A stretch of 64,000 bases of DNA from Azospirillaceae bacterium (GTDB lineage Bacteria > Pseudomonadota > Alphaproteobacteria > Azospirillales > Azospirillaceae). The position numbers and the translations under genes are program-made. The stretch lies in assembly GCA_028277115.1 (NCBI GenBank), contig JANQHG010000052.1, positions 1 through 64,000 of the forward strand, read 5' to 3'. The notes beneath the pieces are model-generated. The model made no database searches. It was not told where the DNA came from and saw only the letters and a program-made list of their open reading frames with translations. Shown here piece by piece: positions 1-64,000 of this stretch (its first letter is position 1; each line of letters starts with the position of its first letter).

Positions 1-109
1 GCCGGGTAAGATACCGGTCCAGTTCCTCGGCACCCGAGTGAAAGTCGTCGCGGTCGCGATGTTTGGACAGCGGTTCGACGACCGGCCGCCTGATCCTCGG
101 ATCGGTCAC
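1..109 (-). CDS. GNAT-family toxin, N-terminal part (runs off the window)
   Basis: Only the first 36 codons are in the window; the gene continues past base 1. It starts with GTG three bases after the stop of the DUF1778 antitoxin, the usual antitoxin-then-toxin order of TacAT-type pairs. The visible peptide contains VVEPLSKHRDRDDFHSGAEE followed by LDRYL, the N-terminal signature of these acetyltransferase toxins, which as a family acetylate aminoacyl-tRNA and stop translation. The catalytic core lies outside the window, so activity cannot be judged. The partner antitoxin is frameshifted, which makes an active toxin less likely. Confidence 0.6.
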   Translation of the reverse strand, partial: MTDPRIRRPVVEPLSKHRDRDDFHSGAEELDRYLTR

Positions 110-112
110 CCG

Positions 113-434
113 TTACCGACCCATGACCTTTTTGTAGTGAGCCGCGGCCGCCCGAAGCGTAGCGTTCGGCTCGGGCGGGTTCAACAGTGTTTCGACGAAC
201 AGACGCGAGTCCTCGGCCGAGAGCCGCCAGATCGTCGCCTCCTCGACCACACGGTCGGCGGCTTCCTTTGCACTTCGGATCACGAACTCGGTCAGGCTCT
301 CACCCTTCAAATCCGCGGCACGCTGCAGCAATGCCTTTTCCGTGGTGGTCACACGGGGCCTTTTCCGTGGTGGTCACACGGGCCTGAAGGCGCTCCTGCT
401 TGGCGGCGGTGGTCGCCGGTCTCTCGGATTGCAT
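113..434 (-). pseudogene. DUF1778 (TacA-like) antitoxin, frameshifted by a 25-bp duplication
   Basis: Reading from ATG at 434, the frame gives MQSERPATTAAKQERLQARV and then TTTEKA, the standard start of a DUF1778 ribbon-helix-helix antitoxin. It then shifts inside a perfect 25-bp tandem duplication (333-382). The rest of the family (LLQRAADLKGESLTEFVIR onward) continues in another frame to the stop at 113. The span is 322 bases; removing one repeat leaves 297, exactly a 98-residue protein, the normal length of this family. A GTG inside the repeat (350-352) could start the C-terminal part, but that peptide would lack the N-terminal DNA-binding strand. A sequencing or assembly error cannot be excluded. 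Confidence 0.8.
333..382. repeat. 25-bp perfect tandem duplication
   Basis: Bases 333-357 and 358-382 are identical copies starting GCCTTTTCCGTGG and ending CACACGGG. The unit is 3n+1 long, so the duplication changes reading frame in the antitoxin gene that contains it. Tandem duplication by replication slippage is the simple explanation; slippage back would restore the gene. Confidence 0.95.
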
Positions 435-500
435 CGTGCGTACCCCCTCGTCTGCCCGACGCGTACTCCAATTGGCATCACTTGGCAAAGGGTACTCCGG

Positions 501-1367
501 TCACCCCTCGATCAACTCCCGCAGATACTGCCCATAGCCCGTCTTGGCCAGCGGCGCCGCCAGGGCGTCGACCTGCGCCGCGTCGATCCACCCCGCCGCG
601 AGCGCGATCTCCTCGGGGCACGCGATCTGCACGCTCTGGCGGTGCTGGATCGAACGCACGAAATCGGCCGCCTCGAGCAGCGAGTCATGGGTGCCGGTGT
701 CGAACCAGCAAAAGCCGCGGCCGAGCCGTTCGACCGCGAGCCGGCGGCCGTCGAGATAGGCCTGGTTGACCGAGGTGATCTCGAGCTCGCCGCGCGCCGA
801 CGGTTTGACCTCGGCCGCGATGTCGACGACGTCGTTCGGGTAGAAGTAAAGCCCGGTGACCGCCCAGCGCGACGCCGGGGCCTTCGGCTTTTCGACGATC
901 GAGCTCGGCACGCCGGCGTCGTCGAACGCGACCACGCCGTAGCGCTCGGGGTCGCGGACCCCGAAGGCGAAGATGGTCGCGACGTCGCGGCGCGCCGCGG
1001 CGCGTTTCAACAGCTCGGTCAGGCCGTGGCCGTAAAAGATGTTGTCGCCGAGCACCAGCGCGCACGGGTCGGCGCCGACGAAGTCGCGGCCGATGATGAA
1101 CGCCTGCGCAAGCCCCTCGGGCTTCGGCTGGACCGCGTAGGCGAGGGTGATCCCCCACTGGCGGCCGTCGCCGAGCAGGCGCTGGAACTGCGCCTGGTCA
1201 TGCGGCGTCGTGATCACCAGGATGTCGCGGATGCCGGCGAGCATCAGGGTGCTTAAGGGGTAGTAGATCATCGGCTTGTCGAACACCGGCAACAGCTGCT
1301 TGCTGATCGCGATGGTGATCGGGTAGAGCCGGGTGCCGCTGCCGCCGGCGAGGATGATGCCCTTCAT
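501..1367 (-). CDS. rmlA: glucose-1-phosphate thymidylyltransferase RmlA
   Basis: Couples glucose-1-phosphate to dTTP, the first step of cytoplasmic dTDP-L-rhamnose synthesis. The 288-residue product starts [18 protein letters not shown], with the nucleotide-binding GGSGTRLYP at about residues 8-16 and the conserved KPMIYYPL and GDNIFYG segments; the length is normal for RmlA. The ATG at 1367 overlaps the stop of rmlD by four bases (ATGA), so the two are translationally coupled. It is the last gene of the run MORN-rmlC-rmlB-rmlD-rmlA. Longer upstream extensions of the frame lie inside rmlD and do not match the family. Confidence 0.96.
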
Positions 1368-2269
1368 GACGCGCGCTCCGTCGCCGCCGGGGCGGGTCCG
1401 TGGAGCTCGGCGAGCACGTCGGCGAGCGCCGCCTGCCATGGCCGCAGGCGCACGCCCCAGTCCGCCGCCAAGCGGTCGCAGGCAAGCCGGGAGTCGGCCG
1501 GGCGACGCGCCTTGGTCGGATACGCCGCGGTGGTGATCGCGGCACAGGTCGGCCGGGTGCCGGTGCGCCGTTCGAGGTCGGTGAACACCGCCTCGGCCAG
1601 ACCGTGCCAGCTGGTCTCGCCCGCGCAGGTGCAATGGTAGGTGCCCCACGGGCCGTCGGCGCCGACGGCGATCCGGGCTGCGAGCGCCAGGATGCCGTCG
1701 GCGAGGTCGGCGGCCGCGGTCGGTGCCCCGCGCTGGTCGGCAACCACGCGGAGATGCGGGCGCTCGCCGGCGAGCCGCAGCATGGTGCGCACGAAATTGG
1801 CGCCGTGGGCGGCGTAGACCCAGGCGGTGCGCAGGATCAGGTGGCGGTCGAGCCGCTCGCGGACCGCGCGCTCGCCCGCCTCCTTGCTGGCGCCGTAGAC
1901 GCCGAGCGGCGCGACCGGGTCGTCCTCGGTGTAGGGCGCGCCCTTGGTGCCGTCGAACACATAGTCGGTCGAGACATGGATCACGGCGGCGCCGCGCGCG
2001 GCGGCCGCCGCGGCGAGATGGGCCGGGGCGTCGCGGTTGACCGCAAAGGCCGCGTCCGGCTGGTCCTCGGCGCGGTCGACCGCGGTGTAGGCCGCGGCGT
2101 TGATCACCAGCGCGGCGTCGGTGTCGGCCAGCGCCGCGGCGACCGCCGCCGGGTCCGTGACGTCGAGCGCGGCGCGGTCGCGGGCCGAAAGCACGAGCCC
2201 GGCGGGCCGGGGGCGACGCATCAGTTCGGTGCCGAGCTGGCCGTTGGCGCCGGTGACCAGGACCTTCAT
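1364..2269 (-). CDS. rmlD: dTDP-4-dehydrorhamnose reductase RmlD
   Basis: Last step of dTDP-L-rhamnose synthesis, reducing the 4-keto sugar. The 301-residue product begins [13 protein letters not shown], giving the Rossmann GxxGxxG at residues 7-13, and has the SDR catalytic YGASK and the family's STDYVFDG segment. The start at 2269 is preferred over an in-frame start about 33 codons upstream because it places the Rossmann motif correctly and produces a four-base overlap with rmlB upstream, matching the overlap with rmlA downstream. Confidence 0.96.
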
Positions 2270-3348
2270 CGCCCACCTCCGGCCGCGGCGGTCGCGCGCC
2301 CGAGCCGCTCGCCCTGATAGCGGCCGGCCAGGATCGGTTCCCACCACCAACGGTTTTCGAGATACCACGCGACGGTGCGGCGAAGCCCGGTCTCGAAGGT
2401 CTCGAGCGGCCGCCAGCCGAGCGTACGCTCGATCTTGGTCGGGTCCATCGCGTAGCGGAAGTCGTGGCCCGGGCGGTCGGCGACAAAGCTGATCAGCGTG
2501 CGCCGCGGCGGTCCGTCGTCGGGCGCCAGCTGGTCGACCAGGTCGCAGATCGCCTCGACCACCGCGAGGTTGGTGCGCTCCGCCTGCCCGCCGATGATGT
2601 AGGTCTCGCCGACCGCACCCGCCTCGGCGACCAGGCGCAGGGCCCGGGCATGGTCCTCGACGAACAGCCAGTCGCGGACATTGTCGCCGCGGCCGTAGAC
2701 CGGCAGAGGCTCGCGCGCCAAGGCCTTCAGGATCATCAGCGGGATCAGCTTTTCCGGGAAATGGAACGGCCCGTAATTGTTCGAGCAGTTGGTCACCACC
2801 ACCGGCAGGCCATAGGTCTCATGCCAGGCCCGGACCAGATGGTCCGACGCCGCCTTGGTCGCCGAATAGGGCGAGCGCGGCTGGTAGGGCGAGGCTTCGG
2901 TGAACGCGCCGGTCGCCCCAAGGCTGCCGAACACCTCGTCGGTCGACACATGGTGGAACCGGAACCGCGCGCGCGCGGTGGCGTCCAGGCCCCGCCAATG
3001 GTCGAGCGTGACCTCAAGCAAGGTGTATGTGCCGACCACATTGGTCGAAACGAACGCGCCGGGGCCGTCGATCGAGCGGTCGACATGGCTTTCCGCCGCC
3101 AGATGCAGGATCGCCTCGGGGCGGTGGGTGCGCACCGCGTCGGCCACCGCGGCGCGGTCGCAGATGTCGGCCTGGACGAAGCGGTAGCGCGGGTGACCGG
3201 CGGCCCCGGGCAGCGAGGCCGGGTTGGCGGCGTAGGTCAGGCAATCGAGATTGAGAACCTCGACCTCGGTCTCGCCGAGGTACTGGCGGACCACCGCCGA
3301 GCCGATGAACCCGGCGCCGCCGGTGACCAGCACGCGTGAGAGGGACAT
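2266..3348 (-). CDS. rmlB: dTDP-glucose 4,6-dehydratase RmlB
   Basis: Converts dTDP-glucose to the 4-keto-6-deoxy sugar, the second step of the rhamnose pathway. The 360-residue protein starts [20 protein letters not shown]; other hallmarks are [19 protein letters not shown] and the catalytic YSATKAASD. The length agrees with the family. It overlaps rmlD by four bases and follows rmlC by 83 bases. The upstream 91 codons of the same open frame cover the end of rmlC in another frame and are not part of the gene. Confidence 0.96.
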
Positions 3349-3431
3349 GGAAACGACAACCCTAGGTCGGTCGGGGTGAGGCGAAGCCGAACCCCAACGT
3401 GCCGACGCCGCGTCCCCTTTGCATAGTGTGA

Positions 3432-3983
3432 TCAGAACACCAGGTCGAGCTCGGCAAGCGTCGGATGGCGGCGGTCCTTGTCGGACAACTGGGCGGCGGC
3501 GGCCTCGACCGGCCACGCGATGCCGAGCGCCGGATCGTCCCACTTGAGCCCGCGGTCGTGCTCGGCCGAATAGAAATTGGTCACCTTGTAGAGGACCTCG
3601 GTGTCGGGCTCCAAGGTGCAAAAGCCGTGGGCAAAGCCGATCGGCACCAACAGCTGGTTCCAGGCCGCCGTGCTCAAAGTCACCGCGACGTGGCGGCCGA
3701 AGGTCGGCGAGCCGCGCCGGAGATCGACCGCAACGTCCAGGATCGCCCCGCGGGTCACCCGGACCAGCTTGTCCTGGGCGAACGGCGGGGTTTGAAAATG
3801 CAGACCGCGGACCGTGCCGGGCTGGGCCGACAGCGAGTGGTTGTCCTGGACGAAGGTCAACGCGAGCCCGTGGGCACGCAAGCTGCGCTCGGAATAGGTC
3901 TCGGAGAAGAAGCCGCGCTCGTCCCCGAACTTCTTGGGCCTGATCACCTTGACGTCGGCGATCTCTGTCGGTTCAACCTGCAC
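3432..3983 (-). CDS. rmlC: dTDP-4-dehydrorhamnose 3,5-epimerase RmlC
   Basis: Epimerises dTDP-4-keto-6-deoxyglucose at C3 and C5. The 183-residue cupin shows the RmlC signatures: [15 protein letters not shown] near the N terminus, VRGLHFQ with the catalytic His, and VPIGFAHGF. With rmlB, rmlD and rmlA it completes the four-enzyme rhamnose pathway. It starts 24 bases after the MORN-repeat gene, so all five genes probably share a promoter in the divergent region at 4806-4969. Confidence 0.95.
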
Positions 3984-4007
3984 GGTCGAAGGGCCTCCGG
4001 AGGGCGG

Positions 4008-4805
4008 TCACGGGCTCGGCGGGCAAACCTGCCAGGCGTCCGCGTCGTCCCACAAAATCGTGTTCTGGCCGAGCGTGATCTCTTGATAGGTCTGGAACGG
4101 CGTGCCGGTCTTGGCGATCCGGACCTGGATGCGGTCCTCGACGACCGCCTCGACGAAGCCGACGATCGTGGTGTCGATCAGACCGAACAGCATGCTGCCC
4201 GGGTGGCAGACCTTGGCGCCGACCGTGCGCACCGCCGCCCGTTCCTCCGGGGTGAAGAAGCGCTGGCCCGGGCCGATGCTGTTTTCGTAGATTTCCGCGA
4301 TGAAGCGCCGGCCGTCGGCCTTGACATAGATGCCGCCGAACGGCTGGTCGTTCTTGTAGGTGCCCTCGAAGCGGTCGCCGTTCGGCCAGATGTAGACCGC
4401 GCGCCCGTGCTTCTTGCCGGCGACCCACTCGCCCTGATAGCCGCTGCCGTTGGCCCAGGTGTAGGTGCCCTTGCCGTGGGGCAGGTCGCTTTCCCAAAAG
4501 CCCTCGTAGCGATCGCCGTTGGCCCAGACATTGACGCCGTAGCCATGCGCCTTGCCGTCGACCCGTTCCCCGACATAGCTGCCGTTCGGCTCGCCGTTTT
4601 TGAACCAGTTGAGCGTGCCCGAGCCCTCGGCATAGCCGTCGACGCACGGGCCGTCCCAGCGCACGCTCTCGCCCGGTTCCGGATAGCCGTTCCAGATGCG
4701 GCATCCGGACTCCGGATCGACCAGCCATTCGCCGGCCACAACCGGCCCGGCGATCGCCACCGCAACCGCAAGGGCAACCCCGCCCCAAACGCCGCTCCTC
4801 GCCAT
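4008..4805 (-). CDS. exported MORN-repeat protein
   Basis: A 265-residue protein with a hydrophobic N terminus (MARSGVWGGVALAVAVAIAG, cleavage likely after PVVA) and a run of MORN repeats from about residue 50 to 190, seen as recurring G-YVGE, G-YEGFWE, G-YQGEWVAGKKHGRA and G-RFEGTYKN units. The last 80 residues lack repeats and have cysteines in KVCHPG and WQVCPP. MORN repeats act as lipid or protein binding surfaces and do not by themselves indicate an enzyme. The position at the head of the rml operon suggests a cell-surface role, which is inference. Confidence 0.85.
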   Translation of the reverse strand: MARSGVWGGVALAVAVAIAGPVVAGEWLVDPESGCRIWNGYPEPGESVRWDGPCVDGYAEGSGTLNWFKNGEPNGSYVGERVDGKAHGYGVNVWANGDRYEGFWESDLPHGKGTYTWANGSGYQGEWVAGKKHGRAVYIWPNGDRFEGTYKNDQPFGGIYVKADGRRFIAEIYENSIGPGQRFFTPEERAAVRTVGAKVCHPGSMLFGLIDTTIVGFVEAVVEDRIQVRIAKTGTPFQTYQEITLGQNTILWDDADAWQVCPPSP

Positions 4806-4969
4806 CCCATCCCCCCGGAGACGCACGACGGCGGGCCCCGCCCGCCGATCCGGGCGGGAGAAAACCACAAGCCCCGCACCGCGCACAAGTCCGGGGACCG
4901 GCCACCTCCGGAAGCTCGGCGTCGCGGCGACCCGGCTGCGCGGGGCGCGCCCGCTGCGAGCGCGCCGCG

Positions 4970-6202
4970 ATGACCGGGCCGACCGACTGGGTCCGCCACG
5001 CCGCCCGCGCCGACTGGCCCGGCGCCGCCGCGGCGCTGCGCCATGATCTCGCGCGTGATCCGTCGTCCGCGACCGGGTTCGCCAACCTGGGCGCGGTTCT
5101 GGTCCGGCTCGGCGACCCGGCCGGCGCGGTGGTCGCGTTCCGGCGGGCGCTCGCGCTCGGGCTCGACGATCCGGGCGTGCGGTACAATCTGGGCACGGCT
5201 CTGCGACACACCGGCGACGCGGCCGCCGCCGCCGCGGCGTTGCGCGCGGCGCTGGCGTGCGCGCCCGGTCACGCCGACGCGCACAACAATCTCGGCAACG
5301 CGCTGCGCGATCTCGACCGACCGGGGGCGGCGGTCGCCGCTTACCGCCGGGCGATCCGGTTGGCACCGAGCGACGGCGGTGACCGCAGCGCCAATCTGGC
5401 CGCCGCGCTGACCCTGCTCGCCGAGCGCGACCTCGACGCCGCCCGCCGGGCGGCGGCCGACTGGCGCGCCGAGGCGCCGGACGACCCGTTCGCGGTGCAC
5501 GGCGCCGCCGCGCTCGAGGTCGGCCCGGTTCCTGCGCGCGCGGGCGACGCCTATGTCCGCGGTCTGTTCGACCGGTTCGCCGACGAGTTCGACGCCCGCC
5601 TCGATCGTCTCGGCTACCGGGCGCCGGCGTTGCTCGCCGACGCGCTGGCGTCGGCGCACGGGCCCCCGACCGCAGCGTTCGACCTGCTCGACGCCGGCTG
5701 CGGCACCGGGCGTGCGGCGGCCGGGTTTCGGCCGTTCGCGCGCCGGCTGGTCGGGGTCGATCTGTCGCCGGCGATGGCGGCGCACGCCCGCGCGACCGGT
5801 CTTTACGACGCGGTCGAGATCGCCGAGCTCGGTCGCTTTCTGGCGGCGCACCCGGCGGCGTTCGACGTGATCGTCGCCGCCGACGTCCTTGTTTACTTCG
5901 GTCCGCTGGACGCGATCGCCGGCGCCGCGGCGACCGCCGTTCGCGCCGGCGGCCGCTGGCTGTTCACGGTCGAGCACGACCCCGACCAAGACGACGACCC
6001 GCGCACGCCGCCCCGGCTCGGCCCGGGCGGCCGATACCGCCACGGCATCGCCCATCTGCGCGCCGCGCTGGCCGGCGCCGGGTTCGAGATCGACGAGATG
6101 CGCGCCGTCACGCTGCGCCATGAGGGCGGCCGGCCGGTCGCCGGATATCTGGTCGCGGCCCGCCGGCCGGGCCCGACAGGGACGACGGGAGACGATCGAT
6201 GA
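4970..6202 (+). CDS. TPR-repeat SAM-dependent methyltransferase
   Basis: A 410-residue protein in two parts. Residues 1-170 hold tetratricopeptide repeats (AHNNLGNALRDLDRPGAAV is typical). Residues 180-400 form a class I methyltransferase with motif I LLDAGCGTGRAA at about residue 240, VGVDLSPAM for motif II and VIVAADVLVYFG for motif IV. The linker YVRGLFDRFADEFDARL is characteristic of the predicted TPR-methyltransferase family (COG4976). The substrate is unknown. It is divergent from the MORN-rml operon and runs into the GST remnant with an overlapping stop/start. Confidence 0.85.
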   Translation: MTGPTDWVRHAARADWPGAAAALRHDLARDPSSATGFANLGAVLVRLGDPAGAVVAFRRALALGLDDPGVRYNLGTALRHTGDAAAAAAALRAALACAPGHADAHNNLGNALRDLDRPGAAVAAYRRAIRLAPSDGGDRSANLAAALTLLAERDLDAARRAAADWRAEAPDDPFAVHGAAALEVGPVPARAGDAYVRGLFDRFADEFDARLDRLGYRAPALLADALASAHGPPTAAFDLLDAGCGTGRAAAGFRPFARRLVGVDLSPAMAAHARATGLYDAVEIAELGRFLAAHPAAFDVIVAADVLVYFGPLDAIAGAAATAVRAGGRWLFTVEHDPDQDDDPRTPPRLGPGGRYRHGIAHLRAALAGAGFEIDEMRAVTLRHEGGRPVAGYLVAARRPGPTGTTGDDR

Positions 6203-6434
6203 TCGAGGTCTTCGGCAGCTCGAGCTCGGGCAACTGCCACAAGGTCCGGTTCCTCTCGGCCCGGCGCTGACGGTCGCCGACATCGCGCTCCTTGCCTACA
6301 CCCGCCTCGCGGCCGAGGGCGGCTTCGTGCTCGAACCGCGGGCCGCAGTGCGCGCCTGGATCGTCCGGTGCGCGGCGACCCTCGGCCTTGAAGCGGTCAC
6401 CGCCGGCGTGACCGAAGTCACACGCAAATCGTGA
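6199..6434 (+). pseudogene. glutathione S-transferase remnant with internal deletion
   Basis: The 5' end encodes MIEVFGSSSSGNCHKVRFL, a standard GST thioredoxin-fold start. After 23 codons the frame ends at TGA, and in another frame the sequence reads LTVADIALLAYTRLAAEG followed by GGFVLEPRAAVRAWIVR, the C-terminal helical part of the same family. About 130 middle codons, including most of the active-site domain, are absent. The start codon overlaps the stop of the methyltransferase gene. The 3' end merges into the leader block conserved upstream of the Gly-rich gene, suggesting the deletion or an insertion brought that block here. Confidence 0.8.
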
Positions 6435-6540
6435 CGACCGACACATTGGCCGATCCGGGCGATCCCTAAATATCCTCTCGTGACGGCGGCAATGACCGTC
6501 ACCGAAAACCACCGAAGATCAAGCAAAAGGAGAGGATCGA
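6412..6540 (+). promoter_or_regulatory. conserved leader block of the Gly-rich gene (copy 1)
   Basis: About 100 bases upstream of the Gly-rich gene match the block upstream of its paralogue at 47071-47178. Shared pieces include AAGTCACAC, ATCGTGAC, GACACATTGGC, CCGGGCGATCCC and CTCGTGACGGCGGCAA. TTGGCC, 16 bases, then AAATAT could be a -35/-10 pair. Near the start codon is a perfect inverted repeat GTGACGG-N9-CCGTCAC (6480-6502), also present in the other copy with a changed loop, followed by an AAAGGAGAGG ribosome site. Confidence 0.6.
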
Positions 6541-6788
6541 TGGCTTCTGCGAACACCAGCGTCAATCAAAGCGGCAAGAGCGGCGGCAACGCCGAGGGCT
6601 TCGGCATCGCCGGGTCGGCGGCGATTTCGGAAGGGGTCGGGGTCGGCGCCGGCGTCGGCGGCTTCCTCGCCTCGGACGGCACCGGGGCCGGCCTCGGGGC
6701 GGGCCTGTCGGATGCCTCCAGCGCCGGTGTCGGCGGCGGCGACGTTGCCGACAACACCAACATCGGCACGATCAACGTCGGGGTCTGA
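6541..6788 (+). CDS. small Gly/Ala-rich protein (paralogue 1)
   Basis: An 82-residue protein with ATG preceded by AAAGGAGAGG. The N terminus SANTSVNQSGKSGGNAEGFG and the C terminus DNTNIGTINVGV are almost identical to the 81-residue protein at 46825-47070; the centre is a variable Gly/Ala/Ser/Val-rich stretch. There is no signal peptide and no cysteine, and no family is recognised. Conservation of both ends, the spacing and the leader says the gene is real and under selection. A perfect 10-bp terminator follows. Bacteriocin-like, structural or amyloid-like roles are possible but not supported by direct motifs. Confidence 0.7.
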
Positions 6789-6816
6789 CCGGCCGCGCCA
6801 TCACACGGGAACAATT

Positions 6817-6842
6817 GGGGGCGCCCGGTCGCGGGCGCCCCC
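6817..6842 (+). terminator. terminator after Gly-rich gene 1
   Basis: Perfect 10-bp stem GGGGGCGCCC / GGGCGCCCCC with a six-base loop, 28 bases after the stop codon, followed by a weak T-rich stretch (TCTGTTTCCC). Confidence 0.6.
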
Positions 6843-6861
6843 AGTCTGTTTCCCGGTCCTG

Positions 6862-6986
6862 CGGCGCCGAATTACGGCCTGACGGCCGTTCGGGGGGCGC
6901 TGCCCCCTCGGACCCCCGCAAGGGGGCACACCCCCCCTTGACCCCGACTTAAGGAGTGGGGTCCAGGGGGCTTTTGCCCCCAAACC
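6862..6986. repeat. GGGGGCGCTGCCCCC hairpin repeat, copy 1
   Basis: Intergenic repeat with a core of the form CGGCCTGACGGCCGTTC, GGGGGGCGCTGCCCCCT, then CCCCGCAAGGGGGC and further C/G-block hairpins. Related copies occur at 17699-17820 and 37681-37776, and a shorter cousin at 41460-41516. All lie between genes. No open frame or transposase is associated. Confidence 0.75.
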
Positions 6987-7013
6987 TCGCCGCCGCCGTC
7001 GCTATCCGTCTGT

Positions 7014-7412
7014 CTACCCGGCCTTCACCGCGATCTTCCGCGCCGGGTCGCCGCCGACCTTGGGCAACGTCAGCTGCAACAGACCGTTGCGCACCGACGC
7101 CTCGATCTTGGTGGTGTCGATCTCGGCCGACAGGGTGAACGACCGCTCATAATCACCGGTCCGATACTCGGCATGAACCAGGCTCATGCCCTTGGGCGGG
7201 GTCACCCGGTTGCGCGCCGTGATCCGCAACACCTGGTTTTCCAGCGTCACATCGACCGTGTCCGGGTCCGCACCCGGCAACTCGGCCAGCACGATCAGCG
7301 CGTCCTTGGTCTCATAGATGTCGGTCGCCGGAACGAACACCGGTTCGGTGCGCGCCCGTTCCGCCCCCTCGACCGGTCCCTGGTTGCGCACCGTCGTCGT
7401 CATGTCGGACAT
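7014..7412 (-). CDS. Hsp20 small heat-shock protein
   Basis: ATP-independent holdase that keeps unfolding proteins soluble. The 132-residue protein carries an alpha-crystallin domain at about residues 25-130 with ETKDALIVLAELPGADPDTV and the closing segment VRNGLLQLTLPK. There is no I-x-I tail; it ends IAVKAG. The start at 7412 (MSDMTTTV) is preceded by GGGAGGG. It lies 20 bases downstream of the second Hsp20 gene and probably shares its transcript. Confidence 0.93.
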   Translation of the reverse strand: MSDMTTTVRNQGPVEGAERARTEPVFVPATDIYETKDALIVLAELPGADPDTVDVTLENQVLRITARNRVTPPKGMSLVHAEYRTGDYERSFTLSAEIDTTKIEASVRNGLLQLTLPKVGGDPARKIAVKAG

Positions 7413-7432
7413 CGTCGCAAGCCCTCCCGTCC

Positions 7433-7876
7433 TTAGCCGCCGGCGGTGATGCGGACGCGCCGCGGACGATGGGCCTCGGGCCGCGGCAGGTGGATCATCA
7501 AGACGCCGCCGTCGGCGCGCGCCTCGACCCGCTCGGGATCGACCGAGACCGGCAGGCCGATCGTGCGGAAGAAGCTGCCGTGCGGCCGCTCGCGCCGCAG
7601 CGCCACCGCGCCCTCGACCGGCGGGGTGTCCGGCGTCGTGCCGCTGAGCGTCAGCGTGTTGTTGTGAACCGTGATCTCGACCTGGTCCGGCGCCAGGCCC
7701 GGCACCTCGACCAGGACCACAAGGCCGTCCTCGTTCGCCCAAAGATTGGCAAGCGGGAACTCCTGGCCGCGCAGGCCGGCGGTCAGTCCGCCCATCATCC
7801 GATTGACCTCGTCCTGGAAGCGGCGCAGCTCCCGGAACGGGTCGCTCCACGCGGAGCGATACCCCCAGCTCATCAT
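7433..7876 (-). CDS. Hsp20 small heat-shock protein
   Basis: A 147-residue class A type Hsp20. The N terminus MMSWGYRSAWSDPFRELRRF has the W-DPF-EL-R motif of this subfamily; the alpha-crystallin domain follows with VLVEVPGLAPDQVEITV and ADGGVLMIHLPRPEAH. The two consecutive ATG codons leave the exact start open by one residue. A perfect stem-loop sits 22 bases upstream in the leader. It differs clearly from the Hsp20 that follows it, so the pair is not a recent duplication. Confidence 0.93.
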   Translation of the reverse strand: MMSWGYRSAWSDPFRELRRFQDEVNRMMGGLTAGLRGQEFPLANLWANEDGLVVLVEVPGLAPDQVEITVHNNTLTLSGTTPDTPPVEGAVALRRERPHGSFFRTIGLPVSVDPERVEARADGGVLMIHLPRPEAHRPRRVRITAGG

Positions 7877-7898
7877 GGATCGCCTTTCCAGTTCGGCC

Positions 7899-7920
7899 GA
7901 GGGGGCCGGACGGCCCCCTC
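7899..7920 (-). promoter_or_regulatory. stem-loop in the hsp20 leader
   Basis: Perfect 9-bp stem GAGGGGGCC / GGCCCCCTC with a four-base loop, 22 bases upstream of the ATG at 7876. It could be a 5'-UTR regulatory hairpin or the end of a terminator for the Hsp20 gene upstream at 8028; it does not mask the ribosome site, so a classic thermometer is unlikely. Confidence 0.4.
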
Positions 7921-8027
7921 GCCTCAACATTCGTGGAAACGGGCATCGATGATCCCCGCGAGACCGGCGACCGCCGCCGCGGGTGACCGCCCGGCCGCGA
8001 CACGCCGCCGGCCGGGCGGCCGATCGG

Positions 8028-8498
8028 TTACGCCGCCGCGCGCGCGCTGCCCGCCGCCACCCGGCCGGCGGCCGGCGCCGTCGCGACCTCGATCCGGCGC
8101 GGCCGCATGGCCTCGGGCACCTCGCGGACCAGTTCGATGTGGAGCATGCCGTCGGTCAGCGTCGCCCCGGTGACCCGGATGACGTCGGCGAGCTGGAACT
8201 TGCGCTCGAACGCGCGCTCCGCGATCCCACGATAGAGGAAGGTTCGGGTCTCGCTCTCCGCCTTGGCCTTACCCCTGACGGTCAGCCAGCCCTCGTGGCT
8301 GGTGATCTCGATGTCGTCGCCGGCAAAGCCCGCAACCGCCATCGAGATGCGATAGCCGTCGTCCGAGACCTTCTCGATGTTGTAAGGCGGATAGGAGACG
8401 CCACTGTCGTTCAGTTGAAGCGCCGCGTCCATCGCGCGGGACAGTCGGTCGAACCCGATCGTCGACCGAAACAGTGGCGACAAGTCGAAGGTGCGCAT
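8028..8498 (-). CDS. IbpA-type Hsp20 chaperone
   Basis: A 156-residue small heat-shock protein of the IbpA/HspA type. The start MRTFDLSPLFRSTIGFDRL and the downstream YPPYNIEK are the subfamily signature; the alpha-crystallin domain contains YRISMAVAGFAGDDIEI and ends with LVREVPEAMRPRRIEV. The C-terminal 25 residues are Ala/Gly-rich. A GGAGG ribosome site lies six bases before the ATG. It is the first of three Hsp20 genes on this strand, 151 bases upstream of the next. Confidence 0.94.
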   Translation of the reverse strand: MRTFDLSPLFRSTIGFDRLSRAMDAALQLNDSGVSYPPYNIEKVSDDGYRISMAVAGFAGDDIEITSHEGWLTVRGKAKAESETRTFLYRGIAERAFERKFQLADVIRVTGATLTDGMLHIELVREVPEAMRPRRIEVATAPAAGRVAAGSARAAA

Positions 8499-8683
8499 GA
8501 GTATCCTCCAAGTTGAGCGATCTCATCAGGCGCTGCCGCACCGCAAATCACGAGACGTGCCGGTCGGCCACGCCAGTTGACACGAAACCGCGGGGGCCAC
8601 CCCTTTCATCGGCTACACCCCCCGGTTCGCGGACCCGTCACGCGGCGTCCGCACCCAAAAGGTGGTTAGCTTGATTTCGGCTA

Positions 8684-9916
8684 TCAAGGGTCTGCACGCG
8701 GCCCTTGCGTTGCACCGGCCGAGACCGAGAGGAGACTTCCTGCAATGTGTCGGATGCCGTCGCCGTCGCATTGGTAGTAGACCACCAACAGCCGACCGTC
8801 GCCGAGCGCGACCGCCCACGGGTAGCCGAGGTCGCCGCTCGGCGCGTCGTCGCGTACCACCAACTCGGGCGCGTCGGCGGGCGATCCGTCGGCCGGCCGC
8901 CACAGCCGCGCGCGCACGCCGTAGGGCGGATGGCGATAGCCATAGACCAGCACGGCGCGTCCGTCGCCGAGCGCCAGGACATCGAACGGATGGCCGGTCA
9001 CCTCGTGCACGGTGGGCGCGCCCCAGGTCGCGCCGAGATCGTCCGAGGTCACGGTGATCAGCCGGTCGTCGGCGCCGAACGACCGGTGGAACGCGATCAG
9101 GCGCCCGCTGGTCGGGCACAGCCACAGCGCCGGCTCGGCATAGCCGTGTCGGCCCTCGGGGTCGGCGGCGATCGGGCCCCGGCATGCCCACCCGCACCCC
9201 CGGTCGTGCGACACGAACAGGAAGCTGACATAGGCGCGGTACCCCGGCACCCGGCCGTAGGTCGCGAGCAACAGGCGGCCGTCCGGCGCCTCGACCGGGC
9301 GGCCGCGCACGGCGCCGCCGCGCGCCGGGGTCCACCAGTTGGTCACGATCGGGGCGGTGCCGACCGGCGGCAGCCGCGGCAGATAGCGGTGGTCGGTCCA
9401 GCTGACCCCGCGATCATCGCTGAGGCGGGTGTAGCCGCCCCAGAACAGATACGCCCCCGCCGCAGCGTCGCCGCCGCCAACCACCGGGGCGCCGACCGCC
9501 CGCAAGTCCGCCGCCGCCTGCGGCGCCAGCGGGTACCAGGCGAAACCGCCCAACAAAAGCCGCCCATCGGTCAAGGCGAGCAACGAGGCGTCCTGGTCGC
9601 CGGCCTCGGGGTCGGGGGCGAGCCCGACCGGGGGCCCAAGCGGCGCCAGAGTGTCCGGCGCGAGCCAGACCGCGGCGAGCTGGGAGCGCGGGTCGAGATG
9701 ATCGATCCGGTCAAGCGCCGGGTCGGCGCCCGCCTGGTCGGCCCACAGCCAGCGCGGGTCGCGGGCGCGCCGGAACACCACCAACACCCGCCCGTCGCCG
9801 AGCCGGACCGCCGCCGGGAACGCGGCATGAAACCGGCGGTTGTGGACCACCGTCAGATCGCCGATCTTGGACAGCCCCGGCACCGTGTCCGCGCCCCCTT
9901 GCCACATTTTTTCCAC
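8684..9916 (-). CDS. BNR/Asp-box repeat protein, sialidase-like fold
   Basis: A 410-residue protein with three clear Asp-boxes: LSDDRGVSW, VSHDRGCGW and TSDDLGATW, spaced as in a six-bladed beta-propeller. Recurrent LGDGRVLVVF and LGDGRLLVVYY segments are the inner strands. The family includes exo-alpha-sialidases and other glycan-binding propellers. An N-terminal signal peptide is not evident, and the sialidase Arg triad cannot be confirmed by eye, so enzymatic activity is unproven. Given the nonulosonic-acid genes in this window, a glycan-related role is plausible but inferred. Confidence 0.75.
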   Translation of the reverse strand: MEKMWQGGADTVPGLSKIGDLTVVHNRRFHAAFPAAVRLGDGRVLVVFRRARDPRWLWADQAGADPALDRIDHLDPRSQLAAVWLAPDTLAPLGPPVGLAPDPEAGDQDASLLALTDGRLLLGGFAWYPLAPQAAADLRAVGAPVVGGGDAAAGAYLFWGGYTRLSDDRGVSWTDHRYLPRLPPVGTAPIVTNWWTPARGGAVRGRPVEAPDGRLLLATYGRVPGYRAYVSFLFVSHDRGCGWACRGPIAADPEGRHGYAEPALWLCPTSGRLIAFHRSFGADDRLITVTSDDLGATWGAPTVHEVTGHPFDVLALGDGRAVLVYGYRHPPYGVRARLWRPADGSPADAPELVVRDDAPSGDLGYPWAVALGDGRLLVVYYQCDGDGIRHIAGSLLSVSAGATQGPRADP

Positions 9917-9935
9917 CCCGACCCGATGAAAAACG

Positions 9936-9953
9936 CTTTACTTCTTTGTAAAG
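9936..9953. promoter_or_regulatory. AT-rich inverted repeat in a divergent intergenic region
   Basis: CTTTAC-N6-GTAAAG lies between the divergent BNR gene (start 9916) and the FlaG-like gene (start 10138), in an AT-rich patch unusual for this DNA. It may be an operator. Confidence 0.35.
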
Positions 9954-10137
9954 ATCACCTATCGTGTTCTACGGGGAAGTCCAAACCGGACCGCCCCTCA
10001 GCTGTCCCTCCGCGTGACGAACGGCCGCAGACTCGGATGCACGGCCGTCCGGGGCGGAGCCGGGCATCAGCAGCAGGCGGCGAGCCGTCACCGGTCGCGC
10101 CGACCTCACTCGGGGACGACGAACGCACGAGGCGGCC

Positions 10138-10713
10138 ATGGATACGGTGCTCACTCTGCCGACGGCGGCCGGTCCCTCACCGGCGGCCGCGGCGTTCCGC
10201 GGGATCCCCGCGTTCGGCGACGAGACGGAGGCCGGTCTGGCGGCCGCCCGGGGCGGCGAAGCCGCCGGCGCGGTTGACGAGGCCGCCCCTGACGACACCG
10301 CCAATCTCGACACCGCCAATCTCGACGCCAAAGACGGCGAACGCCCGAACCTGTTGGACCGCTATCTGAGCCCGGTGCTCGATTACAATTTCGCCGCGAG
10401 CCACCTCGTTATTCTATTCCGCGACCCGGAAACCGGCAAGACGGTCGACCAGATCCCGCCGGAAAGCGCGCTCAAACAATATGAGGAGGCGAATCGTCGC
10501 CGCAATCTCGATGGCACCGCCGGTGACCGGCCGGAAGACGGCGCGGCCGACCACACGGCGAACGGGACCGACGAGGCGGCGTTAACGGTTTCGCAACCGG
10601 TGCCGGCGTCGAGTGAAGGTCGGGACGGCGCGTCGGCCGCCGCGGCCGCCGCCGGTGGACCCGGCCCCGGGTCGGTCGGACGTGCCGGGGCGGCGCTCAA
10701 TTTCGTCGTCTGA
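10138..10713 (+). CDS. FlaG-like flagellar protein
   Basis: A 191-residue protein. The only ordered part (about residues 78-120) reads YNFAASHLVILFRDPETGKT and then VDQIPPESALKQYEEANRR, resembling the FlaG domain in which a strand is followed by DPETGE-x-IRQIPPEE. The flanks are low-complexity Ala/Gly/Asp. FlaG proteins influence flagellar filament length. It ends ALNFVV, a C terminus of the form N-x-V-V shared with the next gene and with 25464-26240. The neighbouring 75-residue gene starts 74 bases downstream. Confidence 0.6.
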   Translation: MDTVLTLPTAAGPSPAAAAFRGIPAFGDETEAGLAAARGGEAAGAVDEAAPDDTANLDTANLDAKDGERPNLLDRYLSPVLDYNFAASHLVILFRDPETGKTVDQIPPESALKQYEEANRRRNLDGTAGDRPEDGAADHTANGTDEAALTVSQPVPASSEGRDGASAAAAAAGGPGPGSVGRAGAALNFVV

Positions 10714-10787
10714 TGCGATCGCAATCCGATCGTCGGAGCTTTGCTAAGCTGGGCGCGCGGTCGCAGCAGGACCTGGGATAGCGGGAC

Positions 10788-11015
10788 ATGGTCGCAGAGA
10801 TCGGCTCGAACGCCGCCTACGTCTCGACCGCGCTGCAGGGGCAGGCGCGGAGCGCCTTCACGCTTGGCGCGATCGGACGGGCCGCCGAGACCCAGACCCA
10901 GACCACCGCCCGTTTGTTCGGTGCACCCGGTCCGACCGCCGCGGCGCCGGTCCCAGCCGGCGGCGGCGGCACCGTGACCGAGACCCGCGGTCAGTTGCTC
11001 AACATCGTCGTCTGA
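10788..11015 (+). CDS. small protein with N-x-V-V terminus, possibly flagellar
   Basis: A 75-residue protein starting MVAEIGSNAAYVSTALQGQA and ending QLLNIVV. No known domain is recognised. It is short and helical in the first half and Pro/Gly-rich in the second. It follows the FlaG-like gene on the same strand and is followed by a terminator-like hairpin at 11031-11064. The shared C-terminal N-x-V-V suggests a common export or binding signal with the FlaG-like protein; this is inference. Confidence 0.55.
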   Translation: MVAEIGSNAAYVSTALQGQARSAFTLGAIGRAAETQTQTTARLFGAPGPTAAAPVPAGGGGTVTETRGQLLNIVV

Positions 11016-11030
11016 CCCCGGGCGCCCGAA

Positions 11031-11064
11031 CCCGGCCGGCGCGCTCGCGGCCGGGTGGCTGGTT
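11031..11064 (+). terminator. terminator-like hairpin
   Basis: CCCGGCCG-N9-CGGCCGGG just after the 75-residue gene, followed by TGGCTGGTTTT. It separates that gene from the Mic60-like gene. Confidence 0.5.
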
Positions 11065-11239
11065 TTCCCCTCCCCGCTTCATCCGCCTTTTGCTACACTT
11101 CGACCGGGTTCCGATCGGACGGCGAACCGCGCATCGGCCCGGGCGCCGCAGGCGGATCCCGCGTGCGCCCGTCGCAGTAGGGACCGTCCCCAAGCTCGGG
11201 ATGTCCCCTCGTCCTCGTCACAACGATCGACCCGAGGTC

Positions 11240-12829
11240 ATGGTATCGTCTGCGGAAGCCACCCCGTCGAACCCGACACCGTCTGCGGCACCCCAAGTGT
11301 CGCTCGCCGAGCAGGTGATCGAACGGTTCGGCGGCATCCGCCCGATGGCGAGCAAGCTCGAAATCCCGGTGACCACGGTCCAGGGCTGGAAAAAGCGCGG
11401 CGCGATCCCGCCGACCCGGCTCAACGACCTGCGCACCGCCGCGCGCCGGCACGGCATCCGGATCGAGGATCATGAGATGGCGGCGCTCGGTCGCGGCGAC
11501 GACCGCACGGCCGACGCCGCCGCCCCGCCCAGCCAACCGGGGGACGCCCCGATGTCTTCGACCCCACCCGCATCCGCGACCCCGACGCCCACCGCCGCCC
11601 CCGACCCCGGGCAGGACGCGACGGCGCCGGCGCCACCGATCGAAACCGCCGCCGAGATCCCGCCCGTGGACATTCCCCGTTACGACATCCCGCCGCCCGA
11701 AATCCCCTTGCGCGCGGCGAGCGACGGGCCGTCCGCCCGCCCCGAGACCCCGCCCGCGGCCACGCCGGCCCCGCCGCCGCGCGCCGCCGCGCCGAGCGCG
11801 CCGGTCGCCGCGGCGGCCGCGGCCCCGAACGGCACCGCCGGCGTCGCCGACGCAGGTGGCGGCAGCGCCGGCCAGGTGCCAGACGACCGCTCGCCGCGCG
11901 TCGACGCCATGCAACCGACCCCGAAGACCCCTGTGGACAAATGGGCCGGTTTGTCGGTCGCCGCCGCGGTGGTCGCGATGGTCTCGGCCGGGGTCGCGGT
12001 GATGATGCCGTTCTGGCCGCAGGGTCCGAACGGCGAGGCGACGCTGGCACCGCGCGCGGTCGAAAAGCGGGTCGGGGAGATGGAAGGCAAAATCTCCCGG
12101 CTTGCCCTCGAACAGGTCGCGACCTCGGCAGCGCTCGAACGTCGGATCAACGCCGTAGACAGCCGGATCGCCGACGCGCGCATCGAAATCTCCCGCACGA
12201 TCAGCGACCTCGCCACCCGGGTCGGCGCGGTCGAAGGGCTGGTGTCCGATATCGAAAGCCGGATCACCTCGATGCCGGTCGGCTCGCCGACGCTGGCGAT
12301 GCTGCTGGCCGCAGGCCAACTGCGCGCCGCGCTCGCGACCGAACAGCCGTTCCAAAGCGCGCTCGCCGCGGTGCGGATGGCCGGGTTCGGCGACCCCGCA
12401 ATGCGCCGGGCGCTCGACCAGGTCGCCGGCCGCGCCGCCACCGGGGTCGCGACCGAGCAGTGGCTCGCCGACCGGTTCGACGTGTTCGCCCCGGCGATCA
12501 TATGGGAAGCGACCTCGGGCGCCCCGGTCGCGCGCATGCTCGACAGCGTCGTCGGCCTGGTCCGCGAGGTGTCGCCGCCGCTCTACCGGCTGACCGGCAT
12601 TCCCCGCGGCGACAACCCGCGCGGGATCGCCGAACGGGCCCAACTGTTGCTCGCGACCGGCAAATTCGACGACGCGGTCGCCGAGGTTGCCAAGCTCACC
12701 GGCGCCGCCGCGGAAGCCGCCGCGCCGTGGCTGACCGAGGCACGGGCCCGCCAGGCGGCCAATCGGGTCCGCTCCCTGCTCAACCAGCAGATGATGGCGT
12801 TGGTGTCGACCGCCCCGACCGTCCCCTGA
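11240..12829 (+). CDS. HTH - membrane - Mic60/mitofilin-like protein (COG4223 type)
   Basis: A 529-residue protein with an unusual order of parts. Residues 20-65 form a Cro/phage-type HTH (VIERFGGIRPMASKLEIPVT then TVQGWKKRGAIPPTR). A long Pro/Ala-rich linker follows, then one membrane segment at about 235-258, a coiled coil at 275-350, and a C-terminal domain with LLAAGQLRAALATEQPF, AATGVATEQWLADRF and APWLTEARARQAANR, the pattern of the alphaproteobacterial Mic60/mitofilin-like COG4223 proteins. These shape the inner membrane and contact outer-membrane proteins. ATG at 11201 is an alternative start; 11240 has GAGG just upstream. The relatives I know of sit beside haem genes; this one precedes a dynamin-like GTPase. 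Confidence 0.75.
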   Translation: MVSSAEATPSNPTPSAAPQVSLAEQVIERFGGIRPMASKLEIPVTTVQGWKKRGAIPPTRLNDLRTAARRHGIRIEDHEMAALGRGDDRTADAAAPPSQPGDAPMSSTPPASATPTPTAAPDPGQDATAPAPPIETAAEIPPVDIPRYDIPPPEIPLRAASDGPSARPETPPAATPAPPPRAAAPSAPVAAAAAAPNGTAGVADAGGGSAGQVPDDRSPRVDAMQPTPKTPVDKWAGLSVAAAVVAMVSAGVAVMMPFWPQGPNGEATLAPRAVEKRVGEMEGKISRLALEQVATSAALERRINAVDSRIADARIEISRTISDLATRVGAVEGLVSDIESRITSMPVGSPTLAMLLAAGQLRAALATEQPFQSALAAVRMAGFGDPAMRRALDQVAGRAATGVATEQWLADRFDVFAPAIIWEATSGAPVARMLDSVVGLVREVSPPLYRLTGIPRGDNPRGIAERAQLLLATGKFDDAVAEVAKLTGAAAEAAAPWLTEARARQAANRVRSLLNQQMMALVSTAPTVP

Positions 12830-12894
12830 CCGACGGCGAGACGGTCCTGCCGCCCCGCCCCTGCCCTTCCCGCTGATCGTCGATCGTAATAAAC

Positions 12895-14535
12895 ATGTCC
12901 CCCAAGCGTGCTTTGGCCCGACGCCTTGATTTGCTCGAATCGCACCTGCGCGCGGAACATCCGCGCCTGTTGCCGGCGCTGGCGACCTTCCGTTCGTTCG
13001 ACCGGCTGTTGCAGCGGATGGGCCTGCTGTCCCGCGCCGACTCCCTGACCAGCCGGATTGCCTGGTGGCCGGTGATCAGCGTGCTCGGGCTGTTCTCCTC
13101 AGGAAAATCGAGCTTTATCAACAGCTTCCTTGGGATGTCGCTGCAGACCACCGGCAACCAGGCGGTCGATGACAAGTTCACGGTGATCTGCTACGGCCCC
13201 GACCGGCATCATGATTCGCTGCCCGGCACCGCGCTCAACGCCGACCCGCGCTTTCCGTTCTACCGAATGAGCGACGAGATCGAGCGGGTCGCCCAAGGCG
13301 AGGGCAAGCGGATCGACGCCTATCTGCAATTGAAGACCGCGTCGAGCCCGCGGCTGCGCGGCAAGATCCTGATCGACTCGCCCGGCTTCGACGCCGACGA
13401 CCAGCGCCGCTCAACCCTGCGGGTGACCGACCACATCATGGATCTGGCCGATCTGGTGCTGGTGATGTTCGACGCCCGGCGGCCCGAGCCGGGGTCGATG
13501 TACGACACCCTAAAGCACTTGGTCGCCAAGACGGTGCAGCGCCCGGACTCGCGCAAGTTCCTGTACATCTTGAACCAGATCGACACCTCGGCGCGCGAAG
13601 ACAATCCCGAAGCGGTGGTCGGCGCCTGGCAGCGCGCGATCGCCCAGGCCGGCCTGGTCAGCGGCCGGTTCTACGGCATCTACAACCGCGAGGTCGCGCC
13701 GGCGTTCAACGACCCCACCAAACAGGCGCGCTACGAGGCGAAATCGGCCGCCGATCTCGCCGAGATCCACGGCCGGATCACCGATGTCGAGTTCGGCCGC
13801 GGCTATCGGATCGCCGGCAGCCTGGAATCGCTGGCCAACGAGCTCGAGACCGAGATCGTGCCGTGGCTGGCCGCCCGGCGGGCCGCGTGGCGTCGCGGCG
13901 TGCTCGCGCGCGAGGTCTTGGTGTTCGGCGCGATCGGCGCGGTGGTCGGCTTGCTTGCCTGGCTGATCGGGCCCGAGACCCGGGCGGCGCTCGAGACGTG
14001 GTCGCTGGCGCTGACCCCGCCATGGGCGCTCGGCCTGCCGGTCCGCCTGATCGCGGTCGCCGCCGCCGTGTTCGCGGTGCTGTGGACGATCCACGCGACG
14101 ATCCGCGCGCGGGTCGCCCGGGCGATCATCGATCGCGCCGAGCCGCGCCGCGGCCTGCTCGACCTCGACGCCCGCGGCGCGCTTGAGGCCAATTTCCGGA
14201 TTTCGGCCGGCCTGTTCCGCCGCGCGCCGGTCGGGTGGGACCATATCGCCCGGCGCCGGCTCGCCGACATCCGCGACCAGCTCGCCGCCCACGTCCAGCG
14301 CTGGAACGACGAGTACACCGACCCGGCCGGCCGCCGCCTGGACGACCCCGGTCTGCCCGCGTCCTGGGTCGCCGCGGCGCCGCCACCGCCACCGCCGCCG
14401 ACCCCGACCCCGACCCCGGCCGCGTCGCCGCCACCCGACGCGGCGCCGGTCCCGGCGACCGAACCGACGCCCGACGCCGCGCCCGCACCGCCGCGGCGCG
14501 CCCGGACCCTGCTCGACATCCTGTCCGGCCGGTAA
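12895..14535 (+). CDS. dynamin-like GTPase with two C-terminal membrane segments
   Basis: A 546-residue GTPase. The P-loop GLFSSGKSS begins at residue 65, DSPG (G3) is at 161-164 and NQID, a variant of NKxD, is at about 227-230. TTGNQAVDDKFTV at about 82-94 supplies the switch-I Thr, as in EHD/dynamin-family proteins. After a helical region come two hydrophobic segments at about 340-359 and 381-401, then a helical stretch and a Pro-rich tail with PPPPPPTPTPTP. Bacterial dynamin-like proteins bind and remodel membranes. The gene begins 65 bases after the Mic60-like gene on the same strand, so cotranscription is likely. Confidence 0.75.
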   Translation: MSPKRALARRLDLLESHLRAEHPRLLPALATFRSFDRLLQRMGLLSRADSLTSRIAWWPVISVLGLFSSGKSSFINSFLGMSLQTTGNQAVDDKFTVICYGPDRHHDSLPGTALNADPRFPFYRMSDEIERVAQGEGKRIDAYLQLKTASSPRLRGKILIDSPGFDADDQRRSTLRVTDHIMDLADLVLVMFDARRPEPGSMYDTLKHLVAKTVQRPDSRKFLYILNQIDTSAREDNPEAVVGAWQRAIAQAGLVSGRFYGIYNREVAPAFNDPTKQARYEAKSAADLAEIHGRITDVEFGRGYRIAGSLESLANELETEIVPWLAARRAAWRRGVLAREVLVFGAIGAVVGLLAWLIGPETRAALETWSLALTPPWALGLPVRLIAVAAAVFAVLWTIHATIRARVARAIIDRAEPRRGLLDLDARGALEANFRISAGLFRRAPVGWDHIARRRLADIRDQLAAHVQRWNDEYTDPAGRRLDDPGLPASWVAAAPPPPPPPTPTPTPAASPPPDAAPVPATEPTPDAAPAPPRRARTLLDILSGR

Positions 14536-14550
14536 ACCCGGCCGGACCGG

Positions 14551-15360
14551 TCACCGGCCCGTCAACGCCCGACGCAGCGCCGCGGCGACCGCGTCCGGGC
14601 TGTCGCGGCCGGCGGCCACGCTGTGGAACCGCCCGACCCACGGCGGCACCCCGGCGGTTCCGTCCGTCCCGAACCATGCCGCCAGCCGGGCGCTCACCTC
14701 GCGGCCGAGCGCCGCCAGGTCGAGCGCTTCGGCGGAGAGCACCGCGACCCGATCGACGAAGGCAAGGTTGGGGTTGTCGATCCGTGGCGCGACCCGCGGC
14801 CGCCCGAACATGCCCGACAGCCGACGCGCCTCGTCGTCGAGCCGGGCGAGCCCGACCGCGAGGTGCCGGAGCGCCCCCAAGGTCGCGACCACCACGCCGT
14901 GGACCGCCGGCTCGCCCGCGACCCGGGCCTGCCACGGCGCCGGGACCGCGCGACAGTCGGTGCGGGTGAGCGCACCCAGCGAAAGCCGTCCGTCGACCCG
15001 GGTCGCCGGGTCAACACCGTCCGGTCCGCGGCCGAGCCAACACCCGCGCTCGGTGACCGCATGGCGCCCGAGCATCCGCGCCGCCCGGTCCGGCGGCAGC
15101 ACATAGGTCACCGGCAGCTCGGGCCGCCCGCCCGCGCCGCGCTCGAGCGCGCCCGCGAGCGCGGCCAACAGGCCGGCGGCATAGGCGTCGCACCACGGAT
15201 CGACCATCAACCGCGGATCCGCCGTGAGCGAGGCGTCGGGACACCGCGCCACGGTCGCCGCAACCGGGTCGGGAACGGCCGCCGCGGCCGGCGTCCCGAT
15301 CATAGCCCCCTGCCCCACCGCGATCGCCACCGCGATCGCGATCGCCGAACGCGCCGTCAC
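14551..15360 (-). CDS. secreted protein of unknown function
   Basis: A 269-residue protein starting at GTG 15360 with a signal peptide (VTARSAIAIAVAIAVGQG, predicted cut near TPAAAA). The mature part has four spaced cysteines, in ARCPDAS, DPWCDAY, ERGCWLG and RTDCRAV, suggesting two disulphides and a periplasmic or extracellular location. The open frame extends 42 codons further upstream, but that sequence is Arg/Cys-rich and lacks a signal, so the GTG is preferred. It faces the dynamin-like gene tail to tail, 15 bases away. No family is recognised. Confidence 0.6.
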   Translation of the reverse strand: MTARSAIAIAVAIAVGQGAMIGTPAAAAVPDPVAATVARCPDASLTADPRLMVDPWCDAYAAGLLAALAGALERGAGGRPELPVTYVLPPDRAARMLGRHAVTERGCWLGRGPDGVDPATRVDGRLSLGALTRTDCRAVPAPWQARVAGEPAVHGVVVATLGALRHLAVGLARLDDEARRLSGMFGRPRVAPRIDNPNLAFVDRVAVLSAEALDLAALGREVSARLAAWFGTDGTAGVPPWVGRFHSVAAGRDSPDAVAAALRRALTGR

Positions 15361-15391
15361 CGCCGCCTCCCGATTGACCGCCGCTTGCGGT

Positions 15392-16426
15392 TCACCCGCC
15401 GCCCTCGGCGCCGAGCTCCTGCTGATACAGCCGCTCGATCGCCGGCACCAACAGCCGCAACACGATCTGCGACTTGATCGCGCCATGGCGCGCCAGCACC
15501 CGGTCGAGCGCCTCGGCCAACTCGGCGCGCAGCCGCAGGGTCATGGCACGTTTGCGCCCGGGCCGGTTTTGCCCCGGCGGGAACACCAGCGGCTCGCCGC
15601 GATCGGCCGCCGCCGCCAGCGCTTCCAGCCCCGGCGCGATCAGATCGACCATGATCTGGTGGCGATGGCACAGCCACGTCTCGGCCAGCCGGTCGAGCTT
15701 GCGCGCCACCGCCTCGGGCATCCGCAACGCCACCGCGTGGGTGTCGTCGGGGATCACCTCCTCGACCTCGATCACTGGCGGCTCCGGTGCGCGGCGCCGG
15801 GCGCCGGCGCCCGCGCGCGCCGGCAGCGCCGACACCGACGCCCCTGCCCGCTCGGCCAGCCCCGCCGGACGCGCCCGTCCGGCCGACCGCGCCGGCGCGG
15901 CCGCGCTCGACGGAAACGGCGCGACCGACGCGCCGGCCGACCCCGGCAGGCTCGATACGGCTGACGGGGGTGACGGGACAGCCTCGATTGCCGCAGCTGA
16001 TGACGGTGACGACACCGACGCACCCGACGACGATGCCGTATCCGATACGGTTGACGTCGCGGACGCAGATGATCTCGGTGGTTTGCTTGGCGGCGTCGGT
16101 TCCGGTGATCGCCCCGATGGCGTCAACGATGATGACGCACGTGACGTTGATGCCGGTGCTGACGCGTTTGCCGCAGATGACGTCTCGGCCGACGTCGCCG
16201 TCGATGATGTCGATGCCGCTGTTGCCGTGGTTGCCGGAGCGGCCGCCGGTGATCCGATCGCCGCCGCGGCGCCGGTCGGCGCGGCCGCTTCGTCCGCCGC
16301 CGCCGGCGCACCCGGGACGCTTGCGCGGCCGCCGTCGACGAAGGCGCGGAATTCCGGGCTGTCGAGCCTGAGGGCTCCTTTGGCGGCCTCAGGCCGCGAC
16401 AGGCGCAACGGCGGTTTCGGCGGCAT
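15392..16426 (-). CDS. ParA-partner DNA-binding protein with a long low-complexity linker
   Basis: A 344-residue protein starting inside the end of parA (ATG 16426, parA stop 16389). A short N terminus (LRLDSPEFRAFVDGG) is followed by about 190 residues rich in Ser, Ala, Pro and Thr. The C terminus has two helical repeats, LRMPEAVARKLDRLAETW and LRLRAELAEALDRVLARHG, each starting with a strand as in ribbon-helix-helix proteins. Position and architecture suggest the centromere-binding partner of ParA rather than a canonical ParB. The linker DNA is open on both strands, but only this strand gives recognisable ends. Confidence 0.6.
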   Translation of the reverse strand: MPPKPPLRLSRPEAAKGALRLDSPEFRAFVDGGRASVPGAPAAADEAAAPTGAAAAIGSPAAAPATTATAASTSSTATSAETSSAANASAPASTSRASSSLTPSGRSPEPTPPSKPPRSSASATSTVSDTASSSGASVSSPSSAAAIEAVPSPPSAVSSLPGSAGASVAPFPSSAAAPARSAGRARPAGLAERAGASVSALPARAGAGARRRAPEPPVIEVEEVIPDDTHAVALRMPEAVARKLDRLAETWLCHRHQIMVDLIAPGLEALAAAADRGEPLVFPPGQNRPGRKRAMTLRLRAELAEALDRVLARHGAIKSQIVLRLLVPAIERLYQQELGAEGGG

Positions 16427-17087
16427 CCTCGAACACCTCACGATAGAGACGGGTCACTTCATCGACCGCGTTGCGCACGCCGCGATCCGGGCGCGGCAAC
16501 TCGCTGACCCCGAGCCCCATGCCTTCGGCAACCGGATAGGCGGCGCGTTCGTGGATCACGCTCGACAGCACGCGGAAGCCTTCCAGTCCGCGCTCGCGCA
16601 CCACGGTCTCAAGGGCGGCACGGTCGTCGTGCGACGGGTGGGTCGAGGCGCGGGCAGCCAACAGCCAGCCCTCGATCTCGGTCGGCCGGAACCCCATCGC
16701 CAGGCTGCGCAGCTCGATCAGCTTTTCCAACGTCCAGATCTGGAACTGCGACGGCTTCATCGGGATGATCCAAATGTCGGCGACGACCAACGCTTGGCGC
16801 AGCTCTTGGCTGTCGAAGCCGCCACAGTCGATCACGATATCATCGAACTTCTCGGCCAGCCGCACAAGCTGCTGGGCGGTATCGCGACCTTTGAGCAACA
16901 CCCGGGTCACCGCGGGGTCTATCCCGCTCTCCGACCGCAGCGCCGCCCAGTCGTTCAGATTGCCCTGGTCGGCGTCGGCATCGACCAGCAGGACCTGTCG
17001 ACCGGCGCGCGCGCGTTCGACCCCGAGATTGGCGGCGAGCACGGTTTTGCCGGTGCCGCCTTTGACGCTCCCCGTCAGCACGATCAT
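16389..17087 (-). CDS. parA: ParA-family partition ATPase
   Basis: A 232-residue ATPase that drives plasmid segregation by dynamic binding to the nucleoid. The deviant Walker A SVKGGTGKT is at residues 7-15, LLVDADADQGN supplies the A' segment and IVIDCGG the Walker B. The lack of an N-terminal HTH makes it type Ib. A partner gene overlaps its 3' end. It lies 1.7 kb from repA; together they define the partition and replication unit of this replicon. Confidence 0.92.
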   Translation of the reverse strand: MIVLTGSVKGGTGKTVLAANLGVERARAGRQVLLVDADADQGNLNDWAALRSESGIDPAVTRVLLKGRDTAQQLVRLAEKFDDIVIDCGGFDSQELRQALVVADIWIIPMKPSQFQIWTLEKLIELRSLAMGFRPTEIEGWLLAARASTHPSHDDRAALETVVRERGLEGFRVLSSVIHERAAYPVAEGMGLGVSELPRPDRGVRNAVDEVTRLYREVFEDAAETAVAPVAA

Positions 17088-17698
17088 GCGCTTGTCTCCC
17101 CACCGCTCGACCGCGGCCGGGGCCGGCCGCCCGACGCGCCCGACCGCCCTGCCCGCGTCGCCGTGGCGGCAACGCCCGCCGAACTCGCCGCGGTCGCCGC
17201 AGTGGACGCGATTTCATGAATAGCCGTCAATGCCCTGCGCGATGCTGTGGGCGCAATAGATCATGTTGCCACACCTGACGCGTCGGATGCCACCGATCCA
17301 ATTGACCCGATGGTTTTGGCCGACCTACTCGAATGTCTTGATGTACTGGACACTTTTGATGCGTCCGAAACGGTCGCCGCATTTGCCTTGTCTGGCTCGA
17401 TCGCCTCGATCGATCTGATCCGTCCGCCGCGCCAGGTGTGACGGAGTCGGTTGACGCGGTGTCACGGATGTGGCCGACAGTATCGATTCGGTGGGCCGAT
17501 TTGCCTCAAAAGCCGCGCCGGACTCGACGCAAGCGGTTGGTTCGATGGATATTCCTGATGGGTATGGTCAGTCCGGTTTGATTGACTCAGTTGAGGTGAT
17601 GCCGATGACGACACTGAAAAAACTGGGAGATTTTTGTGACGACAATGGTTGAGGTGAGTGAATTGGTTGCCGTGCCGGCCGTGATCAGGCCCATCAGC
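17088..17698. other. intergenic region upstream of parA
   Basis: About 600 bases with no convincing gene. The part 17247-17640 is less GC-rich than its surroundings and contains short Asp/Ser-rich frames without ribosome sites. It is the natural place for the parA promoter and a centromere, but no clear repeated operator was seen. Confidence 0.4.
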
Positions 17699-17820
17699 GC
17701 TGCCGAATGCGGCTTGGCGGCCGTGCGGGGGGGCGCTGCCCCCTTGACCTCCGCAAGGGGGCTCGCCCCCTTGACCCCACTTAATGGAGGCCAGGGGCAA
17801 CCCCTGGTCGGGGGAGGCTT
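17699..17820. repeat. GGGGGCGCTGCCCCC hairpin repeat, copy 2
   Basis: Matches copy 1 through CCGAATGCGGC, GGCGGCCGTG, GGGGGGCGCTGCCCCCTTGA and CCGCAAGGGGGC, then continues with CAGGGGCAACCCCTGGTCGG as in copy 3. It lies upstream of the SDR gene at 17919. Confidence 0.75.
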
Positions 17821-17918
17821 GGGCGCGCCGGCCGCCAAATCGTCGAAACCATCGTCGTCCTTGACAGGCGCCCGGCACGCCGTCGCCTTTCACCACACCG
17901 TGATCATCGGAGGACACC

Positions 17919-18614
17919 ATGGGGAGCAAATCGGAGATCGCATTGATCGTCGGGGCAGGGCAGGGGCTCTCCGCCGCAATCGCCCGGGCGGCGGCGGCCG
18001 ACGGTCTCACGGTCGCGCTGGCGTCGCGGCACCCCGACCGCCTGACCGCGGTCGCGGACCCGCTCGGTGCGACCCGCCACGCCTGCGACGTCAGCGACCC
18101 CGACGCGGTGACCCGCCTGTTCGCCGACGTCCAGGCGACCCACAGCACCCCTGACCTGGTGGTGTTCAACCCGAGCTATCGCTACCGCGGCGCGATCACC
18201 GACCTCGATCCGGCCGAGCTTACCAAGACCCTCGCGATCGCCGCCCTTGGCGGTGCCTTCGTCGCCCAGGCGGCCGCGCGCGCCATGCTCGCCCGCGGTC
18301 GCGGCACCCTGTTGTTCACCGGCGCCTCGGCCAGCCTCAAAGGCTATCCGAAGTCGGCACCGTTCGCGATGGCCAAGTTCGCGTTACGCGGCTTGGCCGA
18401 AAGCCTCGCGCGCGAACTTGGACCTCAAAACCTGCACGTCGCTCACATCGTGATCGACGGCGTGATCGCCGCGCCGGCGCGCGGCACCCCTTCCGTGCCG
18501 GACAGCTATCTCGACCCGGACGCGATCGCCGCGACCTATCTCGCGCTCCACCGCCAACCACGGAGCGCCTGGACCAACGAGCTCACCCTTCGGCCCTGGG
18601 TCGAGCGGTTTTGA
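17919..18614 (+). CDS. short-chain dehydrogenase/reductase-like protein lacking the catalytic Tyr
   Basis: A 231-residue SDR with the cofactor motif IVGAGQGLSAAIARA near the N terminus and FTGASASLKGYPKSAPFAMA further on. The position of the catalytic YxxxK reads FAMAK: the Lys is kept but the Tyr is Phe. AHIVIDGVIAAPARG and the short C terminus match a subgroup of SDR-like proteins with this change. It probably binds NAD(P) but may not do standard SDR chemistry. An AGGAGG-like site precedes ATG 17919. It converges on repA. Confidence 0.8.
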   Translation: MGSKSEIALIVGAGQGLSAAIARAAAADGLTVALASRHPDRLTAVADPLGATRHACDVSDPDAVTRLFADVQATHSTPDLVVFNPSYRYRGAITDLDPAELTKTLAIAALGGAFVAQAAARAMLARGRGTLLFTGASASLKGYPKSAPFAMAKFALRGLAESLARELGPQNLHVAHIVIDGVIAAPARGTPSVPDSYLDPDAIAATYLALHRQPRSAWTNELTLRPWVERF

Positions 18615-18782
18615 CCCCGAGGTTTATGTTGAGGAAATCCGGACCGTTTGCCCGGTGAGACGGAAGCGATCGCACGAAAACTGCCGCTACATCGGCCGGC
18701 GTTTCACGCCGGCTCGGCGGTTGCGATAAATAGTCTTCTCGCAAGTGCCGGACCCGATGCGGTCGTGCGGCGGTCCCCTTGG
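18615..18782. other. convergent gap between the SDR and repA
   Basis: 168 bases between two converging genes; no gene and no strong terminator were seen. Confidence 0.3.
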
Positions 18783-19733
18783 TCACTCGACCAACGCGAG
18801 CCCATCGAGGTTCCACTGCTCGGCCGCCCGGGCGCCGCTTTCTTCGAAAAAGCGCTTCTTGTTCCAAAACGCCACGATCACCGCGTTGTTGCGCGGTCGG
18901 CGCTTGATCAGCCCCTTTTCGAGCGCCGCCTTGATCTCGGGCGACGCCGGGTCGTTCTTGAGCACGATCCCGTACTCCGGAATCCGACCGGCGTCGGCGA
19001 TCTTGCGCAAATCGTACTTGAACCGCCGGAGATCGCTCTCGACCCCGACCCGCAGCCGCAGCTTCTCAAGATTGATCCGAAACCCGGCCTGGTGGCCGCA
19101 ATGGGCCCGCGCGATCTCGTAGATCCGCCGTTCCAGGGGGGTCAGCTCGAAGTATTTTCGGCTGTAGGTCAGGACCCGGTTGTCCTTATGGATCGCGCGA
19201 TAGAGCCAGTCGCACAACTCGACCGTGACCGATTTCAAGGTCCGTTTGCCGCCGGCGGTCCGCCGGTAGTCGAGCCGCGCCGCCTTGATCCACGAGAACC
19301 ATTCGTCGCGGCCCTCGCCGCCGGTCTCGATGTTGGTCCGGACCTGGGTGCCCTGCAGCCGGTCAAGCGCGCCCTTGATCCGGCTGTAGGCGGTGCCGGC
19401 CGCGGCGGTGCCGCAGACCCGAAAAAAATCATGGGCGGTAAAGGTGAACACCGGCCCCGGGGTCTCGCCCCGGTTCATCTTCTCGACCATCAAAGACGCG
19501 ATATAGATCAACAATTCCTTGTCCGCCATCGTCGCCATGCCCATCGGGCCGGCACGAACCTCGATCGAAACCTCGCCGTCGCGATAGCTCAGCGTCTCGG
19601 TCCGGGCGCGCGAGGTATCGAGCGAGAAAAAATTCCAGACCATCATTCGGCGATCGTTCTTGACCGCCCCCTGGAGCGGACTGTCGAACAGCTCCGCTTG
19701 CCCCGAAACCTGGCATTCGCGTTCGGTCATCAT
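18783..19733 (-). CDS. repA: plasmid replication initiator RepA (RPA family)
   Basis: A 316-residue initiator of the replication initiator protein A family (Pfam RPA type) found on alphaproteobacterial extrachromosomal replicons. Typical segments are DRRMMVWNFFSLDTSRARTE, MADKELLIYIASLM, FTFTAHDFFRVCG, and PLERRIYEIARAHCGHQAGF with LRVGVESDLRRFKYDLRKI. The first ATG pair fixes the start at 19733. Two inverted iterons lie directly upstream (19800 and 19864), where bound RepA could repress its own promoter, and ten more extend to 20580. It is the strongest proof that the window comes from a plasmid or chromid. Confidence 0.92.
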   Translation of the reverse strand: MMTERECQVSGQAELFDSPLQGAVKNDRRMMVWNFFSLDTSRARTETLSYRDGEVSIEVRAGPMGMATMADKELLIYIASLMVEKMNRGETPGPVFTFTAHDFFRVCGTAAAGTAYSRIKGALDRLQGTQVRTNIETGGEGRDEWFSWIKAARLDYRRTAGGKRTLKSVTVELCDWLYRAIHKDNRVLTYSRKYFELTPLERRIYEIARAHCGHQAGFRINLEKLRLRVGVESDLRRFKYDLRKIADAGRIPEYGIVLKNDPASPEIKAALEKGLIKRRPRNNAVIVAFWNKKRFFEESGARAAEQWNLDGLALVE

Positions 19734-19988
19734 CCGGCTCCGCCAACCGCTGCTTCAATCTACCAGCGATCCCCGGACAAACACCCCCATTCGACCCTTT
19801 GTCCGCCCACCCTCGAACTTTCCCCGCCGCCTGGCCCGGCCGGACCCGCCTTTCGGTCAAAAGTGTCGGCCGACCCTCGAAGGAATCCCCCTTGACTCCC
19901 CGCGACTCCCGACGCGTCTGCCCGTTGTTTCAAGGACTTCGAGGGGCGGGCGACACCCGGTCGTGGGTCGGGCGACAGATCGACGAAG

Positions 19989-19997
19989 TTATCCACA
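19989..19997 (+). promoter_or_regulatory. DnaA box
   Basis: TTATCCACA, a perfect match to the consensus DnaA-binding site, 11 bases after the iteron at 19961-19977. It indicates that host DnaA assists initiation. Confidence 0.85.
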
Positions 19998-20221
19998 AGC
20001 CTGGCCGTGCCCACCGGACTCCCACGAGTCGCGGCGGCCACACCGTGACCCGAAAGGCTCGAGGGTCGGGCGACAGCGGGGCCGTTTTCGAGGGTGGGGC
20101 GACACCTCCTCGACATCGGGCCGACACTCCGACCCCGCCGGACTCGGGATCCGGGCGACACTTTTTCGAGGGTCGGGAGACGATTCTCTCTGTAACCGTC
20201 GGGAGTCCAAGTCGGAATCCC

Positions 20222-20266
20222 GACCATAACTCTTTAACACCGACTCTCTTTAACTTAATAACCGGC
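20222..20266. other. AT-rich segment, candidate DNA unwinding element
   Basis: The stretch contains CATAACTCTTTAACACC and CTCTTTAACTTAATAACC, far richer in A/T than anything nearby, with CTCTTTAAC repeated twice 17 bases apart. It sits between the iterons at 20166 and 20321, where strand opening would be expected. Confidence 0.65.
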
Positions 20267-20672
20267 CCGGCCTTCAACCAGCGCAAACCGGATGGGCCCG
20301 AGCCGACCGGCGCCGCGGTTTCGAGGGTCGGGCGACGTTTGCCGCCGACAACCGAAAGGTCAGGCGGTCGCGGAGCGACCGCGCGTCCGAGCCGTCGGTG
20401 CCGCGTCGACCGCGATCTCGTCCCACGCTCACTCCCGGAGAACGGCGCTCGGTCGGCGCGGTCCGACTGCTGCGTGCATCGGGTGCCGGCCAACTCGCTT
20501 TGTCCGCGCGTCTTGCCCGACCGCTCGGTTTGTCGCCCGACCCTCGAGCCACGCCGGTCCAGATGTCGCCCGACCCTCGAACCTGGGTCGCGGGCACGAA
20601 CAAAAAAATAGCGGGCCCGAAGCCCCGGACCCGCCTGCCGATGGTGCCGCCGCGACGGCGGTTCGCCGCCGA

Positions 20673-21104
20673 TCAGGGCGGCTTCGCCGTGATCTTGCGC
20701 ACCAGTTTCAAATGCCAGAACTGAAGGCTGATGTGCCCCCAAGTCAGCGCGACCGCCAGGATGGTCGCGACCGCCCCGATCAGGGCGTAGGGGTAGAAGC
20801 TCGGGTCGATGTGGTCGAGCAACCCGTAATCCCACAACACGAGGCCGCCGGTCGCCATCAACGCCACCGCGGCGCCGATCCCGACCGGCCCCATAGAGGT
20901 CCATATAATCGGGACCAACCCCATGAAGGTCCACACCAGGAACAGGCCGACCATCACCTTGAGCGACAGATAGCCGCCGCCCGGTTCCAGCAACCAGTGG
21001 ATGTAGGAGGTCCCCGACGGATTGTAGGTGCCGTAGCACAACGCGGCCGAGACGCCGAGCCGGGTCGAAAACCGGACGAACGTCATCGGAGGCAGATGGG
21101 CCAT
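20673..21104 (-). CDS. DUF6524-like four-helix membrane protein (paralogue 1)
   Basis: A 143-residue integral membrane protein with four hydrophobic segments and no enzymatic motif. LCYGTYNPSGTSYIHWL, TSMGPVGIGAAV and LWDYGLLDHIDPS match the protein at 61207-61617 (FATYNASGFSFYHWL, RSMGPVGVSAAA, IDYGLLDLGDP), so the two are paralogues on one replicon. The start MAHLPPMTF at 21104 is preferred; a 14-codon extension is possible. Function is unknown. It is separated from flaF by 185 bases on the same strand. Confidence 0.8.
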   Translation of the reverse strand: MAHLPPMTFVRFSTRLGVSAALCYGTYNPSGTSYIHWLLEPGGGYLSLKVMVGLFLVWTFMGLVPIIWTSMGPVGIGAAVALMATGGLVLWDYGLLDHIDPSFYPYALIGAVATILAVALTWGHISLQFWHLKLVRKITAKPP

Positions 21105-21289
21105 CTTGTCCTCCCGAAAGACCGGGCGCCGCGCCGCCGGGGACACGCCACCGGTGCGGCGACCCCCTGGTCACCTGTCAACAACAATGGTAGAGTATCA
21201 AGCTGGAGGGGTCCGTCAACCGCCGCTGCCCGACCGGAGACCGGCCGCGCCGCCATCCGGTTTCGCCGCGTGCGCGCGGCGCCGACCGG

Positions 21290-21715
21290 TCAGATCGACA
21301 GTCTGACCCCGTCAGGTGACGCGGCCGGCGTGGGCTGTTCGCTTGCCGCTGCCTGGGTCGGCGCCCGTGGGGCCAACCCGCCGGCGACCGCCCGGTTGAT
21401 CTCGATCAGGGTGTCGAGCTTGCTGCCGTCGAGATCGGCCAGCCGGGACATCGTCTCGCGATCGACCAGGATCGACAAGGCGGCCAAATTCTGCCGCAAC
21501 TCGGCGGGCAGGGGGCACGCTTCCTCACTGATCTCGGCCTGGAAGATCGTCCACAGCTTTTGATTGAGCAACAGCGCCGCACGCAACGCCTGTCCGCCGT
21601 CTTGAGCGCGGGCGCCGTCGATCAGGCGACGCGCTGCCTCGGTGAGTGCCCATGCTTCGGTCTCACGCGGGTCACCCGAGGTGGGTTTGGTCGCATACCG
21701 GCCTTTGGGAGTCAT
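21290..21715 (-). CDS. flaF: flagellar biosynthesis regulator FlaF
   Basis: A 141-residue FlaF-family protein: SGDPRETEAWALTEAARRL, LLNQKLWTIFQAEIS and LPAELRQNLAALSILVDRET are the conserved core. In alphaproteobacteria FlaF promotes flagellin translation or secretion and works against FlbT, whose gene is 22.5 kb away here with flagellin. The last 35 residues are a Pro/Ala-rich tail. It is divergent from livH, with a strong inverted repeat in the shared intergenic region. Confidence 0.88.
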   Translation of the reverse strand: MTPKGRYATKPTSGDPRETEAWALTEAARRLIDGARAQDGGQALRAALLLNQKLWTIFQAEISEEACPLPAELRQNLAALSILVDRETMSRLADLDGSKLDTLIEINRAVAGGLAPRAPTQAAASEQPTPAASPDGVRLSI

Positions 21716-21859
21716 GCCGCGTCCTCAGCGGATCAGTCTGACACCCGCCCGGAGCGCCGCTCTCGGCCCGGGCGCCTCGGCGATCGGGGTGCGGTGGTGC
21801 GGGCACGGCGGTGTCGTGGGCCCGATTGCCGTCAACACGGCTCTTGACGCCAACAGTGC

Positions 21860-21880
21860 GACAGATCATTGTGATCTGTC
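21860..21880. promoter_or_regulatory. perfect operator-like palindrome upstream of livHMGF
   Basis: GACAGATCA-N3-TGATCTGTC, 9-bp perfect arms, 107 bases upstream of the livH start and 145 bases from flaF. A possible -35 TTGACG (21845) lies just before it. The symmetry and position suggest a dimeric repressor such as a GntR-type regulator; no regulator gene is adjacent. Confidence 0.6.
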
Positions 21881-21987
21881 AATCAATCCGTTGGCTGCAT
21901 GCGCCGAGTCGTGGCCGGCGTCTGCTTGGTGTCGACGTCCCGGCACACCCCGGTTTCTTTCCAAAACATGAAGGCCCCCCCCGGCTC

Positions 21988-22860
21988 ATGCCGTTCGAGG
22001 TCATCCTCAATATCGCCGCGTCGGGGGGTCTGACCGGCTTGGTCTACGGCTTGGCTGCGCTCGGGTTGTCGGTGATCTTCGGGGTCAGCCGGGTGGTCAA
22101 TTTCGCCCATGGCGAGGTCATGGTCGCCGGCATGTTCGGCGCGGTCCTGCTCGCCGACGGCCTCGGCGCCGACCCGCTGGTCGCGGTGCCGATCGTCGGG
22201 CTCGCCCTGTTCGGCACCGGCTGGCTGATGCACCGCGGTCTGGTCCGCGAGCTGATCGGTGCGCCCGAGCATCGCCAATTCCTGGCGCTGGTCGGGGTCG
22301 CGATGGTGGTGATGAACGGGCTGTTGATGGCGTTCGGCCCCGACGCGCGCGGCGTGCGGGTGCCATATGCGTTCGATGCCTACGAGATCGGGCCGCTCTT
22401 GCTCGACAAGGTCCGGGTGATCGCCGGCGGAGCGGCGATCCTGGTCGCCGCCGGTTTGTTCGCGTTCTTCCGCTTGACCGCGCTCGGCACCGCGGTCCGG
22501 GCGTGCGCCGACAACCAGCTGGGCGCCCGGGTGGTCGGGTTGCCGGTCGAGCGACTCTACGCCTTGACCTTCGGGCTCGGCTGCGCGGTCGCCGGGATCG
22601 CCGGCTGCCTGATGACCCTGATCGTCGATGTCCACCCCCAGCTCGCGCCCGACTACACGCTCGCCGGCTTCACCATCGTGATCATCGGCGGGCTCGGCAG
22701 CGCCACCGGGGCGCTCGCCGGCGGGGTCCTGATCGGGCTGGCCGAAGCGCTCGCGGGCATCGTCTTGATGCCGTCGATGAAGAGCATGGTCAGCTTCGCC
22801 GTGTTGATCCTGGTTTTGGTGGTGCGGCCGCACGGCCTGTTCGGGCGGCCTGCGCGATGA
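21988..22860 (+). CDS. livH: branched-chain amino acid type ABC permease LivH
   Basis: A 290-residue inner-membrane permease with about eight hydrophobic segments. GLVYGLAALGLSVIFGVSRV, VVNFAHGEVMVAGMF and the cytoplasmic loop FRLTALGTAVRACADNQLGA with VVGLP are LivH signatures. The start MPFEVILNI is chosen at 21988. It heads livH-livM-livG-livF, with stop/start overlaps of four bases into livM. The family imports branched-chain amino acids, urea, amides or related substrates; no substrate-binding protein is adjacent. Confidence 0.93.
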   Translation: MPFEVILNIAASGGLTGLVYGLAALGLSVIFGVSRVVNFAHGEVMVAGMFGAVLLADGLGADPLVAVPIVGLALFGTGWLMHRGLVRELIGAPEHRQFLALVGVAMVVMNGLLMAFGPDARGVRVPYAFDAYEIGPLLLDKVRVIAGGAAILVAAGLFAFFRLTALGTAVRACADNQLGARVVGLPVERLYALTFGLGCAVAGIAGCLMTLIVDVHPQLAPDYTLAGFTIVIIGGLGSATGALAGGVLIGLAEALAGIVLMPSMKSMVSFAVLILVLVVRPHGLFGRPAR

Positions 22861-23873
22861 TGGCCGCCCCCGACCCCGCCCGGCGCGGCCGGCTCTTGTT
22901 CGGTGGGTTCGCGCTCGTGCTGGCGGTGTGGCCGCTCGGAATCGACGACGCGTACCTGGTCTCGGTCGCGATCACCATGCTGTGGTTTGCCGCCGTTGGG
23001 CAGGCGTGGAACCTGATGATGGGGTTTGCCGGGCAGTTGTCGCTCGGCCATACCCTGTATGTCGGGCTCGGTGCCTACACCGCGGCCGCGCTTTACGTCC
23101 ATTTCGGGATCGGGCCCTGGATCGGCGTGTGGGCGGCGGTCGCGGTCGCGGCGGCGGCCGGGGCGGTGATCGGCGGGCTCGGGTTCCGGTTCGGGGTCCG
23201 CGGGGTTTACTTCGCCCTGTTGACGATCGCGTTTGCCGAGTTCACCCGGATCGGCTTCGACCATCTCGACTGGCTCGGCGGCTCGGCGGGCTTCTTCCTG
23301 CCGCTCGACCACGACGGTGCGCTGCCGTGGGCGGATCTGCGCGGACCGCCGCTCCTGTTCTACTACCTGCTGCTCGCCTATACACTTGGGCTGTTCCTGC
23401 TGTGCCGCGCCGTGATCGCACGGCCGCTCGGCTATCGCTGGCGCGCGGTGCGCGAGGACCAGGAGGCCGCGGCGGCGTCGGGGATCAACGTGTTTCGGAC
23501 CAAGCTTGCCGCCGCGGTGATGTCGGCGGCGTTGACCGCGCCGGCCGGGGTGATCCAGGCGTTCTACTACAACAACCTGTTCCCCGATCAGGCGTTCGCG
23601 ATGCATCGCTCGATCGAGATGATCCTGGCGCCGATCGTCGGCGGCATCGGCACCTTGTTCGGCCCGATCCTCGGCGCGGTGGTGTTGACCCCGCTCGGCG
23701 AGGCGTTGACGCTCGGGCTCGAGGCGTTGGCGATCGACCTGCCCGGGTTGAAGCAGACGGTCTACGGCGTGCTCCTGGTCGTGATCGTGCTCCGCCTGCC
23801 GAGCGGGGTGTGGCCGCCGCTGGCGCGCCGGCTCGGCCTGGGTGACGCCGCCACTCGGACGCCCGACCGATGA
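22857..23873 (+). CDS. livM: branched-chain amino acid type ABC permease LivM
   Basis: The 338-residue second permease of the importer, with about nine membrane segments. WNLMMGFAGQLSLGHTLYVG, YFALLTIAFAEFTRIGFDHL and RWRAVREDQEAAAASGINV (the ATPase-contact loop) are diagnostic, and AAPAGVIQAFYYN-like sequence leads to GGIGTLFGPILGAVVL. The start overlaps livH (ATGATG; the second ATG, 22860, is equally possible). The stop overlaps livG by four bases. Confidence 0.93.
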   Translation: MMAAPDPARRGRLLFGGFALVLAVWPLGIDDAYLVSVAITMLWFAAVGQAWNLMMGFAGQLSLGHTLYVGLGAYTAAALYVHFGIGPWIGVWAAVAVAAAAGAVIGGLGFRFGVRGVYFALLTIAFAEFTRIGFDHLDWLGGSAGFFLPLDHDGALPWADLRGPPLLFYYLLLAYTLGLFLLCRAVIARPLGYRWRAVREDQEAAAASGINVFRTKLAAAVMSAALTAPAGVIQAFYYNNLFPDQAFAMHRSIEMILAPIVGGIGTLFGPILGAVVLTPLGEALTLGLEALAIDLPGLKQTVYGVLLVVIVLRLPSGVWPPLARRLGLGDAATRTPDR

Positions 23874-24607
23874 CCGCGGGCGATCCGCCGCTGCTCGCGG
23901 TCGAACAGGTGACCAAACGGTTCCGTGGTCTGACCGCGGTCGCCGAGGTCTCGTTCACCGTGCCCGGGGGCGCGATCGTTGCCCTGGTCGGTCCCAACGG
24001 TGCCGGCAAGACCACGCTGTTTAACATGATTAGCGGCGTTTTTCGGCCGACCGTCGGCGCGATCCGGCTCGACGGGCGCGACCTGGTCGGGCTCGATCCG
24101 GCCCGGGTGTGCCGGCTCGGGGTCGGCCGGACCTTTCAGCTGGTGCGGCCGTTTCCGGCCCTGACCGTGCTCGACAATGTCCTGATCGGCGGTCTGGTCC
24201 ATGGCGACGGGGTCGCGGCGGCGCGGGCGCGCGCGTGGCACGAGCTCGACCGGCTCGGGCTTGCGGGCCTGGCGGCGCGGCTGGCGGCCAGCCTGACCTT
24301 GCCCGAGCGCAAGCTGCTGGAGCTCGCGCGCGCGCTTGCGACCGGCCCGCGGTTGTTGCTGCTCGACGAGGTGCTGGCGGGCTTGCGCCCGACCGAGGTC
24401 GATCAGCTGGTGGCGGTTTTGCGCGGTCTCAACCAGGCGCTCGGGATCACGATCTTGATGGTCGAACATGTGATGCGCGCGGTGATGGCGCTGTCGGACC
24501 GGGTGGTTGTGCTCGACCACGGGGTCAAGATCGCCGACGGCGCCCCGGCCACGGTGGTCGCCGACCCGCGGGTGATCGAAAGCTATCTCGGTGTTGAGGA
24601 GCCGTGA
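23870..24607 (+). CDS. livG: ABC transporter ATP-binding protein LivG
   Basis: A 245-residue ATPase with Walker A VGPNGAGKTTLFN at about residue 40 and Walker B LLLLDEVLAGL. The ABC signature that normally reads LSxGxQ is LTLPERKLLELARAL, a form seen in part of the LivG group. The Gly of LSGGQ is absent, so the catalytic pairing may depend on LivF, which has a standard LSGGEQQ. The Q-loop is in GRTFQLVRPFPALTVLDNV. It overlaps livM and precedes livF by three bases. Confidence 0.92.
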   Translation: MTAGDPPLLAVEQVTKRFRGLTAVAEVSFTVPGGAIVALVGPNGAGKTTLFNMISGVFRPTVGAIRLDGRDLVGLDPARVCRLGVGRTFQLVRPFPALTVLDNVLIGGLVHGDGVAAARARAWHELDRLGLAGLAARLAASLTLPERKLLELARALATGPRLLLLDEVLAGLRPTEVDQLVAVLRGLNQALGITILMVEHVMRAVMALSDRVVVLDHGVKIADGAPATVVADPRVIESYLGVEEP

Positions 24608-24610
24608 GCG

Positions 24611-25324
24611 ATGGCAGGGCGGCTCGAGGTCACCGAGATCGAGCTGTTCTACGGCGACGCCCGAGCGCTCGACCGGGTGTCGCTCGCGGTCGAGGCCGGG
24701 ACGACGGTCGCCGTGGTCGGCGCCAACGGCGCCGGCAAGACCTCGCTGATCCGCACGATCGCCGGGCTCATGGTGCCCGCGCGCGGGCGCATCCGGTTCG
24801 ACGGCCAGGACATCACCGGCTGGTCGAGCGACCGGGTGTGCGCGCTCGGGATCGGTCAGGTCGCCGAGGGGCGGCAGCTGTTCGGCGGTCTTTCGGTGCG
24901 CGAGAATCTCGAGATGGGCGCGCTGGTGCCGCGTGCGCGGGCGCACCGGCGCGCGAGCCGCGCCCGGGTGCTCGACCTGTTTCCCCGGCTCACCGAACGG
25001 CTCGACCAAGCGGCCGGCACCTTGTCGGGCGGCGAGCAGCAGATGCTCGCGATCGGCCGCTGCCTGATGAGCTGCCCGCGCCTGATCCTGCTCGACGAGC
25101 CGAGCCAGGGATTGGCGCCCGCGCTGGTCGGCCAGCTCTATCGGGTGATCGCGGGCCTCAAGGCCGACGGGCTGACCCTGGTCCTGGTCGAGCAGACGGT
25201 CGCCGCCTCGCTTAAGATCGCCGACGCGGCGTACGTCTTGGAGCAGGGCCGTGTCGTGCGCTCGGGCACCGGCGCCGAGTTGCTCGCCGACCCGGCGGTG
25301 CGCACCGCCTATCTCGGCCTGTGA
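24611..25324 (+). CDS. livF: ABC transporter ATP-binding protein LivF
   Basis: A 237-residue ATPase with Walker A VGANGAGKTSLIRTIAG, signature TLSGGEQQMLAIGRCLM, Walker B LILLDEPSQGLAPALV and switch LVLVEQTV. It is the last gene of livHMGF and pairs with LivG to energise the permease. The likely substrate-binding protein is encoded far away at 50367-51617, whose Tat-exported product belongs to the same transporter family. Confidence 0.95.
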   Translation: MAGRLEVTEIELFYGDARALDRVSLAVEAGTTVAVVGANGAGKTSLIRTIAGLMVPARGRIRFDGQDITGWSSDRVCALGIGQVAEGRQLFGGLSVRENLEMGALVPRARAHRRASRARVLDLFPRLTERLDQAAGTLSGGEQQMLAIGRCLMSCPRLILLDEPSQGLAPALVGQLYRVIAGLKADGLTLVLVEQTVAASLKIADAAYVLEQGRVVRSGTGAELLADPAVRTAYLGL

Positions 25325-25463
25325 CGCGGGGGACCGACACCCGGCGAATTAAGGAGACGTTAACCGGCCGAGGGGTGGTGTAAATTCGACCGGTGAGCCA
25401 TATCCTCCTTGGGCGTATGCGTCAGTCGAGGCGTCGGGCGCCGGAAACCGCGCGGGGCGTGCC

Positions 25464-26240
25464 ATGGTCGACATCGTCTCTCCTCCGACCAACGTGCTGA
25501 CCGATGTCGTCAGCAAGTTCGCCGATCTGCAACGTCAGGTCGCGCAGGCCCAGCTCGACCGTGAAAAGGCCAAGGAAGAGCTCGAAAACAACTCGAATTT
25601 AAAGGGTCCAAGCGGCGATGTGATCGAGTACCAGAAGTCGGTCAACAAATCGTCGTCCGACCTCAAATTTTTCAGCACCGATATCGGCGTCCTGGTCAAG
25701 GACACCAGCCGGCTCAACGTCGTCAGCAACCTCGCCGAGGGCGACAAGGTCGATTTCCTCAAATTTCGCGCCACCGGCCGCGGCGATGCCCGGCTCGGCG
25801 TGGTCGGCGACGAGGGGGTCCGGGTCCAGTTGATGTCGCAGACCGGCATGGTGCTCGCCGACAGCAACAAGTCAGCGGGCAGCAGCCACGAGGCCTACAA
25901 TAGGTTGCTCGAGGGCAAGTACGAGCTGCGCCCCGGCGAATACACCCTGCGGGTGACCCGCGACCCCGACGTCACGGCGGCCAAGGGCGAGGGCGAGGCC
26001 GAAGGCGGCCTCAACTACGCGCTCCAGGTCCGGATGGGCGACTACAAGCAGGACTATGACACGGTCGCCAAACAGCCGGCGCCGGGCGACGATCCCTTCG
26101 CCCCGACCGGGTCGGTGCTCGAGTTGCAGAACATGCTGCTGACCGGCCAGAGCTTCTTTTCCAGCTATCAATTCGGCCAGTCCGGGACCGAGAAACTGAT
26201 GGGCTCGTTGTCCGGCGGCTTGATCAACACCGTGGTCTGA
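25464..26240 (+). CDS. PPC-like domain protein with N-x-V-V terminus, possibly flagellar
   Basis: A 258-residue protein without a signal peptide. Residues 10-55 form a coiled coil (VSKFADLQRQVAQAQLDREK). Residues 85-200 resemble a bacterial pre-peptidase C-terminal beta domain: DKVDFLKFRATGRGDARLGV, VQLMSQTGMVLADSNKSAG and YELRPGEYTLRVTRD. It ends GGLINTVV, the same N-x-V-V ending found on the FlaG-like and 75-residue proteins. It is 21 bases upstream of pseG. A role at the flagellar filament is inferred from that ending and context only. Confidence 0.6.
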   Translation: MVDIVSPPTNVLTDVVSKFADLQRQVAQAQLDREKAKEELENNSNLKGPSGDVIEYQKSVNKSSSDLKFFSTDIGVLVKDTSRLNVVSNLAEGDKVDFLKFRATGRGDARLGVVGDEGVRVQLMSQTGMVLADSNKSAGSSHEAYNRLLEGKYELRPGEYTLRVTRDPDVTAAKGEGEAEGGLNYALQVRMGDYKQDYDTVAKQPAPGDDPFAPTGSVLELQNMLLTGQSFFSSYQFGQSGTEKLMGSLSGGLINTVV

Positions 26241-26261
26241 CCGCGGCGGCCGGCCGCGCGC

Positions 26262-27326
26262 GTGGCCGCGGCCGATCCGATAGCCGGCGCGCCGCGGGCG
26301 CTGGTTCGCGCCGACGCCGGTCCCGCGATCGGGCTCGGCCACGTCATGCGCTGTCTCGCGGTCGCCGAGGCGTTGATCGACGCCGGCTGGTGTTGCCGGT
26401 TCGCCGCGCTGGCGCTGCCGGTCGGGCTCGCCGACCGGCTGGCCGAAGCGGGTCTTGCCCTGACCGCGCCGCCGGCGGCCCCCGTCGCGGCGGGGTGCTC
26501 TGGCGACCTCGCCTGGACGGTCGCCGCCCACCGCCGCGACCGGGCGCGCTTGGTTCTGCTGGACAGCTATGCGCTCGGGTCCGCCTGGCGCGCCGGGCTT
26601 GCCGGCACCGGCGTCTGGGTTGCGACCTTCGATGATATGGCCGAGACCCGGCCGCTCCACGCGGACATCGTGATCAACCCGGCGCCAACCGCGCCGGGTC
26701 TGGCCTATCCGCGGATCGCGCCGGGCGCGACCGCGTTGCTCGGGCCGGCCTATCTGCCGATCCGCCGGGGCCTGAGAGGGATCGCGCCACCGCCGCTGGC
26801 CGCCCGACGGTCGCTGCTGGTGTTGTTCGGCGGCAGCGACCCGCGCGGCCTGACCGGCCCCTGTCTTACCGCGTTGGCGCGCCGCTTTGCCGGCACCGCC
26901 GACCGGCCGCGGCTGGTCGGCGTGATCGGCGCCGCCAACCCCGAACCGCCGTCCGCGATCGCCGGCGCGACGCTTCTGGTCGATCCGCCCGACCTCGGCG
27001 TCCTGTTCGCCGAGGCAGGGCTCGCAGTGTCCGCCGCCGGCGGCACCCTCGCCGAGCTCGCGGTCGCCGGGGTCCCGACCTTGCGGGTGATCGTCGCCGA
27101 CAACCAAATCGCGGCCGCCGCTCCCGCCGGCGCCGGTCGGCCGGCGGTGATCGATGCCCGTGACCGCCCGGCCACAGCTGTTGCCGCCGAGGTCGCCGAC
27201 CGGGCGGCGGGGCTGTGGGCGGACCCGACCGCCCGCGCCGGCCTCGCAGCGGATCGCCCCGACGGTGCCGGTGCCGTGCGCATTGCAGCTGCGCTTGCGG
27301 CGCGGATCGAACCGGCGCGCGTCTGA
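26262..27326 (+). CDS. pseG: UDP-2,4-diacetamido-2,4,6-trideoxy-altropyranose hydrolase-like PseG
   Basis: Removes UDP in the pseudaminic-acid pathway. The 354-residue GT-B fold protein begins at GTG 26262; RADAGPAIGLGHVMRCLAVA gives the GxGHxxR motif with catalytic His, and SAAGGTLAELAVAGVPTLRV is the UDP-binding C-terminal motif. LFGGSDPRGLTGP is also typical. pseB and pseC lie 8-10 kb away at 35389-37662. pseF, pseH and pseI are not in the window, so the pathway must be completed elsewhere. Confidence 0.85.
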   Translation: MAAADPIAGAPRALVRADAGPAIGLGHVMRCLAVAEALIDAGWCCRFAALALPVGLADRLAEAGLALTAPPAAPVAAGCSGDLAWTVAAHRRDRARLVLLDSYALGSAWRAGLAGTGVWVATFDDMAETRPLHADIVINPAPTAPGLAYPRIAPGATALLGPAYLPIRRGLRGIAPPPLAARRSLLVLFGGSDPRGLTGPCLTALARRFAGTADRPRLVGVIGAANPEPPSAIAGATLLVDPPDLGVLFAEAGLAVSAAGGTLAELAVAGVPTLRVIVADNQIAAAAPAGAGRPAVIDARDRPATAVAAEVADRAAGLWADPTARAGLAADRPDGAGAVRIAAALAARIEPARV

Positions 27327-27435
27327 CCGATCGGCCAAAGATCATGGCCGGCGCCACGCCGACCAGCCGGGTCCGCGGCAGTACGTAGGGGGGATCACGG
27401 CTTGAGTGCTAAGTAAAGGGACCTTAGCATTAGAA

Positions 27436-27455
27436 GTGTCGAGAGCATTCGACAC
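27436..27455. promoter_or_regulatory. inverted repeat upstream of the Fo cluster
   Basis: GTGTCGA-N6-TCGACAC within the 290-base gap before the c-subunit gene. The gap has no gene and is less GC-rich than average; the repeat may be an operator or mRNA hairpin for the ATP-synthase-like genes that follow. Confidence 0.4.
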
Positions 27456-27616
27456 CAGAAGTCGTGGTCATTTACGCCGGACCGAAAATGATGACTTCGT
27501 AGGGGCATCGCCTTAAGACCTTCGGTATGGACCGAGAGGTGATCTTTATTGCACCGCAACCGTCCGTTCGGGTCGGCGTCGAATGTCCCACGTCCGGGGA
27601 CCAAGGGAGATGATCG

Positions 27617-27850
27617 GTGGATCAGGTTTTCGTCGAGGCGATGCGGTATGTCGCGGCCGGGGTCGCGGTTCTGCCGCTGACCGGCGTCGGTCTAGGGCTG
27701 GGTATTTTGTTCGCGTCGTCGATCAATAGTATGGGCCGAAATCCCGCCGCCCGCGAGGTTTTGTTTCCGATCACTATCTTGGGCTTTGCGCTCACCGAGG
27801 CGATCGGGCTGTTCACACTGTTGGTCGTGTTCTTGATCTTGTTCACTTAA
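27617..27850 (+). CDS. atpE: ATP synthase Fo subunit c
   Basis: A 77-residue two-helix proteolipid of the ion-driven rotor ring. GVGLGLGILFASS forms helix 1, the polar loop is MGRNPAARE, and helix 2 carries the ion-binding Glu in GFALTEAIGLF. The residue after Glu is Ala, and no helix-1 Gln is seen, which argues for proton rather than sodium coupling. It starts at GTG 27617 after GGAGATGATC. The gene stands before atpI, whereas the usual alphaproteobacterial order puts c after subunit a. Confidence 0.9.
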   Translation: MDQVFVEAMRYVAAGVAVLPLTGVGLGLGILFASSINSMGRNPAAREVLFPITILGFALTEAIGLFTLLVVFLILFT

Positions 27851-27858
27851 CGCCGCGA

Positions 27859-28425
27859 ATGACCGATGACCGGCCCCCGTCCCAGTCGTCCCCGTCTCAG
27901 CCGTCCTCGCCCGATCGGCGTTTGGATGCGCTTGGCGAGGAATTGCGGCGGGCCCGCGCCCGGGTCGACACCGACGGCGATCCGGCACCGTCGGCGGCCC
28001 CGGCACCGACCCGCGCCACCAGGACGATGGCCGGGGCGGCGTTGCGGATCGGTCTCGAGTTGGTCACGGCGATGGCGGTCGCGAGTTGGCTCGGGCTGTG
28101 GTTCGACCGCTCGCTCGGCACCGCGCCGTGGGGACTGGTCGCCTTTTTCCTGCTCGGCGCCGGCGCCGGTTTCCGCAACGTCTATCGCGCGGCCCGGCAG
28201 TTCCAGGGCGGACCGATCGCGGTCGGGCGGTTCGGTTGGTGGTTGCGGTTCCGCCGCGGCGGCGCCGGGCAGCCCGCCAGGCGACCGGACCGGACGGGTC
28301 TCGAGACGCTGGTCAACGGCCCCGCGGCAACCGACCAGTGGCGGCCGATCCGGCCCGTGGCCTTGCCCGGACAGGAGACGGCGGAGGACGAGCGGCCGCC
28401 GCGCGAGCCGATCAATCGTTTGTAG
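27859..28425 (+). CDS. atpI: AtpI-like ATP synthase assembly protein
   Basis: A 188-residue protein. The central AtpI/AtpZ domain has two membrane helices: AALRIGLELVTAMAVASWLG followed by GLWFDRSLGTAPWG and LVAFFLLGAGAGFRNVYRAA. DRRLDALGEELRRARAR before it is typical of the alphaproteobacterial form. The flanks are long and Pro/Arg-rich, unlike the 110-130 residue standard. It starts eight bases after the c-subunit stop, so the two are probably cotranscribed. The family helps c-ring assembly. Confidence 0.8.
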   Translation: MTDDRPPSQSSPSQPSSPDRRLDALGEELRRARARVDTDGDPAPSAAPAPTRATRTMAGAALRIGLELVTAMAVASWLGLWFDRSLGTAPWGLVAFFLLGAGAGFRNVYRAARQFQGGPIAVGRFGWWLRFRRGGAGQPARRPDRTGLETLVNGPAATDQWRPIRPVALPGQETAEDERPPREPINRL

Positions 28426-28566
28426 GCAGTTACTCCCGGGCATCGGTCGCCCACGGCAGCACCGGGAGCGCGAACGGCGAGGGTTTGAGGGGCGAGACAA
28501 GGGGGAGACCAGACGCCGGGACCGGCCCGGCGCCGGCACTTCCCACCGATCGAGTGAGGTGACGTC

Positions 28567-29316
28567 ATGGACCCGTTGCATCAATTCCACATCGAGGCGA
28601 TCGTCCCGCTCAGCATCGCGGGGATCGACCTGTCGTTCAGCAACTCCGCCTTGTGGATGCTGATCGCAGTGGCCAGCGTGTTCGGTGTCCTGGAGCTCGG
28701 GCTCCGGCGTACCGAATTCGTGCCCGGCCGGCTGCAGTCGCTGGTCGAGATGCTCTACAACTTCGTGACCAAGACCGTCAGCGACACCACCGGCGGGGCC
28801 GGACGGCGCCATGTCCCGTTCGTCTTGAGCCTGTTCACCTTCATCCTGGCCGGCAATCTCTTGGGCATGATCCCGGGTGCGTTCACCTTCACCAGCCATA
28901 TCGCGGTGACCTTCGCGTTGGCGCTGATGGTGTTCGTGCTGACCGCCGGCATCGGCTTTGCCCGTCACGGGGTGCGCTACTTCAAGGTGTTCTTCCCGGC
29001 CGGGGCGCCGTTGTGGATGGCACCGTTGTTGATCCCGATCGAGATCCTGTCCTATCTCGCGCGGCCGATCGGTCTCGCGGTCCGGCTGTTCGCCAACCTG
29101 ATGGCGGGCCACACCATGTTGAAGGTGTTCGCGGGCTTTTCGGTGATGTCGATCGAGGCGCTTGGGATCGCTGGCGGTCTTGCGGTCGCGATCGCGCCCG
29201 TGTTCATCAACGTCGCGCTCACCGGGTTCGAGGCCCTGGTCGCGGTGCTCCAGGCCTACGTCTTCATGGTGCTGACCTGCTTGTACCTGAACGACGCTCT
29301 GCACCTCGAGCACTGA
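28567..29316 (+). CDS. atpB: ATP synthase Fo subunit a
   Basis: A 249-residue membrane protein providing the stator half-channels. It begins MDPLHQFHIEAIVPLSIAGI, has PFVLSLFTFILAGNLLGMIP, and keeps the essential Arg helix RPIGLAVRLFANLMAGHTML, and LTGFEALVAVLQAYVFMVLT near the C terminus. Length and all key motifs are intact. The neighbouring peripheral-stalk genes are short, so whether this subunit still works in a complete enzyme is unclear. Confidence 0.95.
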   Translation: MDPLHQFHIEAIVPLSIAGIDLSFSNSALWMLIAVASVFGVLELGLRRTEFVPGRLQSLVEMLYNFVTKTVSDTTGGAGRRHVPFVLSLFTFILAGNLLGMIPGAFTFTSHIAVTFALALMVFVLTAGIGFARHGVRYFKVFFPAGAPLWMAPLLIPIEILSYLARPIGLAVRLFANLMAGHTMLKVFAGFSVMSIEALGIAGGLAVAIAPVFINVALTGFEALVAVLQAYVFMVLTCLYLNDALHLEH

Positions 29317-29420
29317 GACCCGTTGCTCGTCCCCTCGTGGTCCGGGTCCCCGGGCCTCGAGGGGGCGCTTGGTCGAGGTCCGGTCTTGACCCGATGGTTC
29401 GAAAAAATGGAGCGACCCTA

Positions 29421-29870
29421 ATGGCTCAGCCCAGGACACCGTCGACCGTGCCCGGGCAGCTCTGCCGGATCGCCGGGCTCGGGGCCGGCCTCGCGGCCCT
29501 GGTGCCGGGGCTGGCGGCGGCGGCCGAGGACGCGGGCGGGCTGCCGCAACTCGACCCGGCGACCTTTCCGACCCAGCTGGTCTGGCTCGCGATCTCGTTC
29601 GTCCTTTTGTATTTCCTGTTGTCTCGGGTCACCCTGCCGCGGGTGGCGCGCGTGGTCGCCCAACGTCGGGACCGGCTCAAGACCCAGCTCGGTCGGGCGG
29701 AAAACCTTCGCGCCGAAACCGCGGCGCTGGCCGCCGAGACCGATCGTCGCCTGGCGGCGGCGCGGGCCGAGGCGAACGGATTGATCGATGCCGCCCGCGC
29801 CGAGGCCAACCGGCGTCTGAAAGCCGCCCACGGCGGTGGCGCGCGGGCGACCGTCGCCCGGCGACGGTGA
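29421..29870 (+). CDS. ATP synthase subunit b' (short)
   Basis: A 149-residue b'-type peripheral-stalk subunit. LPQLDPATFPTQLVWLAISF and VLLYFLLSRVTLPRVARVV form the membrane segment and its exit; a charged helix RLKTQLGRAENLRAETAAL follows. The helix ends early with HGGGARATVARRR, whereas normal b' proteins continue for about 30-50 residues towards F1. The tail looks like unrelated frame sequence after a deletion. A hydrophobic N-terminal leader precedes the anchor. Confidence 0.8.
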   Translation: MAQPRTPSTVPGQLCRIAGLGAGLAALVPGLAAAAEDAGGLPQLDPATFPTQLVWLAISFVLLYFLLSRVTLPRVARVVAQRRDRLKTQLGRAENLRAETAALAAETDRRLAAARAEANGLIDAARAEANRRLKAAHGGGARATVARRR

Positions 29871-29887
29871 CCGACGAGGCTTAAGAC

Positions 29888-30199
29888 ATGTTGGACAGCC
29901 CGACCTTTTGGGTTTTCGTATCGTTTGCGATCTTCGTTGCGGCGTTCTGGCGGCGGCTCAGCCGGCTCGCGTTCGGCTGGCTCGATGCCCGGTCGGCGCG
30001 CATTCGCGCCGACCTCGAGACCGCCGAACGCCTGCTTGCCGAGGCGGAAGCGCTGCACGCCGAACAGGTGGCACGCGCCGAACACGCCGACGTCGAAATC
30101 GCGGAGATCCTGGCCGAGGGACGGCGCCAAGCCGACGCCGTGCGGACCCGGACCGACACCGATATCGCGGCCCGAGCCGGCGCGACCGCGGCGCGCTGA
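29888..30199 (+). CDS. ATP synthase subunit b, C-terminally truncated
   Basis: Only 103 residues against about 160 in the family. MLDSPTFWVFVSFAIFVAAF is a normal b-subunit anchor, and the helix LDARSARIRADLETAERLLA continues to ILAEGRRQADAVRTR, then stops at ARAGATAAR. The missing half holds the delta/F1 contact. No continuation is seen in other frames. Starts 17 bases after b'. No F1 genes follow, so this is a partial Fo set, probably decaying or serving another purpose. Confidence 0.8.
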   Translation: MLDSPTFWVFVSFAIFVAAFWRRLSRLAFGWLDARSARIRADLETAERLLAEAEALHAEQVARAEHADVEIAEILAEGRRQADAVRTRTDTDIAARAGATAAR

Positions 30200-30232
30200 C
30201 CGCGGGTGCCGGGGCCGCGACCTCGCGGGCGC

Positions 30233-30466
30233 TCAACCGACCAGCGGCGAGATGTGGTGGTGGTGATGGGGTGCGATCGGCCGCCGCGGGTGGCGGCGGG
30301 CGAGCGCTGGCGCCATCGCGGCATACATGCGCCGGTCGAGCTCGGCGCGGCGGTCGCGCGGGATCGCGTGGCCCTGATGCCAGTCGACATGCCGGATCGC
30401 GGTCCAGATGAAGCCGACCGACACCGCGACCAGAACGGCGAGCAGAAGCTGAGCGTACAAGACCAT
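30233..30466 (-). CDS. small membrane protein with His-rich tail
   Basis: A 77-residue protein preceded by a strong AGGAGG ribosome site 9 bases before ATG 30466, which supports it being real. One membrane helix (VLYAQLLLAVLVAVSVGFIW) is followed by a basic region and APHHHHHISPLVG. The five-His run could bind metal. It is convergent with the truncated b-subunit gene, 33 bases apart. No family is recognised. Confidence 0.6.
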   Translation of the reverse strand: MVLYAQLLLAVLVAVSVGFIWTAIRHVDWHQGHAIPRDRRAELDRRMYAAMAPALARRHPRRPIAPHHHHHISPLVG

Positions 30467-30548
30467 GACTGTGATCCTCCTGGGGCCGTGATCCTTTTTG
30501 GGACCGCGATCCGCTTGGCGTGCGTCGCGCCCGGCCGAAGCCGCCGCG

Positions 30549-32438
30549 TCACCCGGTGGGCGATTGTTCCTTGTTCAGGTCATGTTTGGTCGCGGCGGGC
30601 TGTGAAACACCTGTGTCGCCTGACAGGTGCGGCGTCCCGTCCCAGGCGTCGACCCGGGCCGTAAGGGCGGCGGCGACCGCGTCCACGACCGCGTGCCAAT
30701 CGCCCGGCCGGCGTTGGCGGATCAGCCAAGCGGTCGGGTACCACGGGCTGTCGGCCCGATGGTCGAACCAGCGCCAGTCCGCCGCCGCCGACAACAGGAC
30801 CCAGAGCGGCCGCCCGAGCGCACCGGCAAGATGCGCCGGCGCGGTGCAGGGTGTGATCACGAGGTCGGCCACGGCCATCACCGCGGCGGTGTCGGCGAAA
30901 TCGTCGAGGGCTTCGCCGAGGTCGATCGCCGCGCCCGGCGGCACGCCGGCCGCGTCGACCGCCGCCGCCCACCCGGCGCGCGCCGCGCCGACCTGGATTG
31001 CGAGCCAGCGCACGCCAGGGCAGGCCAACAGCGGTTCCAACGGTCCGAGGCCGGGCGACCGCAGCGCGTCGTCAGTAAATGCCGGGTTGCCGGCCCAGGC
31101 GAGCGCGACCGTGACCGGCCGGTCGGGCGGCGGGGCGCCGAGCCGGTCGCGCCAACGCGCCAACCGGTCGGGTGCGACCGCGAGATAGGGCACCGCCGCC
31201 GGTAGATCGGCCAGCGTGAGGCCGAGGCGCGCCGGCAGGCTAAGCAGCGGGCAATGGCGGTCGAACGGCGGCCGGGGGTCGCCTTGGCCGATCACCCGGT
31301 CGGCCAAGGCGACCGTGCGCGCGAGCGGGACCAGCGCCGGCTGGACCTCGAGCACCAGCCGGCCGCCCGGCCCAGCCGCCGCCGCCGCCGCCGGCAGGAA
31401 CCGCAGGAACTGCAAGGTGTCGCCATAGCCCTGCTCGGCGTGGATCAAAAGCGTGCCGCCGTCGATTGGACGGCCGTCCCACGGTGGGCGCGCGAGGGCG
31501 CGGACCGCGGCGGCGATCTCGGACCGGGCGAGGCGCGCCTCGAACCCGTGCCAACCGCGCGGCCAGTCGCCGGCGCGCAGCCGCGCCAAACCTTGGTTCC
31601 AGCGCAGGCCCGCGTCGGTCGGCGCCAGGATGCGGGCGCGGGCGAACAAAGCCTCGGCGCCGGCGGCGTCACCGGACTGGGCGGCAAGATGGCCGAGCCC
31701 GCCATGGGCGGCGGCATTGGTCGGTTCGGCCGCGATCGCCCGGCGATAGGCGTCGGCGGCGCTGTCGAACTGCCCGGCGGCGCGCTCGATGTGCCCACGG
31801 TTAAGCTGGGCACCGGGGTCGGTCGGCGCGAGTCGGACCGCCCGGGCGGCTGGCCCCGCCGCCGCGATCGCCCGGCGAGCCCGGGCAAGTCGGGTCGCAA
31901 ACGCGAGGTGGCCGGCCGCGGCCGCCGGCGCCAGCGCGATCGCCGCCCGGGCATGATGGTCGTGGTCGTCGAGTTCGGCGAGCAGCACACGGGCCTCCGG
32001 ATCGCCGGGGGCGAGTTGAACCGCCCGCCGGGCCGCCGGGCGCGCCGCTTGCGGTTGCTCCGCCGCCCGCACGGTCTTGGCGAGCGCCAAATGGCCCGCG
32101 GCCAGGGCCGGCGCGAGGGCGAGCGCTTCGTGCAAACGGTCGGTCGCCGCGTCGAGTCGGCCGCCGAGCAGGAGCGCCTTGGCGAGATCGATCCGGCGCG
32201 CCGGGTCGTCCGGTCGTTGGACCACCGAGCGGCGGATCAGGGCAGCGGCGCGGCGCGCATCACCGGTCTGGGCGTGCCAAACGCCGAACAGGTGCAACAG
32301 CGTCGGGTGTTCGGGCGCCGCGGCGAGGGCGCGGCGGTAGCAGGTCCCGGCGGCCGCCAGGCGTCCGGCCCGGTGATGGGCCAGCGCCGCGGTGATCCAA
32401 TGATCCGGGTTGTCCGGCGTTTCCAGTAAGTGTGTCAT
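30549..32438 (-). CDS. TPR-repeat glycosyltransferase-like protein
   Basis: A 629-residue cytoplasmic protein. Residues 10-330 are tetratricopeptide repeats (LDAATDRLHEALALAPALAA; FDSAADAYRRAIAAEPTNAA). Residues 340-620 form a GT-B-like domain with PPWDGRPIDGGTLLIHAEQG, YGDTLQFLRFLP and DLVITPCTAPAHLAGALGRP, as in TPR proteins annotated as glycosyltransferase family 9 or O-GlcNAc-transferase-like. These often lie near flagellin and are suspected of glycosylating it; here pseB, pseC and pseG support that, but the acceptor is inferred. ATG 32438 is chosen over an upstream in-frame start. Confidence 0.75.
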   Translation of the reverse strand: MTHLLETPDNPDHWITAALAHHRAGRLAAAGTCYRRALAAAPEHPTLLHLFGVWHAQTGDARRAAALIRRSVVQRPDDPARRIDLAKALLLGGRLDAATDRLHEALALAPALAAGHLALAKTVRAAEQPQAARPAARRAVQLAPGDPEARVLLAELDDHDHHARAAIALAPAAAAGHLAFATRLARARRAIAAAGPAARAVRLAPTDPGAQLNRGHIERAAGQFDSAADAYRRAIAAEPTNAAAHGGLGHLAAQSGDAAGAEALFARARILAPTDAGLRWNQGLARLRAGDWPRGWHGFEARLARSEIAAAVRALARPPWDGRPIDGGTLLIHAEQGYGDTLQFLRFLPAAAAAAGPGGRLVLEVQPALVPLARTVALADRVIGQGDPRPPFDRHCPLLSLPARLGLTLADLPAAVPYLAVAPDRLARWRDRLGAPPPDRPVTVALAWAGNPAFTDDALRSPGLGPLEPLLACPGVRWLAIQVGAARAGWAAAVDAAGVPPGAAIDLGEALDDFADTAAVMAVADLVITPCTAPAHLAGALGRPLWVLLSAAADWRWFDHRADSPWYPTAWLIRQRRPGDWHAVVDAVAAALTARVDAWDGTPHLSGDTGVSQPAATKHDLNKEQSPTG

Positions 32439-33092
32439 AATGTCGCAGGTACCGAGGATACTCTGACTGGTGTCGACACCAACCGATCGTCGGTCACCAA
32501 CGAATGGTCGCTGCAAACTCGATAAAGATATTCACTCGATAATTTTTGTCGGTCGATTCTGGACCTCCCGGGTCGTCCGGCCGGACTGGGCACGGTTAAA
32601 CCATCCATGTAGGTTGACGTTCTTGTTGGCGATCGATGCCGAAGCGGGCGCTCGGTCGGTCGGAGTTTGGTAATCAGAGGACCGTCGCCGCCCATCCGCA
32701 ACCGGGCGGTTTGCCTTGGGTTGGGCCGGGGTCGAACCGATTTCGGCCGGTGTCGTCGGCAGCGGCGTGGGTCGGATAACCTGGATGCAGAATACAGGTT
32801 AAACATGCGGCGGTCCGGCGGGGGAGGCGAACAAGTTTGGGCGAACCGCTGGGAATTTTTCGTTTGCATCAGTGATCTCGTTTGATAGTATGTTTCCGCT
32901 TGGTTCTGAGTGGCGTGAACGGGTCGCGACGGTCAGTGAGTCCTACTGCGGCGTCCGTTGAGTACTACGGTATGCGCGCGCGGCCGTCGGGCGGTCGTGG
33001 TTTCTCCTTCGCCGGACCCGATTTCGGCTTTCGGAGGTTTGGGCCGGCCTGCGACCCCGAGACGCACGTGAGCGGCAGCAAGAGGCACCGCG
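32439..33092. other. 654-base region without a supported gene
   Basis: Short open frames on both strands lack ribosome sites and recognisable sequence. Base composition is more AT-rich than neighbouring genes, for example around 32520-32560 and 32800-32900. It probably holds the promoters of the flanking divergent genes. Confidence 0.4.
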
Positions 33093-33506
33093 ATGTTGCG
33101 ATTGATCGTATCCAATGACAACCTTGGTGCGGCCGCTCCGACGAGCGCGGCACCGACGCCGGTGGAGTTGCTTCGCAAACGGGCGAGCGGCCCGGACGGT
33201 CTGCCCGGGCTTTGGGCTGCGTTGACCATGATCTCTTCGACCGAGCGCATGGATATCTGTCAGCTCTGTCTCGACCTCAACCAACAACGGCCTCAGGGGG
33301 TGTCGCTCGAAGCGGCGGCCCGGATGTTCGTCGCCGCCTATTTCTGGGCGATCGAGGAAGGCGAGGCGAGCCCGAGCGGCGCGCTGCCGGCGGGTCCGCC
33401 CTGGCCGGTCGGCGGCCCACCTGCGGGGTCCCACCCGACCGGTCGCACGGGGCGGCCGCGCGCCGGCTCCGGCCTGCATCTGGTCGCCGGCGACACCGCC
33501 CCGTGA
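33093..33506 (+). CDS. hypothetical protein
   Basis: A 137-residue protein starting MLRLIVSNDNLGAAAPTSAA. Residues 24-90 are likely helical (LLRKRASGPDGLPGLWAALT; FVAAYFWAIEEGEASP); the C-terminal 45 residues are Pro/Gly-rich. No domain is recognised and the ribosome site is weak. It ends just before a palindromic repeat element at 33519. Confidence 0.45.
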   Translation: MLRLIVSNDNLGAAAPTSAAPTPVELLRKRASGPDGLPGLWAALTMISSTERMDICQLCLDLNQQRPQGVSLEAAARMFVAAYFWAIEEGEASPSGALPAGPPWPVGGPPAGSHPTGRTGRPRAGSGLHLVAGDTAP

Positions 33507-33518
33507 CCGACCGTCCTA

Positions 33519-33639
33519 AGTACACCGCGGCGGAAGTGACGTCATGCTGTCAATGGCCCGCCGCGGTGCACTCTTCATCTTGGCGTACAGCTTTCCGGCA
33601 CAAATCCTGACCAGGTCAGGATTTGTGCCGGGCTGTACT
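33519..33639. repeat. palindromic repeat element, copy 1
   Basis: 121 bases beginning AGTACACCGCGGCGG and ending GGGCTGTACT, with imperfect terminal inverted repeats AGTACA-C-C-CGGC. Two hairpins are visible: 33519-33572 (CCGCGGCGG with CCGCCGCGG) and a long palindrome centred at 33611, CACAAATCCTGACC / GGTCAGGATTTGTG. A related copy lies at 46060-46211. There is no transposase; it resembles a MITE or REP-type element. Confidence 0.75.
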
Positions 33640-33754
33640 AGGTTTCTCGCGAGCGGTGCGGCATCTACTGGGCAGGGCGACGGTTCCGGTGTCATCTTTG
33701 GGGGCAGCTTTTCGTCACAGACCCCGCCCATGTCGGCTTCTGTGACGGGCCGTC

Positions 33755-34789
33755 CTACAGCAGGCCGGCGCCGGCGTGGTCTTGAAACCGCTCGGCCGCA
33801 TCGACGTAGCCGGTCAGACAGTCGAGCGATGCATGGCCCGAGACGTCACGCAGCTTGAACAGCGACGCCCCGTGCGCCGCGGCCGAGGTCAGAAAACCGC
33901 GGCGCAGGCTGTGCCCGGCAAAGCCGGCCGGGTCGAACCCGGCGCGCGCCGCGGCACGCTTGACGATCACCGCGACACCATAGGGGCTGAGCGCAAGGTC
34001 GGCCAAGCGGTCGCCCACGCCGATCGCCCGAAACACCGGACCCGCGAGAATCCCTGACACTACAAGCCAGCGCCGCAACGCCGCGACCGGGCAGTGGGTC
34101 TGCCCGCGGATCACCGGCACCACCCGGCCGTAGCCGTTGGGATCGGTTTTGCTGCGACGCAAGGTGACCAACAGGCCGTCGGCGGTCTCTTCCAGATCCT
34201 CGACCGCCAAGCCGGCCAACTCGGCCCGGCGGAAAGCGCCGGCAAAGCCAAGCAACAACAGGGCCCGGTCGCGGGTGCCGACAAACCCGGGCGGCAGCGC
34301 CTCGACCATCGCGACCAGCCGGTCGACGGTCGCCGGCTGCTTGCGCGTCGGTGCCGAGCCGCGGGTTCGGCGGATCCCGGCGAGCGTGGCGCGCACCGAC
34401 TCGTCGCGTCCGGGGTCGGCGAAGCCGGCGCTGCGGTGAAGGAACCGGATCGCCGCCCGACGGCGTTCGAGGCTGGACGGTTTGAGCCCGCGCCCGGCCT
34501 CATGGGCGAGGAACGCCGCCACGGTCTCCGGGGCCGCCGGCAGCGGCGTCACCGACCGCGCGGTGCACCATGCGGCATAAGCGCGCAGATCGCTGGCATA
34601 GGCGCGTCGGGTCGCCGGTGCCTTGGCCTCGGCGGCGAAGCCGCCGGCCGCGGCAAGGTCGTGCGCCAGCGCGGTGGCGGCCCGATCGCCGGCCGTCCGG
34701 GGATCGCCGCCATGGTCGGCGATCGCGGTCCCTTGGCAAGGATCGGGTCGGCAAAGATCGGGAATGGACGGAGAGCTCATCCGCGCCAT
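33755..34789 (-). CDS. tyrosine recombinase (phage integrase family)
   Basis: A 344-residue site-specific recombinase. The core-binding domain (APATRRAYASDLRAYAAWC) is followed by a catalytic domain with the first Arg in FAGAFRRAELAGL, HSLRRGF (His-x-x-Arg), GHAS and the nucleophile in CLTGYVDAAE, so the catalytic set is intact. Start MARMSSPS at 34789 is preferred to one 31 codons upstream. Such genes on plasmids resolve multimers or mark integrated elements; no att site was identified. Confidence 0.88.
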   Translation of the reverse strand: MARMSSPSIPDLCRPDPCQGTAIADHGGDPRTAGDRAATALAHDLAAAGGFAAEAKAPATRRAYASDLRAYAAWCTARSVTPLPAAPETVAAFLAHEAGRGLKPSSLERRRAAIRFLHRSAGFADPGRDESVRATLAGIRRTRGSAPTRKQPATVDRLVAMVEALPPGFVGTRDRALLLLGFAGAFRRAELAGLAVEDLEETADGLLVTLRRSKTDPNGYGRVVPVIRGQTHCPVAALRRWLVVSGILAGPVFRAIGVGDRLADLALSPYGVAVIVKRAAARAGFDPAGFAGHSLRRGFLTSAAAHGASLFKLRDVSGHASLDCLTGYVDAAERFQDHAGAGLL

Positions 34790-34934
34790 GTACCGCCGGT
34801 CGGCGGCCGCAGGCAAGATCGGTCGGCAAGCGCGATCTCGCACTTGTTCGTAGCCCCGGTGCCCACGGTATGCTTGCGACACAACGACGGACCCAAGATC
34901 AGGTCCGGCCCCGACCCGAGAGAGCGTGTCCCCG

Positions 34935-35291
34935 ATGGCGAACAGACTTGCGACCGTGATGTTGGTCTTGGCGTTGGCGGCGGCAGCGATCGCCCCGGCG
35001 TGGGCCCAGAGCGAACCGGGCGCGGCGAGCGATCAGGCGCCCGCCGCGGTCAGCCCCGACGAGTTGGACGAACTGCGCCGGGCCCGCGCCGACATCGCGC
35101 TGTTTCACTATGGCGGTCAGTACGCCATGAACGTGGTGCTCGGGGTGATCGGCGGCGGTTTGGTGATGGGCCTGCTCGGCGGCGGCCGGATCAGCTCGAC
35201 CGTCACCGGTTCGGTGATCGGGGCGTTGATCGGGATTTGGTGGTTCCTCGACGATTTTGCCGCGACCTTCGTCGAGCGCCACGAGTGGTGA
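34935..35291 (+). CDS. small exported membrane protein
   Basis: A 118-residue protein with a signal peptide (MANRLATVMLVLALAAAAIA, cut near AWAQS) and two hydrophobic segments with small residues: VVLGVIGGGLVMGLLGGG and VTGSVIGALIGIWWFLDD. No family is recognised. A GTG nine bases upstream is an alternative start. It lies 97 bases before pseC. Confidence 0.6.
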   Translation: MANRLATVMLVLALAAAAIAPAWAQSEPGAASDQAPAAVSPDELDELRRARADIALFHYGGQYAMNVVLGVIGGGLVMGLLGGGRISSTVTGSVIGALIGIWWFLDDFAATFVERHEW

Positions 35292-35388
35292 CCGTCGCTC
35301 ACCCGGGGACGCGGCGGCACCGCGTGACCACCGTGTCCCTGCCCGCGCCGGGGTCCGGCGCCGGACCGAGCCCGAAAGCCGCCGCCCG

Positions 35389-36567
35389 ATGCCGACGCCC
35401 CGCCTGCCCTATGGCCGCCACTGGATCGACGAGGCCGACGTCGCGGCGGTCGTCGAGGTCCTCAAGAGCGATTTTCTGACCACCGGTCCGGTTGGACCCG
35501 GGTTCGAGGTGGCGTTCGCCGCCGCGCTCGGTGCCGCCCACGCGGTCGCGGTCAACAGCGGCACCGCCGCCCTGCACCTGGCGCTCCTCACCCTCGATCT
35601 GCCGCCGGGGGCGCGGGTGGTGGTGCCGGCGATCAGCTTCGTTGCGACCGCCAATGTGGTCGCGATGGTCGGCGGCACCGTGGTGTTCGCCGACACCGAT
35701 CCCGAGAGCGGCCTGCTCACGCCCGACAGCTTTGCCGCCGCACTCGCCGGTGCCGGCGGTCCGGTGGCGGCGGTGATCCCGGTTCACCTGGGTGGTGCTA
35801 CGGTCGCTCTCGACGCGATCGGCGCGATCGCCGACGACCACGGCATCGCGGTGGTCGAGGACGCCTGCCACGCGCTCGGCAGCCGGGTCGACGGCGTCGC
35901 GGTCGGCGCCCGGTCGGCTGCGGCGGCGTTCTCGTTGCACCCGGTCAAAACACTGGCCGCCGGCGAGGGTGGGGTGCTGGTCACCGACGACGCCGCGCGG
36001 GCCGATCGGGCCCGCCGCCTGCGCAGCCACGGCATTGCGCGTGCGGGCTTCGTCTGCCCGGACCAGGCGCTCGATGCCGCCGGCGCCGCCAACCCGTGGT
36101 ATTACGAGATGCAGGCGCTCGGCTACAATTACCGGTTGAGCGACATCAACGCCGCGCTGGCGCTGAGCCAACTGCGGCGGCTCGACGCGTTCGTGGCGCG
36201 GCGCCGGGCGCTCGCCGACGCCTACGACCGGCGGCTTGCGGCGCTGGCACCTGCGCTGCGGCCGGTGCCGGCGCCGCCGGCGACCCAGGCGCCGGCCTGG
36301 CATCTCTATCGGGTGCTGCTCGGCGACGGCATCTGCCGGGCCGCGCTGATGCGCCGGCTCGCCGCCGACGGGATCGCGACCCAGGTCCACTACATTCCGA
36401 TCCACCGCCAGCCTTGGTACTGGGCCCGGGTCGGCGACCTGCGGTTGCCGGGCGCCGACGCCTACTACCGTCGGTGCTTGAGCCTGCCGCTGTTCCCGCG
36501 GATGGCGGAGCACGACGTCGAACGGGTGGCAAACCGGCTCGGTGCCGCGCTGGCCGCCGCGGCGTGA
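35389..36567 (+). CDS. pseC: PseC-type sugar aminotransferase
   Basis: A 392-residue PLP-dependent aminotransferase of the DegT/DnrJ/EryC1 family, adding the 4-amino group in pseudaminic-acid synthesis. LPYGRHWIDEADVAAVVEVL, LTTGPVGPGFE and SGTAALHLAL open the protein; the PLP Lys is in FSLHPVKTLAAGEGG (about residue 187), and NYRLSDINAALALSQL and HYIPIHRQPWY are typical PseC motifs. pseB follows 48 bases downstream, which supports PseC over other family members. Confidence 0.88.
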   Translation: MPTPRLPYGRHWIDEADVAAVVEVLKSDFLTTGPVGPGFEVAFAAALGAAHAVAVNSGTAALHLALLTLDLPPGARVVVPAISFVATANVVAMVGGTVVFADTDPESGLLTPDSFAAALAGAGGPVAAVIPVHLGGATVALDAIGAIADDHGIAVVEDACHALGSRVDGVAVGARSAAAAFSLHPVKTLAAGEGGVLVTDDAARADRARRLRSHGIARAGFVCPDQALDAAGAANPWYYEMQALGYNYRLSDINAALALSQLRRLDAFVARRRALADAYDRRLAALAPALRPVPAPPATQAPAWHLYRVLLGDGICRAALMRRLAADGIATQVHYIPIHRQPWYWARVGDLRLPGADAYYRRCLSLPLFPRMAEHDVERVANRLGAALAAAA

Positions 36568-36615
36568 AGTTCATCCTCAAGTAAGGGTTTTGCCGCTAGG
36601 GGATAGCTTGGGCAG

Positions 36616-37662
36616 ATGGATGAACAGGCGGTCGGTCGGATGCCGGACGGGTTCCTCGACGATCGGGTGGTCCTGGTGACCGGGGGAACCGGGTCGTTCG
36701 GCCGTGCCTTCGCCGAGCGGGTGCTGCGTTGGCACCGACCGCACAAGCTGATCATTTTTTCGCGCGACGAACTGAAACAGGTCGATATGGCGGCGACCCC
36801 GCCGTTCCACGGACACCGCGCGGTCCGCTTCTTCATCGGCGACGTTCGCGATGTCGGCCGGCTCGAAATGGCGATGCGCGACGTCGATTACGTGATCCAC
36901 GCCGCGGCGTTGAAACAGGTGCCGGTGGCAGAATACAACCCGTTCGAGTGCATCCGGACCAACGTCAACGGGGCCGAGAATGTGGTCCAGGCGTCGCTTC
37001 GGACCAACGTCCGGCGGGTGATCGCGCTGTCGACCGACAAAGCGGCCAACCCGATCAACCTGTACGGCGCCAGCAAGCTCGCCGCCGATAAGATCTTCAT
37101 CGCCGCCAACGCGCTGTCGGGACGCCATGGGCCGCGTTTTTCGGTCGTGCGCTACGGCAATGTCTTGGGATCACGCGGCAGTGTCGTGCCGTTGTTCCAA
37201 AAAATGATCCGCGACGGTGCGACCAGCCTGCCGATCACAGATCCGCGGATGACCCGGTTTTGGATCACCCTGCCTCAGGCGGTCGATTTCGTCTTGAACG
37301 CGCTGGTCGGCATGTTCGGGGGCGAGGTGTTCGTGCCGAAAATCCCGAGCATGCGGATCGTCGATCTTGCCTGCGCGCTCGCGCCGACGCTGCCGCATCG
37401 GATCATCGGTGTGCGCCCCGGCGAGAAGATCCACGAGGTGATGATCCCCGAGGCCGAAGCCCATGTCACCCTGGAGTTGGGCGACCGATATGTGATCGAG
37501 CCGGCGTTCCGCTATTGGACCGAGGACTTGCATGCGCCGTATCGCCAACAGGGGGCGCAGCCGGTGTCGGAAGGCTTTTGTTATGCGAGCGACAGCAACG
37601 ATCGCTGGCTCGATACCGACAGCCTGCGCCGTCACCTGGGGTTGGATGGTGCCGACCGTTGA
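36616..37662 (+). CDS. pseB: UDP-GlcNAc 4,6-dehydratase (inverting) PseB
   Basis: A 348-residue extended SDR for the first pseudaminic-acid step. VVLVTGGTGSFGRAFAERVL, IIFSRDELKQ, AAALKQVPVAEYNPFECIRT and STDKAANPINLYGASKLAAD are hallmark PseB segments. RYGNVLGSRGSVVPLFQKMI and the late RPGEKIHEVMIPE confirm the family. Gene order pseC-pseB on one strand indicates an operon. Confidence 0.93.
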   Translation: MDEQAVGRMPDGFLDDRVVLVTGGTGSFGRAFAERVLRWHRPHKLIIFSRDELKQVDMAATPPFHGHRAVRFFIGDVRDVGRLEMAMRDVDYVIHAAALKQVPVAEYNPFECIRTNVNGAENVVQASLRTNVRRVIALSTDKAANPINLYGASKLAADKIFIAANALSGRHGPRFSVVRYGNVLGSRGSVVPLFQKMIRDGATSLPITDPRMTRFWITLPQAVDFVLNALVGMFGGEVFVPKIPSMRIVDLACALAPTLPHRIIGVRPGEKIHEVMIPEAEAHVTLELGDRYVIEPAFRYWTEDLHAPYRQQGAQPVSEGFCYASDSNDRWLDTDSLRRHLGLDGADR

Positions 37663-37680
37663 CCGAATCTCGCGTGTCGG

Positions 37681-37776
37681 CGCCGGATGCGGCCTGACGG
37701 CCGTGCCGGGGGGCGCTGCCCCTCGACCCCCGCAAGGGGGGCAACCCCTGGTCGGGGGGCGCCAGCCCCCGAACCC
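37681..37776. repeat. GGGGGCGCTGCCCCC hairpin repeat, copy 3
   Basis: Immediately after pseB. It shares CGGATGCGGCCTGACGGCCG, GGGGGGCGCTGCCCC, CCCCCGCAAGGGGG and CAACCCCTGGTCGGGG with copies 1 and 2. It fills most of the gap between pseB and the tiny gene on the other strand. Confidence 0.75.
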
Positions 37777-37788
37777 GTGCAGCTGGCG

Positions 37789-37935
37789 TCAGGTCTCGAC
37801 ATAGTCGACAAGGACCGGCAACTGGACGCCCCAGACCATCTCGGCGACGACCGCGCCCATGTGGTAGAGCGCGACCGACATCCAAAGTTTGAACGCGACC
37901 CCAACCAACTCGAGACAGAACGACACCATCGTCAT
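37789..37935 (-). CDS. possible 48-residue hydrophobic protein
   Basis: A short frame starting MTMVSFCLELVGVAFKLWMS and ending VLVDYVET, with a GGGGGAAG ribosome site five bases before the ATG. It is largely hydrophobic, fits one to two membrane helices and has no rare-codon irregularity. No family is known. It lies between the radical SAM gene (same strand, upstream) and repeat copy 3. Confidence 0.4.
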   Translation of the reverse strand: MTMVSFCLELVGVAFKLWMSVALYHMGAVVAEMVWGVQLPVLVDYVET

Positions 37936-37998
37936 GGCTTCCCCCAGCGCTTTGAGCCATCAGATGGCGTTGCGAGGGTCGCCGATGTGTGTGCCGGA

Positions 37999-39036
37999 TC
38001 ACCTTTCGCACGCTCGCCCGCCACGCCGCGCGCGATAGGCCTCGGCCAGCCCGACCGCGGCGGCGTCGAGGTCGGTGTCGGCCGGCAGGGTGGTGACATA
38101 GTCGCAGTCGCGGCACGCCGTAAGCTCGCGGCGCCGACCGTTCAACTGCACCATCCGGTAGCCGAACAGCCGCTCGCCGTGCCACAGATCGACAAGATGG
38201 TCGCGACGGACGTCGCCGATCACCAGGCGCATCGCCCAGTCGGCGCAGCAGATCGAAACCTGGCCGTCGAAGTTGATCGCAAGCTTGATGAACGGCTCCG
38301 AGCACACGAGCCGCCTGCGGTCGGGCGCGCGGGCGAACCCCGGCGCGGCCATCGCGATGCCGTGGCGGGCATGGACATAGACGCTGTCGCTGATCGGCCC
38401 GAAGGTCGACAGGAACACAGTATGGCGCGCCTTGGCGCTCGCCGGATCGCCGAGGTCGAGCAGCTTGCAATGCAGATGGAGCGGGCGACCCCGCGCCTCG
38501 TTCAGCGCGTTTAGGTGCTGCACGTTGGCGAGCACCGCGGCATAGCTGCCGCGCCGGCCGGTCGCCGCGGCCATGCTCGCCTCGTCGGTGCCGTAGACCG
38601 ATACCCGAAGCCCGTCGAGCCCGGCGTCGAGCAGCGCCGCCGCCAGGCCCGGCGTCAACAGCCCGCCGTTGGTCGTTGTCTCGACATAGCGCGCAACCCC
38701 GCGCGCCTTGACCAGGCGCACCATGTCGGCGAGCCGCTGATTGACCAGGGGCTCGCCGTCCTTATACAGGTGCAACGATTTGATCGGCTGCGGGAATTGG
38801 GCGAGATCGTCTACGATCTTTTCGAACAGATCGAACGCCATCACCCCTTTGGGCCGTCCAACCGCGGCCAGCAGGTCCGGCTTGCCGGTCGGGCAGAACA
38901 CGCAGGCGAAGGTGCAGGCGTTGGCCGGGTCGATCAGCACCGACAAGGGTGTGTCGAGCGGCAGCGCCGCCGCAAGATCGATCCGGGCGCGGTGCCCGCC
39001 GTAAGACACCCGCTTGACCGGCCCGGTGTCGCCCAT
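37999..39036 (-). CDS. radical SAM/SPASM enzyme
   Basis: A 345-residue iron-sulphur enzyme. The cluster motif CTFACVFC (Cys 41, 45, 48) binds the SAM cluster; SLHLYKDGEPLVN is the conserved GGEP-like segment. The C terminus has CSEPFIKLAINFDGQVSICC and CRDCDYV, the SPASM auxiliary-cluster cysteines. Members modify peptides, sugars or proteins. Context between pseB and the WbpM-like gene hints at surface-glycan or protein modification, not proven. It is divergent from the WbpM-like gene. Confidence 0.88.
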   Translation of the reverse strand: MGDTGPVKRVSYGGHRARIDLAAALPLDTPLSVLIDPANACTFACVFCPTGKPDLLAAVGRPKGVMAFDLFEKIVDDLAQFPQPIKSLHLYKDGEPLVNQRLADMVRLVKARGVARYVETTTNGGLLTPGLAAALLDAGLDGLRVSVYGTDEASMAAATGRRGSYAAVLANVQHLNALNEARGRPLHLHCKLLDLGDPASAKARHTVFLSTFGPISDSVYVHARHGIAMAAPGFARAPDRRRLVCSEPFIKLAINFDGQVSICCADWAMRLVIGDVRRDHLVDLWHGERLFGYRMVQLNGRRRELTACRDCDYVTTLPADTDLDAAAVGLAEAYRARRGGRACER

Positions 39037-39178
39037 CGTGGGCCTCCTTGTTCGCGGTCACCACGGCGCGCGTGCCGCCCCGAACGCCGAGGCGCCCGGC
39101 ACGATTTCGGTTTGCAGAACGCCCGGCTTTCGGTCAAGCCTCGCGCGAGTTCGCCCCGATGCCCGCAAGACCGGTGCC

Positions 39179-41128
39179 ATGCGCTTTGTGTCGACCCGCC
39201 TCAGCAAGACCGTGCTGGCCTTCACCCACGACCTGACCATGACCGCGGCCGCGTTCGGCCTTGCCATGGTCTTGCGTACCGGGTCGCTGACCTTCGGTTC
39301 GGATGTGCGGCCGAGCCTGGTCGGCGTGGCCGTGCTGGTCGCGATCGCCGCCGCGGTCTACCAGCTGTTCGGCCTCTACCGCGGGGTTTGGGCCTATGCG
39401 TCGGCGCAGGACCTGGTCCAGCTGACCAAGGCGGTGACCGTGGTCACCGTCGCCTTCGTGCTTGCGATGTTCCTGGTCAACCGGCTCGAGGCGATCCCGC
39501 GGTCGGTGCCGCTGATCCAATGGTTCGTGTTGTTGATCCTGCTCGGCGGGCCGCGCTTTGCCTACCGGGTGATGCGCGACCGGCGGTTCGCGTTGCGCCG
39601 GACCCGGATCGGGGGCCCGAGGGTGCCGGTGCTGCTGGTCGGCACCGACGCCGAGTCCGAGCTGTTCTTGCGCGCGCTCGCCAACGACCTGCACGCGGGT
39701 TACGAGGTGGTCGGGCTGCTCGACCCCAAACGCGGGCGGATCGGCCGGGCGATCCACGGCGTGCCGGTGCTCGGCGGCACCGAGGACCTTGAAGACGTGC
39801 TCGATGCGCTGGCCCGCCGCGGTGTGCGTCCCCAACGCCTGATCATCGGCCAGGCGAGCCGGCTGATCGACGGTGCGCTGGTCCGCGCCCTGGTCGAGCA
39901 GGCGAGCCAACGCGGCATGACCTTGAGCCGGCTGCCGGCGCTGACCGAGTTTAAGGAGATGGTCGGCGAAGGGCGGATCGAGCTCCGGCCGATCGCGGTG
40001 CGCGACCTGCTCGGCCGGCCCCAGGCGGTGCTCGACGAGGCCGCGATCTCCGGTCTGGTCACCGGCCGGCGGGTTCTGGTCACCGGGGCTGGCGGCACGA
40101 TCGGCGGCGAGTTGGTCCGCCAGATCGCGGCGCTCAGGCCGGCGGCGCTGACGCTGGTCGATGCCAGTGAATACAATCTCTATGCGATCGACCTCGAACT
40201 CGCCGAGACCCACCCGGGGGTGCCGCGGCTGCGCCGGCTCGCCGATGTTCGCGACCGCGATCAGATCGACCGGCTGTTTCGCGCCCACCGGCCCGAACTG
40301 GTGTTCCACGCCGCGGCGCTCAAGCATGTGCCGCTGGTCGAAGAAAACCCGACCGAGGGGGTGTTGACCAACGCGATCGGCACCCGCAACGTCGCCGCCG
40401 CCTGCCGGGCCGCCGGCACCCGCGCCATGGTGCTGATTTCGACCGACAAGGCGGTGCGTCCGTCGAGCGTGATGGGCGCGACCAAACGCTTGGCCGAGGC
40501 CTATGTCCAAGCGCTCGACCGCCAGGGCGACGACGGGGCGGGGGCGGCCCATCCGGACGACCGCCCGACCCGGTTTTTGACCGTGCGCTTTGGCAATGTT
40601 CTGGGGTCGAGCGGCTCGGTGGTGCCGTTGTTCCAGCGCCAGCTTGCGCGCGGCGGCCCGTTGACCGTCACCCACCCGGAGATGTGCCGCTATTTCATGA
40701 CTGTCGAAGAGGCGGTGCAATTGGTGCTTCACGCCTCGGCGCATGCGGTCTCGAACCGGGCCCGGCGCGGCGAGATCATGGTGCTCGACATGGGCGAACC
40801 GGTCCGGATCGTCGATCTCGCGCGGCAGATGATCCGGCTCGCCGGGCTGCGGCCCGAGCAGGACGTCCAGATCACTTTCTCCGGGCTCAGGCCGGGCGAG
40901 AAACTGTTCGAAGAGATCCTCGACCCGGTCGAAGCGCCGACCCGCACCGCGGCCGACCGGGTGTTCGCCGCCACCCCACGGCTGATCGACCCGGCGATCC
41001 TGAGCCGCGCGCTCCAGGAGTTGGAGGCGGCCGCGCGCGCCGGCGACGGCGACCGCACGGCAACCCTGCTTGCCACCGTGGTGCCCGACTTCCGCGCCGC
41101 CGATACCGCGATCAAGGCGCCAGCTTGA
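39179..41128 (+). CDS. membrane nucleoside-diphosphate-sugar dehydratase, WbpM/CapD family
   Basis: A 649-residue protein. Four membrane helices in the first 150 residues (DLTMTAAAFGLAMVLRTG; LVGVAVLVAIAAAVYQLFG; VVTVAFVLAMFLV; WFVLLILLGG) precede a CoA-binding-like Rossmann domain (VPVLLVGTDAESELFLRAL) and the C-terminal SDR domain with VLVTGAGGTIGGELVRQ at about residue 300, STDKAVRPSSVMGATK (Met in place of the SDR Tyr, as usual here) and GLRPGEKLFEEIL. The family makes UDP-4-keto-6-deoxy-GlcNAc for O-antigen or capsule sugars. Start MRFVSTRLS is at 39179. Confidence 0.92.
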   Translation: MRFVSTRLSKTVLAFTHDLTMTAAAFGLAMVLRTGSLTFGSDVRPSLVGVAVLVAIAAAVYQLFGLYRGVWAYASAQDLVQLTKAVTVVTVAFVLAMFLVNRLEAIPRSVPLIQWFVLLILLGGPRFAYRVMRDRRFALRRTRIGGPRVPVLLVGTDAESELFLRALANDLHAGYEVVGLLDPKRGRIGRAIHGVPVLGGTEDLEDVLDALARRGVRPQRLIIGQASRLIDGALVRALVEQASQRGMTLSRLPALTEFKEMVGEGRIELRPIAVRDLLGRPQAVLDEAAISGLVTGRRVLVTGAGGTIGGELVRQIAALRPAALTLVDASEYNLYAIDLELAETHPGVPRLRRLADVRDRDQIDRLFRAHRPELVFHAAALKHVPLVEENPTEGVLTNAIGTRNVAAACRAAGTRAMVLISTDKAVRPSSVMGATKRLAEAYVQALDRQGDDGAGAAHPDDRPTRFLTVRFGNVLGSSGSVVPLFQRQLARGGPLTVTHPEMCRYFMTVEEAVQLVLHASAHAVSNRARRGEIMVLDMGEPVRIVDLARQMIRLAGLRPEQDVQITFSGLRPGEKLFEEILDPVEAPTRTAADRVFAATPRLIDPAILSRALQELEAAARAGDGDRTATLLATVVPDFRAADTAIKAPA

Positions 41129-41402
41129 TCTCGCCATGACGGAACGGGATCCAGTCCTTGTACTCCGGGCGGTACTGGAGGCCGTAGGGGTTCTTGAAAA
41201 AAATCTTGACCAAGGGCTGGCCGCCCTCGCGCTGGGTGCGCTCAGCATCGACCAGGGGCGACTTCTGGAATACCTCCCGCCACAGCTCGTCAGCCTCGAC
41301 ATCGCGGCCGGCCGCCTTGACGTAATCGCGGGCCTCGTCGCTCAGCTTGAACGCGTCGAGCACCATCTCGTAATAGTCATCAACGGTGGGTTGTCCGTCC
41401 AT
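41112..41402 (-). CDS. small conserved-looking protein of unknown function
   Basis: A 96-residue acidic protein (MDGQPTVDDYYEMVLDAFKL and IFFKNPYGLQYRPEYKDWIP). No domain is recognised. Its last codons overlap the 3' end of the WbpM-like gene by 17 bases on the opposite strand. The even codon use and ordered aromatic residues argue for a real gene. Confidence 0.6.
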   Translation of the reverse strand: MDGQPTVDDYYEMVLDAFKLSDEARDYVKAAGRDVEADELWREVFQKSPLVDAERTQREGGQPLVKIFFKNPYGLQYRPEYKDWIPFRHGEIKLAP

Positions 41403-41459
41403 CGGGGCGCTCCGGTAAGGTCGCGGGCGGCGGATCGGGCGCCGGCCCTTGGCCGGCGA

Positions 41460-41516
41460 CGTTAAGGGGGTTTCACCCCCTTAACAATCCCCGACCAGGG
41501 GCCAAGCCCCTGGACC
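41460..41516. repeat. short G/C-block hairpin repeat
   Basis: GTTAAGGGGG-N4-CCCCCTTAAC followed by CCGACCAGGGGCCAAGCCCC: two adjacent hairpins. It shares the CCAGGGG/CCCCTGG blocks of repeat copies 2 and 3. It lies just upstream of the lipoprotein gene. Confidence 0.6.
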
Positions 41517-41542
41517 CAAGATGGTGACAGGGGGAGAGTGCG

Positions 41543-41926
41543 ATGGGGAACCGCGTGATCTTGGCGGTGACGGTGGCGACGGCGGTGGGGCTTGCCGGGT
41601 GTGCGCGGCCTTATCAGCCGATCGTCGATCTGAAGGAGGTCAACCTGCTCGCCTATGAGCAGGATCTGGCGGAGTGCCGGGCGCTCGCCGGTCAGGTCGA
41701 TGTCGGGGGCGAGACCATCGGAGCCGGGCTCGTCGGGGCGGCGATCGGGGCCGCGATCGGCGCCGCGACCGGGGCGGTGGTCGGCGCGCCGGGGACCGGG
41801 GCCGCGTTCGGCGCCGCCGCGGCCGGCACCACCGGGCTGGCCTCAGGCGCCGCCCACGGGGTCGCCACCCAGGAACAAGTGCTGCGACGCTGCCTCGACG
41901 GCCGCGGGTACCGCGTACTGAACTGA
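41543..41926 (+). CDS. glycine-zipper lipoprotein
   Basis: A 127-residue lipoprotein. The signal MGNRVILAVTVATAVGLAGC ends in a lipobox (LAGC). A glycine-zipper stretch AAIGAAIGAATGAVVGA suggests membrane insertion or assembly in the outer membrane. The C terminus LRRCLDGRGYRVLN is typical of this family. An AGGGGGAGAGTGCG ribosome site precedes the ATG. It stands 327 bases upstream of flagellin but before that gene's own promoter. Confidence 0.85.
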   Translation: MGNRVILAVTVATAVGLAGCARPYQPIVDLKEVNLLAYEQDLAECRALAGQVDVGGETIGAGLVGAAIGAAIGAATGAVVGAPGTGAAFGAAAAGTTGLASGAAHGVATQEQVLRRCLDGRGYRVLN

Positions 41927-42253
41927 TCCGGCCCGACGCGGCAACCCCTGCCCGGCGCCGGCAGGTTTTGCCGGACACCCGGCAAGGTCTGCCGGGTGTC
42001 CGTCGCGCAATGACCCGAACGCGGGGCAGGGTTGCCGATGCTGTCTTAAGCAGAACCGTCGACGATCGATCCGTCCGACCGCCCGAAATTAACCCGCGGA
42101 TAACGTTTGGCGCGCAGTCCTAAAGCGTAGGGGCTGGCGAGTGTCTTGCCTGCACGATCCTCCAGTGGGGAGGATTTGCCCGGCAGATGCTGCCCCCCAA
42201 ACCGCCCGAGAAAGCTCGGTCGCGGATTCTTGGAACTCAAAGGAGTTACCCCC
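41927..42253. other. flagellin upstream region
   Basis: 327 bases without a gene. They hold short direct and inverted CCGGCA/TGCCGG blocks (about 41955-42002, possibly the lipoprotein gene's terminator), the sigma-54 promoter and the flagellin leader. Confidence 0.5.
42135..42150 (+). promoter_or_regulatory. sigma-54 (RpoN) promoter of flagellin
   Basis: TGGCGAGTGTCTTGCC matches the -24/-12 pattern TGGC-N7-TTGC with exact spacing, 104 bases upstream of the flagellin ATG. Flagellin genes in alphaproteobacteria are often RpoN/FlbD-dependent. No enhancer site was identified. Confidence 0.7.
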
Positions 42254-44122
42254 ATGGCATTGAACGATGTCACGCTCACCAGCACGATGCGCAGCAACCT
42301 CCTTCTGCTGCAGCGGACGGAGAAGCAGACGACCGACGTCCAGAATCGTCTGGCGACCGGCAACAAGATCAACAGCGCCCTCGACGGCCCGACCGAGTTT
42401 TTCGCCGCCCGCGGCTTGAACCAGCGTGCCAACGACCTGTCGTCGTTGAAGGACGCGATGGGCCAAGCGGTCAGCACGATCAAGGCCGGCGACGTCGGTA
42501 TCACTCAGATCGAAGACTTGGTCGATCAGATGCGTGGTCTGACGACCTCGGCGTTCGGCTCGCTCGGTGACGACGCCGCGTCGGTCGCGACCCGCAAAAC
42601 CCTGGCCGAACAGTTCAACACCCTGAAGGGCCAGATTGACGCGCTCGCCCAGGACTCGGGCTATCAGGGCAAGAACCTGCTGGTCGGCAACGGTCTGCGG
42701 ATCGACTCGACCAGCGAGTCGCGCGCCTCGCTCAACTCGATCACCGGTGTCTCGAACGCGCGGACCACCAACGTCTCGGCGGCCGACACCTATTCGGTGC
42801 GGATCAGCGGCGACGGCGCGCTGACCGGCAACTCGACCGACGTCTCCAACGCCGAGCAGGCGCACGGCCTGGTCGGTCTGAAGATCAGCGGCACCTTGAG
42901 CTCGACGCTCGGCAGCTTCGACGACGTGTCGATCAACGTCCGCGGTTCCGCCGGTAATGAGCGCACCTTCACGGTGACCGACGGCAACGAGTCGCGCGTG
43001 GTCGAATTCTTCGACGACAGCCAGGAGGCCGAAGCGGCGACCAGCACCGCGGCGGCGTCGGGCACGGCGCAGGTCTCGACGGTGGCGATCGACGGCACGA
43101 TCGAGGCGGGCGACACCTTCTCGGTCTCGGTCGCCGGCATCACCTTCGAATACACCGCTGGCGCCGATCCGAACGTCCAGTACGGCACCACCGACACCGC
43201 GGAATCGATCGCGACCAAGCTGGCCGCCAGCATTTCGGCGGCGATCGCGTCCGGCCGGGTGTCGAACAGCTCGGTGTCGACCGCGACCGTCAACTCCTCG
43301 GGTCAGGTCGAGATCACCGGCGTGATCGACACCACCTCGGCCAACGACTTCTCGATCAGCGCCGACGCGACCAACGCGCTCAGCCTCACGGTCAGCGAGT
43401 CGTTCGCCAGCGGCTCGGTGGTTTCGTTCACGGTCGATCGCGAGCAGCTGGAAGCGGCGTCGAACGGCGGCAACGGCACCTCGACGATCGAAAAGAACTA
43501 CAACATCCAGGTGTCGGCGACCAACCTGGCGGGCGAAACCGTCACCCGCGACGGTCTGAACGAACGGGGTTCGGCCAAACTGTCGGACGGCGAGAACGCG
43601 TTTGCCTTCGACACCGGCACCTTGCGCGTGTCCATCGACGACGAGAAGGTGCTCCAGGCCGCGTCGGCCTCGGCGGCGCAGAACCTGATCACCAAGCAGC
43701 AGGCCGACGCCAACACGCAGAACGACATCACGGTGGCGTTCAACGAGGACAACACCAACGAGATCACGGTCGCAAGCCAGAACGTTCAGACCGACGGCCA
43801 GGGTCTTCGGATCGACTACGCGCAAAACGACTGGCGCGATCGGGATGACATCGAGCAGGCGGTCACCAACCTCGACTTCGCCACCCAGGGCCTGCGCAAC
43901 GCCTCTCAGGCCTTGTCCACCAACCTGAACGTGATCACCACGCGCGAGAACTTCACCGAAGAATTCAGCAACGTCCTGGTCGAAGGCGCCAACAAGCTGA
44001 CGCTGGCCGACCAGAACGAAGAGGGCACGAAACTGTTGATGCTGCAGACCCGCCAGCAGCTCGGGTCGATTTCGCTCAGTCTCGCCAACCAGCAGCAGCA
44101 GTCGATCTTGCGGCTGTTCTGA
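42254..44122 (+). CDS. flagellin
   Basis: A 622-residue filament protein exported by the flagellar type III system. The N-terminal D0/D1 part (LTSTMRSNLLLLQRTEKQTT; LNQRANDLSSLKDAMGQAV) and the C-terminal part (LVEGANKLTLADQNEEGTKL, ending SLANQQQQSILRLF) are flagellin heptads. The centre is long and Ser/Thr-rich with beta repeats, offering many O-glycosylation sites consistent with the Pse enzymes. ATG 42254 follows AAAGGAGTT. It is driven by an RpoN-type promoter and closed by a terminator; flbT follows. Confidence 0.93.
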   Translation: MALNDVTLTSTMRSNLLLLQRTEKQTTDVQNRLATGNKINSALDGPTEFFAARGLNQRANDLSSLKDAMGQAVSTIKAGDVGITQIEDLVDQMRGLTTSAFGSLGDDAASVATRKTLAEQFNTLKGQIDALAQDSGYQGKNLLVGNGLRIDSTSESRASLNSITGVSNARTTNVSAADTYSVRISGDGALTGNSTDVSNAEQAHGLVGLKISGTLSSTLGSFDDVSINVRGSAGNERTFTVTDGNESRVVEFFDDSQEAEAATSTAAASGTAQVSTVAIDGTIEAGDTFSVSVAGITFEYTAGADPNVQYGTTDTAESIATKLAASISAAIASGRVSNSSVSTATVNSSGQVEITGVIDTTSANDFSISADATNALSLTVSESFASGSVVSFTVDREQLEAASNGGNGTSTIEKNYNIQVSATNLAGETVTRDGLNERGSAKLSDGENAFAFDTGTLRVSIDDEKVLQAASASAAQNLITKQQADANTQNDITVAFNEDNTNEITVASQNVQTDGQGLRIDYAQNDWRDRDDIEQAVTNLDFATQGLRNASQALSTNLNVITTRENFTEEFSNVLVEGANKLTLADQNEEGTKLLMLQTRQQLGSISLSLANQQQQSILRLF

Positions 44123-44146
44123 TCTCTCCGTTACACTCGTTCAACC

Positions 44147-44183
44147 GGGTCGGCGTCGGCTACGGCCGCGCCGGCCCTTTTTT
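44147..44183 (+). terminator. intrinsic terminator after flagellin
   Basis: GGGTCGGCG / CGCCGGCCC stem (one G-U pair) followed by six Ts at 44178-44183, 25 bases after the flagellin stop. It separates flagellin from flbT. Confidence 0.8.
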
Positions 44184-44250
44184 CATGGTTCCCCAACGCA
44201 TGCGCGCCCCGCCGGCCCCGCCGTTCGCGGGCGCCCACAGGTGCCGATCG

Positions 44251-44649
44251 ATGGCGCTCAAGTTCCAGCTGCGACCCGACGAGAAAGTCATCATCAACGG
44301 CGCGGTGGTCGGCGCTGGCGACAAACCCGGGACTCTCTACCTTTACAACACCGCCAATTTCCTGCGCGGCCGCGAGATCCTCAAGGAAGAGGATATCGAC
44401 TCGGTTGAAAAGAAGCTCTACTTCATCATCCAGCTGATCTACATCTTCCCGGAGGATGCCGCGACCAACCTCGCCCGGTTCGAGGTGGTGCTCGCCGACG
44501 CCGGCCGCGCCACGCCGGACAATGCCAAGCGGCTCGACGAGATCGGCGAGTTGGTCCGGGCCGGCAACCACTACCGCGCGCTCAAACTGTGCCGAAAGCT
44601 GTTCCCCAAGGCACCGTCGCGCGGTGATAGCGCCCCTGCGGCCATCTAA
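44251..44649 (+). CDS. flbT: flagellin mRNA regulator FlbT
   Basis: A 132-residue FlbT protein, which binds the flagellin mRNA leader to control its translation. MALKFQLRPDEKVIINGAVV, LYLYNTANFLRGREIL and YYRALKLCRKLF-type ending (HYRALKLCRKLFP) are conserved. The start at 44251 is chosen; an upstream in-frame ATG lies near the flagellin terminator. FlaF, its usual partner, is at 21290-21715. Confidence 0.93.
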   Translation: MALKFQLRPDEKVIINGAVVGAGDKPGTLYLYNTANFLRGREILKEEDIDSVEKKLYFIIQLIYIFPEDAATNLARFEVVLADAGRATPDNAKRLDEIGELVRAGNHYRALKLCRKLFPKAPSRGDSAPAAI

Positions 44650-44967
44650 ACGCGGCAAACGTATTTAATCCTTTGAGGTGACGAAAGTCTCACCGGCTTA
44701 GGCGCGGTCTGGGGCGGTATGGTATCATCCTGATATCACCCGCCGCCGGACGACACCGGGACAAACGTCTCTAACCGTCTGTGGGTCGAGGCATTCGTTG
44801 GGTGTTGAGTAGGTGTTGGTTTAGTTATGTTTAGATACGCTTAGATTGATCGAGATCGCTGACCGGCGCGGGCTTCGCCAACCTTGCGCAACGTGTCGGG
44901 GTGCGGTGATAACTCTCAGATGGCGGTCAAAAATGGTGCGGGGCCACCGGGCCAACGGAGGAGCGCG
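44650..44967. other. 318-base gap between flbT and the SPFH gene
   Basis: No gene. AT-rich from 44765 to 44860 (GTTTAGTTATGTTTAGATAC), with an imperfect inverted repeat near 44717-44740 (GGTATCA-N3-TGATATC). It is likely the promoter region of the SPFH gene. Confidence 0.4.
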
Positions 44968-45900
44968 ATGCCGATCGGGACCTTCAGCTTTGCGACGTTG
45001 GCGGCGACCGGGGTGGTCCTGTTGGTCCTGGTGCTGGGCGGTGTCGGGGTGATCGAAACCGGCCATGTCGGCGTGCAGAAGCGGTTCGGCACGGTTGCGC
45101 TGGACGAGCTCGAGCCCGGGCTTTACGTCGCGCCGTTGGCCGACGTGCGGTCGTATTCGGCGAAGCTGGTGCCGGTCACGCTCGACGATCTCCGCCCGAA
45201 GGCCGCGGACAATTTGTTCATCCGCGACTTCGACGTCACCGTCTACTACCGGGTCCGCCCGGCGCGGATCGCGGAGATCGAGGTCAAATACGCGGGCATG
45301 AACGCGTGGCTCGAGGGGCCCGAGGTGTGGGCGTCCGCCTACGATCTGGTCCAGACGCTGACCCGCAACGCCGCCTATCAGGAGGTCGCGGCGCTCGACA
45401 GCCTGACCGTTCACCAGCACCGCGCCGAGATCGCGGAGGGCATCCGCGGCCGGCTGCAGGTTGCGCTGGACGCCAACGACCCCGACACCTTCGAGGTCCA
45501 GCGGGTGGTGATCCGCACCGTGGTCACCGACCCGGCGATCGAGGCGGCGATCCAGGCCGCGGTGACCAACCAAAAGCGCCTGGAGGCGATGGCGATCGCG
45601 GTCGAGATCGCCGAACGTGAGGCCGAGATCCGCCGCCGCGAGGCCGAGGGGATCGCGGCGGCCAATGCCGCGATCAACAACACCCTGACCCCGGCCTATC
45701 TCCAGCATGAGTCGCACAAGGTGCTGATGCGCTTTGCCGAACGCGGCGGTGCGGCGACCGTGGTGGTTCCGGCCGAGGGCGGTGCGATGCCGCTGATCAC
45801 GGTCGCCCCACCGACCGCGATCCCGCCGCCGACCCGGCCCGGCGCCGGCGCTCGGTCGCCCAACCGCGAGACGCCGCCGCGCTTTTTCTTCGAGCGTTGA
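44968..45900 (+). CDS. SPFH/prohibitin-domain membrane protein
   Basis: A 310-residue protein. One N-terminal membrane helix (FATLAATGVVLLVLVLGGVG) is followed by an SPFH domain (IETGHVGVQKRFGTVAL; PGLYVAPLADV; VYYRVRP) and a charged helix (VEIAEREAEIRRREAEGIAA). Prohibitin/HflK-type proteins form inner-membrane rings that organise lipids and control proteases. GGAGGAG lies six bases before ATG 44968. No protease gene is adjacent. Confidence 0.85.
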   Translation: MPIGTFSFATLAATGVVLLVLVLGGVGVIETGHVGVQKRFGTVALDELEPGLYVAPLADVRSYSAKLVPVTLDDLRPKAADNLFIRDFDVTVYYRVRPARIAEIEVKYAGMNAWLEGPEVWASAYDLVQTLTRNAAYQEVAALDSLTVHQHRAEIAEGIRGRLQVALDANDPDTFEVQRVVIRTVVTDPAIEAAIQAAVTNQKRLEAMAIAVEIAEREAEIRRREAEGIAAANAAINNTLTPAYLQHESHKVLMRFAERGGAATVVVPAEGGAMPLITVAPPTAIPPPTRPGAGARSPNRETPPRFFFER

Positions 45901-46059
45901 CCGGCGCAGGGCGTCCGTGGAACGCAGGAGGCCTGATTTGGCAATGCGCTAAAGATCTACGGCGCGCCGCTCTTCCGCAGCCAGTATGCGCGACTCGTCA
46001 AGACAAAGGGCCGTCTGACGCTACCCAGACGGCCCATTGCCGGCCTTAACAAGAATTCT

Positions 46060-46211
46060 AGTACACCGCGGCGAAAATCATGATATCTTTTTGATGATTC
46101 TTCTTCTTGATGATTCTTCTTCTTGATGATTCTTTCAGGTCTACTCTTTTCTTGGCGTAAAGCTATCTGGCACAAATCCTGACCAGGTCAGGATTTGTGC
46201 CGGGCTGTACT
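46060..46211. repeat. palindromic repeat element, copy 2
   Basis: 152 bases beginning AGTACACCGCGGCGAAAATC and ending GGGCTGTACT. It shares with copy 1 (33519-33639) both ends and the palindrome CACAAATCCTGACC / GGTCAGGATTTGTG (centre about 46183). The middle differs: it has direct repeats of TGATGATTCTTCTTCT at 46090-46135. It overlaps the 3' end of the small gene at 46141-46449. Confidence 0.75.
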
Positions 46212-46449
46212 CGCCGTTCAGGTCCGGCTGATGCATTGTCGCTGGAAGGACTATCATGCGGCCAATGACAGCACCGTCGAGCAGCGGGATCGTCCTCCTG
46301 GCCGAGCCTGTATGGCCGTCTCCATTGCGGGTCTTCCAAAGCGCTGTGAATTCTGTCCATTGCGGTTTATCGCTGTCCGGTATGTTCTGCACGAGCCAGA
46401 GGCGGTATTGTGGACGTTGCGCTTTGCGGATTCTCCTTTTTTTGTTCAG
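46141..46449 (-). CDS. small protein, possible CTG start, 3' end in a repeat
   Basis: Up to 102 residues. The frame reads KAQRPQYRLWLVQNIPDSDK then PQWTEFTALWKTRNGDGHTG and PLLDGAVIGRMIVLPATM, which looks like a conserved alphaproteobacterial small protein. AAAGGAGG lies five bases before CTG at 46447-46449, in ideal position, and no ATG or GTG is available there; so the start is CTG or a mutated ATG. The last 20 residues are encoded by repeat element copy 2, meaning the native C terminus was probably replaced. Confidence 0.5.
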   Translation of the reverse strand: MNKKRRIRKAQRPQYRLWLVQNIPDSDKPQWTEFTALWKTRNGDGHTGSARRTIPLLDGAVIGRMIVLPATMHQPDLNGEYSPAQILTWSGFVPDSFTPRKE

Positions 46450-46759
46450 TGTTTCCTCCTTTTCATTGTTGGAGCGGCTTCTTTGCCGACCGATGCCAAG
46501 AGCAAGCCGGCGGCATGGCGGACATGTCAGATGGGCCTTCTCCCCAGAGCAGACATAGAAGCAGTGTAATCGAACCATTGGCGGCGCACCGCTGAACACT
46601 GGGCCCGCTTCGGGATCCTGAAGGTGAAATCGGCGCTTGCCGGCGGCTGAGCCGCCCCCGGCGCCCACACCCGGGTCGCCCCGACGCGGTCCGAACCACA
46701 GGTGGAGGAGGTTCGGCGGCGCCATAAGGGTTCCACCTCAAGGTGCAGGTATTCTCAAT
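46450..46759. other. 310-base region without a supported gene
   Basis: Overlapping short frames on both strands, none with a recognisable product. Base composition changes from AT-rich (46400-46570) to GC-rich (46620-46740), suggesting a junction. Confidence 0.35.
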
Positions 46760-46787
46760 AAAAAAAGGACCGGGCGAAGCCCGGTCC
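46760..46787 (-). terminator. terminator of Gly-rich gene 2
   Basis: Perfect 9-bp stem GGACCGGGC / GCCCGGTCC with loop GAA, followed on the minus strand by a run of at least six Ts. It is a textbook intrinsic terminator, 38 bases after the stop of the Gly-rich gene. Confidence 0.9.
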
Positions 46788-46824
46788 CTAGTCTTCTTCG
46801 ACCCGAACGGTTCGTTCTGCCGGG

Positions 46825-47070
46825 TCAGACCCCGACGTTGATCGAGCCGATGTTGGTGTTGTCGCTGGTGTCGCCGCCGCCGACACCGGCAGCGTCCGCG
46901 CTTGCTCCACCGACACCCAGACCGGCACCGGCGCCGTCGCTGACCAAGCCGCCGCCGGCACCACCGCCGAAGCCCGCGCCGAGCGCGTCCGCGCCCGCAC
47001 CGGCGACACCAAACCCTTCCGCATTGCCGCCCGACTTGCCGCTCTGATTGACCGAAGTGTTGGCCGACAT
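46825..47070 (-). CDS. small Gly/Ala-rich protein (paralogue 2)
   Basis: 81 residues, starting MSANTSVNQSGKSGGNAEGF and ending SDNTNIGSINVGV, matching paralogue 1 (6541-6788) at both ends; the Gly/Ala centre differs in order and length. AAAGGAG stands eight bases before ATG 47070. Upstream it has the same conserved leader, and downstream a strong terminator, so it is a complete monocistronic unit. Function is unknown. The preservation of ends and leader in two distant copies suggests selection. Confidence 0.7.
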   Translation of the reverse strand: MSANTSVNQSGKSGGNAEGFGVAGAGADALGAGFGGGAGGGLVSDGAGAGLGVGGASADAAGVGGGDTSDNTNIGSINVGV

Positions 47071-47178
47071 GAGAGATCTCCTTTGATCCGGATTGAGGTG
47101 ACGGTGGTTGCCGCCGTCACGAGTGTATACTTGGGGATCGCCCGGGCCTGCCAATGTGTCCGTTGTCACGATTGCGGT
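47071..47178 (-). promoter_or_regulatory. conserved leader block of the Gly-rich gene (copy 2)
   Basis: On the minus strand this block reads AAGTCACACCGCAATCGTGAC, GGACACATTGGC, CCCGGGCGATCCCC, and CTCGTGACGGCGGCAA, nearly the same as 6412-6505. TTGGCA, 16 bases, AAGTAT is the possible -35/-10. The inverted repeat GTGACGG-N9-CCGTCAC (47098-47120) is intact although its loop has changed. Confidence 0.6.
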
Positions 47179-47341
47179 GTGACTTGGATCACGCCCTTGA
47201 CTGCCCGAGGATCGTCTCGCTTCGGGGCATCGAGGTGTGCGTCGTCACCCGGGCCCGGAGATGCCCGACCAGCGCGCCGGACAGGGCGGCCGGCGTGGGC
47301 ATGTTCGGTGCCACCCAGCCGGAACCTGGTCCGCATCGAGA

Positions 47342-47560
47342 CCTTCGTGACCACGCGCGATGTCGGCCGCTCGCTGAGCCAGACAATTCAGGACGCTCTG
47401 GCCGACCGCCGAGGTCGGCAAGGCCTTCAACATGGCCCAGGCCGCCGTCTGGGTTGACCCGGACATGACCTATGACGGGCGGCAGATGTTGACCCTGTTC
47501 ACCGTCGACACTGACCGCGCCTCGGACGTCATCGCCGGCCTGATCCGCGACGTCGGCGGC
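47342..47560 (+). pseudogene. degraded open frame of unknown origin
   Basis: Two overlapping frames join into LWPTAEVGKAFNMAQAAVWV and VDPDMTYDGRQMLTLFTVDT, with coherent codon use but no start and a frame change near 47400. No family is recognised. It reads directly into the SDR remnant that follows. Confidence 0.35.
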
Positions 47561-48034
47561 GGCAGCGGAATCGGCCGCGCCATCGGCAGCCTGCCTGGGG
47601 CACCGGCGCCAGCCGCTTTGCAGCGAGGTTGGATCGTGCGGCGCGGCCAATCGGCGGCGACGTTGCCACGGCGCCGGTCGATATGACCGACGACGACCAG
47701 TTCGCGGCTTGGGCCGTCGGCCCGGCCTGAACACCTCGAGCCTGGCCGCGGTCGGCGCCGCGATCAAAGGGCTGACCCGCTCGAACTGGGTCCCGAGGTG
47801 CGGGTCGATTGCTGCTCGCTGGGAATGGTCCGGTCCGACGCCTATGCGAAATGGTCGGTGGACGCCCGCGCGCATATGGAATGGCCGAGCGGCGCGTTCC
47901 CGCCGGTCGGCCGGTCGGCGAGACCGCGGAGATCGCCCACGCGGCCCTGTTCCCGATGACCAGCACCTGGACCACCGGAACGGTGCTGGAAATCGATGGC
48001 GGAAGCATGATCCGGCAATGCGCGACATGTTGAC
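47545..48034 (+). pseudogene. short-chain dehydrogenase remnant
   Basis: Pieces of an SDR appear in order but in different frames: the cofactor motif GGGSGIGRAIG (about 47550), a middle piece PVDMTDDDQFAAWAV, CCSLGMVRSDAYAKW, and the C-terminal RVPAGRPVGETAEIAHAAL with TTGTVLEIDGGSMI, which ends at TGA 48034. Several frameshifts and missing segments, including the active-site YxxxK, make it non-functional. Confidence 0.7.
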
Positions 48035-48277
48035 GCACGCCGTTTGGGTCCGCCCATCGCCGACGCGTAGCGCCATCAGGTCTGAGGCTTGGAGCATCGT
48101 GTCAACGCCGGTGTTGAAGAGCGCCAGGTCCCGGAGATGCCCGGCGGCCGCGAGCAGCGATCGGATCACGCCCACGTGTTCGGGCGAGAAGGCGGCCCGC
48201 TGACCGACGGCCCGACCCTGGTTCCAAGGGGCGAACGTCGCGCGTGGTTTCCGTGCACTGCTCGTTGAACCGAACAT
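48022..48277 (-). pseudogene. integrase-like N-terminal fragment
   Basis: MFGSTSSARKPRATFAPWNQ, GRAVGQRAAFSPEHVGVIRS and LRDLALFNTGVDTMLQASDL resemble the start of a tyrosine-recombinase subgroup (APWNKGR...RDLALFN...DLVALRV). After about 75 residues the similarity stops; the catalytic domain is missing. It overlaps the end of the SDR remnant on the other strand. Confidence 0.65.
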
Positions 48278-48405
48278 AGGCCGGTCTTGAGCAGCTGAGA
48301 AGCCCGGATTTCCGCCATTTCCTATGCCCGGTCTTACAAGAAGCGGGTATTGAGACATCGAAAGGCCATATTGTCGGTTGACCCTGCCCCACCCCATCGC
48401 TTTCC

Positions 48406-48726
48406 CTAAATCCCGTCCCCATCGGACAAGAAGTCGTACTCCCAGTCTTGCCCTCCATAAAACAGTCGCAAGATGACTGTGCGCTCCTCGGTGACGGTGA
48501 ATGCCACGGTCACTCTCTTCTCAAAGCCAACGATGCGCAATCCTGGGCGAATGTCGTCACGCCGGTGACCTCGTTCTGATGCCACCAGCATGCCTCGGCA
48601 GAAGGCTTCGATCCTCTCGATATAGCCAAGACCGATCACCGGTCCCGCGCGCTTGGCAATCCAATCATAGATGCTAATCAAATCTTGGAAAGCTTCTGGA
48701 GAAAATTCGACAGTCCGCTCTTTCAT
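48406..48726 (-). CDS. parE: ParE/RelE-family toxin
   Basis: A 106-residue toxin. VEFSPEAFQDLISIYDWIAK is the ParE start (here AxxDLxxIYDWI), GYIERIEAFCRGM continues, and VTVAFTVTEERTVILRLFYG is the conserved C-terminal strand pair, ending in the family's GQDWE segment. ParE toxins poison gyrase. It overlaps the antitoxin by four bases and looks complete. The GC content is lower than for neighbours, suggesting recent acquisition. Confidence 0.9.
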   Translation of the reverse strand: MKERTVEFSPEAFQDLISIYDWIAKRAGPVIGLGYIERIEAFCRGMLVASERGHRRDDIRPGLRIVGFEKRVTVAFTVTEERTVILRLFYGGQDWEYDFLSDGDGI

Positions 48727-49010
48727 CCCGGACCTTTCAGCCGTTCAGCATGTTTGGCCCGTATGGTGTTAAAGACTTCGTCAATGCCAATACCGCGCCC
48801 AGGATCGGCATGCATCGCATCGTAGACCGGCACGACCTCCTCCCGGAGCCAACGCTCAACAGCCGCATCGCGCTCCCGAAGTGCGCGAAGTCCCGCCCGA
48901 ACGACCTCACTTGCCGATGCGTAAACGCCGGACGCAACCAGTTGGTCTATGAAAGCGGCGTGCTCTTCCGGCAAGCTCACTGTTTTCTTTTCCGTTCCAT
49001 TCATTGCCAT
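48723..49010 (-). CDS. parD: ParD-family antitoxin
   Basis: A 95-residue ribbon-helix-helix antitoxin. KTVSLPEEHAAFIDQLVASG then VYASASEVVRAGLRALRERD are the ParD DNA-binding and dimer segments; the C-terminal tail binds the toxin. ATG 49010 is used (MAMNGTEKK; a second ATG two codons later is possible). It is followed by parE with a four-base overlap, a typical plasmid-stability module. Confidence 0.92.
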   Translation of the reverse strand: MAMNGTEKKTVSLPEEHAAFIDQLVASGVYASASEVVRAGLRALRERDAAVERWLREEVVPVYDAMHADPGRGIGIDEVFNTIRAKHAERLKGPG

Positions 49011-49241
49011 AACCCACTTAATCCGCTCAGCTTAAGCTCAAGCTTATCATGTGGTATGAAAATTTCATACCATTTTCTTTATGCCCGTTTCTTCACGGAG
49101 CGGGCTTGGGAGCCTTTTGGTCGTTCGAACGCGAGGCCCAAGGTTCTATATTTGCTTTTCCCCAAAGCGAACATAGGATCACCATGAACGTGCTAACGGT
49201 GACGCGCCGCCGTCCCTTGCGCCGGTTTCGGGGCAAAAAAG
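49011..49241. other. AT-richer gap upstream of parDE
   Basis: 231 bases with no supported gene; it contains AAGCTTAAGCTCAAGCTT-like sequence near 49030, likely the parDE promoter/operator, where ParD normally autoregulates. Confidence 0.4.
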
Positions 49242-50360
49242 CTACTGCTGGCCGATATCCCATCTATCGGTCCAGCCACCGTTCCGCTCGTTCTCCGGCG
49301 CTTCAGCGCTATGCCGACCTCCAAAATCCAGGAATGGAGTGAGTGGGATCCCCGGCTCAGGCCGGCGCTGCCGGTCGGCGCGCCGTCCGGGCGGCCGCGT
49401 CAACAGAGCGAGCAGGCCCACAACCGCGACCGCGGCGGCGGCGATCGCGGCCCAGGGCGCCACCACGGCGCCGAGCGCCAGCGCGATCAAGACGAGATTG
49501 AGCGTGGTCACGGCCAGCACCACCGCGGCATGGCTGCGGCCGTGCTGGACCGCGCGCTGGTAGAAATGCTCGCGGTGCGCCTGCCAGACCCGGGCGCCGC
49601 GAACCAGCCGGCGCAGCAGGGTCAAAGTGGCGTCGGCGAGGTAATAGGCGGGCAGGATCACCGCCGCAGCCCACGCGCCGGCGGCGGCGGTCGAAAGCAG
49701 CAGGAAACCGAGCAGGTAGCCGAGCGGCACGCTGCCGACGTCGCCCAGGAACACCCGCGCCGGGTGCCAGTTCCACACGAGGAACCCGGCGGCCGCGCCG
49801 GCGAGCACCGCGGCTCCGCCGACCACATGGTCGGGTAACGCCGCGCCGGCAACGGCGACCGCGATCAGGCCGAGCGTGATCGCCAAAGTCTCGGCGCCGG
49901 TGATGCCGTCGATGCCGTCCATGAAATTGGTCAGGTTGACGAACCACAGCCAGGCGAAGCCGGCGGCGGCGCGGTCGAGCCAAAAGGGGACCAGGCCCTG
50001 GAACACCAGGGCGTCGGCCGGCAACGCCGAGATGCCGAGCGCGACCGCGGCGATCTGGGCGGCAAAGCGGGGCAGGGGGGTCAGCCCGCGCAGATCGTCC
50101 CACCATGACAGCGCGGCCAGTGCGGCGGCCGCAGCGATCACCGGGTCGGCGCCGACCACCAGACACCACGCCGGCACCACCACCGCGAACACGCCGAGGC
50201 CGCCGCCGCGCGGGGTCGGACGGTGGTGGCTGCTGCGCGCGTTCGGGTGGTCGAGGATCTGCCGGCGGCGCAGCCACCAGACTGCGAGCCCGGTGGCCGC
50301 GCAGGTCGCGCCGGCGGTTGCCGTCGCGATCGCGGCGAGCATCGCCGGCGGGCCGTCCAT
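49242..50360 (-). CDS. polyprenyl-phosphate sugar-1-phosphate transferase, MraY/WecA family
   Basis: A 372-residue inner-membrane enzyme with about ten helices, loading a sugar-1-phosphate onto undecaprenyl phosphate to start a surface polysaccharide. SSHHRPTPRGGGLGVF, LSWWDDLRGL, FVNLTNFMDGIDGITGAE, RVFLGDVGSVPLGYLLG and the HREHFYQR loop are the family's catalytic motifs. It starts six bases after the solute-binding protein gene. The last 45 residues are an unusual polar tail. Donor sugar cannot be deduced. Confidence 0.9.
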   Translation of the reverse strand: MDGPPAMLAAIATATAGATCAATGLAVWWLRRRQILDHPNARSSHHRPTPRGGGLGVFAVVVPAWCLVVGADPVIAAAAALAALSWWDDLRGLTPLPRFAAQIAAVALGISALPADALVFQGLVPFWLDRAAAGFAWLWFVNLTNFMDGIDGITGAETLAITLGLIAVAVAGAALPDHVVGGAAVLAGAAAGFLVWNWHPARVFLGDVGSVPLGYLLGFLLLSTAAAGAWAAAVILPAYYLADATLTLLRRLVRGARVWQAHREHFYQRAVQHGRSHAAVVLAVTTLNLVLIALALGAVVAPWAAIAAAAVAVVGLLALLTRPPGRRADRQRRPEPGIPLTPFLDFGGRHSAEAPENERNGGWTDRWDIGQQ

Positions 50361-50366
50361 CGCCGC

Positions 50367-51617
50367 CTACCGGCGGGCGCGCCAGCCCGGCATCGGGAAC
50401 ACCGGCGCGGCCTCGGCGACTGCGGCCGGCAGCACCACGGTCGGGGTCTGGTTCAGGTTCTGGACCGCCGCCGAGGCGATGTACGGGTTCTGGCCGGTGG
50501 CATCGAAGGTGATCGGGCCGCCGACCATGATCCGCTCCTCAAGCGAGGTGGTGCGCAAGGCCTCGATCAGCGCCTCGGGATTGGTCGAGCCGGCGCGGGT
50601 ATGGGCGTCGGCCGCGACCAGGATCGCTTCCAGGGTGAAGCCGACGTTGAACAGATAGCCGCCGTAGCGCTCGCCCGGGAACGCGGCTTCGAACGCCGCT
50701 TCGACCCGCTGGGCGAGCGCCGAGGTCGGGTCGACCCACGGCAGGTTGGTCACGCAGTAATCGGAATAGGGGCCGAGCACGTCGTAGAACTGGGCGTCGT
50801 AAAAGCCGGGGCTGCCCGGGCTGATCAAGCCCATCGGTTCGTAGCGCTGCTTGACCATCTCGCGGACCATCAAAATCGCGTCGTTGGCCCGGGTGGTGAC
50901 GATCACCAACTCGGCCCCGGTCGCCTTGGCGGTCGCGACCTCGACCGCGAGATCCTGGGCCTTGGGGTCGTAGCTGATCCGATCGACCAGGGTGAACGGC
51001 ATCTCGAGCGTCGGCAGGATTGCGTCGAGCGCGGCGCGGTTGGCCTGGCCGAAGGTGTCGTTGGCGTGGAGGAACACCGCGGTCTTGGGCGTGGTCCCGG
51101 TCGTCGCGAACAGTTCGCGCATCAGGGCGAGCCCGTTGCGCACCAGCGTGCCGCTGGTCGGGAAGTTGCGAAAGACCGTGCGGTAGCCTTGCTGGGTGAT
51201 CGCCGGGGCGGCCGCGATGTTGATCACCAGCGGTACGCCGCGCTGTTCGCACACCTGGGCGATCGCCGCGGTCTGGCCGCTCGAGAACGCGCCGACCAGC
51301 ACATGGGCGCCGTCGGCGATCAGCCGCTCGGCGCGCGCGCGTGCGACCTCGGCGCTCGATTCCGTGTCGGCGCTCGCGATCCGCACCCGGTCGCCGAGCA
51401 ACGCCGGCACCAGCGCGACCGCGCGCTGGCACGCCTGGCCGGCCTGGGCGAGATAGCCCGACCGTGGCAGCAAAACGCCGATCGTCAGCCCCGCCGCCGC
51501 CCGGGTCCGCCTGATCCCGAGCCCGCCGCCGACCAGCGTCGCCGCCCCGACCGCGGCCGCGAACCCGCGTCGGCTGAGCGTCGGGGCGCGCTCGGTCGTC
51601 TCACCGTCTGCCATCAC
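50367..51617 (-). CDS. ABC transporter substrate-binding protein (LivK-like), Tat-exported
   Basis: A 416-residue periplasmic-binding-protein fold. The N terminus has a twin-arginine signal (SRRGFAAAVGAATLVGGG). GLTIGVLLPRSGYLAQAGQA, VHVLVGAFSSGQT-like sequence (AHVLVGAFSSGQTAAIAQV) and VFLHANDTFGQANRAALDA are typical of peripheral receptor-type binding proteins. It could serve livHMGF at 21988-25324 or, from its place between an ATP-grasp protein and a WecA-like enzyme, have another role. Confidence 0.85.
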   Translation of the reverse strand: MMADGETTERAPTLSRRGFAAAVGAATLVGGGLGIRRTRAAAGLTIGVLLPRSGYLAQAGQACQRAVALVPALLGDRVRIASADTESSAEVARARAERLIADGAHVLVGAFSSGQTAAIAQVCEQRGVPLVINIAAAPAITQQGYRTVFRNFPTSGTLVRNGLALMRELFATTGTTPKTAVFLHANDTFGQANRAALDAILPTLEMPFTLVDRISYDPKAQDLAVEVATAKATGAELVIVTTRANDAILMVREMVKQRYEPMGLISPGSPGFYDAQFYDVLGPYSDYCVTNLPWVDPTSALAQRVEAAFEAAFPGERYGGYLFNVGFTLEAILVAADAHTRAGSTNPEALIEALRTTSLEERIMVGGPITFDATGQNPYIASAAVQNLNQTPTVVLPAAVAEAAPVFPMPGWRARR

Positions 51618-51688
51618 CTGTCTCCGTCATCATCCGGTGGTCGAGCGCTGCGGTCGAGCCCGTCGGCAGGCAAGGGCCCGCCGGCGCC

Positions 51689-51892
51689 CTAATCGTCGCC
51701 GAGCAGGTCGGCGTCGGCGACGATCGCGGCGACGGTCTGGGTGTCGAGCGCGGTTCCGGTGCGTTTCAGCACGACATGGGCAACGATCTCGAGCGCGGTC
51801 TTGCGCGCATCGGGACCGCGCAGACCCTTCTCGCGGGCGATCAAGAGCGCCTGGGTGTAAGAATTGAGCACCAGTCGGTCGATCGAATCCAT
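51689..51892 (-). CDS. small conserved-looking protein
   Basis: A 67-residue protein, MDSIDRLVLNSYTQALLIAR and TALEIVAHVVLKRTGTALDT, mostly helical. It starts 9 bases after the ATP-grasp-like gene and 71 before the binding-protein gene on the same strand, so it is probably part of the same operon. No family is recognised; it has no leader-core pattern that would make it a peptide substrate of the ATP-grasp protein. Confidence 0.55.
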   Translation of the reverse strand: MDSIDRLVLNSYTQALLIAREKGLRGPDARKTALEIVAHVVLKRTGTALDTQTVAAIVADADLLGDD

Positions 51893-51901
51893 CGGGGTCG
51901 G

Positions 51902-53011
51902 TCACACATCGGGTGCGGCCGCCGCGGGTTCGGCGGTCGTGCGGTACTTGAGCGTTTCGAGTTCGAACGGCAGCTGGAGCATCCGGCGCAACAGCAGGGT
52001 CGGCCGTTCGACCGCGACGTCACCGGCGGCAAGCGGCGGCGGCGCCGGCGCGCCGGCCAGCCGGGCGGCCAGCGCGCCGGCGACCCCGCGCGCCAGCTCG
52101 GTCGGCAGATCGGTGATCACCGGGTCCGGATCGATGTCGTAGATCACGGGGCCCGCGTCGGTGACCACGAAGGTGACCATCGCCCAAGCGAGCCCGAGCG
52201 CCGCGGCGGCCGCGACCAGACGGTCGGTGCCCGGCAGATCGGCGGCATCAAGCACCCGGAACTGCTCGAGCTGCTCGATCCCGGCGGCGTCGCGCCCGGG
52301 CGGCACCTGGCTTGCGATCAATACGATCGTGCCGTCGGTCACATAGGCGCGTGCAAGCGGTCCCGCGACCACCTGGGCGAGCAGCACCGGCGGCTGGTCC
52401 AACGCGATCAGGTCGCGTCGTTGGCGCTCCCGGAACGGCTGCCAGGCGCCGCCACCGGTGATCGGCCGCCAGACCGTGACCTCGTGGTCGGCGGTGAACC
52501 GGTCGGCGGCCGCGCCGTCGTTGGTCACCAGCCACGGCGCCACCGGGATGCCGGCACGACCGAGCCGGTCCAGACTGTCGGCGAGCGCGAAGCCGGCCAG
52601 CCGGGCCGACGGCGGGTTGACCAGCCGGGGCGTGCCGGCGGCCTCGAGCCGGCTCAACACGCTGAACAGCGCGCTCCAGCCCTGCTGGGCGATCAGCGCG
52701 CCGACCTGCCACAGCGACCAGTCGCACAGCGGCGCCGGCGGCGGGATCACCGGCTGCTCGAAACCGAAGCCGTGGAAATAGAGCGCGTCGATCCGGTCGA
52801 GCCTGAGCTGGTCCCACCAGATCTCGGTGCCGTCCAGGGTGAGCGGTGCGGTGCGGTCGGGCGCGATCGCCAGGCGCGCCACCTCAACCGGTCCGCGCCC
52901 GGCAACCGGCGCCAGTGCGCCCAGCGCGTCCGCGATCAGCTCGGCCTGGGTACTGCCGGCCGGGGCGAGCACAGCCACCGTGACCGGGCTCTCGGTGCTG
53001 CCATGGCCCAT
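51902..53011 (-). CDS. ATP-grasp-like protein (RimK type)
   Basis: A 369-residue protein. VAVLAPAGSTQAELIADALG starts an N-terminal domain; a middle domain has PWLVTNDGAAADRF, VTVWRPITGGGAWQPF and VLLAQVVAGPLARAYVTDGT, and the C-terminal VIYDIDPDPVITDL resembles the metal-binding part of an ATP-grasp fold (D-I-D-P-D-P). Such enzymes ligate amino acids to peptides, proteins or small molecules. Start MGHGSTESP (53011) is preferred to 110 codons of extra open frame. The assignment rests on fold-level resemblance. Confidence 0.5.
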   Translation of the reverse strand: MGHGSTESPVTVAVLAPAGSTQAELIADALGALAPVAGRGPVEVARLAIAPDRTAPLTLDGTEIWWDQLRLDRIDALYFHGFGFEQPVIPPPAPLCDWSLWQVGALIAQQGWSALFSVLSRLEAAGTPRLVNPPSARLAGFALADSLDRLGRAGIPVAPWLVTNDGAAADRFTADHEVTVWRPITGGGAWQPFRERQRRDLIALDQPPVLLAQVVAGPLARAYVTDGTIVLIASQVPPGRDAAGIEQLEQFRVLDAADLPGTDRLVAAAAALGLAWAMVTFVVTDAGPVIYDIDPDPVITDLPTELARGVAGALAARLAGAPAPPPLAAGDVAVERPTLLLRRMLQLPFELETLKYRTTAEPAAAAPDV

Positions 53012-53150
53012 CGGGCACCTTGTCGTTCGGTGGTTCGGTCGGGCGCGGCTCCCCGCGCGCCGCCCGGGCCAACGGCGACGGTCAGCCGTCGCCTGACCGG
53101 GCGATCGGCGGGGCGGGTGGAGACCCCAAAACCGCGGTCCGGTCGGACGG

Positions 53151-55241
53151 TCAGCGCCGGGCCGACGCCTCTGGCTTTCCGAAATAAGCGAGAACGCCGG
53201 CGTCGGCAAGCATATCGACCCGCCGACGGTCGAGCCGGGTCTGCACCGTCCGCCGCGGCAGGGTGTTGGCGACCGTGCCCTGGGCGACCAACAGTTCGGT
53301 TTCCGCCTGTTCCGCATCGACCAGGGCCTCGACCTCGGCAAGCTCCGCGATCAGCAACTGGCGCAACGCGTTGATCAGCTCGTCATGGCCGACGATGCCG
53401 ACCTCGCGCTGGCGGTCGAGGCTGGCATAGGCGCGCCGCCGCCCCAGGACTTCGCGGCGCGCCGACGACACCCGGGCCCGCGCCGACTGCAGGTCCGACA
53501 GCTGGGTCGCGATCTCGCGCCGGACCTCGAGTTCGGTCGCGCGTTCGCCGAGCCGCAGGCTCTCGACCGACAGCTGGGCCCGCGCCGCCACGGCCTCGAG
53601 GCCGCGGTTCATCCACGGCCACTGATACTCGACCGTATAGCTTTGGTTCAGCGTGTCGGGCCGGATGATCCGGTTGTGGCTGTGCAGCGGGTGGGCGTAG
53701 CCGTAGTTGCTGTTGTCCTGGCGCGACGCGATCGACGCGGTCAGGGTGATGTCCGGCCGGGTATCGACCTCGGCCTGGCGGGCGGTCACCTCGGCCGAGC
53801 GGGTGTCGAGCGCGGCGACGAACAGCTCGGGTCGGTTCACCCGGGCGGTGCGCCACGCGTCGTCGAACCCGGCCGGCAGCTCGGCCTCGAACGACTGGCT
53901 GTAGGCATAGGGCAGATAGAGCGTGACCCCGCTGCGGGTATCCGGGTTGCCGATCAGGCGCGCCAGCGCGATCGATGCGTTGATGTAGTCCTGAAGCGCG
54001 GTTTCGACCCGCAGCCCGGCGCGCACCAACTCGTTCTGAGCCTGGGCCCGCTGGTAGCGCGTGCCCTCGCCGGCGTCGTACAGCCGCTCGGTGCGGTTGC
54101 GCAACTGGCGGACCAATCTCTGGTTGCGGACGGCGCGGCGCAGCGACTCCGCTTGGCGGACCAACTCGAAGTACGCGACATCGACCGCGCCCAAGGTCGC
54201 GTTGATCGTCGCACGCAACGACCAGTCGGCCCGTTCGCGCGCGATCTCGGCGCGTTGGATCGCCGCCCGGTTGGCGTTGTCGGCGCCGAAACCGCGGCCG
54301 AACGGGATCGGGGTCTCCAAGGTCGCCAGGAAGTTGGTGGTCCAGTCACCGTCCTTCCAGTAATGGTCCGGGTCGTAATAAATCTTGCGCCAGATCGTCT
54401 GGTCGGTCAGCGTCAGGGTGCCGCCCCACGGCAGTTCCTGGGTCAACCCCAGCGTGACATTGACCGATTGGACCGGATGGCCTTCGTTGCCGCTCCGGCC
54501 CGGGCTGGCGGTGATCTCGTCCTGGACGATGTCCGGGCTGAAGTCCTGGTAGTATTCAAGCGCACGGATCACCGGGGCTTCGGTTTCGCAGGCCCGCGGT
54601 TCGAACGCGCACAGGTTGAGACGGCGGCGCGAGATCGGCGCGAGCGAGACATCCTCGATCGCGGCGAGCTGCTCGGGGGTCAGGCCGTCCAGCACGCTTT
54701 GCGGAATCTGGCCGACCTCAACCGAGTCCAGCGGGTCGCGGACGATGAACTCGTTGCCGGTGACCGCGAACACGTTCTCGCGCACCGTGCCGATCTTGGT
54801 CCGGGTGAAGGTGTCGTTGCGGGTATAGCCGACCTCGAGGTCGAACACCGGGTCGAACACCGCCTCGGCTTCGGTGACCACCTGAGAGAGGCGCTGCGGC
54901 TCGCCGCTCGCGATGTCCATAGTCAGATTGTTGCGCAAAGCCGCCAGCGCGGCATCGCGCCGGGTCAACGGCTCGATGCCGCGGGTCAGCTGGCGGCCGC
55001 GCTCGGCAGCGCGGGCCTGCAGCAGCCGCTCGATCATCGGCAACAGGGCGCCCTCGGCGCGGGTCGGCCGTTGGACCAGCTGGGAGGTCACGGTCGCGGC
55101 GACCACCTGAAAATGGCGCTGGTCGGCACGGGCGATCGGCACGGTCGCGTTGATCGCGACCACACCGGCGAGCGCCACGCCAAGCGCGACCGCGCGTGTA
55201 AGGCGGCAGCGGGGGACGGTGAGACGGCGGGAACGGGTCAC
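53151..55241 (-). CDS. TolC-family outer-membrane channel 1
   Basis: A 696-residue protein with a signal peptide (LTRAVALGVALAGVVAINAT, cut near IARA). AVFDPVFDLEVGYTRND and VTLGLTQELPWGGTLTL are the early strands, and a pair of long helical parts (LRNRTERLYDAGEGTRYQRA; LQSARARVSSARREVLG) is the TolC/OEP domain. Family members are usually 420-520 residues; the extra length is N-terminal, around the beta-rich inserts. It overlaps the next TolC gene by four bases. No membrane-fusion or pump gene is adjacent. Confidence 0.9.
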   Translation of the reverse strand: MTRSRRLTVPRCRLTRAVALGVALAGVVAINATVPIARADQRHFQVVAATVTSQLVQRPTRAEGALLPMIERLLQARAAERGRQLTRGIEPLTRRDAALAALRNNLTMDIASGEPQRLSQVVTEAEAVFDPVFDLEVGYTRNDTFTRTKIGTVRENVFAVTGNEFIVRDPLDSVEVGQIPQSVLDGLTPEQLAAIEDVSLAPISRRRLNLCAFEPRACETEAPVIRALEYYQDFSPDIVQDEITASPGRSGNEGHPVQSVNVTLGLTQELPWGGTLTLTDQTIWRKIYYDPDHYWKDGDWTTNFLATLETPIPFGRGFGADNANRAAIQRAEIARERADWSLRATINATLGAVDVAYFELVRQAESLRRAVRNQRLVRQLRNRTERLYDAGEGTRYQRAQAQNELVRAGLRVETALQDYINASIALARLIGNPDTRSGVTLYLPYAYSQSFEAELPAGFDDAWRTARVNRPELFVAALDTRSAEVTARQAEVDTRPDITLTASIASRQDNSNYGYAHPLHSHNRIIRPDTLNQSYTVEYQWPWMNRGLEAVAARAQLSVESLRLGERATELEVRREIATQLSDLQSARARVSSARREVLGRRRAYASLDRQREVGIVGHDELINALRQLLIAELAEVEALVDAEQAETELLVAQGTVANTLPRRTVQTRLDRRRVDMLADAGVLAYFGKPEASARR

Positions 55242-57250
55242 AGCGGTCCTCCGAGATGCGTCAACGCGCCGGTCGCGCTCAACAGATCGACCCGGGCGGC
55301 ATCGGCATTGGTCTGGGCGGTGCGCCTGCCGTAGCGCTCCGCGAGCGCGCTGACGCTGGCGAGCATCTGGGATTCGGCGATCCGGGCATCGATCCGTGCC
55401 TGGATCAGATCGACCCGGGCGTCCAACAGGTCGGTCAGCAGGGTGAGGGATTCGTACACCGCGACCAACCCCTCGTCCTGCAGCCGGCGCGAGCGCTGAT
55501 AGGTCTTTTCGGCCAACCCGAGCGCGCGTTCGGTGATCGCGATCCGCCGGCGTGCGCTTTCCAAGGTCGCGTGGGCCGAGCGGAAGGTCTCCCGCACCTC
55601 GAGCTCCAGTTGGCGCAGCAACAGGGTCTGGCGGCTGGTCTCGTGGACCGCGCCGCGATGCGCCGCGTGCACCGCTCGGTTGCCGATCGGGTAGAGATAG
55701 GTCAGCGCGAACGACAGCGACAGCGCGTCGGGCGACAACAGGTTCAACAGCGAGTCGGCGGCCGAGCGATAGCCGTAGACCCCGGACTGGGCGAACGAGG
55801 CGTTGAACGAGCCGGTCAGGTCGGGCCGGGTCTGGTCCCGCCGTTGCTCCTGTCGGATCTGCGCGATCCGGACCGCCACCGCCTGGCGTCGATAGCTGTC
55901 GTTGTCGAGGATGCGGTCCTCGTCGTCCACGGTCTCGAGCGCGCGGGCGAGCACCGCCCGATAGCCGACCGGCACGATCAGGCTGGGGTCGGTGCGGTCA
56001 AGCAGCTCGCGCATCGCCTCCGACGCATTGACATATTCGCGAAAGCGCGCCTGCAGCGCGGTCTGGATGCGCGCGACCTGGCTTTCCGCCTGGTCGCGGT
56101 CGCTCGCCGTGACCAACTCCTCGTTGAACAAACGCCGGACCACCGCGCGCTGCCGGATCGCGACCGCCAGGGTCTGCTCGGTCGCGATCAGCCGCTGCAA
56201 TGCGCCGACCATCACCCAATAGACCGTATCGACGTCGAGCAGGGTCGCGTTGACGGTGGCGCGCAATTCAAGTTCGGCAGCTTCGATCCCCTCGCGGGCG
56301 ATCCGAAGGTTGGTGTCGGCGGTCGCGGTCGGCCCGAAGTCTCTGGTGTAGGGCAGGGGGATGGTCGCCCCCAGTGTGATCGTGCTGAAATAGGGTCTGG
56401 CGTAATTGCCGAAGGTTTCCGGTAAGCCGTTGAACTGGTTCAACGGGTAATAGGTTTCTTCGCGTCGGGTCGAGACCGCGAGACTGAGTGCGTGGCCCCA
56501 CGGCAGCTGCTGGAACAGGCTGATCCCAAAGGTCAGGCTGTCCTGGTGGCGCGGCTCGAACGGCGACGGGTCGCTGGCGTCGATCCGGCTGCCCGGGTAG
56601 AAGCCGGCCGGCCGCTCTCGGGTGAACTGGGTCGCGATCACCGGTGACCGTGGCTCGAAGGTGATGACGTGACACGCGACCCCGGCGTCGGGACCCTGGG
56701 TCAGCGCCACCGACCCGCCCGCTTGGATGATGGTTTCGGGGTTGCAGCGGAACACGCCCTTGCTGTCGGTCTGGCCGACCGGGACGCGCTCGGTCGCCGG
56801 CTTGAACTCGCGATCCGGGGTCTCGACCCGGCGGAACCGATCGATCAAGGTGGCGTTGAACAATGCGGCGAACACCGGGTCGAACACCGCGCGCGCCTCG
56901 TCCAGCGTGCGGTCGGCTGCAGTGCGGGTGATCCGCGCGCGCCGCACCGCGATGTTGCGCTCGATCGCCTCGAGTGCGGCTTCGCGCAGCGCCAGCTCTT
57001 CGCTCGCGGCCGGTGCATAGAGCGGCCGCGACCCGGCGCGCGACAGTGCGTCGCGCGCGCGGTCGAGCGCCTTGGCATCCTCGCGTTCCGCGGCGAGGGC
57101 CGCGGCATCGACCGTGAAGATCGCGGCCGGCACCTGCACCGCGACCTCGGCGGCCTCGGCGGGACCCGCGCCGATCCCGAGCCCGCCGACCGATGCCAAG
57201 GACAGGAGCAATGCCGCGCCGCGGCGGCGACCGCGCGTGTCAACGCCCAT
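55238..57250 (-). CDS. TolC-family outer-membrane channel 2
   Basis: A 670-residue exported channel protein starting MGVDTRGRRRGAALLLSLAS with a signal peptide ending near GPAEAAE. AVFDPVFAALFNATLID, FGISLFQQLPWGHALSL and long helices RRLFNEELVTASDRDQAESQ and LEVRETFRSAHATLESARRR define the family. The start 57250 overlaps the end of channel 3 by 11 bases; the open frame extends 20 codons further without a signal. It is similar in layout but clearly diverged from its two neighbours, so the duplication is old. Confidence 0.9.
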   Translation of the reverse strand: MGVDTRGRRRGAALLLSLASVGGLGIGAGPAEAAEVAVQVPAAIFTVDAAALAAEREDAKALDRARDALSRAGSRPLYAPAASEELALREAALEAIERNIAVRRARITRTAADRTLDEARAVFDPVFAALFNATLIDRFRRVETPDREFKPATERVPVGQTDSKGVFRCNPETIIQAGGSVALTQGPDAGVACHVITFEPRSPVIATQFTRERPAGFYPGSRIDASDPSPFEPRHQDSLTFGISLFQQLPWGHALSLAVSTRREETYYPLNQFNGLPETFGNYARPYFSTITLGATIPLPYTRDFGPTATADTNLRIAREGIEAAELELRATVNATLLDVDTVYWVMVGALQRLIATEQTLAVAIRQRAVVRRLFNEELVTASDRDQAESQVARIQTALQARFREYVNASEAMRELLDRTDPSLIVPVGYRAVLARALETVDDEDRILDNDSYRRQAVAVRIAQIRQEQRRDQTRPDLTGSFNASFAQSGVYGYRSAADSLLNLLSPDALSLSFALTYLYPIGNRAVHAAHRGAVHETSRQTLLLRQLELEVRETFRSAHATLESARRRIAITERALGLAEKTYQRSRRLQDEGLVAVYESLTLLTDLLDARVDLIQARIDARIAESQMLASVSALAERYGRRTAQTNADAARVDLLSATGALTHLGGPL

Positions 57251-59234
57251 AGTGCTGCTCCAGGATGCCTTGTGCGCCGAGGAAGGCGACATAGGCCTGT
57301 TGGTAGGCAATCTCGGCCGCGGTGCGGGTGCGCCGGGCGTTCAGCAGGTCCCGATAGCGGTTCAGCACCTGGAACTCCGGGATCAGGCCTTCCTCGCGTT
57401 GCGCCACCGCGATCTCATAGGCAAAGCGCGCGAGTTCCAGGTTGTCTTCGCTCTGTTTCAAGATCGCGACCGACGACTTGACGTCGCCGACCGCGCGATC
57501 GACGTCGTTGACCACCCGTTGGCGGACCAGACGCAGGCTGTCGAACGACTGGCGCTCGGCGATCCGTGCGCGCGACAGCGCCGCCTGGGTGTCGCGCATG
57601 CCGAGCGGATAGCGGTAGCGGATGCCGACGAAGATATCCATACTGTCGGGGCGCACCAGATTCCGCCAGGATTGCCACAGGCTCGGGTAGCCGAACGCCG
57701 AGTCGGTCTGGCCGACCGCGAAGCTGGCGGCGAGCGTGATGTCGGGTCGGTCCTGGTTGCGCCGGAAATCGACCGTGAGCGAGCTGACCTCGGTCGATTG
57801 TTCCTGCGCCTTGATGTCCGGATGGGCCTCGAGCGCGCGCGAGAACGCGGCGGCCTCGTCGATCTCGTGGCGCGCGCCGGCGTGACGCCCGATGTCGGTC
57901 GGCAGCAACAAAGCAGGCTCGCCGCGGCCGAGCAGGGTCGCCAGCCGGTTCGAGGTGACCGCGAGGAAGTTCCAGGCGATCTCTTCCTGATCGGCCTGAT
58001 TGGCGAGCTCGGTCTCGATCTGCTCGACGTCGTAGGCGGTGATCAGACCGGCCTCGAGCAGCCGGCGTTGGCTGGCCAGCCGGCGCGCCAGCACGTCTTC
58101 GAGTTCGATCAGGCTGCGCAGATCCTCCATCAGGCCGGCGATGTCCCAGTACGAGATCAGCGCTTGGGCCAGCGTGGTGTTGCGGGTCGAGCGTTCGACC
58201 CAGATGCTGCGCTCCTGGTCGCGGCGCGCGACCTCGAGGTTGAAATAGTCGGGCGACCCCTCGTAACCGAAATCCTTGGTGAACGGCAGCGGCATCTCGC
58301 CCGATAGCGCAAAATTGCTGGTCCAAAACGGACTGTCGTTCCAGCCGTAGGGATCGAGCTGGGCGTCGGTGCCGCGCGGGAACGCCGGCCGGGTCAGGGC
58401 GGGGGCGCCGCTGCCGGTCGCGATCGGCTTTCGATACTGCGACGACACGCTGACGCTGGCGGCGCCGCCGAACGGGAAGGTGATCGAGGTGCCGAGCGTG
58501 CCGTTGACCGCGTGTTGGGAATTGCTTTCGAAGCTCGCCTTTTCCCGCTCGGTGGTGATCACCGGGGCGGCGCTGCCGAAACACTCCGGGTTGTCGTTGG
58601 CCGGGACCTCGAACGGCAGCGTGCCGCCGGGTTCGGAGATCACGACCCGGCACACCGTGGTCTGGTCGTCGGTGTCGACCCCGTTTTGCTCGTTCTCGTT
58701 TTCCTGGTCTTCGTCGTCGTTCGGGTCGGGATTGCGGAACCGCGTGACGTCCTCCTCGCGGTCCTTGTTGAAGCTGTTGGTGTAGGACAGGGTCGCGAAC
58801 ACCGTGGGGTCGAACACGGCGTCGGTCTGGATCACCACCGCCTCGGCGATCCCGACCGTGTCGGCCGCCGCCCGCACGGTAAAGTTGCCGTCGAGCACCG
58901 CCTCGATCACGGTCGGTCGGACCAGCGGCTCGACCGGCAGGCGCGCGACCAGGCTGCGGGTGCCGCCGCCGTCGGCCGCATGCGCCTTCAGCCGCTCGAC
59001 GATCAGCGCGCGGGTCGCGCGCGCGCGCGCGTCGCTCTCCGGTTCGGCGGCGCCGGCGGCGGCGATCATGCCAGCGACCGGTGCGGCGATCAGCGCGGCA
59101 ACCACGGCACGGGTGACCACCCCGAGGGCCGTGGGCCGGTGATCGACCGGGCCCAGGCGGCGGCTGGTGCCGTGGACCGGCGCAGGCGCCGGCGGCGGGC
59201 ACGTCACATCACGATCAGAGCGGGACATCGGCAC
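57240..59234 (-). CDS. TolC-family outer-membrane channel 3
   Basis: A 664-residue protein, first gene of the three-TolC operon. The N terminus is basic and Pro-rich, then a hydrophobic stretch (VTRAVVAALIAAPVAGMIAA) acts as signal sequence. AVFDPTVFATLSYTNSFNKD, GTLGTSITFPFGGAASVSV and helices RRLLEAGLITAYDVEQIETE and SRARIAERQSFDSLRLVRQ mark the TolC domain. A Asp/Glu/Asn-rich insert (NPDPNDDEDQENENEQNGVD) lies near residue 170. ATG 59228 is an alternative start. Confidence 0.9.
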   Translation of the reverse strand: MPMSRSDRDVTCPPPAPAPVHGTSRRLGPVDHRPTALGVVTRAVVAALIAAPVAGMIAAAGAAEPESDARARATRALIVERLKAHAADGGGTRSLVARLPVEPLVRPTVIEAVLDGNFTVRAAADTVGIAEAVVIQTDAVFDPTVFATLSYTNSFNKDREEDVTRFRNPDPNDDEDQENENEQNGVDTDDQTTVCRVVISEPGGTLPFEVPANDNPECFGSAAPVITTEREKASFESNSQHAVNGTLGTSITFPFGGAASVSVSSQYRKPIATGSGAPALTRPAFPRGTDAQLDPYGWNDSPFWTSNFALSGEMPLPFTKDFGYEGSPDYFNLEVARRDQERSIWVERSTRNTTLAQALISYWDIAGLMEDLRSLIELEDVLARRLASQRRLLEAGLITAYDVEQIETELANQADQEEIAWNFLAVTSNRLATLLGRGEPALLLPTDIGRHAGARHEIDEAAAFSRALEAHPDIKAQEQSTEVSSLTVDFRRNQDRPDITLAASFAVGQTDSAFGYPSLWQSWRNLVRPDSMDIFVGIRYRYPLGMRDTQAALSRARIAERQSFDSLRLVRQRVVNDVDRAVGDVKSSVAILKQSEDNLELARFAYEIAVAQREEGLIPEFQVLNRYRDLLNARRTRTAAEIAYQQAYVAFLGAQGILEQHYGR

Positions 59235-59734
59235 GCCAAGCGCAATCCTTGATCACATCGATGTGCTCCTGACTGCCACTTGATATGCACGCGTGACAAG
59301 CGAGGACCGGATCGAGCCAATGCCGTTGTAACAAGAATCCTCCAACTGTGGCATTCCGGTCAGGAGTCGCCACAGCGTCACTTAAGGGGGTGGGTAAGGG
59401 GGAGGGTGGGTCTATTCTATTCAGTGGGTTTTACCAGTGGGCCGGGTTCGACCGGCGTCCGGCGGCGGCGGCGCTGGGGTTGCGTGAACAGTCCGGGTCG
59501 GGTGATCAGTCCGGTTGCCCCGGTTCCAGGGCTTCGGCATAGTGACGCCGCGATTTCCCGGTCCGGCCCGGCGGGGCGAGCTTGGATGGAACGGCGCGCG
59601 AAGGGGCCGGCCGCGGCGTTTTTGGTGCAGCCTTGTCCGGCGGACCGTCCGCGGTCCGGCCCGAGCGGCCACGAACGCATGTCGCGTTCGACATCGGACG
59701 ATTCGATCGTTCGGATCAGGTACGGATCAAGATC
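59235..59734. other. 500-base gap between the TolC operon and the FHA gene
   Basis: No convincing gene; short frames lack a ribosome site and recognisable content. It must contain the divergent promoters of the TolC operon and the FHA gene. A G-rich tract GGGGGTGGGTAAGGGGGAGG occurs at 59385-59405. Confidence 0.4.
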
Positions 59735-61060
59735 ATGACGACGAACGAAGACAGGACGATCGCGTTCCACGACAGCGATCGCGGGGGTCAGGACGGCGGG
59801 CTTGTCGGACGGGCGGAGCTGCCGCGGGCGCGGATGATATGTCTCGACACGTCGCAGCTCGAGGGCAGTTTGCCGGGGGACGGCGTGATCAAATTGGTTG
59901 CCGGCGCCGAACAGATCGTCGGCCGCGGTAGCGGGTCTACGTTCCAGATCCCGTCGCGCAAGCTGTCGCGCCAGCATGCCCGGGTGTTCGCCGGGCTCGA
60001 CGCCTGGGGCGTCGAGGACTTGAACAGCACCAACGGCATCCAGGTCAACCGGAACAAGGTGACGACCGCCTGGCTCAACAATGGCGACGAGGTCCGGTTC
60101 GGCCCGATCCCGTTCCGGTTCGAGGTCGATCAGACTGACATCAGCGGCGCCGGCCGCGCCGCTTTGTCCGGCAGTGGTGAGGACGAGCGGACGATGATGG
60201 TCGGCAGCCTCGGAGCCGGCGAAGCGATCATCAAGGCGCAGAAGGCCCCGGTCGAGGCGCCGCCCGAACCGGTCGCGACCGTGGCGCCGGAGGTGGCCGA
60301 GGGTCCGTCGCGCAGCGGCGGCGGCCGGATCGCGGCGATGGTGGTGGTGGTGGTCCTGCTCGCCGTGGCGGTCGGCGGTGCCGTCGTCTACTATCCGACC
60401 TGGCAGAAGGACCAGGAGATCGCGGCGGTGGTCGGGCGCGCCGACCAGGTGACCTCGGACATCATCGCCCATGGCCGTGCGCTCGGCTCGCAGGCGATCG
60501 ACCCGGCGCGGCGCGACCAGGACATCACCAATTTGAACGCGGTCAACGCCGCCTTGTGGCCGATGCTGCGCGACAATCCCGACCGGGTCGCGCTCGCCAA
60601 CACCTATGCCAAAAGCCGCACGCTGTTGTTCGAGCGCGTGTTCACGGTCTTGATCGATGACGGCCGACTGGCCGACGCCGCCGACGAGGCACGCAGTCTT
60701 TACCGCAGCTTGACCGAAGTCGCGCGGGCCCTGCCCGACCAGGTCGCCGACCGCGATAAGGTCGAGCTCGCGACCGCGATCGACATCGCCGACCTCGCCT
60801 CGATCATGGTCCAGTATCGGCGGTTTGCGACCCGGTTCGGCACGGTCGCGCGGTCGGCGGACGACCGTTCGGTGCCGCGGCCGGATGCCGAGGCAATGCG
60901 GCGGGTCGAAGCACGCAAGGACGACTTCTTCGCGTTGCGTCGGTCGCTCAACAAGGCGCTCGCAAGCGATTACCGCCAGCTGAACGGTCTGGTCGGCGCG
61001 TTCGAGGCCAACGACCTCAACCTGGTTGCCCGCTGGCGCGACGTCCTGCGCGGCAATTGA
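59735..61060 (+). CDS. FHA-domain membrane protein
   Basis: A 441-residue protein. Residues 50-140 form a forkhead-associated domain that binds phospho-Thr peptides: IVGRGSGSTFQIPSRKLSRQ then HARVF and LNSTNGIQVN. One membrane helix (IAAMVVVVVLLAVAVGGAVV, about residues 200-220) follows a Pro-rich linker, and the last 220 residues are helical and extracytoplasmic, with no known domain. No Ser/Thr kinase or phosphatase gene is in the window. Start MTTNEDRTIAF is at 59735. Confidence 0.85.
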   Translation: MTTNEDRTIAFHDSDRGGQDGGLVGRAELPRARMICLDTSQLEGSLPGDGVIKLVAGAEQIVGRGSGSTFQIPSRKLSRQHARVFAGLDAWGVEDLNSTNGIQVNRNKVTTAWLNNGDEVRFGPIPFRFEVDQTDISGAGRAALSGSGEDERTMMVGSLGAGEAIIKAQKAPVEAPPEPVATVAPEVAEGPSRSGGGRIAAMVVVVVLLAVAVGGAVVYYPTWQKDQEIAAVVGRADQVTSDIIAHGRALGSQAIDPARRDQDITNLNAVNAALWPMLRDNPDRVALANTYAKSRTLLFERVFTVLIDDGRLADAADEARSLYRSLTEVARALPDQVADRDKVELATAIDIADLASIMVQYRRFATRFGTVARSADDRSVPRPDAEAMRRVEARKDDFFALRRSLNKALASDYRQLNGLVGAFEANDLNLVARWRDVLRGN

Positions 61061-61206
61061 CGACTGGCGACCCCGCGGCCGGTCGGGTCGCCCCCCAACG
61101 CTGTCTCGCCGACGACACGGCGGTTTGGGTCGTCGCTGCGGGGGCGCGTGTGCTATCGACGAGGCCGAGCGAGGCTCGGGTCGCCAGGGCTTAGGGGGGG
61201 TCGGCT

Positions 61207-61617
61207 ATGTTCACGCCGCTTAGTTTTCTGGTCCGGTGGGTTTTGTCGATGTTTATCGTGTTCGCAACATACAATGCCAGCGGTTTCTCATTTTATCATT
61301 GGTTGACCAACGGCGACAGCAGCAACTGGCCGCTCAAGATATTCACTGGCCTGGCCTTGTTGACCATCTACGGCATTTATACGATCGCGATCTGGCGCTC
61401 GATGGGGCCGGTCGGGGTGTCGGCGGCGGCGGCGGCGTTCACCGCGCTGATTTGGACCCTGATCGATTACGGTCTGCTCGACCTTGGCGATCCCAACGCG
61501 GTCCCGACCGTGGTCGGCGGCCTGTTCGGCACCGTGCTCGGCTTCGGCATCTCGTGGTCGCACATCCGCACGCGGCTGAGCGGACAGGTCGATTCCAAGG
61601 ATGTCAGCCAATATTGA
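61207..61617 (+). CDS. DUF6524-like four-helix membrane protein (paralogue 2)
   Basis: A 136-residue membrane protein. MFTPLSFLVRWVLSMFIVFA leads to TYNASGFSFYHWL; WRSMGPVGVSAAAAAFTALI and LIDYGLLDLGDP follow. The same three blocks occur in the protein at 20673-21104. Four membrane helices, a short charged C terminus, no enzymatic motif. GGGGGG lies upstream as ribosome site. The two copies lie 40 kb apart, so an old duplication or separate acquisitions are both possible. Confidence 0.8.
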   Translation: MFTPLSFLVRWVLSMFIVFATYNASGFSFYHWLTNGDSSNWPLKIFTGLALLTIYGIYTIAIWRSMGPVGVSAAAAAFTALIWTLIDYGLLDLGDPNAVPTVVGGLFGTVLGFGISWSHIRTRLSGQVDSKDVSQY

Positions 61618-61779
61618 TCGGCCAATATGGACCGGAAGGTGTCGGGCGGTCGGGAGTCGCCCATCCCCGGCGCCGCGCCCAGCCAACCGGTCGGAGCCAA
61701 CAGTTGGCGCCAGGTTGCCGCCCTTTTCAAGAGAGTTATCCCAACGGTCATCCACCGAAACTGTGGAAACATTGGGGCA

Positions 61780-61793
61780 TTGATCCAGATCAA
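61780..61793. promoter_or_regulatory. FNR/FixK-type box
   Basis: TTGATCCAGATCAA is a perfect TTGAT-N4-ATCAA site, the binding motif of FNR/FixK oxygen regulators. No intact gene starts close by on either strand, so the target is unclear; the nearest is the parDE remnant, which ends towards it. Confidence 0.5.
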
Positions 61794-61814
61794 TCCGGCA
61801 CGACCTGCGCAGTT

Positions 61815-61834
61815 CGATCGGCTTACGCCGATCG
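61815..61834. terminator. stem-loop, possible terminator
   Basis: CGATCGGC-TTAC-GCCGATCG, 8-bp perfect arms; no T-run on either side, so it may be a rho-independent terminator only in a weak sense, or an operator. Confidence 0.4.
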
Positions 61835-61888
61835 TTCGCCGTCAATTCATTTCACCGCATTATAGTCTGCGTAAATGCTACCGGCTGT

Positions 61889-61996
61889 TTAAGACCGGGC
61901 GGTCGCCCGGCGGACGCGGCCCGCGTCGATTGGCGCGATCGCCAGATTTCTTCCAAGTTCCCGTTCGGCCTGCGGTGAGATTCGATAATCACTCAT
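61889..61996 (-). pseudogene. ParE toxin remnant, frameshifted
   Basis: Starts MSDYRISPQAEREL, the usual ParE N terminus, overlapping the antitoxin stop by eight bases. It then shifts; removing one G near 61953 restores the hallmark ELEEIW. The frame ends after 35 codons at 61889, and no more toxin sequence is seen beyond, so most of the gene is deleted as well. Confidence 0.7.
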
Positions 61997-62216
61997 CTGC
62001 CACCCTGATCCCGTTCAGACGGGTGAGAAAGGCGTTGCGGTCGAACTCGCGCGGCAGGCCGCTGTCCTCCCCTTCGATGAGGGCGGCGCGCAACGTCTCG
62101 ACTCGCAGTTCATGCCCCTCGAGCAGGTGCAGTCCGGCGCGGACGACCTCACTTGCCGAGCCATAGCGGCCCTGGGCCACCTGCCGGTTCACGAAGTCGT
62201 TGAAATGTTCGCCCAT
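61989..62216 (-). CDS. ParD-family antitoxin (orphan)
   Basis: A 75-residue ribbon-helix-helix antitoxin: MGEHFNDFVNRQVAQGRYGS and ASEVVRAGLHLLEGHE are the DNA-binding and dimerisation segments. The start at 62216 is chosen over an upstream extension without homology. Its toxin partner is broken, so it now has no cognate target here. It could still repress its own promoter or counter other ParE toxins. Confidence 0.85.
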   Translation of the reverse strand: MGEHFNDFVNRQVAQGRYGSASEVVRAGLHLLEGHELRVETLRAALIEGEDSGLPREFDRNAFLTRLNGIRVADE

Positions 62217-62396
62217 AAAAACTGAAATAATTTTATTCGCATAGACACCTTTGGATGCCAATCACTTGCCATAATGGTATCTGCCAACACGGCTCACGAA
62301 AGAGCCGGCGCCGCGTCCGTCCGGTTGCGAAAACCGCGGAGAGTAAGGCCAGGAAGCGCCCAGCGCCGACGGCAATGGTTCGCCGCGCTGGGCGGA

Positions 62397-62624
62397 TCAG
62401 ACCAGGATGTCGAGAAACATGCCGCGGCGGTAGCCGCGCGGCAGCCGCAACAGACCATTGACCAGGAGTGCGGCCAACTGGGCCGGGGTCGGAATGCGTT
62501 GGCGCGCCGGCCCTGGGCCGAGGCGGTCGACCGGCGCGGTCGGCGGCCGCGGGGCTCGGCGGCCGTCGGGGCGCACCGGGCCGCGGTCGTCAAGCCGGCC
62601 GGTCTGGCGGTGGTGGTCGCTCAT
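62397..62624 (-). CDS. small hypothetical protein
   Basis: A 75-residue frame starting MSDHHRQTGRLDDRGPVRPD; only the last 35 residues (RIPTPAQLAALLVNGLLRLP, then RGYRRGMFLDILV) look ordered and could bind a membrane or protein. It starts 26 bases after the acyl-CoA synthetase-like gene on the same strand. Two other frames cover the same bases, so the assignment is tentative. Confidence 0.4.
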   Translation of the reverse strand: MSDHHRQTGRLDDRGPVRPDGRRAPRPPTAPVDRLGPGPARQRIPTPAQLAALLVNGLLRLPRGYRRGMFLDILV

Positions 62625-62650
62625 GGCCTTGGTCTCCCGGGCGACCCCGT

Positions 62651-63955
62651 TCAGACGCCGGGGCCGGCCGCGCCCGCGGGCGCGCGGCGCTTCTTGCCGG
62701 TTGACGCGATCGGGATCTGCGGCACGAAGTCGAACAGCCGTGGCCGTTCGGCCGGGGCGAGCAGGGTCTGGGCGTGATGGTGAAGGCTCGCGCGCAGGCC
62801 CTCGGGATCGACCCCGGGGGCGGCCACCACAGCGGCGGTCAACAGCTGGCCGGTGATCGGGTTGGCGGCGGCCGAGACCCGAGCGTCCGCGACCCCGGGC
62901 ACGGCGAGCAGCACCTGCTCGACCCGCTCGGGCGCGACCTTGACCCCGCCGACATTGATCACGCCATCGCTGCGGCCGACGAAGCGGACCCGGTCGCCGT
63001 CGCGTTCGACCAAATCCCCGGTGACCAGCCAGCCGTCGTCGGTCAGCGGCACCGCCTCACCGGTCGCGTAGTCGATCATCGCGCGCGGGCTCTTGACCTC
63101 GAACCGGCCGTCACGGCCGATCCGCAGGCGCACGCCCTCGACGCCGTCGGTCAGCCAGGACGCCGGAAACCCGCTTGCGCCGTCGCGGACCAGGAACAGG
63201 GCGCCGGCCTCGGTGGTCGCGTAGAGATGGCCGATCCGCGCCTCGGGAAAGCGTTGGTTGAGCTGGTCGAGCAATGCCTGGTCCGCGACCTCGCCGCCGA
63301 GCGTGATCATCCGCACCGGCGGCATGCGCTGCCCGAGCGCGATCAGGAACGCGCGCCAGAAGCTCGGGGTCGCGCTGACGTGGCTCGCGCCGTGGGCGAC
63401 CGCGGCGTCGGCCAGGGCGGGGATGCCGGCCCGCGGGTCGACGATCAGGGTCGCGCCGGCGGCGACCGCGCTCAACACCACCTGAAGCCCGCCGAAGCCG
63501 GTCGGTTCGTAGGTCAGAAGCCACCGGATGTCGCCGCCGGCATCGCCGCGGATCCGGCCGATCAGCCGGATGAAGTCGTGGCGCACCAGCTTCGGGTTGC
63601 CGAGCGTGCCCGAGGTCGGCATCAACACCGCGAACGCGTTCACGGTATCGACCGCGGGGCTGACCCGGGTCAGCCGGCCGTCGGCGCCGATCCGTTCCGA
63701 CGCGCCGCTGGCGCGGTGGAAGCCTTCGCGCAACAGCACGAGCTCGATGCCGGCGCGCTCCGCCGCCGTCAGCGCGGCCAGTACCATCGCGACCGAGCGG
63801 CCGTCGATCGCGACCCGCCCGTGCGCCGGCAGCTTCGGCACAAGGTCGGCGGCCAGACCGGCGATCTCGGCCCAGCCGAGCTCCCGGTCGCATTCGATCA
63901 GGCGGAACCCGGGGTTGACCCAATGAGGTGTCGGTAGCGGCATGGCACTGGTCAT
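62651..63955 (-). CDS. AMP-binding acyl-CoA synthetase-like enzyme
   Basis: A 434-residue adenylate-forming enzyme, activating a carboxylic acid with ATP. The P-loop-like LMPTSGTLGNPKLVRHD, IGHLYATTEAGALF, the GWLVTGDLVERDGDRVRF hinge and GRSDGVINVGGVKVAPERVE are core motifs. The C-terminal catalytic Lys is in IASTGKKRRAP. It is shorter than typical 500-residue members, with a reduced N terminus. Substrate cannot be assigned; possible products include acyl-CoA or acyl-carrier-protein thioesters. Confidence 0.85.
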   Translation of the reverse strand: MTSAMPLPTPHWVNPGFRLIECDRELGWAEIAGLAADLVPKLPAHGRVAIDGRSVAMVLAALTAAERAGIELVLLREGFHRASGASERIGADGRLTRVSPAVDTVNAFAVLMPTSGTLGNPKLVRHDFIRLIGRIRGDAGGDIRWLLTYEPTGFGGLQVVLSAVAAGATLIVDPRAGIPALADAAVAHGASHVSATPSFWRAFLIALGQRMPPVRMITLGGEVADQALLDQLNQRFPEARIGHLYATTEAGALFLVRDGASGFPASWLTDGVEGVRLRIGRDGRFEVKSPRAMIDYATGEAVPLTDDGWLVTGDLVERDGDRVRFVGRSDGVINVGGVKVAPERVEQVLLAVPGVADARVSAAANPITGQLLTAAVVAAPGVDPEGLRASLHHHAQTLLAPAERPRLFDFVPQIPIASTGKKRRAPAGAAGPGV

Positions 63956-64000
63956 TTCGGCTGGGGGCGACAGGTCGGCAAGGGGCGTGCGAGCAGGATC

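Follow-up and report, generated by a model that had tools for sequence, protein, structure and literature searches.

A Mic60 homologue and an EHD/mitofusin-like dynamin-superfamily GTPase are encoded by adjoining genes in Azospirillaceae

RESULTS

Two adjoining genes encode a Mic60 homologue and a GTPase of the dynamin superfamily

The window analysed here comprises the first 64 kb (64,000 nucleotides) of a 101,671-bp contig from the draft genome of an Azospirillaceae bacterium (G000; 4.77 Mb in 285 contigs, 93.8% complete, 70% GC). It contains two neighboring open reading frames on the forward strand, P0001 and P0002, both of which show the GC3 bias of coding sequences. Their features are collected in Table 1, together with two replication and partition genes that lie 3' of them on the same contig.

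Table 1. Features of the mic60-GTPase locus and nearby replicon genes in the window
Feature	Position	Strand	Residues or length	Basis
GTPase-linked Mic60 homologue P0001 (HTH, TM, coiled coil, mitofilin)	11240..12829	+	529 aa
carph-isopro (Cro-type) HTH domain of P0001	11306..11464	+	23-75	NCBIfam match
Single transmembrane segment of P0001	11951..12007	+	~238-256	hydropathy; model helix 232-258
Coiled-coil region of P0001	12050..12271	+	271-344	AF2 model
Mitofilin domain of P0001	12296..12808	+	~353-523	Pfam and profiles
Intergenic gap	12830..12894	+	65 bp	no terminator found
EHD/mitofusin-like dynamin-superfamily GTPase P0002	12895..14535	+	546 aa
P-loop GLFSSGKS of P0002	13087..13110	+	65-72	alignment
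G3 motif DSPG of P0002	13375..13386	+	161-164	invariant in alignment
G4-like motif NQID of P0002	13573..13584	+	227-230	N and D invariant
First transmembrane segment of P0002	13915..13971	+	~341-359	hydropathy
Second transmembrane segment of P0002	14026..14082	+	~378-396	hydropathy
Pro-rich, probably disordered tail of P0002	14353..14505	+	487-537	AF2 pLDDT < 50
ParA	16389..17087
RPA-type RepA	18783..19733

An earlier note on this DNA had described the first protein as having a Cro-type HTH, a membrane helix, a coiled coil and a mitofilin-like C terminus, and profiles, the AF2 model and hydropathy all agree with this description. P0001 matched the Pfam family Mitofilin (PF09731) with 41.8 bits, above the cut-off of 27.4, and its C-terminal domain matched a profile built from heme-operon Mic60s only at 8.8e-38. 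The latter match, which is restricted to the C-terminal domain and was obtained without any GTPase-linked members in the profile, excludes a chance mitofilin hit caused by the coiled coil. A profile of the P0001 family also found the solved MIC60-MIC19 domain (7pv1) at 2.5e-9; 7pv1 was missing from the results of a Foldseek search with the complete P0001 model, for which the long coiled coil and the disorder are probably responsible. The model begins with a five-helix N-terminal domain of high confidence, from which a long disordered linker leads to the TM helix, the coiled coil and a helical C-terminal domain, with a pLDDT of ~95 in the HTH domain and in the helical C-terminal domain. The carph-isopro family matched the HTH with 63.3 bits (NCBIfam cut-off 38), and Foldseek ranked the N15 and Xfaso Cro proteins at the top for the modelled domain, with a probability of 1.00 but an E value of only 0.13. 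P0001 thus has the mitofilin domain and the single TM segment followed by a coiled coil that are found in Mic60, and lies outside the heme operon, which is the usual location of mic60 in Azospirillaceae but not a strict requirement. Two further weak mitofilin matches in the same genome (C124 and C60) were rejected, as they cover only profile positions 299-428 and stop short of the C-terminal region; C124 is a charged, repetitive and probably coiled-coil ORF.

P0002 matched Dynamin_N with 53.8 bits (Pfam cut-off 27), which places it inside the dynamin superfamily. The P-loop, the DSPG motif and the N and D of NQID are kept in all 18 aligned homologues (18/18). According to the AF2 model (pLDDT 79.5, pTM 0.72), with helices at residues 274-357 and 383-414, a two-helix membrane hairpin is followed by a C-terminal helix and the Pro-rich tail. 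Alignment, hydropathy and model therefore bear out the three motifs, the two C-terminal membrane helices and the Pro-rich tail that had been noted before, and P0002 combines a G domain containing a P-loop, DxPG and NxxD with a helical bundle and a membrane element, as is found in the dynamin superfamily.

Within this superfamily, the nearest solved structures by sequence were EHD4 (3.6e-5) and IniA (6e-4); in profile searches EHD4 rose to 9e-8 and BDLP reached only 0.038. Foldseek ranked EHD4 and EHD2 first, followed by mitofusin 2, IniA and the Campylobacter dynamin pair, with E values of 1.2e-10 for EHD and of about 1e-8 to 1e-6 for mitofusin and bacterial dynamin-like proteins. EHD2 and EHD4 are thus the best profile and fold matches, and they share with P0002 a PG.AL..D...PF stretch after the P-loop. 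Unlike the EHDs, P0002 has no EH/EF-hand match in Pfam, carries the membrane hairpin and the Pro-rich tail, and has the G4-like motif NQID where EHDs have NKAD. With mitofusin, BDLP, CjDLP and IniA it has in common a Dynamin_N G domain, a helical bundle and a membrane hairpin between helices, but the weak sequence matches to IniA and BDLP set it apart as a distinct family. An OPA1-type sequence was absent from P0002, Mgm1 giving an E value of only 1.1 and OPA1 ranking far below EHD in the fold search. As judged by sequence and model, P0002 belongs to the dynamin superfamily and has a G domain of the EHD type, but strictly speaking is no EHD protein.

The gene pair is conserved in several genera while its surroundings vary

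The mic60 and GTPase genes adjoin each other on the same strand and in the same order in seven Azospirillaceae species from at least four genera: G000, G049, G050, G051, G056, G024 and Azospirillum halopraeferens DSM 3675. The adjacency, which the earlier note had proposed to count across genomes, is thus conserved. With both family assignments above curated cut-offs as well, none of the three outcomes that the note had named as refuting it came about. The gap measures about 60-70 bp in G050, G049 and G051 and is somewhat longer in G056. We detected no promoter-like or terminator-like site between P0001 and P0002 with scans that are weak at 70% GC. A P0001 homologue is present in 79 of the 82 genomes searched within the order (all Azospirillaceae), mostly as the heme-operon gene, and the GTPase in 16 of 59 sampled relatives, all Azospirillaceae. 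Linkage of GTPase and mic60 is absent from most Azospirillum, where the GTPase gene stands alone near aroQ-accBC, and from other genera of the family.

Different groups have different genes around the pair, which itself persists. An hsp20 and a BNR gene are common to G000 and G056; between G000 and G050 the overlap is limited to dTDP-sugar genes lying further off, and the pair is the only element shared with the two Azospirillum loci (G024 and A. halopraeferens). In these two loci the GTPase gene is flanked on both sides by genes for mitofilin-domain proteins, three in all, the additional ones being a divergent short TM-mitofilin gene and a downstream gene for a long coiled-coil TM-mitofilin protein. 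By Pfam alone, the divergent mitofilin copies fall just under the cut-off and the downstream copies go unrecognised.

The GTPase-linked Mic60 is distinct from the heme-operon Mic60

The standard mic60 locus of Azospirillaceae is hemC-hemD-mic60-hemY. The GTPase-linked Mic60 resembles the heme-operon protein in its mitofilin domain, single TM segment and coiled coil, and within Azospirillaceae in its HTH, but it is encoded outside hemC-hemD-hemY, has the GTPase gene 3' of it and belongs to a separate lineage. In G050, G051 and G056, and likewise in G047 and G048, hemC-hemD is present without mic60-hemY 3' of it. A genome-wide search of G047-G051 and G056 gave no HemY, the hem contig of G049 being cut short. 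In G049, G050, G051 and G056 no full-length Mic60 other than the GTPase-linked copy was found; the heme-operon copy has been lost in relatives of G000. In G051 a short HTH fragment was also present at the end of a contig. The G000 draft genome yielded no HemC, so the comparison at the heme operon covers its relatives only.

In the Mic60 tree, the linked copies and two unlinked Azospirillum paralogues stand apart from the heme-operon copies (support 92/87), and the five linked copies from outside Azospirillum form one clade (100/99). Constraining the seven linked Mic60s to a clade of their own was rejected (p-AU 0.025), as the two unlinked paralogues fall among them. The linked copies are paraphyletic in the GTPase tree: those of G000, G049, G050, G051 and G056 group together, and those of G024 and A. 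halopraeferens are sister to the aroQ-linked Azospirillum genes. Since the linked-only Mic60 clade is rejected and the linked GTPases are paraphyletic, the linkage was lost or gained more than once. Both the GTPase and the linked-Mic60 trees follow the branching of Azospirillaceae. The simplest reading is that an old Mic60 duplicate joined the GTPase before the genera split and that the two genes were later separated in most Azospirillum; that the linkage arose twice independently is less likely.

The contig carries plasmid-type replication genes

The RepA encoded on the contig (212.6 bits) and the ParA lie within about 5 kb of the pair, and the closest RepAs come from 0.3-1.2 Mb plasmids of Indioceanicola, Skermanella and Azospirillum. 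A flagellin gene is also present on the contig. The earlier note had placed the pair on a plasmid and suggested that it may be a transferable module. The RepA and ParA make a plasmid plausible, and a draft contig of 101.7 kb may also belong to a second chromosome or other large secondary replicon. The idea of a mobile module was not supported, because the GTPase had zero matches among the 72,556 plasmids of PLSDB and because RepA and the pair are on separate contigs in G051, G056 and G024. Both gene trees moreover look vertical, with the genes unlinked in most Azospirillum. The replicon thus has plasmid replication genes, and neither an occurrence on other plasmids nor a transfer-like phylogeny was found; plasmid transfer was rejected, as PLSDB gave no match to the GTPase.

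The GTPase family and the HTH domain both extend beyond the pair

P0002 has at least 529 relatives in alpha- and gammaproteobacteria, which form a broad and apparently undescribed family of EHD-like GTPases. Around the best 80 of these, genes found repeatedly nearby encode three kinds of one-TM protein, with TPR (16 loci), DUF302 (12) or a coiled coil (10), as well as a ParA-type ATPase (20), a peptidase-M41-like protein (14) and RND pumps. Among the best relatives compared, Mic60 as a neighbor is confined to Azospirillaceae. The gene directly 5' of the GTPase often encodes a one-TM protein in other proteobacteria as well; because membrane proteins with one helix and TPR, DUF302 or a coiled coil recur in this place, pairing with a bitopic partner appears to be a habit of the family. 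This suggests a general layout of a GTPase with a bitopic inner-membrane partner, a slot that Mic60 would take in Azospirillaceae.

The HTH domain is also widespread, with carph-isopro matches above the cut-off in 46 of 241 sampled Alphaproteobacteria genomes. At 22 of the 30 best loci across the class a mitofilin domain follows 3' in the same ORF, some of the remaining loci being truncated. The Azospirillaceae heme-operon Mic60s bear the same N-terminal HTH, which is one of the most conserved portions of the Mic60 alignment. Given these loci and the HTH on heme-operon Mic60s, the order HTH, TM, coiled coil and mitofilin is, from sequence, a common architecture of alphaproteobacterial Mic60. 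The HTH-Mic60 fusion is hence no novelty. The earlier note had suggested that the HTH couples the module to DNA or self-regulation; with the same domain on Mic60s across the class, it is no coupling device particular to this pair.

DISCUSSION

Mic60 shapes folds inside mitochondria, and both Mic60 in alphaproteobacteria and bacterial dynamins are already known. Our search for earlier reports, which covered open-licence papers in the searchable literature, found none on a conserved Mic60-GTPase operon, and nothing relevant on carph-isopro, COG4223-Mic60, Mic60 with an HTH or in a heme operon, or bacterial EHD proteins. On balance, we lean towards the view that the two genes form a transcription unit for a pair of proteins that shape the inner membrane. 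In weighing this we counted in its favor that the linked copy is the only full-length Mic60 found in G049, G050, G051 and G056, that the pair is kept while its flanks vary, that mitofilin genes surround the GTPase gene in two Azospirillum loci and that relatives of the GTPase tend to adjoin bitopic membrane proteins; counted against it were the unlinked genes in most Azospirillum and other genera, the repeated loss or gain of the linkage and the predicted position of the soluble domains on opposite sides of the membrane.

The predicted topologies suggest how such a pair could work. By analogy with Mic60, P0001 would be anchored by its one helix and have the N-terminal HTH and the long flexible linker in the cytoplasm; on the periplasmic side, oligomers formed by the coiled coil and the mitofilin domain may hold or bend the membrane. 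A two-helix hairpin would place the GTPase in the same membrane, hydropathy predicting a cytoplasmic location for the nucleotide-binding domain, the tail and both termini. It may assemble on the cytoplasmic face, nucleotide hydrolysis driving constriction, tethering or remodelling of the site. From the periplasm, Mic60 would then mark or hold a curved site of the inner membrane, which the GTPase would remodel from the cytoplasm. With the soluble domains predicted to lie across the membrane from each other, only the membrane helices or the cytoplasmic HTH and linker of Mic60 would be available for contact. We regard it as a tentative possibility, rather less than an even chance, that bacterial Mic60 forms a physical complex with an EHD/mitofusin-like GTPase and that this is an independent counterpart of the mitochondrial Mic60-dynamin partnership, using a different dynamin on the cytoplasmic side.

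The earlier note had compared the pair with Mic60 and OPA1. The comparison stands insofar as, like MICOS and OPA1 at crista junctions (PMC12136173), the pair joins Mic60 to a dynamin-superfamily GTPase. It is otherwise loose: OPA1/Mgm1 belongs to another dynamin branch and faces the intermembrane space (PMC8633786), whereas P0002 is EHD/mitofusin-like and predicted to face the cytoplasm. A review of crista evolution credits bacteria with Mic60 but not with OPA1 (PMC12136173).

The GTPase might instead have its true partners among the ParA-type ATPases, TPR, DUF302 and coiled-coil proteins, the adjacency to Mic60 being accidental and weakly selected. We consider this unlikely, even though more than 30 alpha- and gammaproteobacterial loci have such neighbors and not Mic60, and the gene is solitary near aroQ-accBC in most Azospirillum; the adjacency is kept across at least four genera despite changing flanks, and two Azospirillum species have mitofilin genes on both sides of the GTPase. 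A role in replicon maintenance, in which the pair, together with the ParA and RepA close by, tethers the plasmid to the membrane, would draw on the proximity of these genes, on the frequent occurrence of the GTPase family beside ParA elsewhere, and on the score of the window ParA, which at 73.6 bits against GTPase-linked ParAs is slightly above its 68.4 bits against a RepA-linked ParA. With RepA off the pair's contig in G051, G056 and G024, and with no ParA seen among the listed ORFs beside the pair in G056, G050 and G049, we consider such a role highly improbable.

The high conservation of the HTH and its resemblance to phage Cro could also point to a membrane-tethered regulator, similar to ToxR or CadC, in which the HTH binds DNA and controls the operon while the mitofilin domain senses the envelope. 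The HTH is not bound to this operon, as heme-operon Mic60s and Mic60s across the class have it too, and domains of this kind can be protein-binding modules, for example in RodZ, which binds MreB; we therefore rate a regulator as improbable. Finally, some bacterial dynamins act in defence or in the response to membrane damage, and the pair could be an anti-phage or stress-response operon. The vertical inheritance and the lack of visible defence neighbors speak against this, and PADLOC gave a weak LeoA match for the GTPase (E 0.0023) and none for P0001. The weak LeoA match leaves the GTPase unsupported as an anti-phage system, and we give such a function hardly any credence.

The mic60-dynamin gene pair thus raises the prospect that bacteria, too, may use a Mic60-plus-dynamin partnership. 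It places Mic60 beside a broad family of EHD-like GTPases that habitually adjoin one-helix membrane proteins, and its presence in the culturable A. halopraeferens makes it directly testable whether bacterial Mic60 has the help of a dynamin in shaping membranes.

Genes flanking the pair

The pair formed by the Mic60 homologue P0001 and the EHD/mitofusin-like GTPase P0002 adjoins a plasmid-type replication/partition locus encoding an RPA-type RepA, ParA and a third ORF, whose C-terminal part appeared ribbon-helix-helix-like by eye and which gave no Pfam match. The upstream side of the pair holds two short ORFs with similar C-termini (LNFVV and LNIVV), the first of which weakly matched FlaG (E 0.01).

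Related loci

Three mitofilin-domain genes surround the GTPase gene in A. halopraeferens and in G024, and two of the three lack the carph-isopro (Cro-type) HTH. The genome G012 carries a ParA-type ATPase gene followed directly by the gene for a long protein, whose match to P0001 is confined to the coiled-coil part. G051 and G048 each encode a further GTPase paralogue, which is divergent and lacks the membrane hairpin region. In one Azospirillaceae clade hemC-hemD is retained (L109, L110, L111, L112 and L114), but both hemY and the mic60 copy of the heme operon have been lost.

Coordinates of flanking and related features
Feature	Position
Short ORFs	window 10138-11014
Replication/partition locus	window 15392-19733
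GTPase with mitofilin-domain genes (A. halopraeferens, G024)	L119:7008-13421, L067:5713-11890
ParA-type ATPase gene and long protein (G012)	L064:4062-6421
Divergent GTPase paralogues (G051, G048)	L090:6170-7753, L092:1631-3232

In the wider alpha- and gammaproteobacterial family (L134-L182), a recurrent gene cluster lies upstream of the GTPase. Its members are an RND pump, a periplasmic protein, a ParA-type ATPase, a one-TM TPR protein, a one-TM DUF302 protein, a one-TM coiled-coil protein with Met-rich repeats, the EHD-like GTPase and an M41-like protein.
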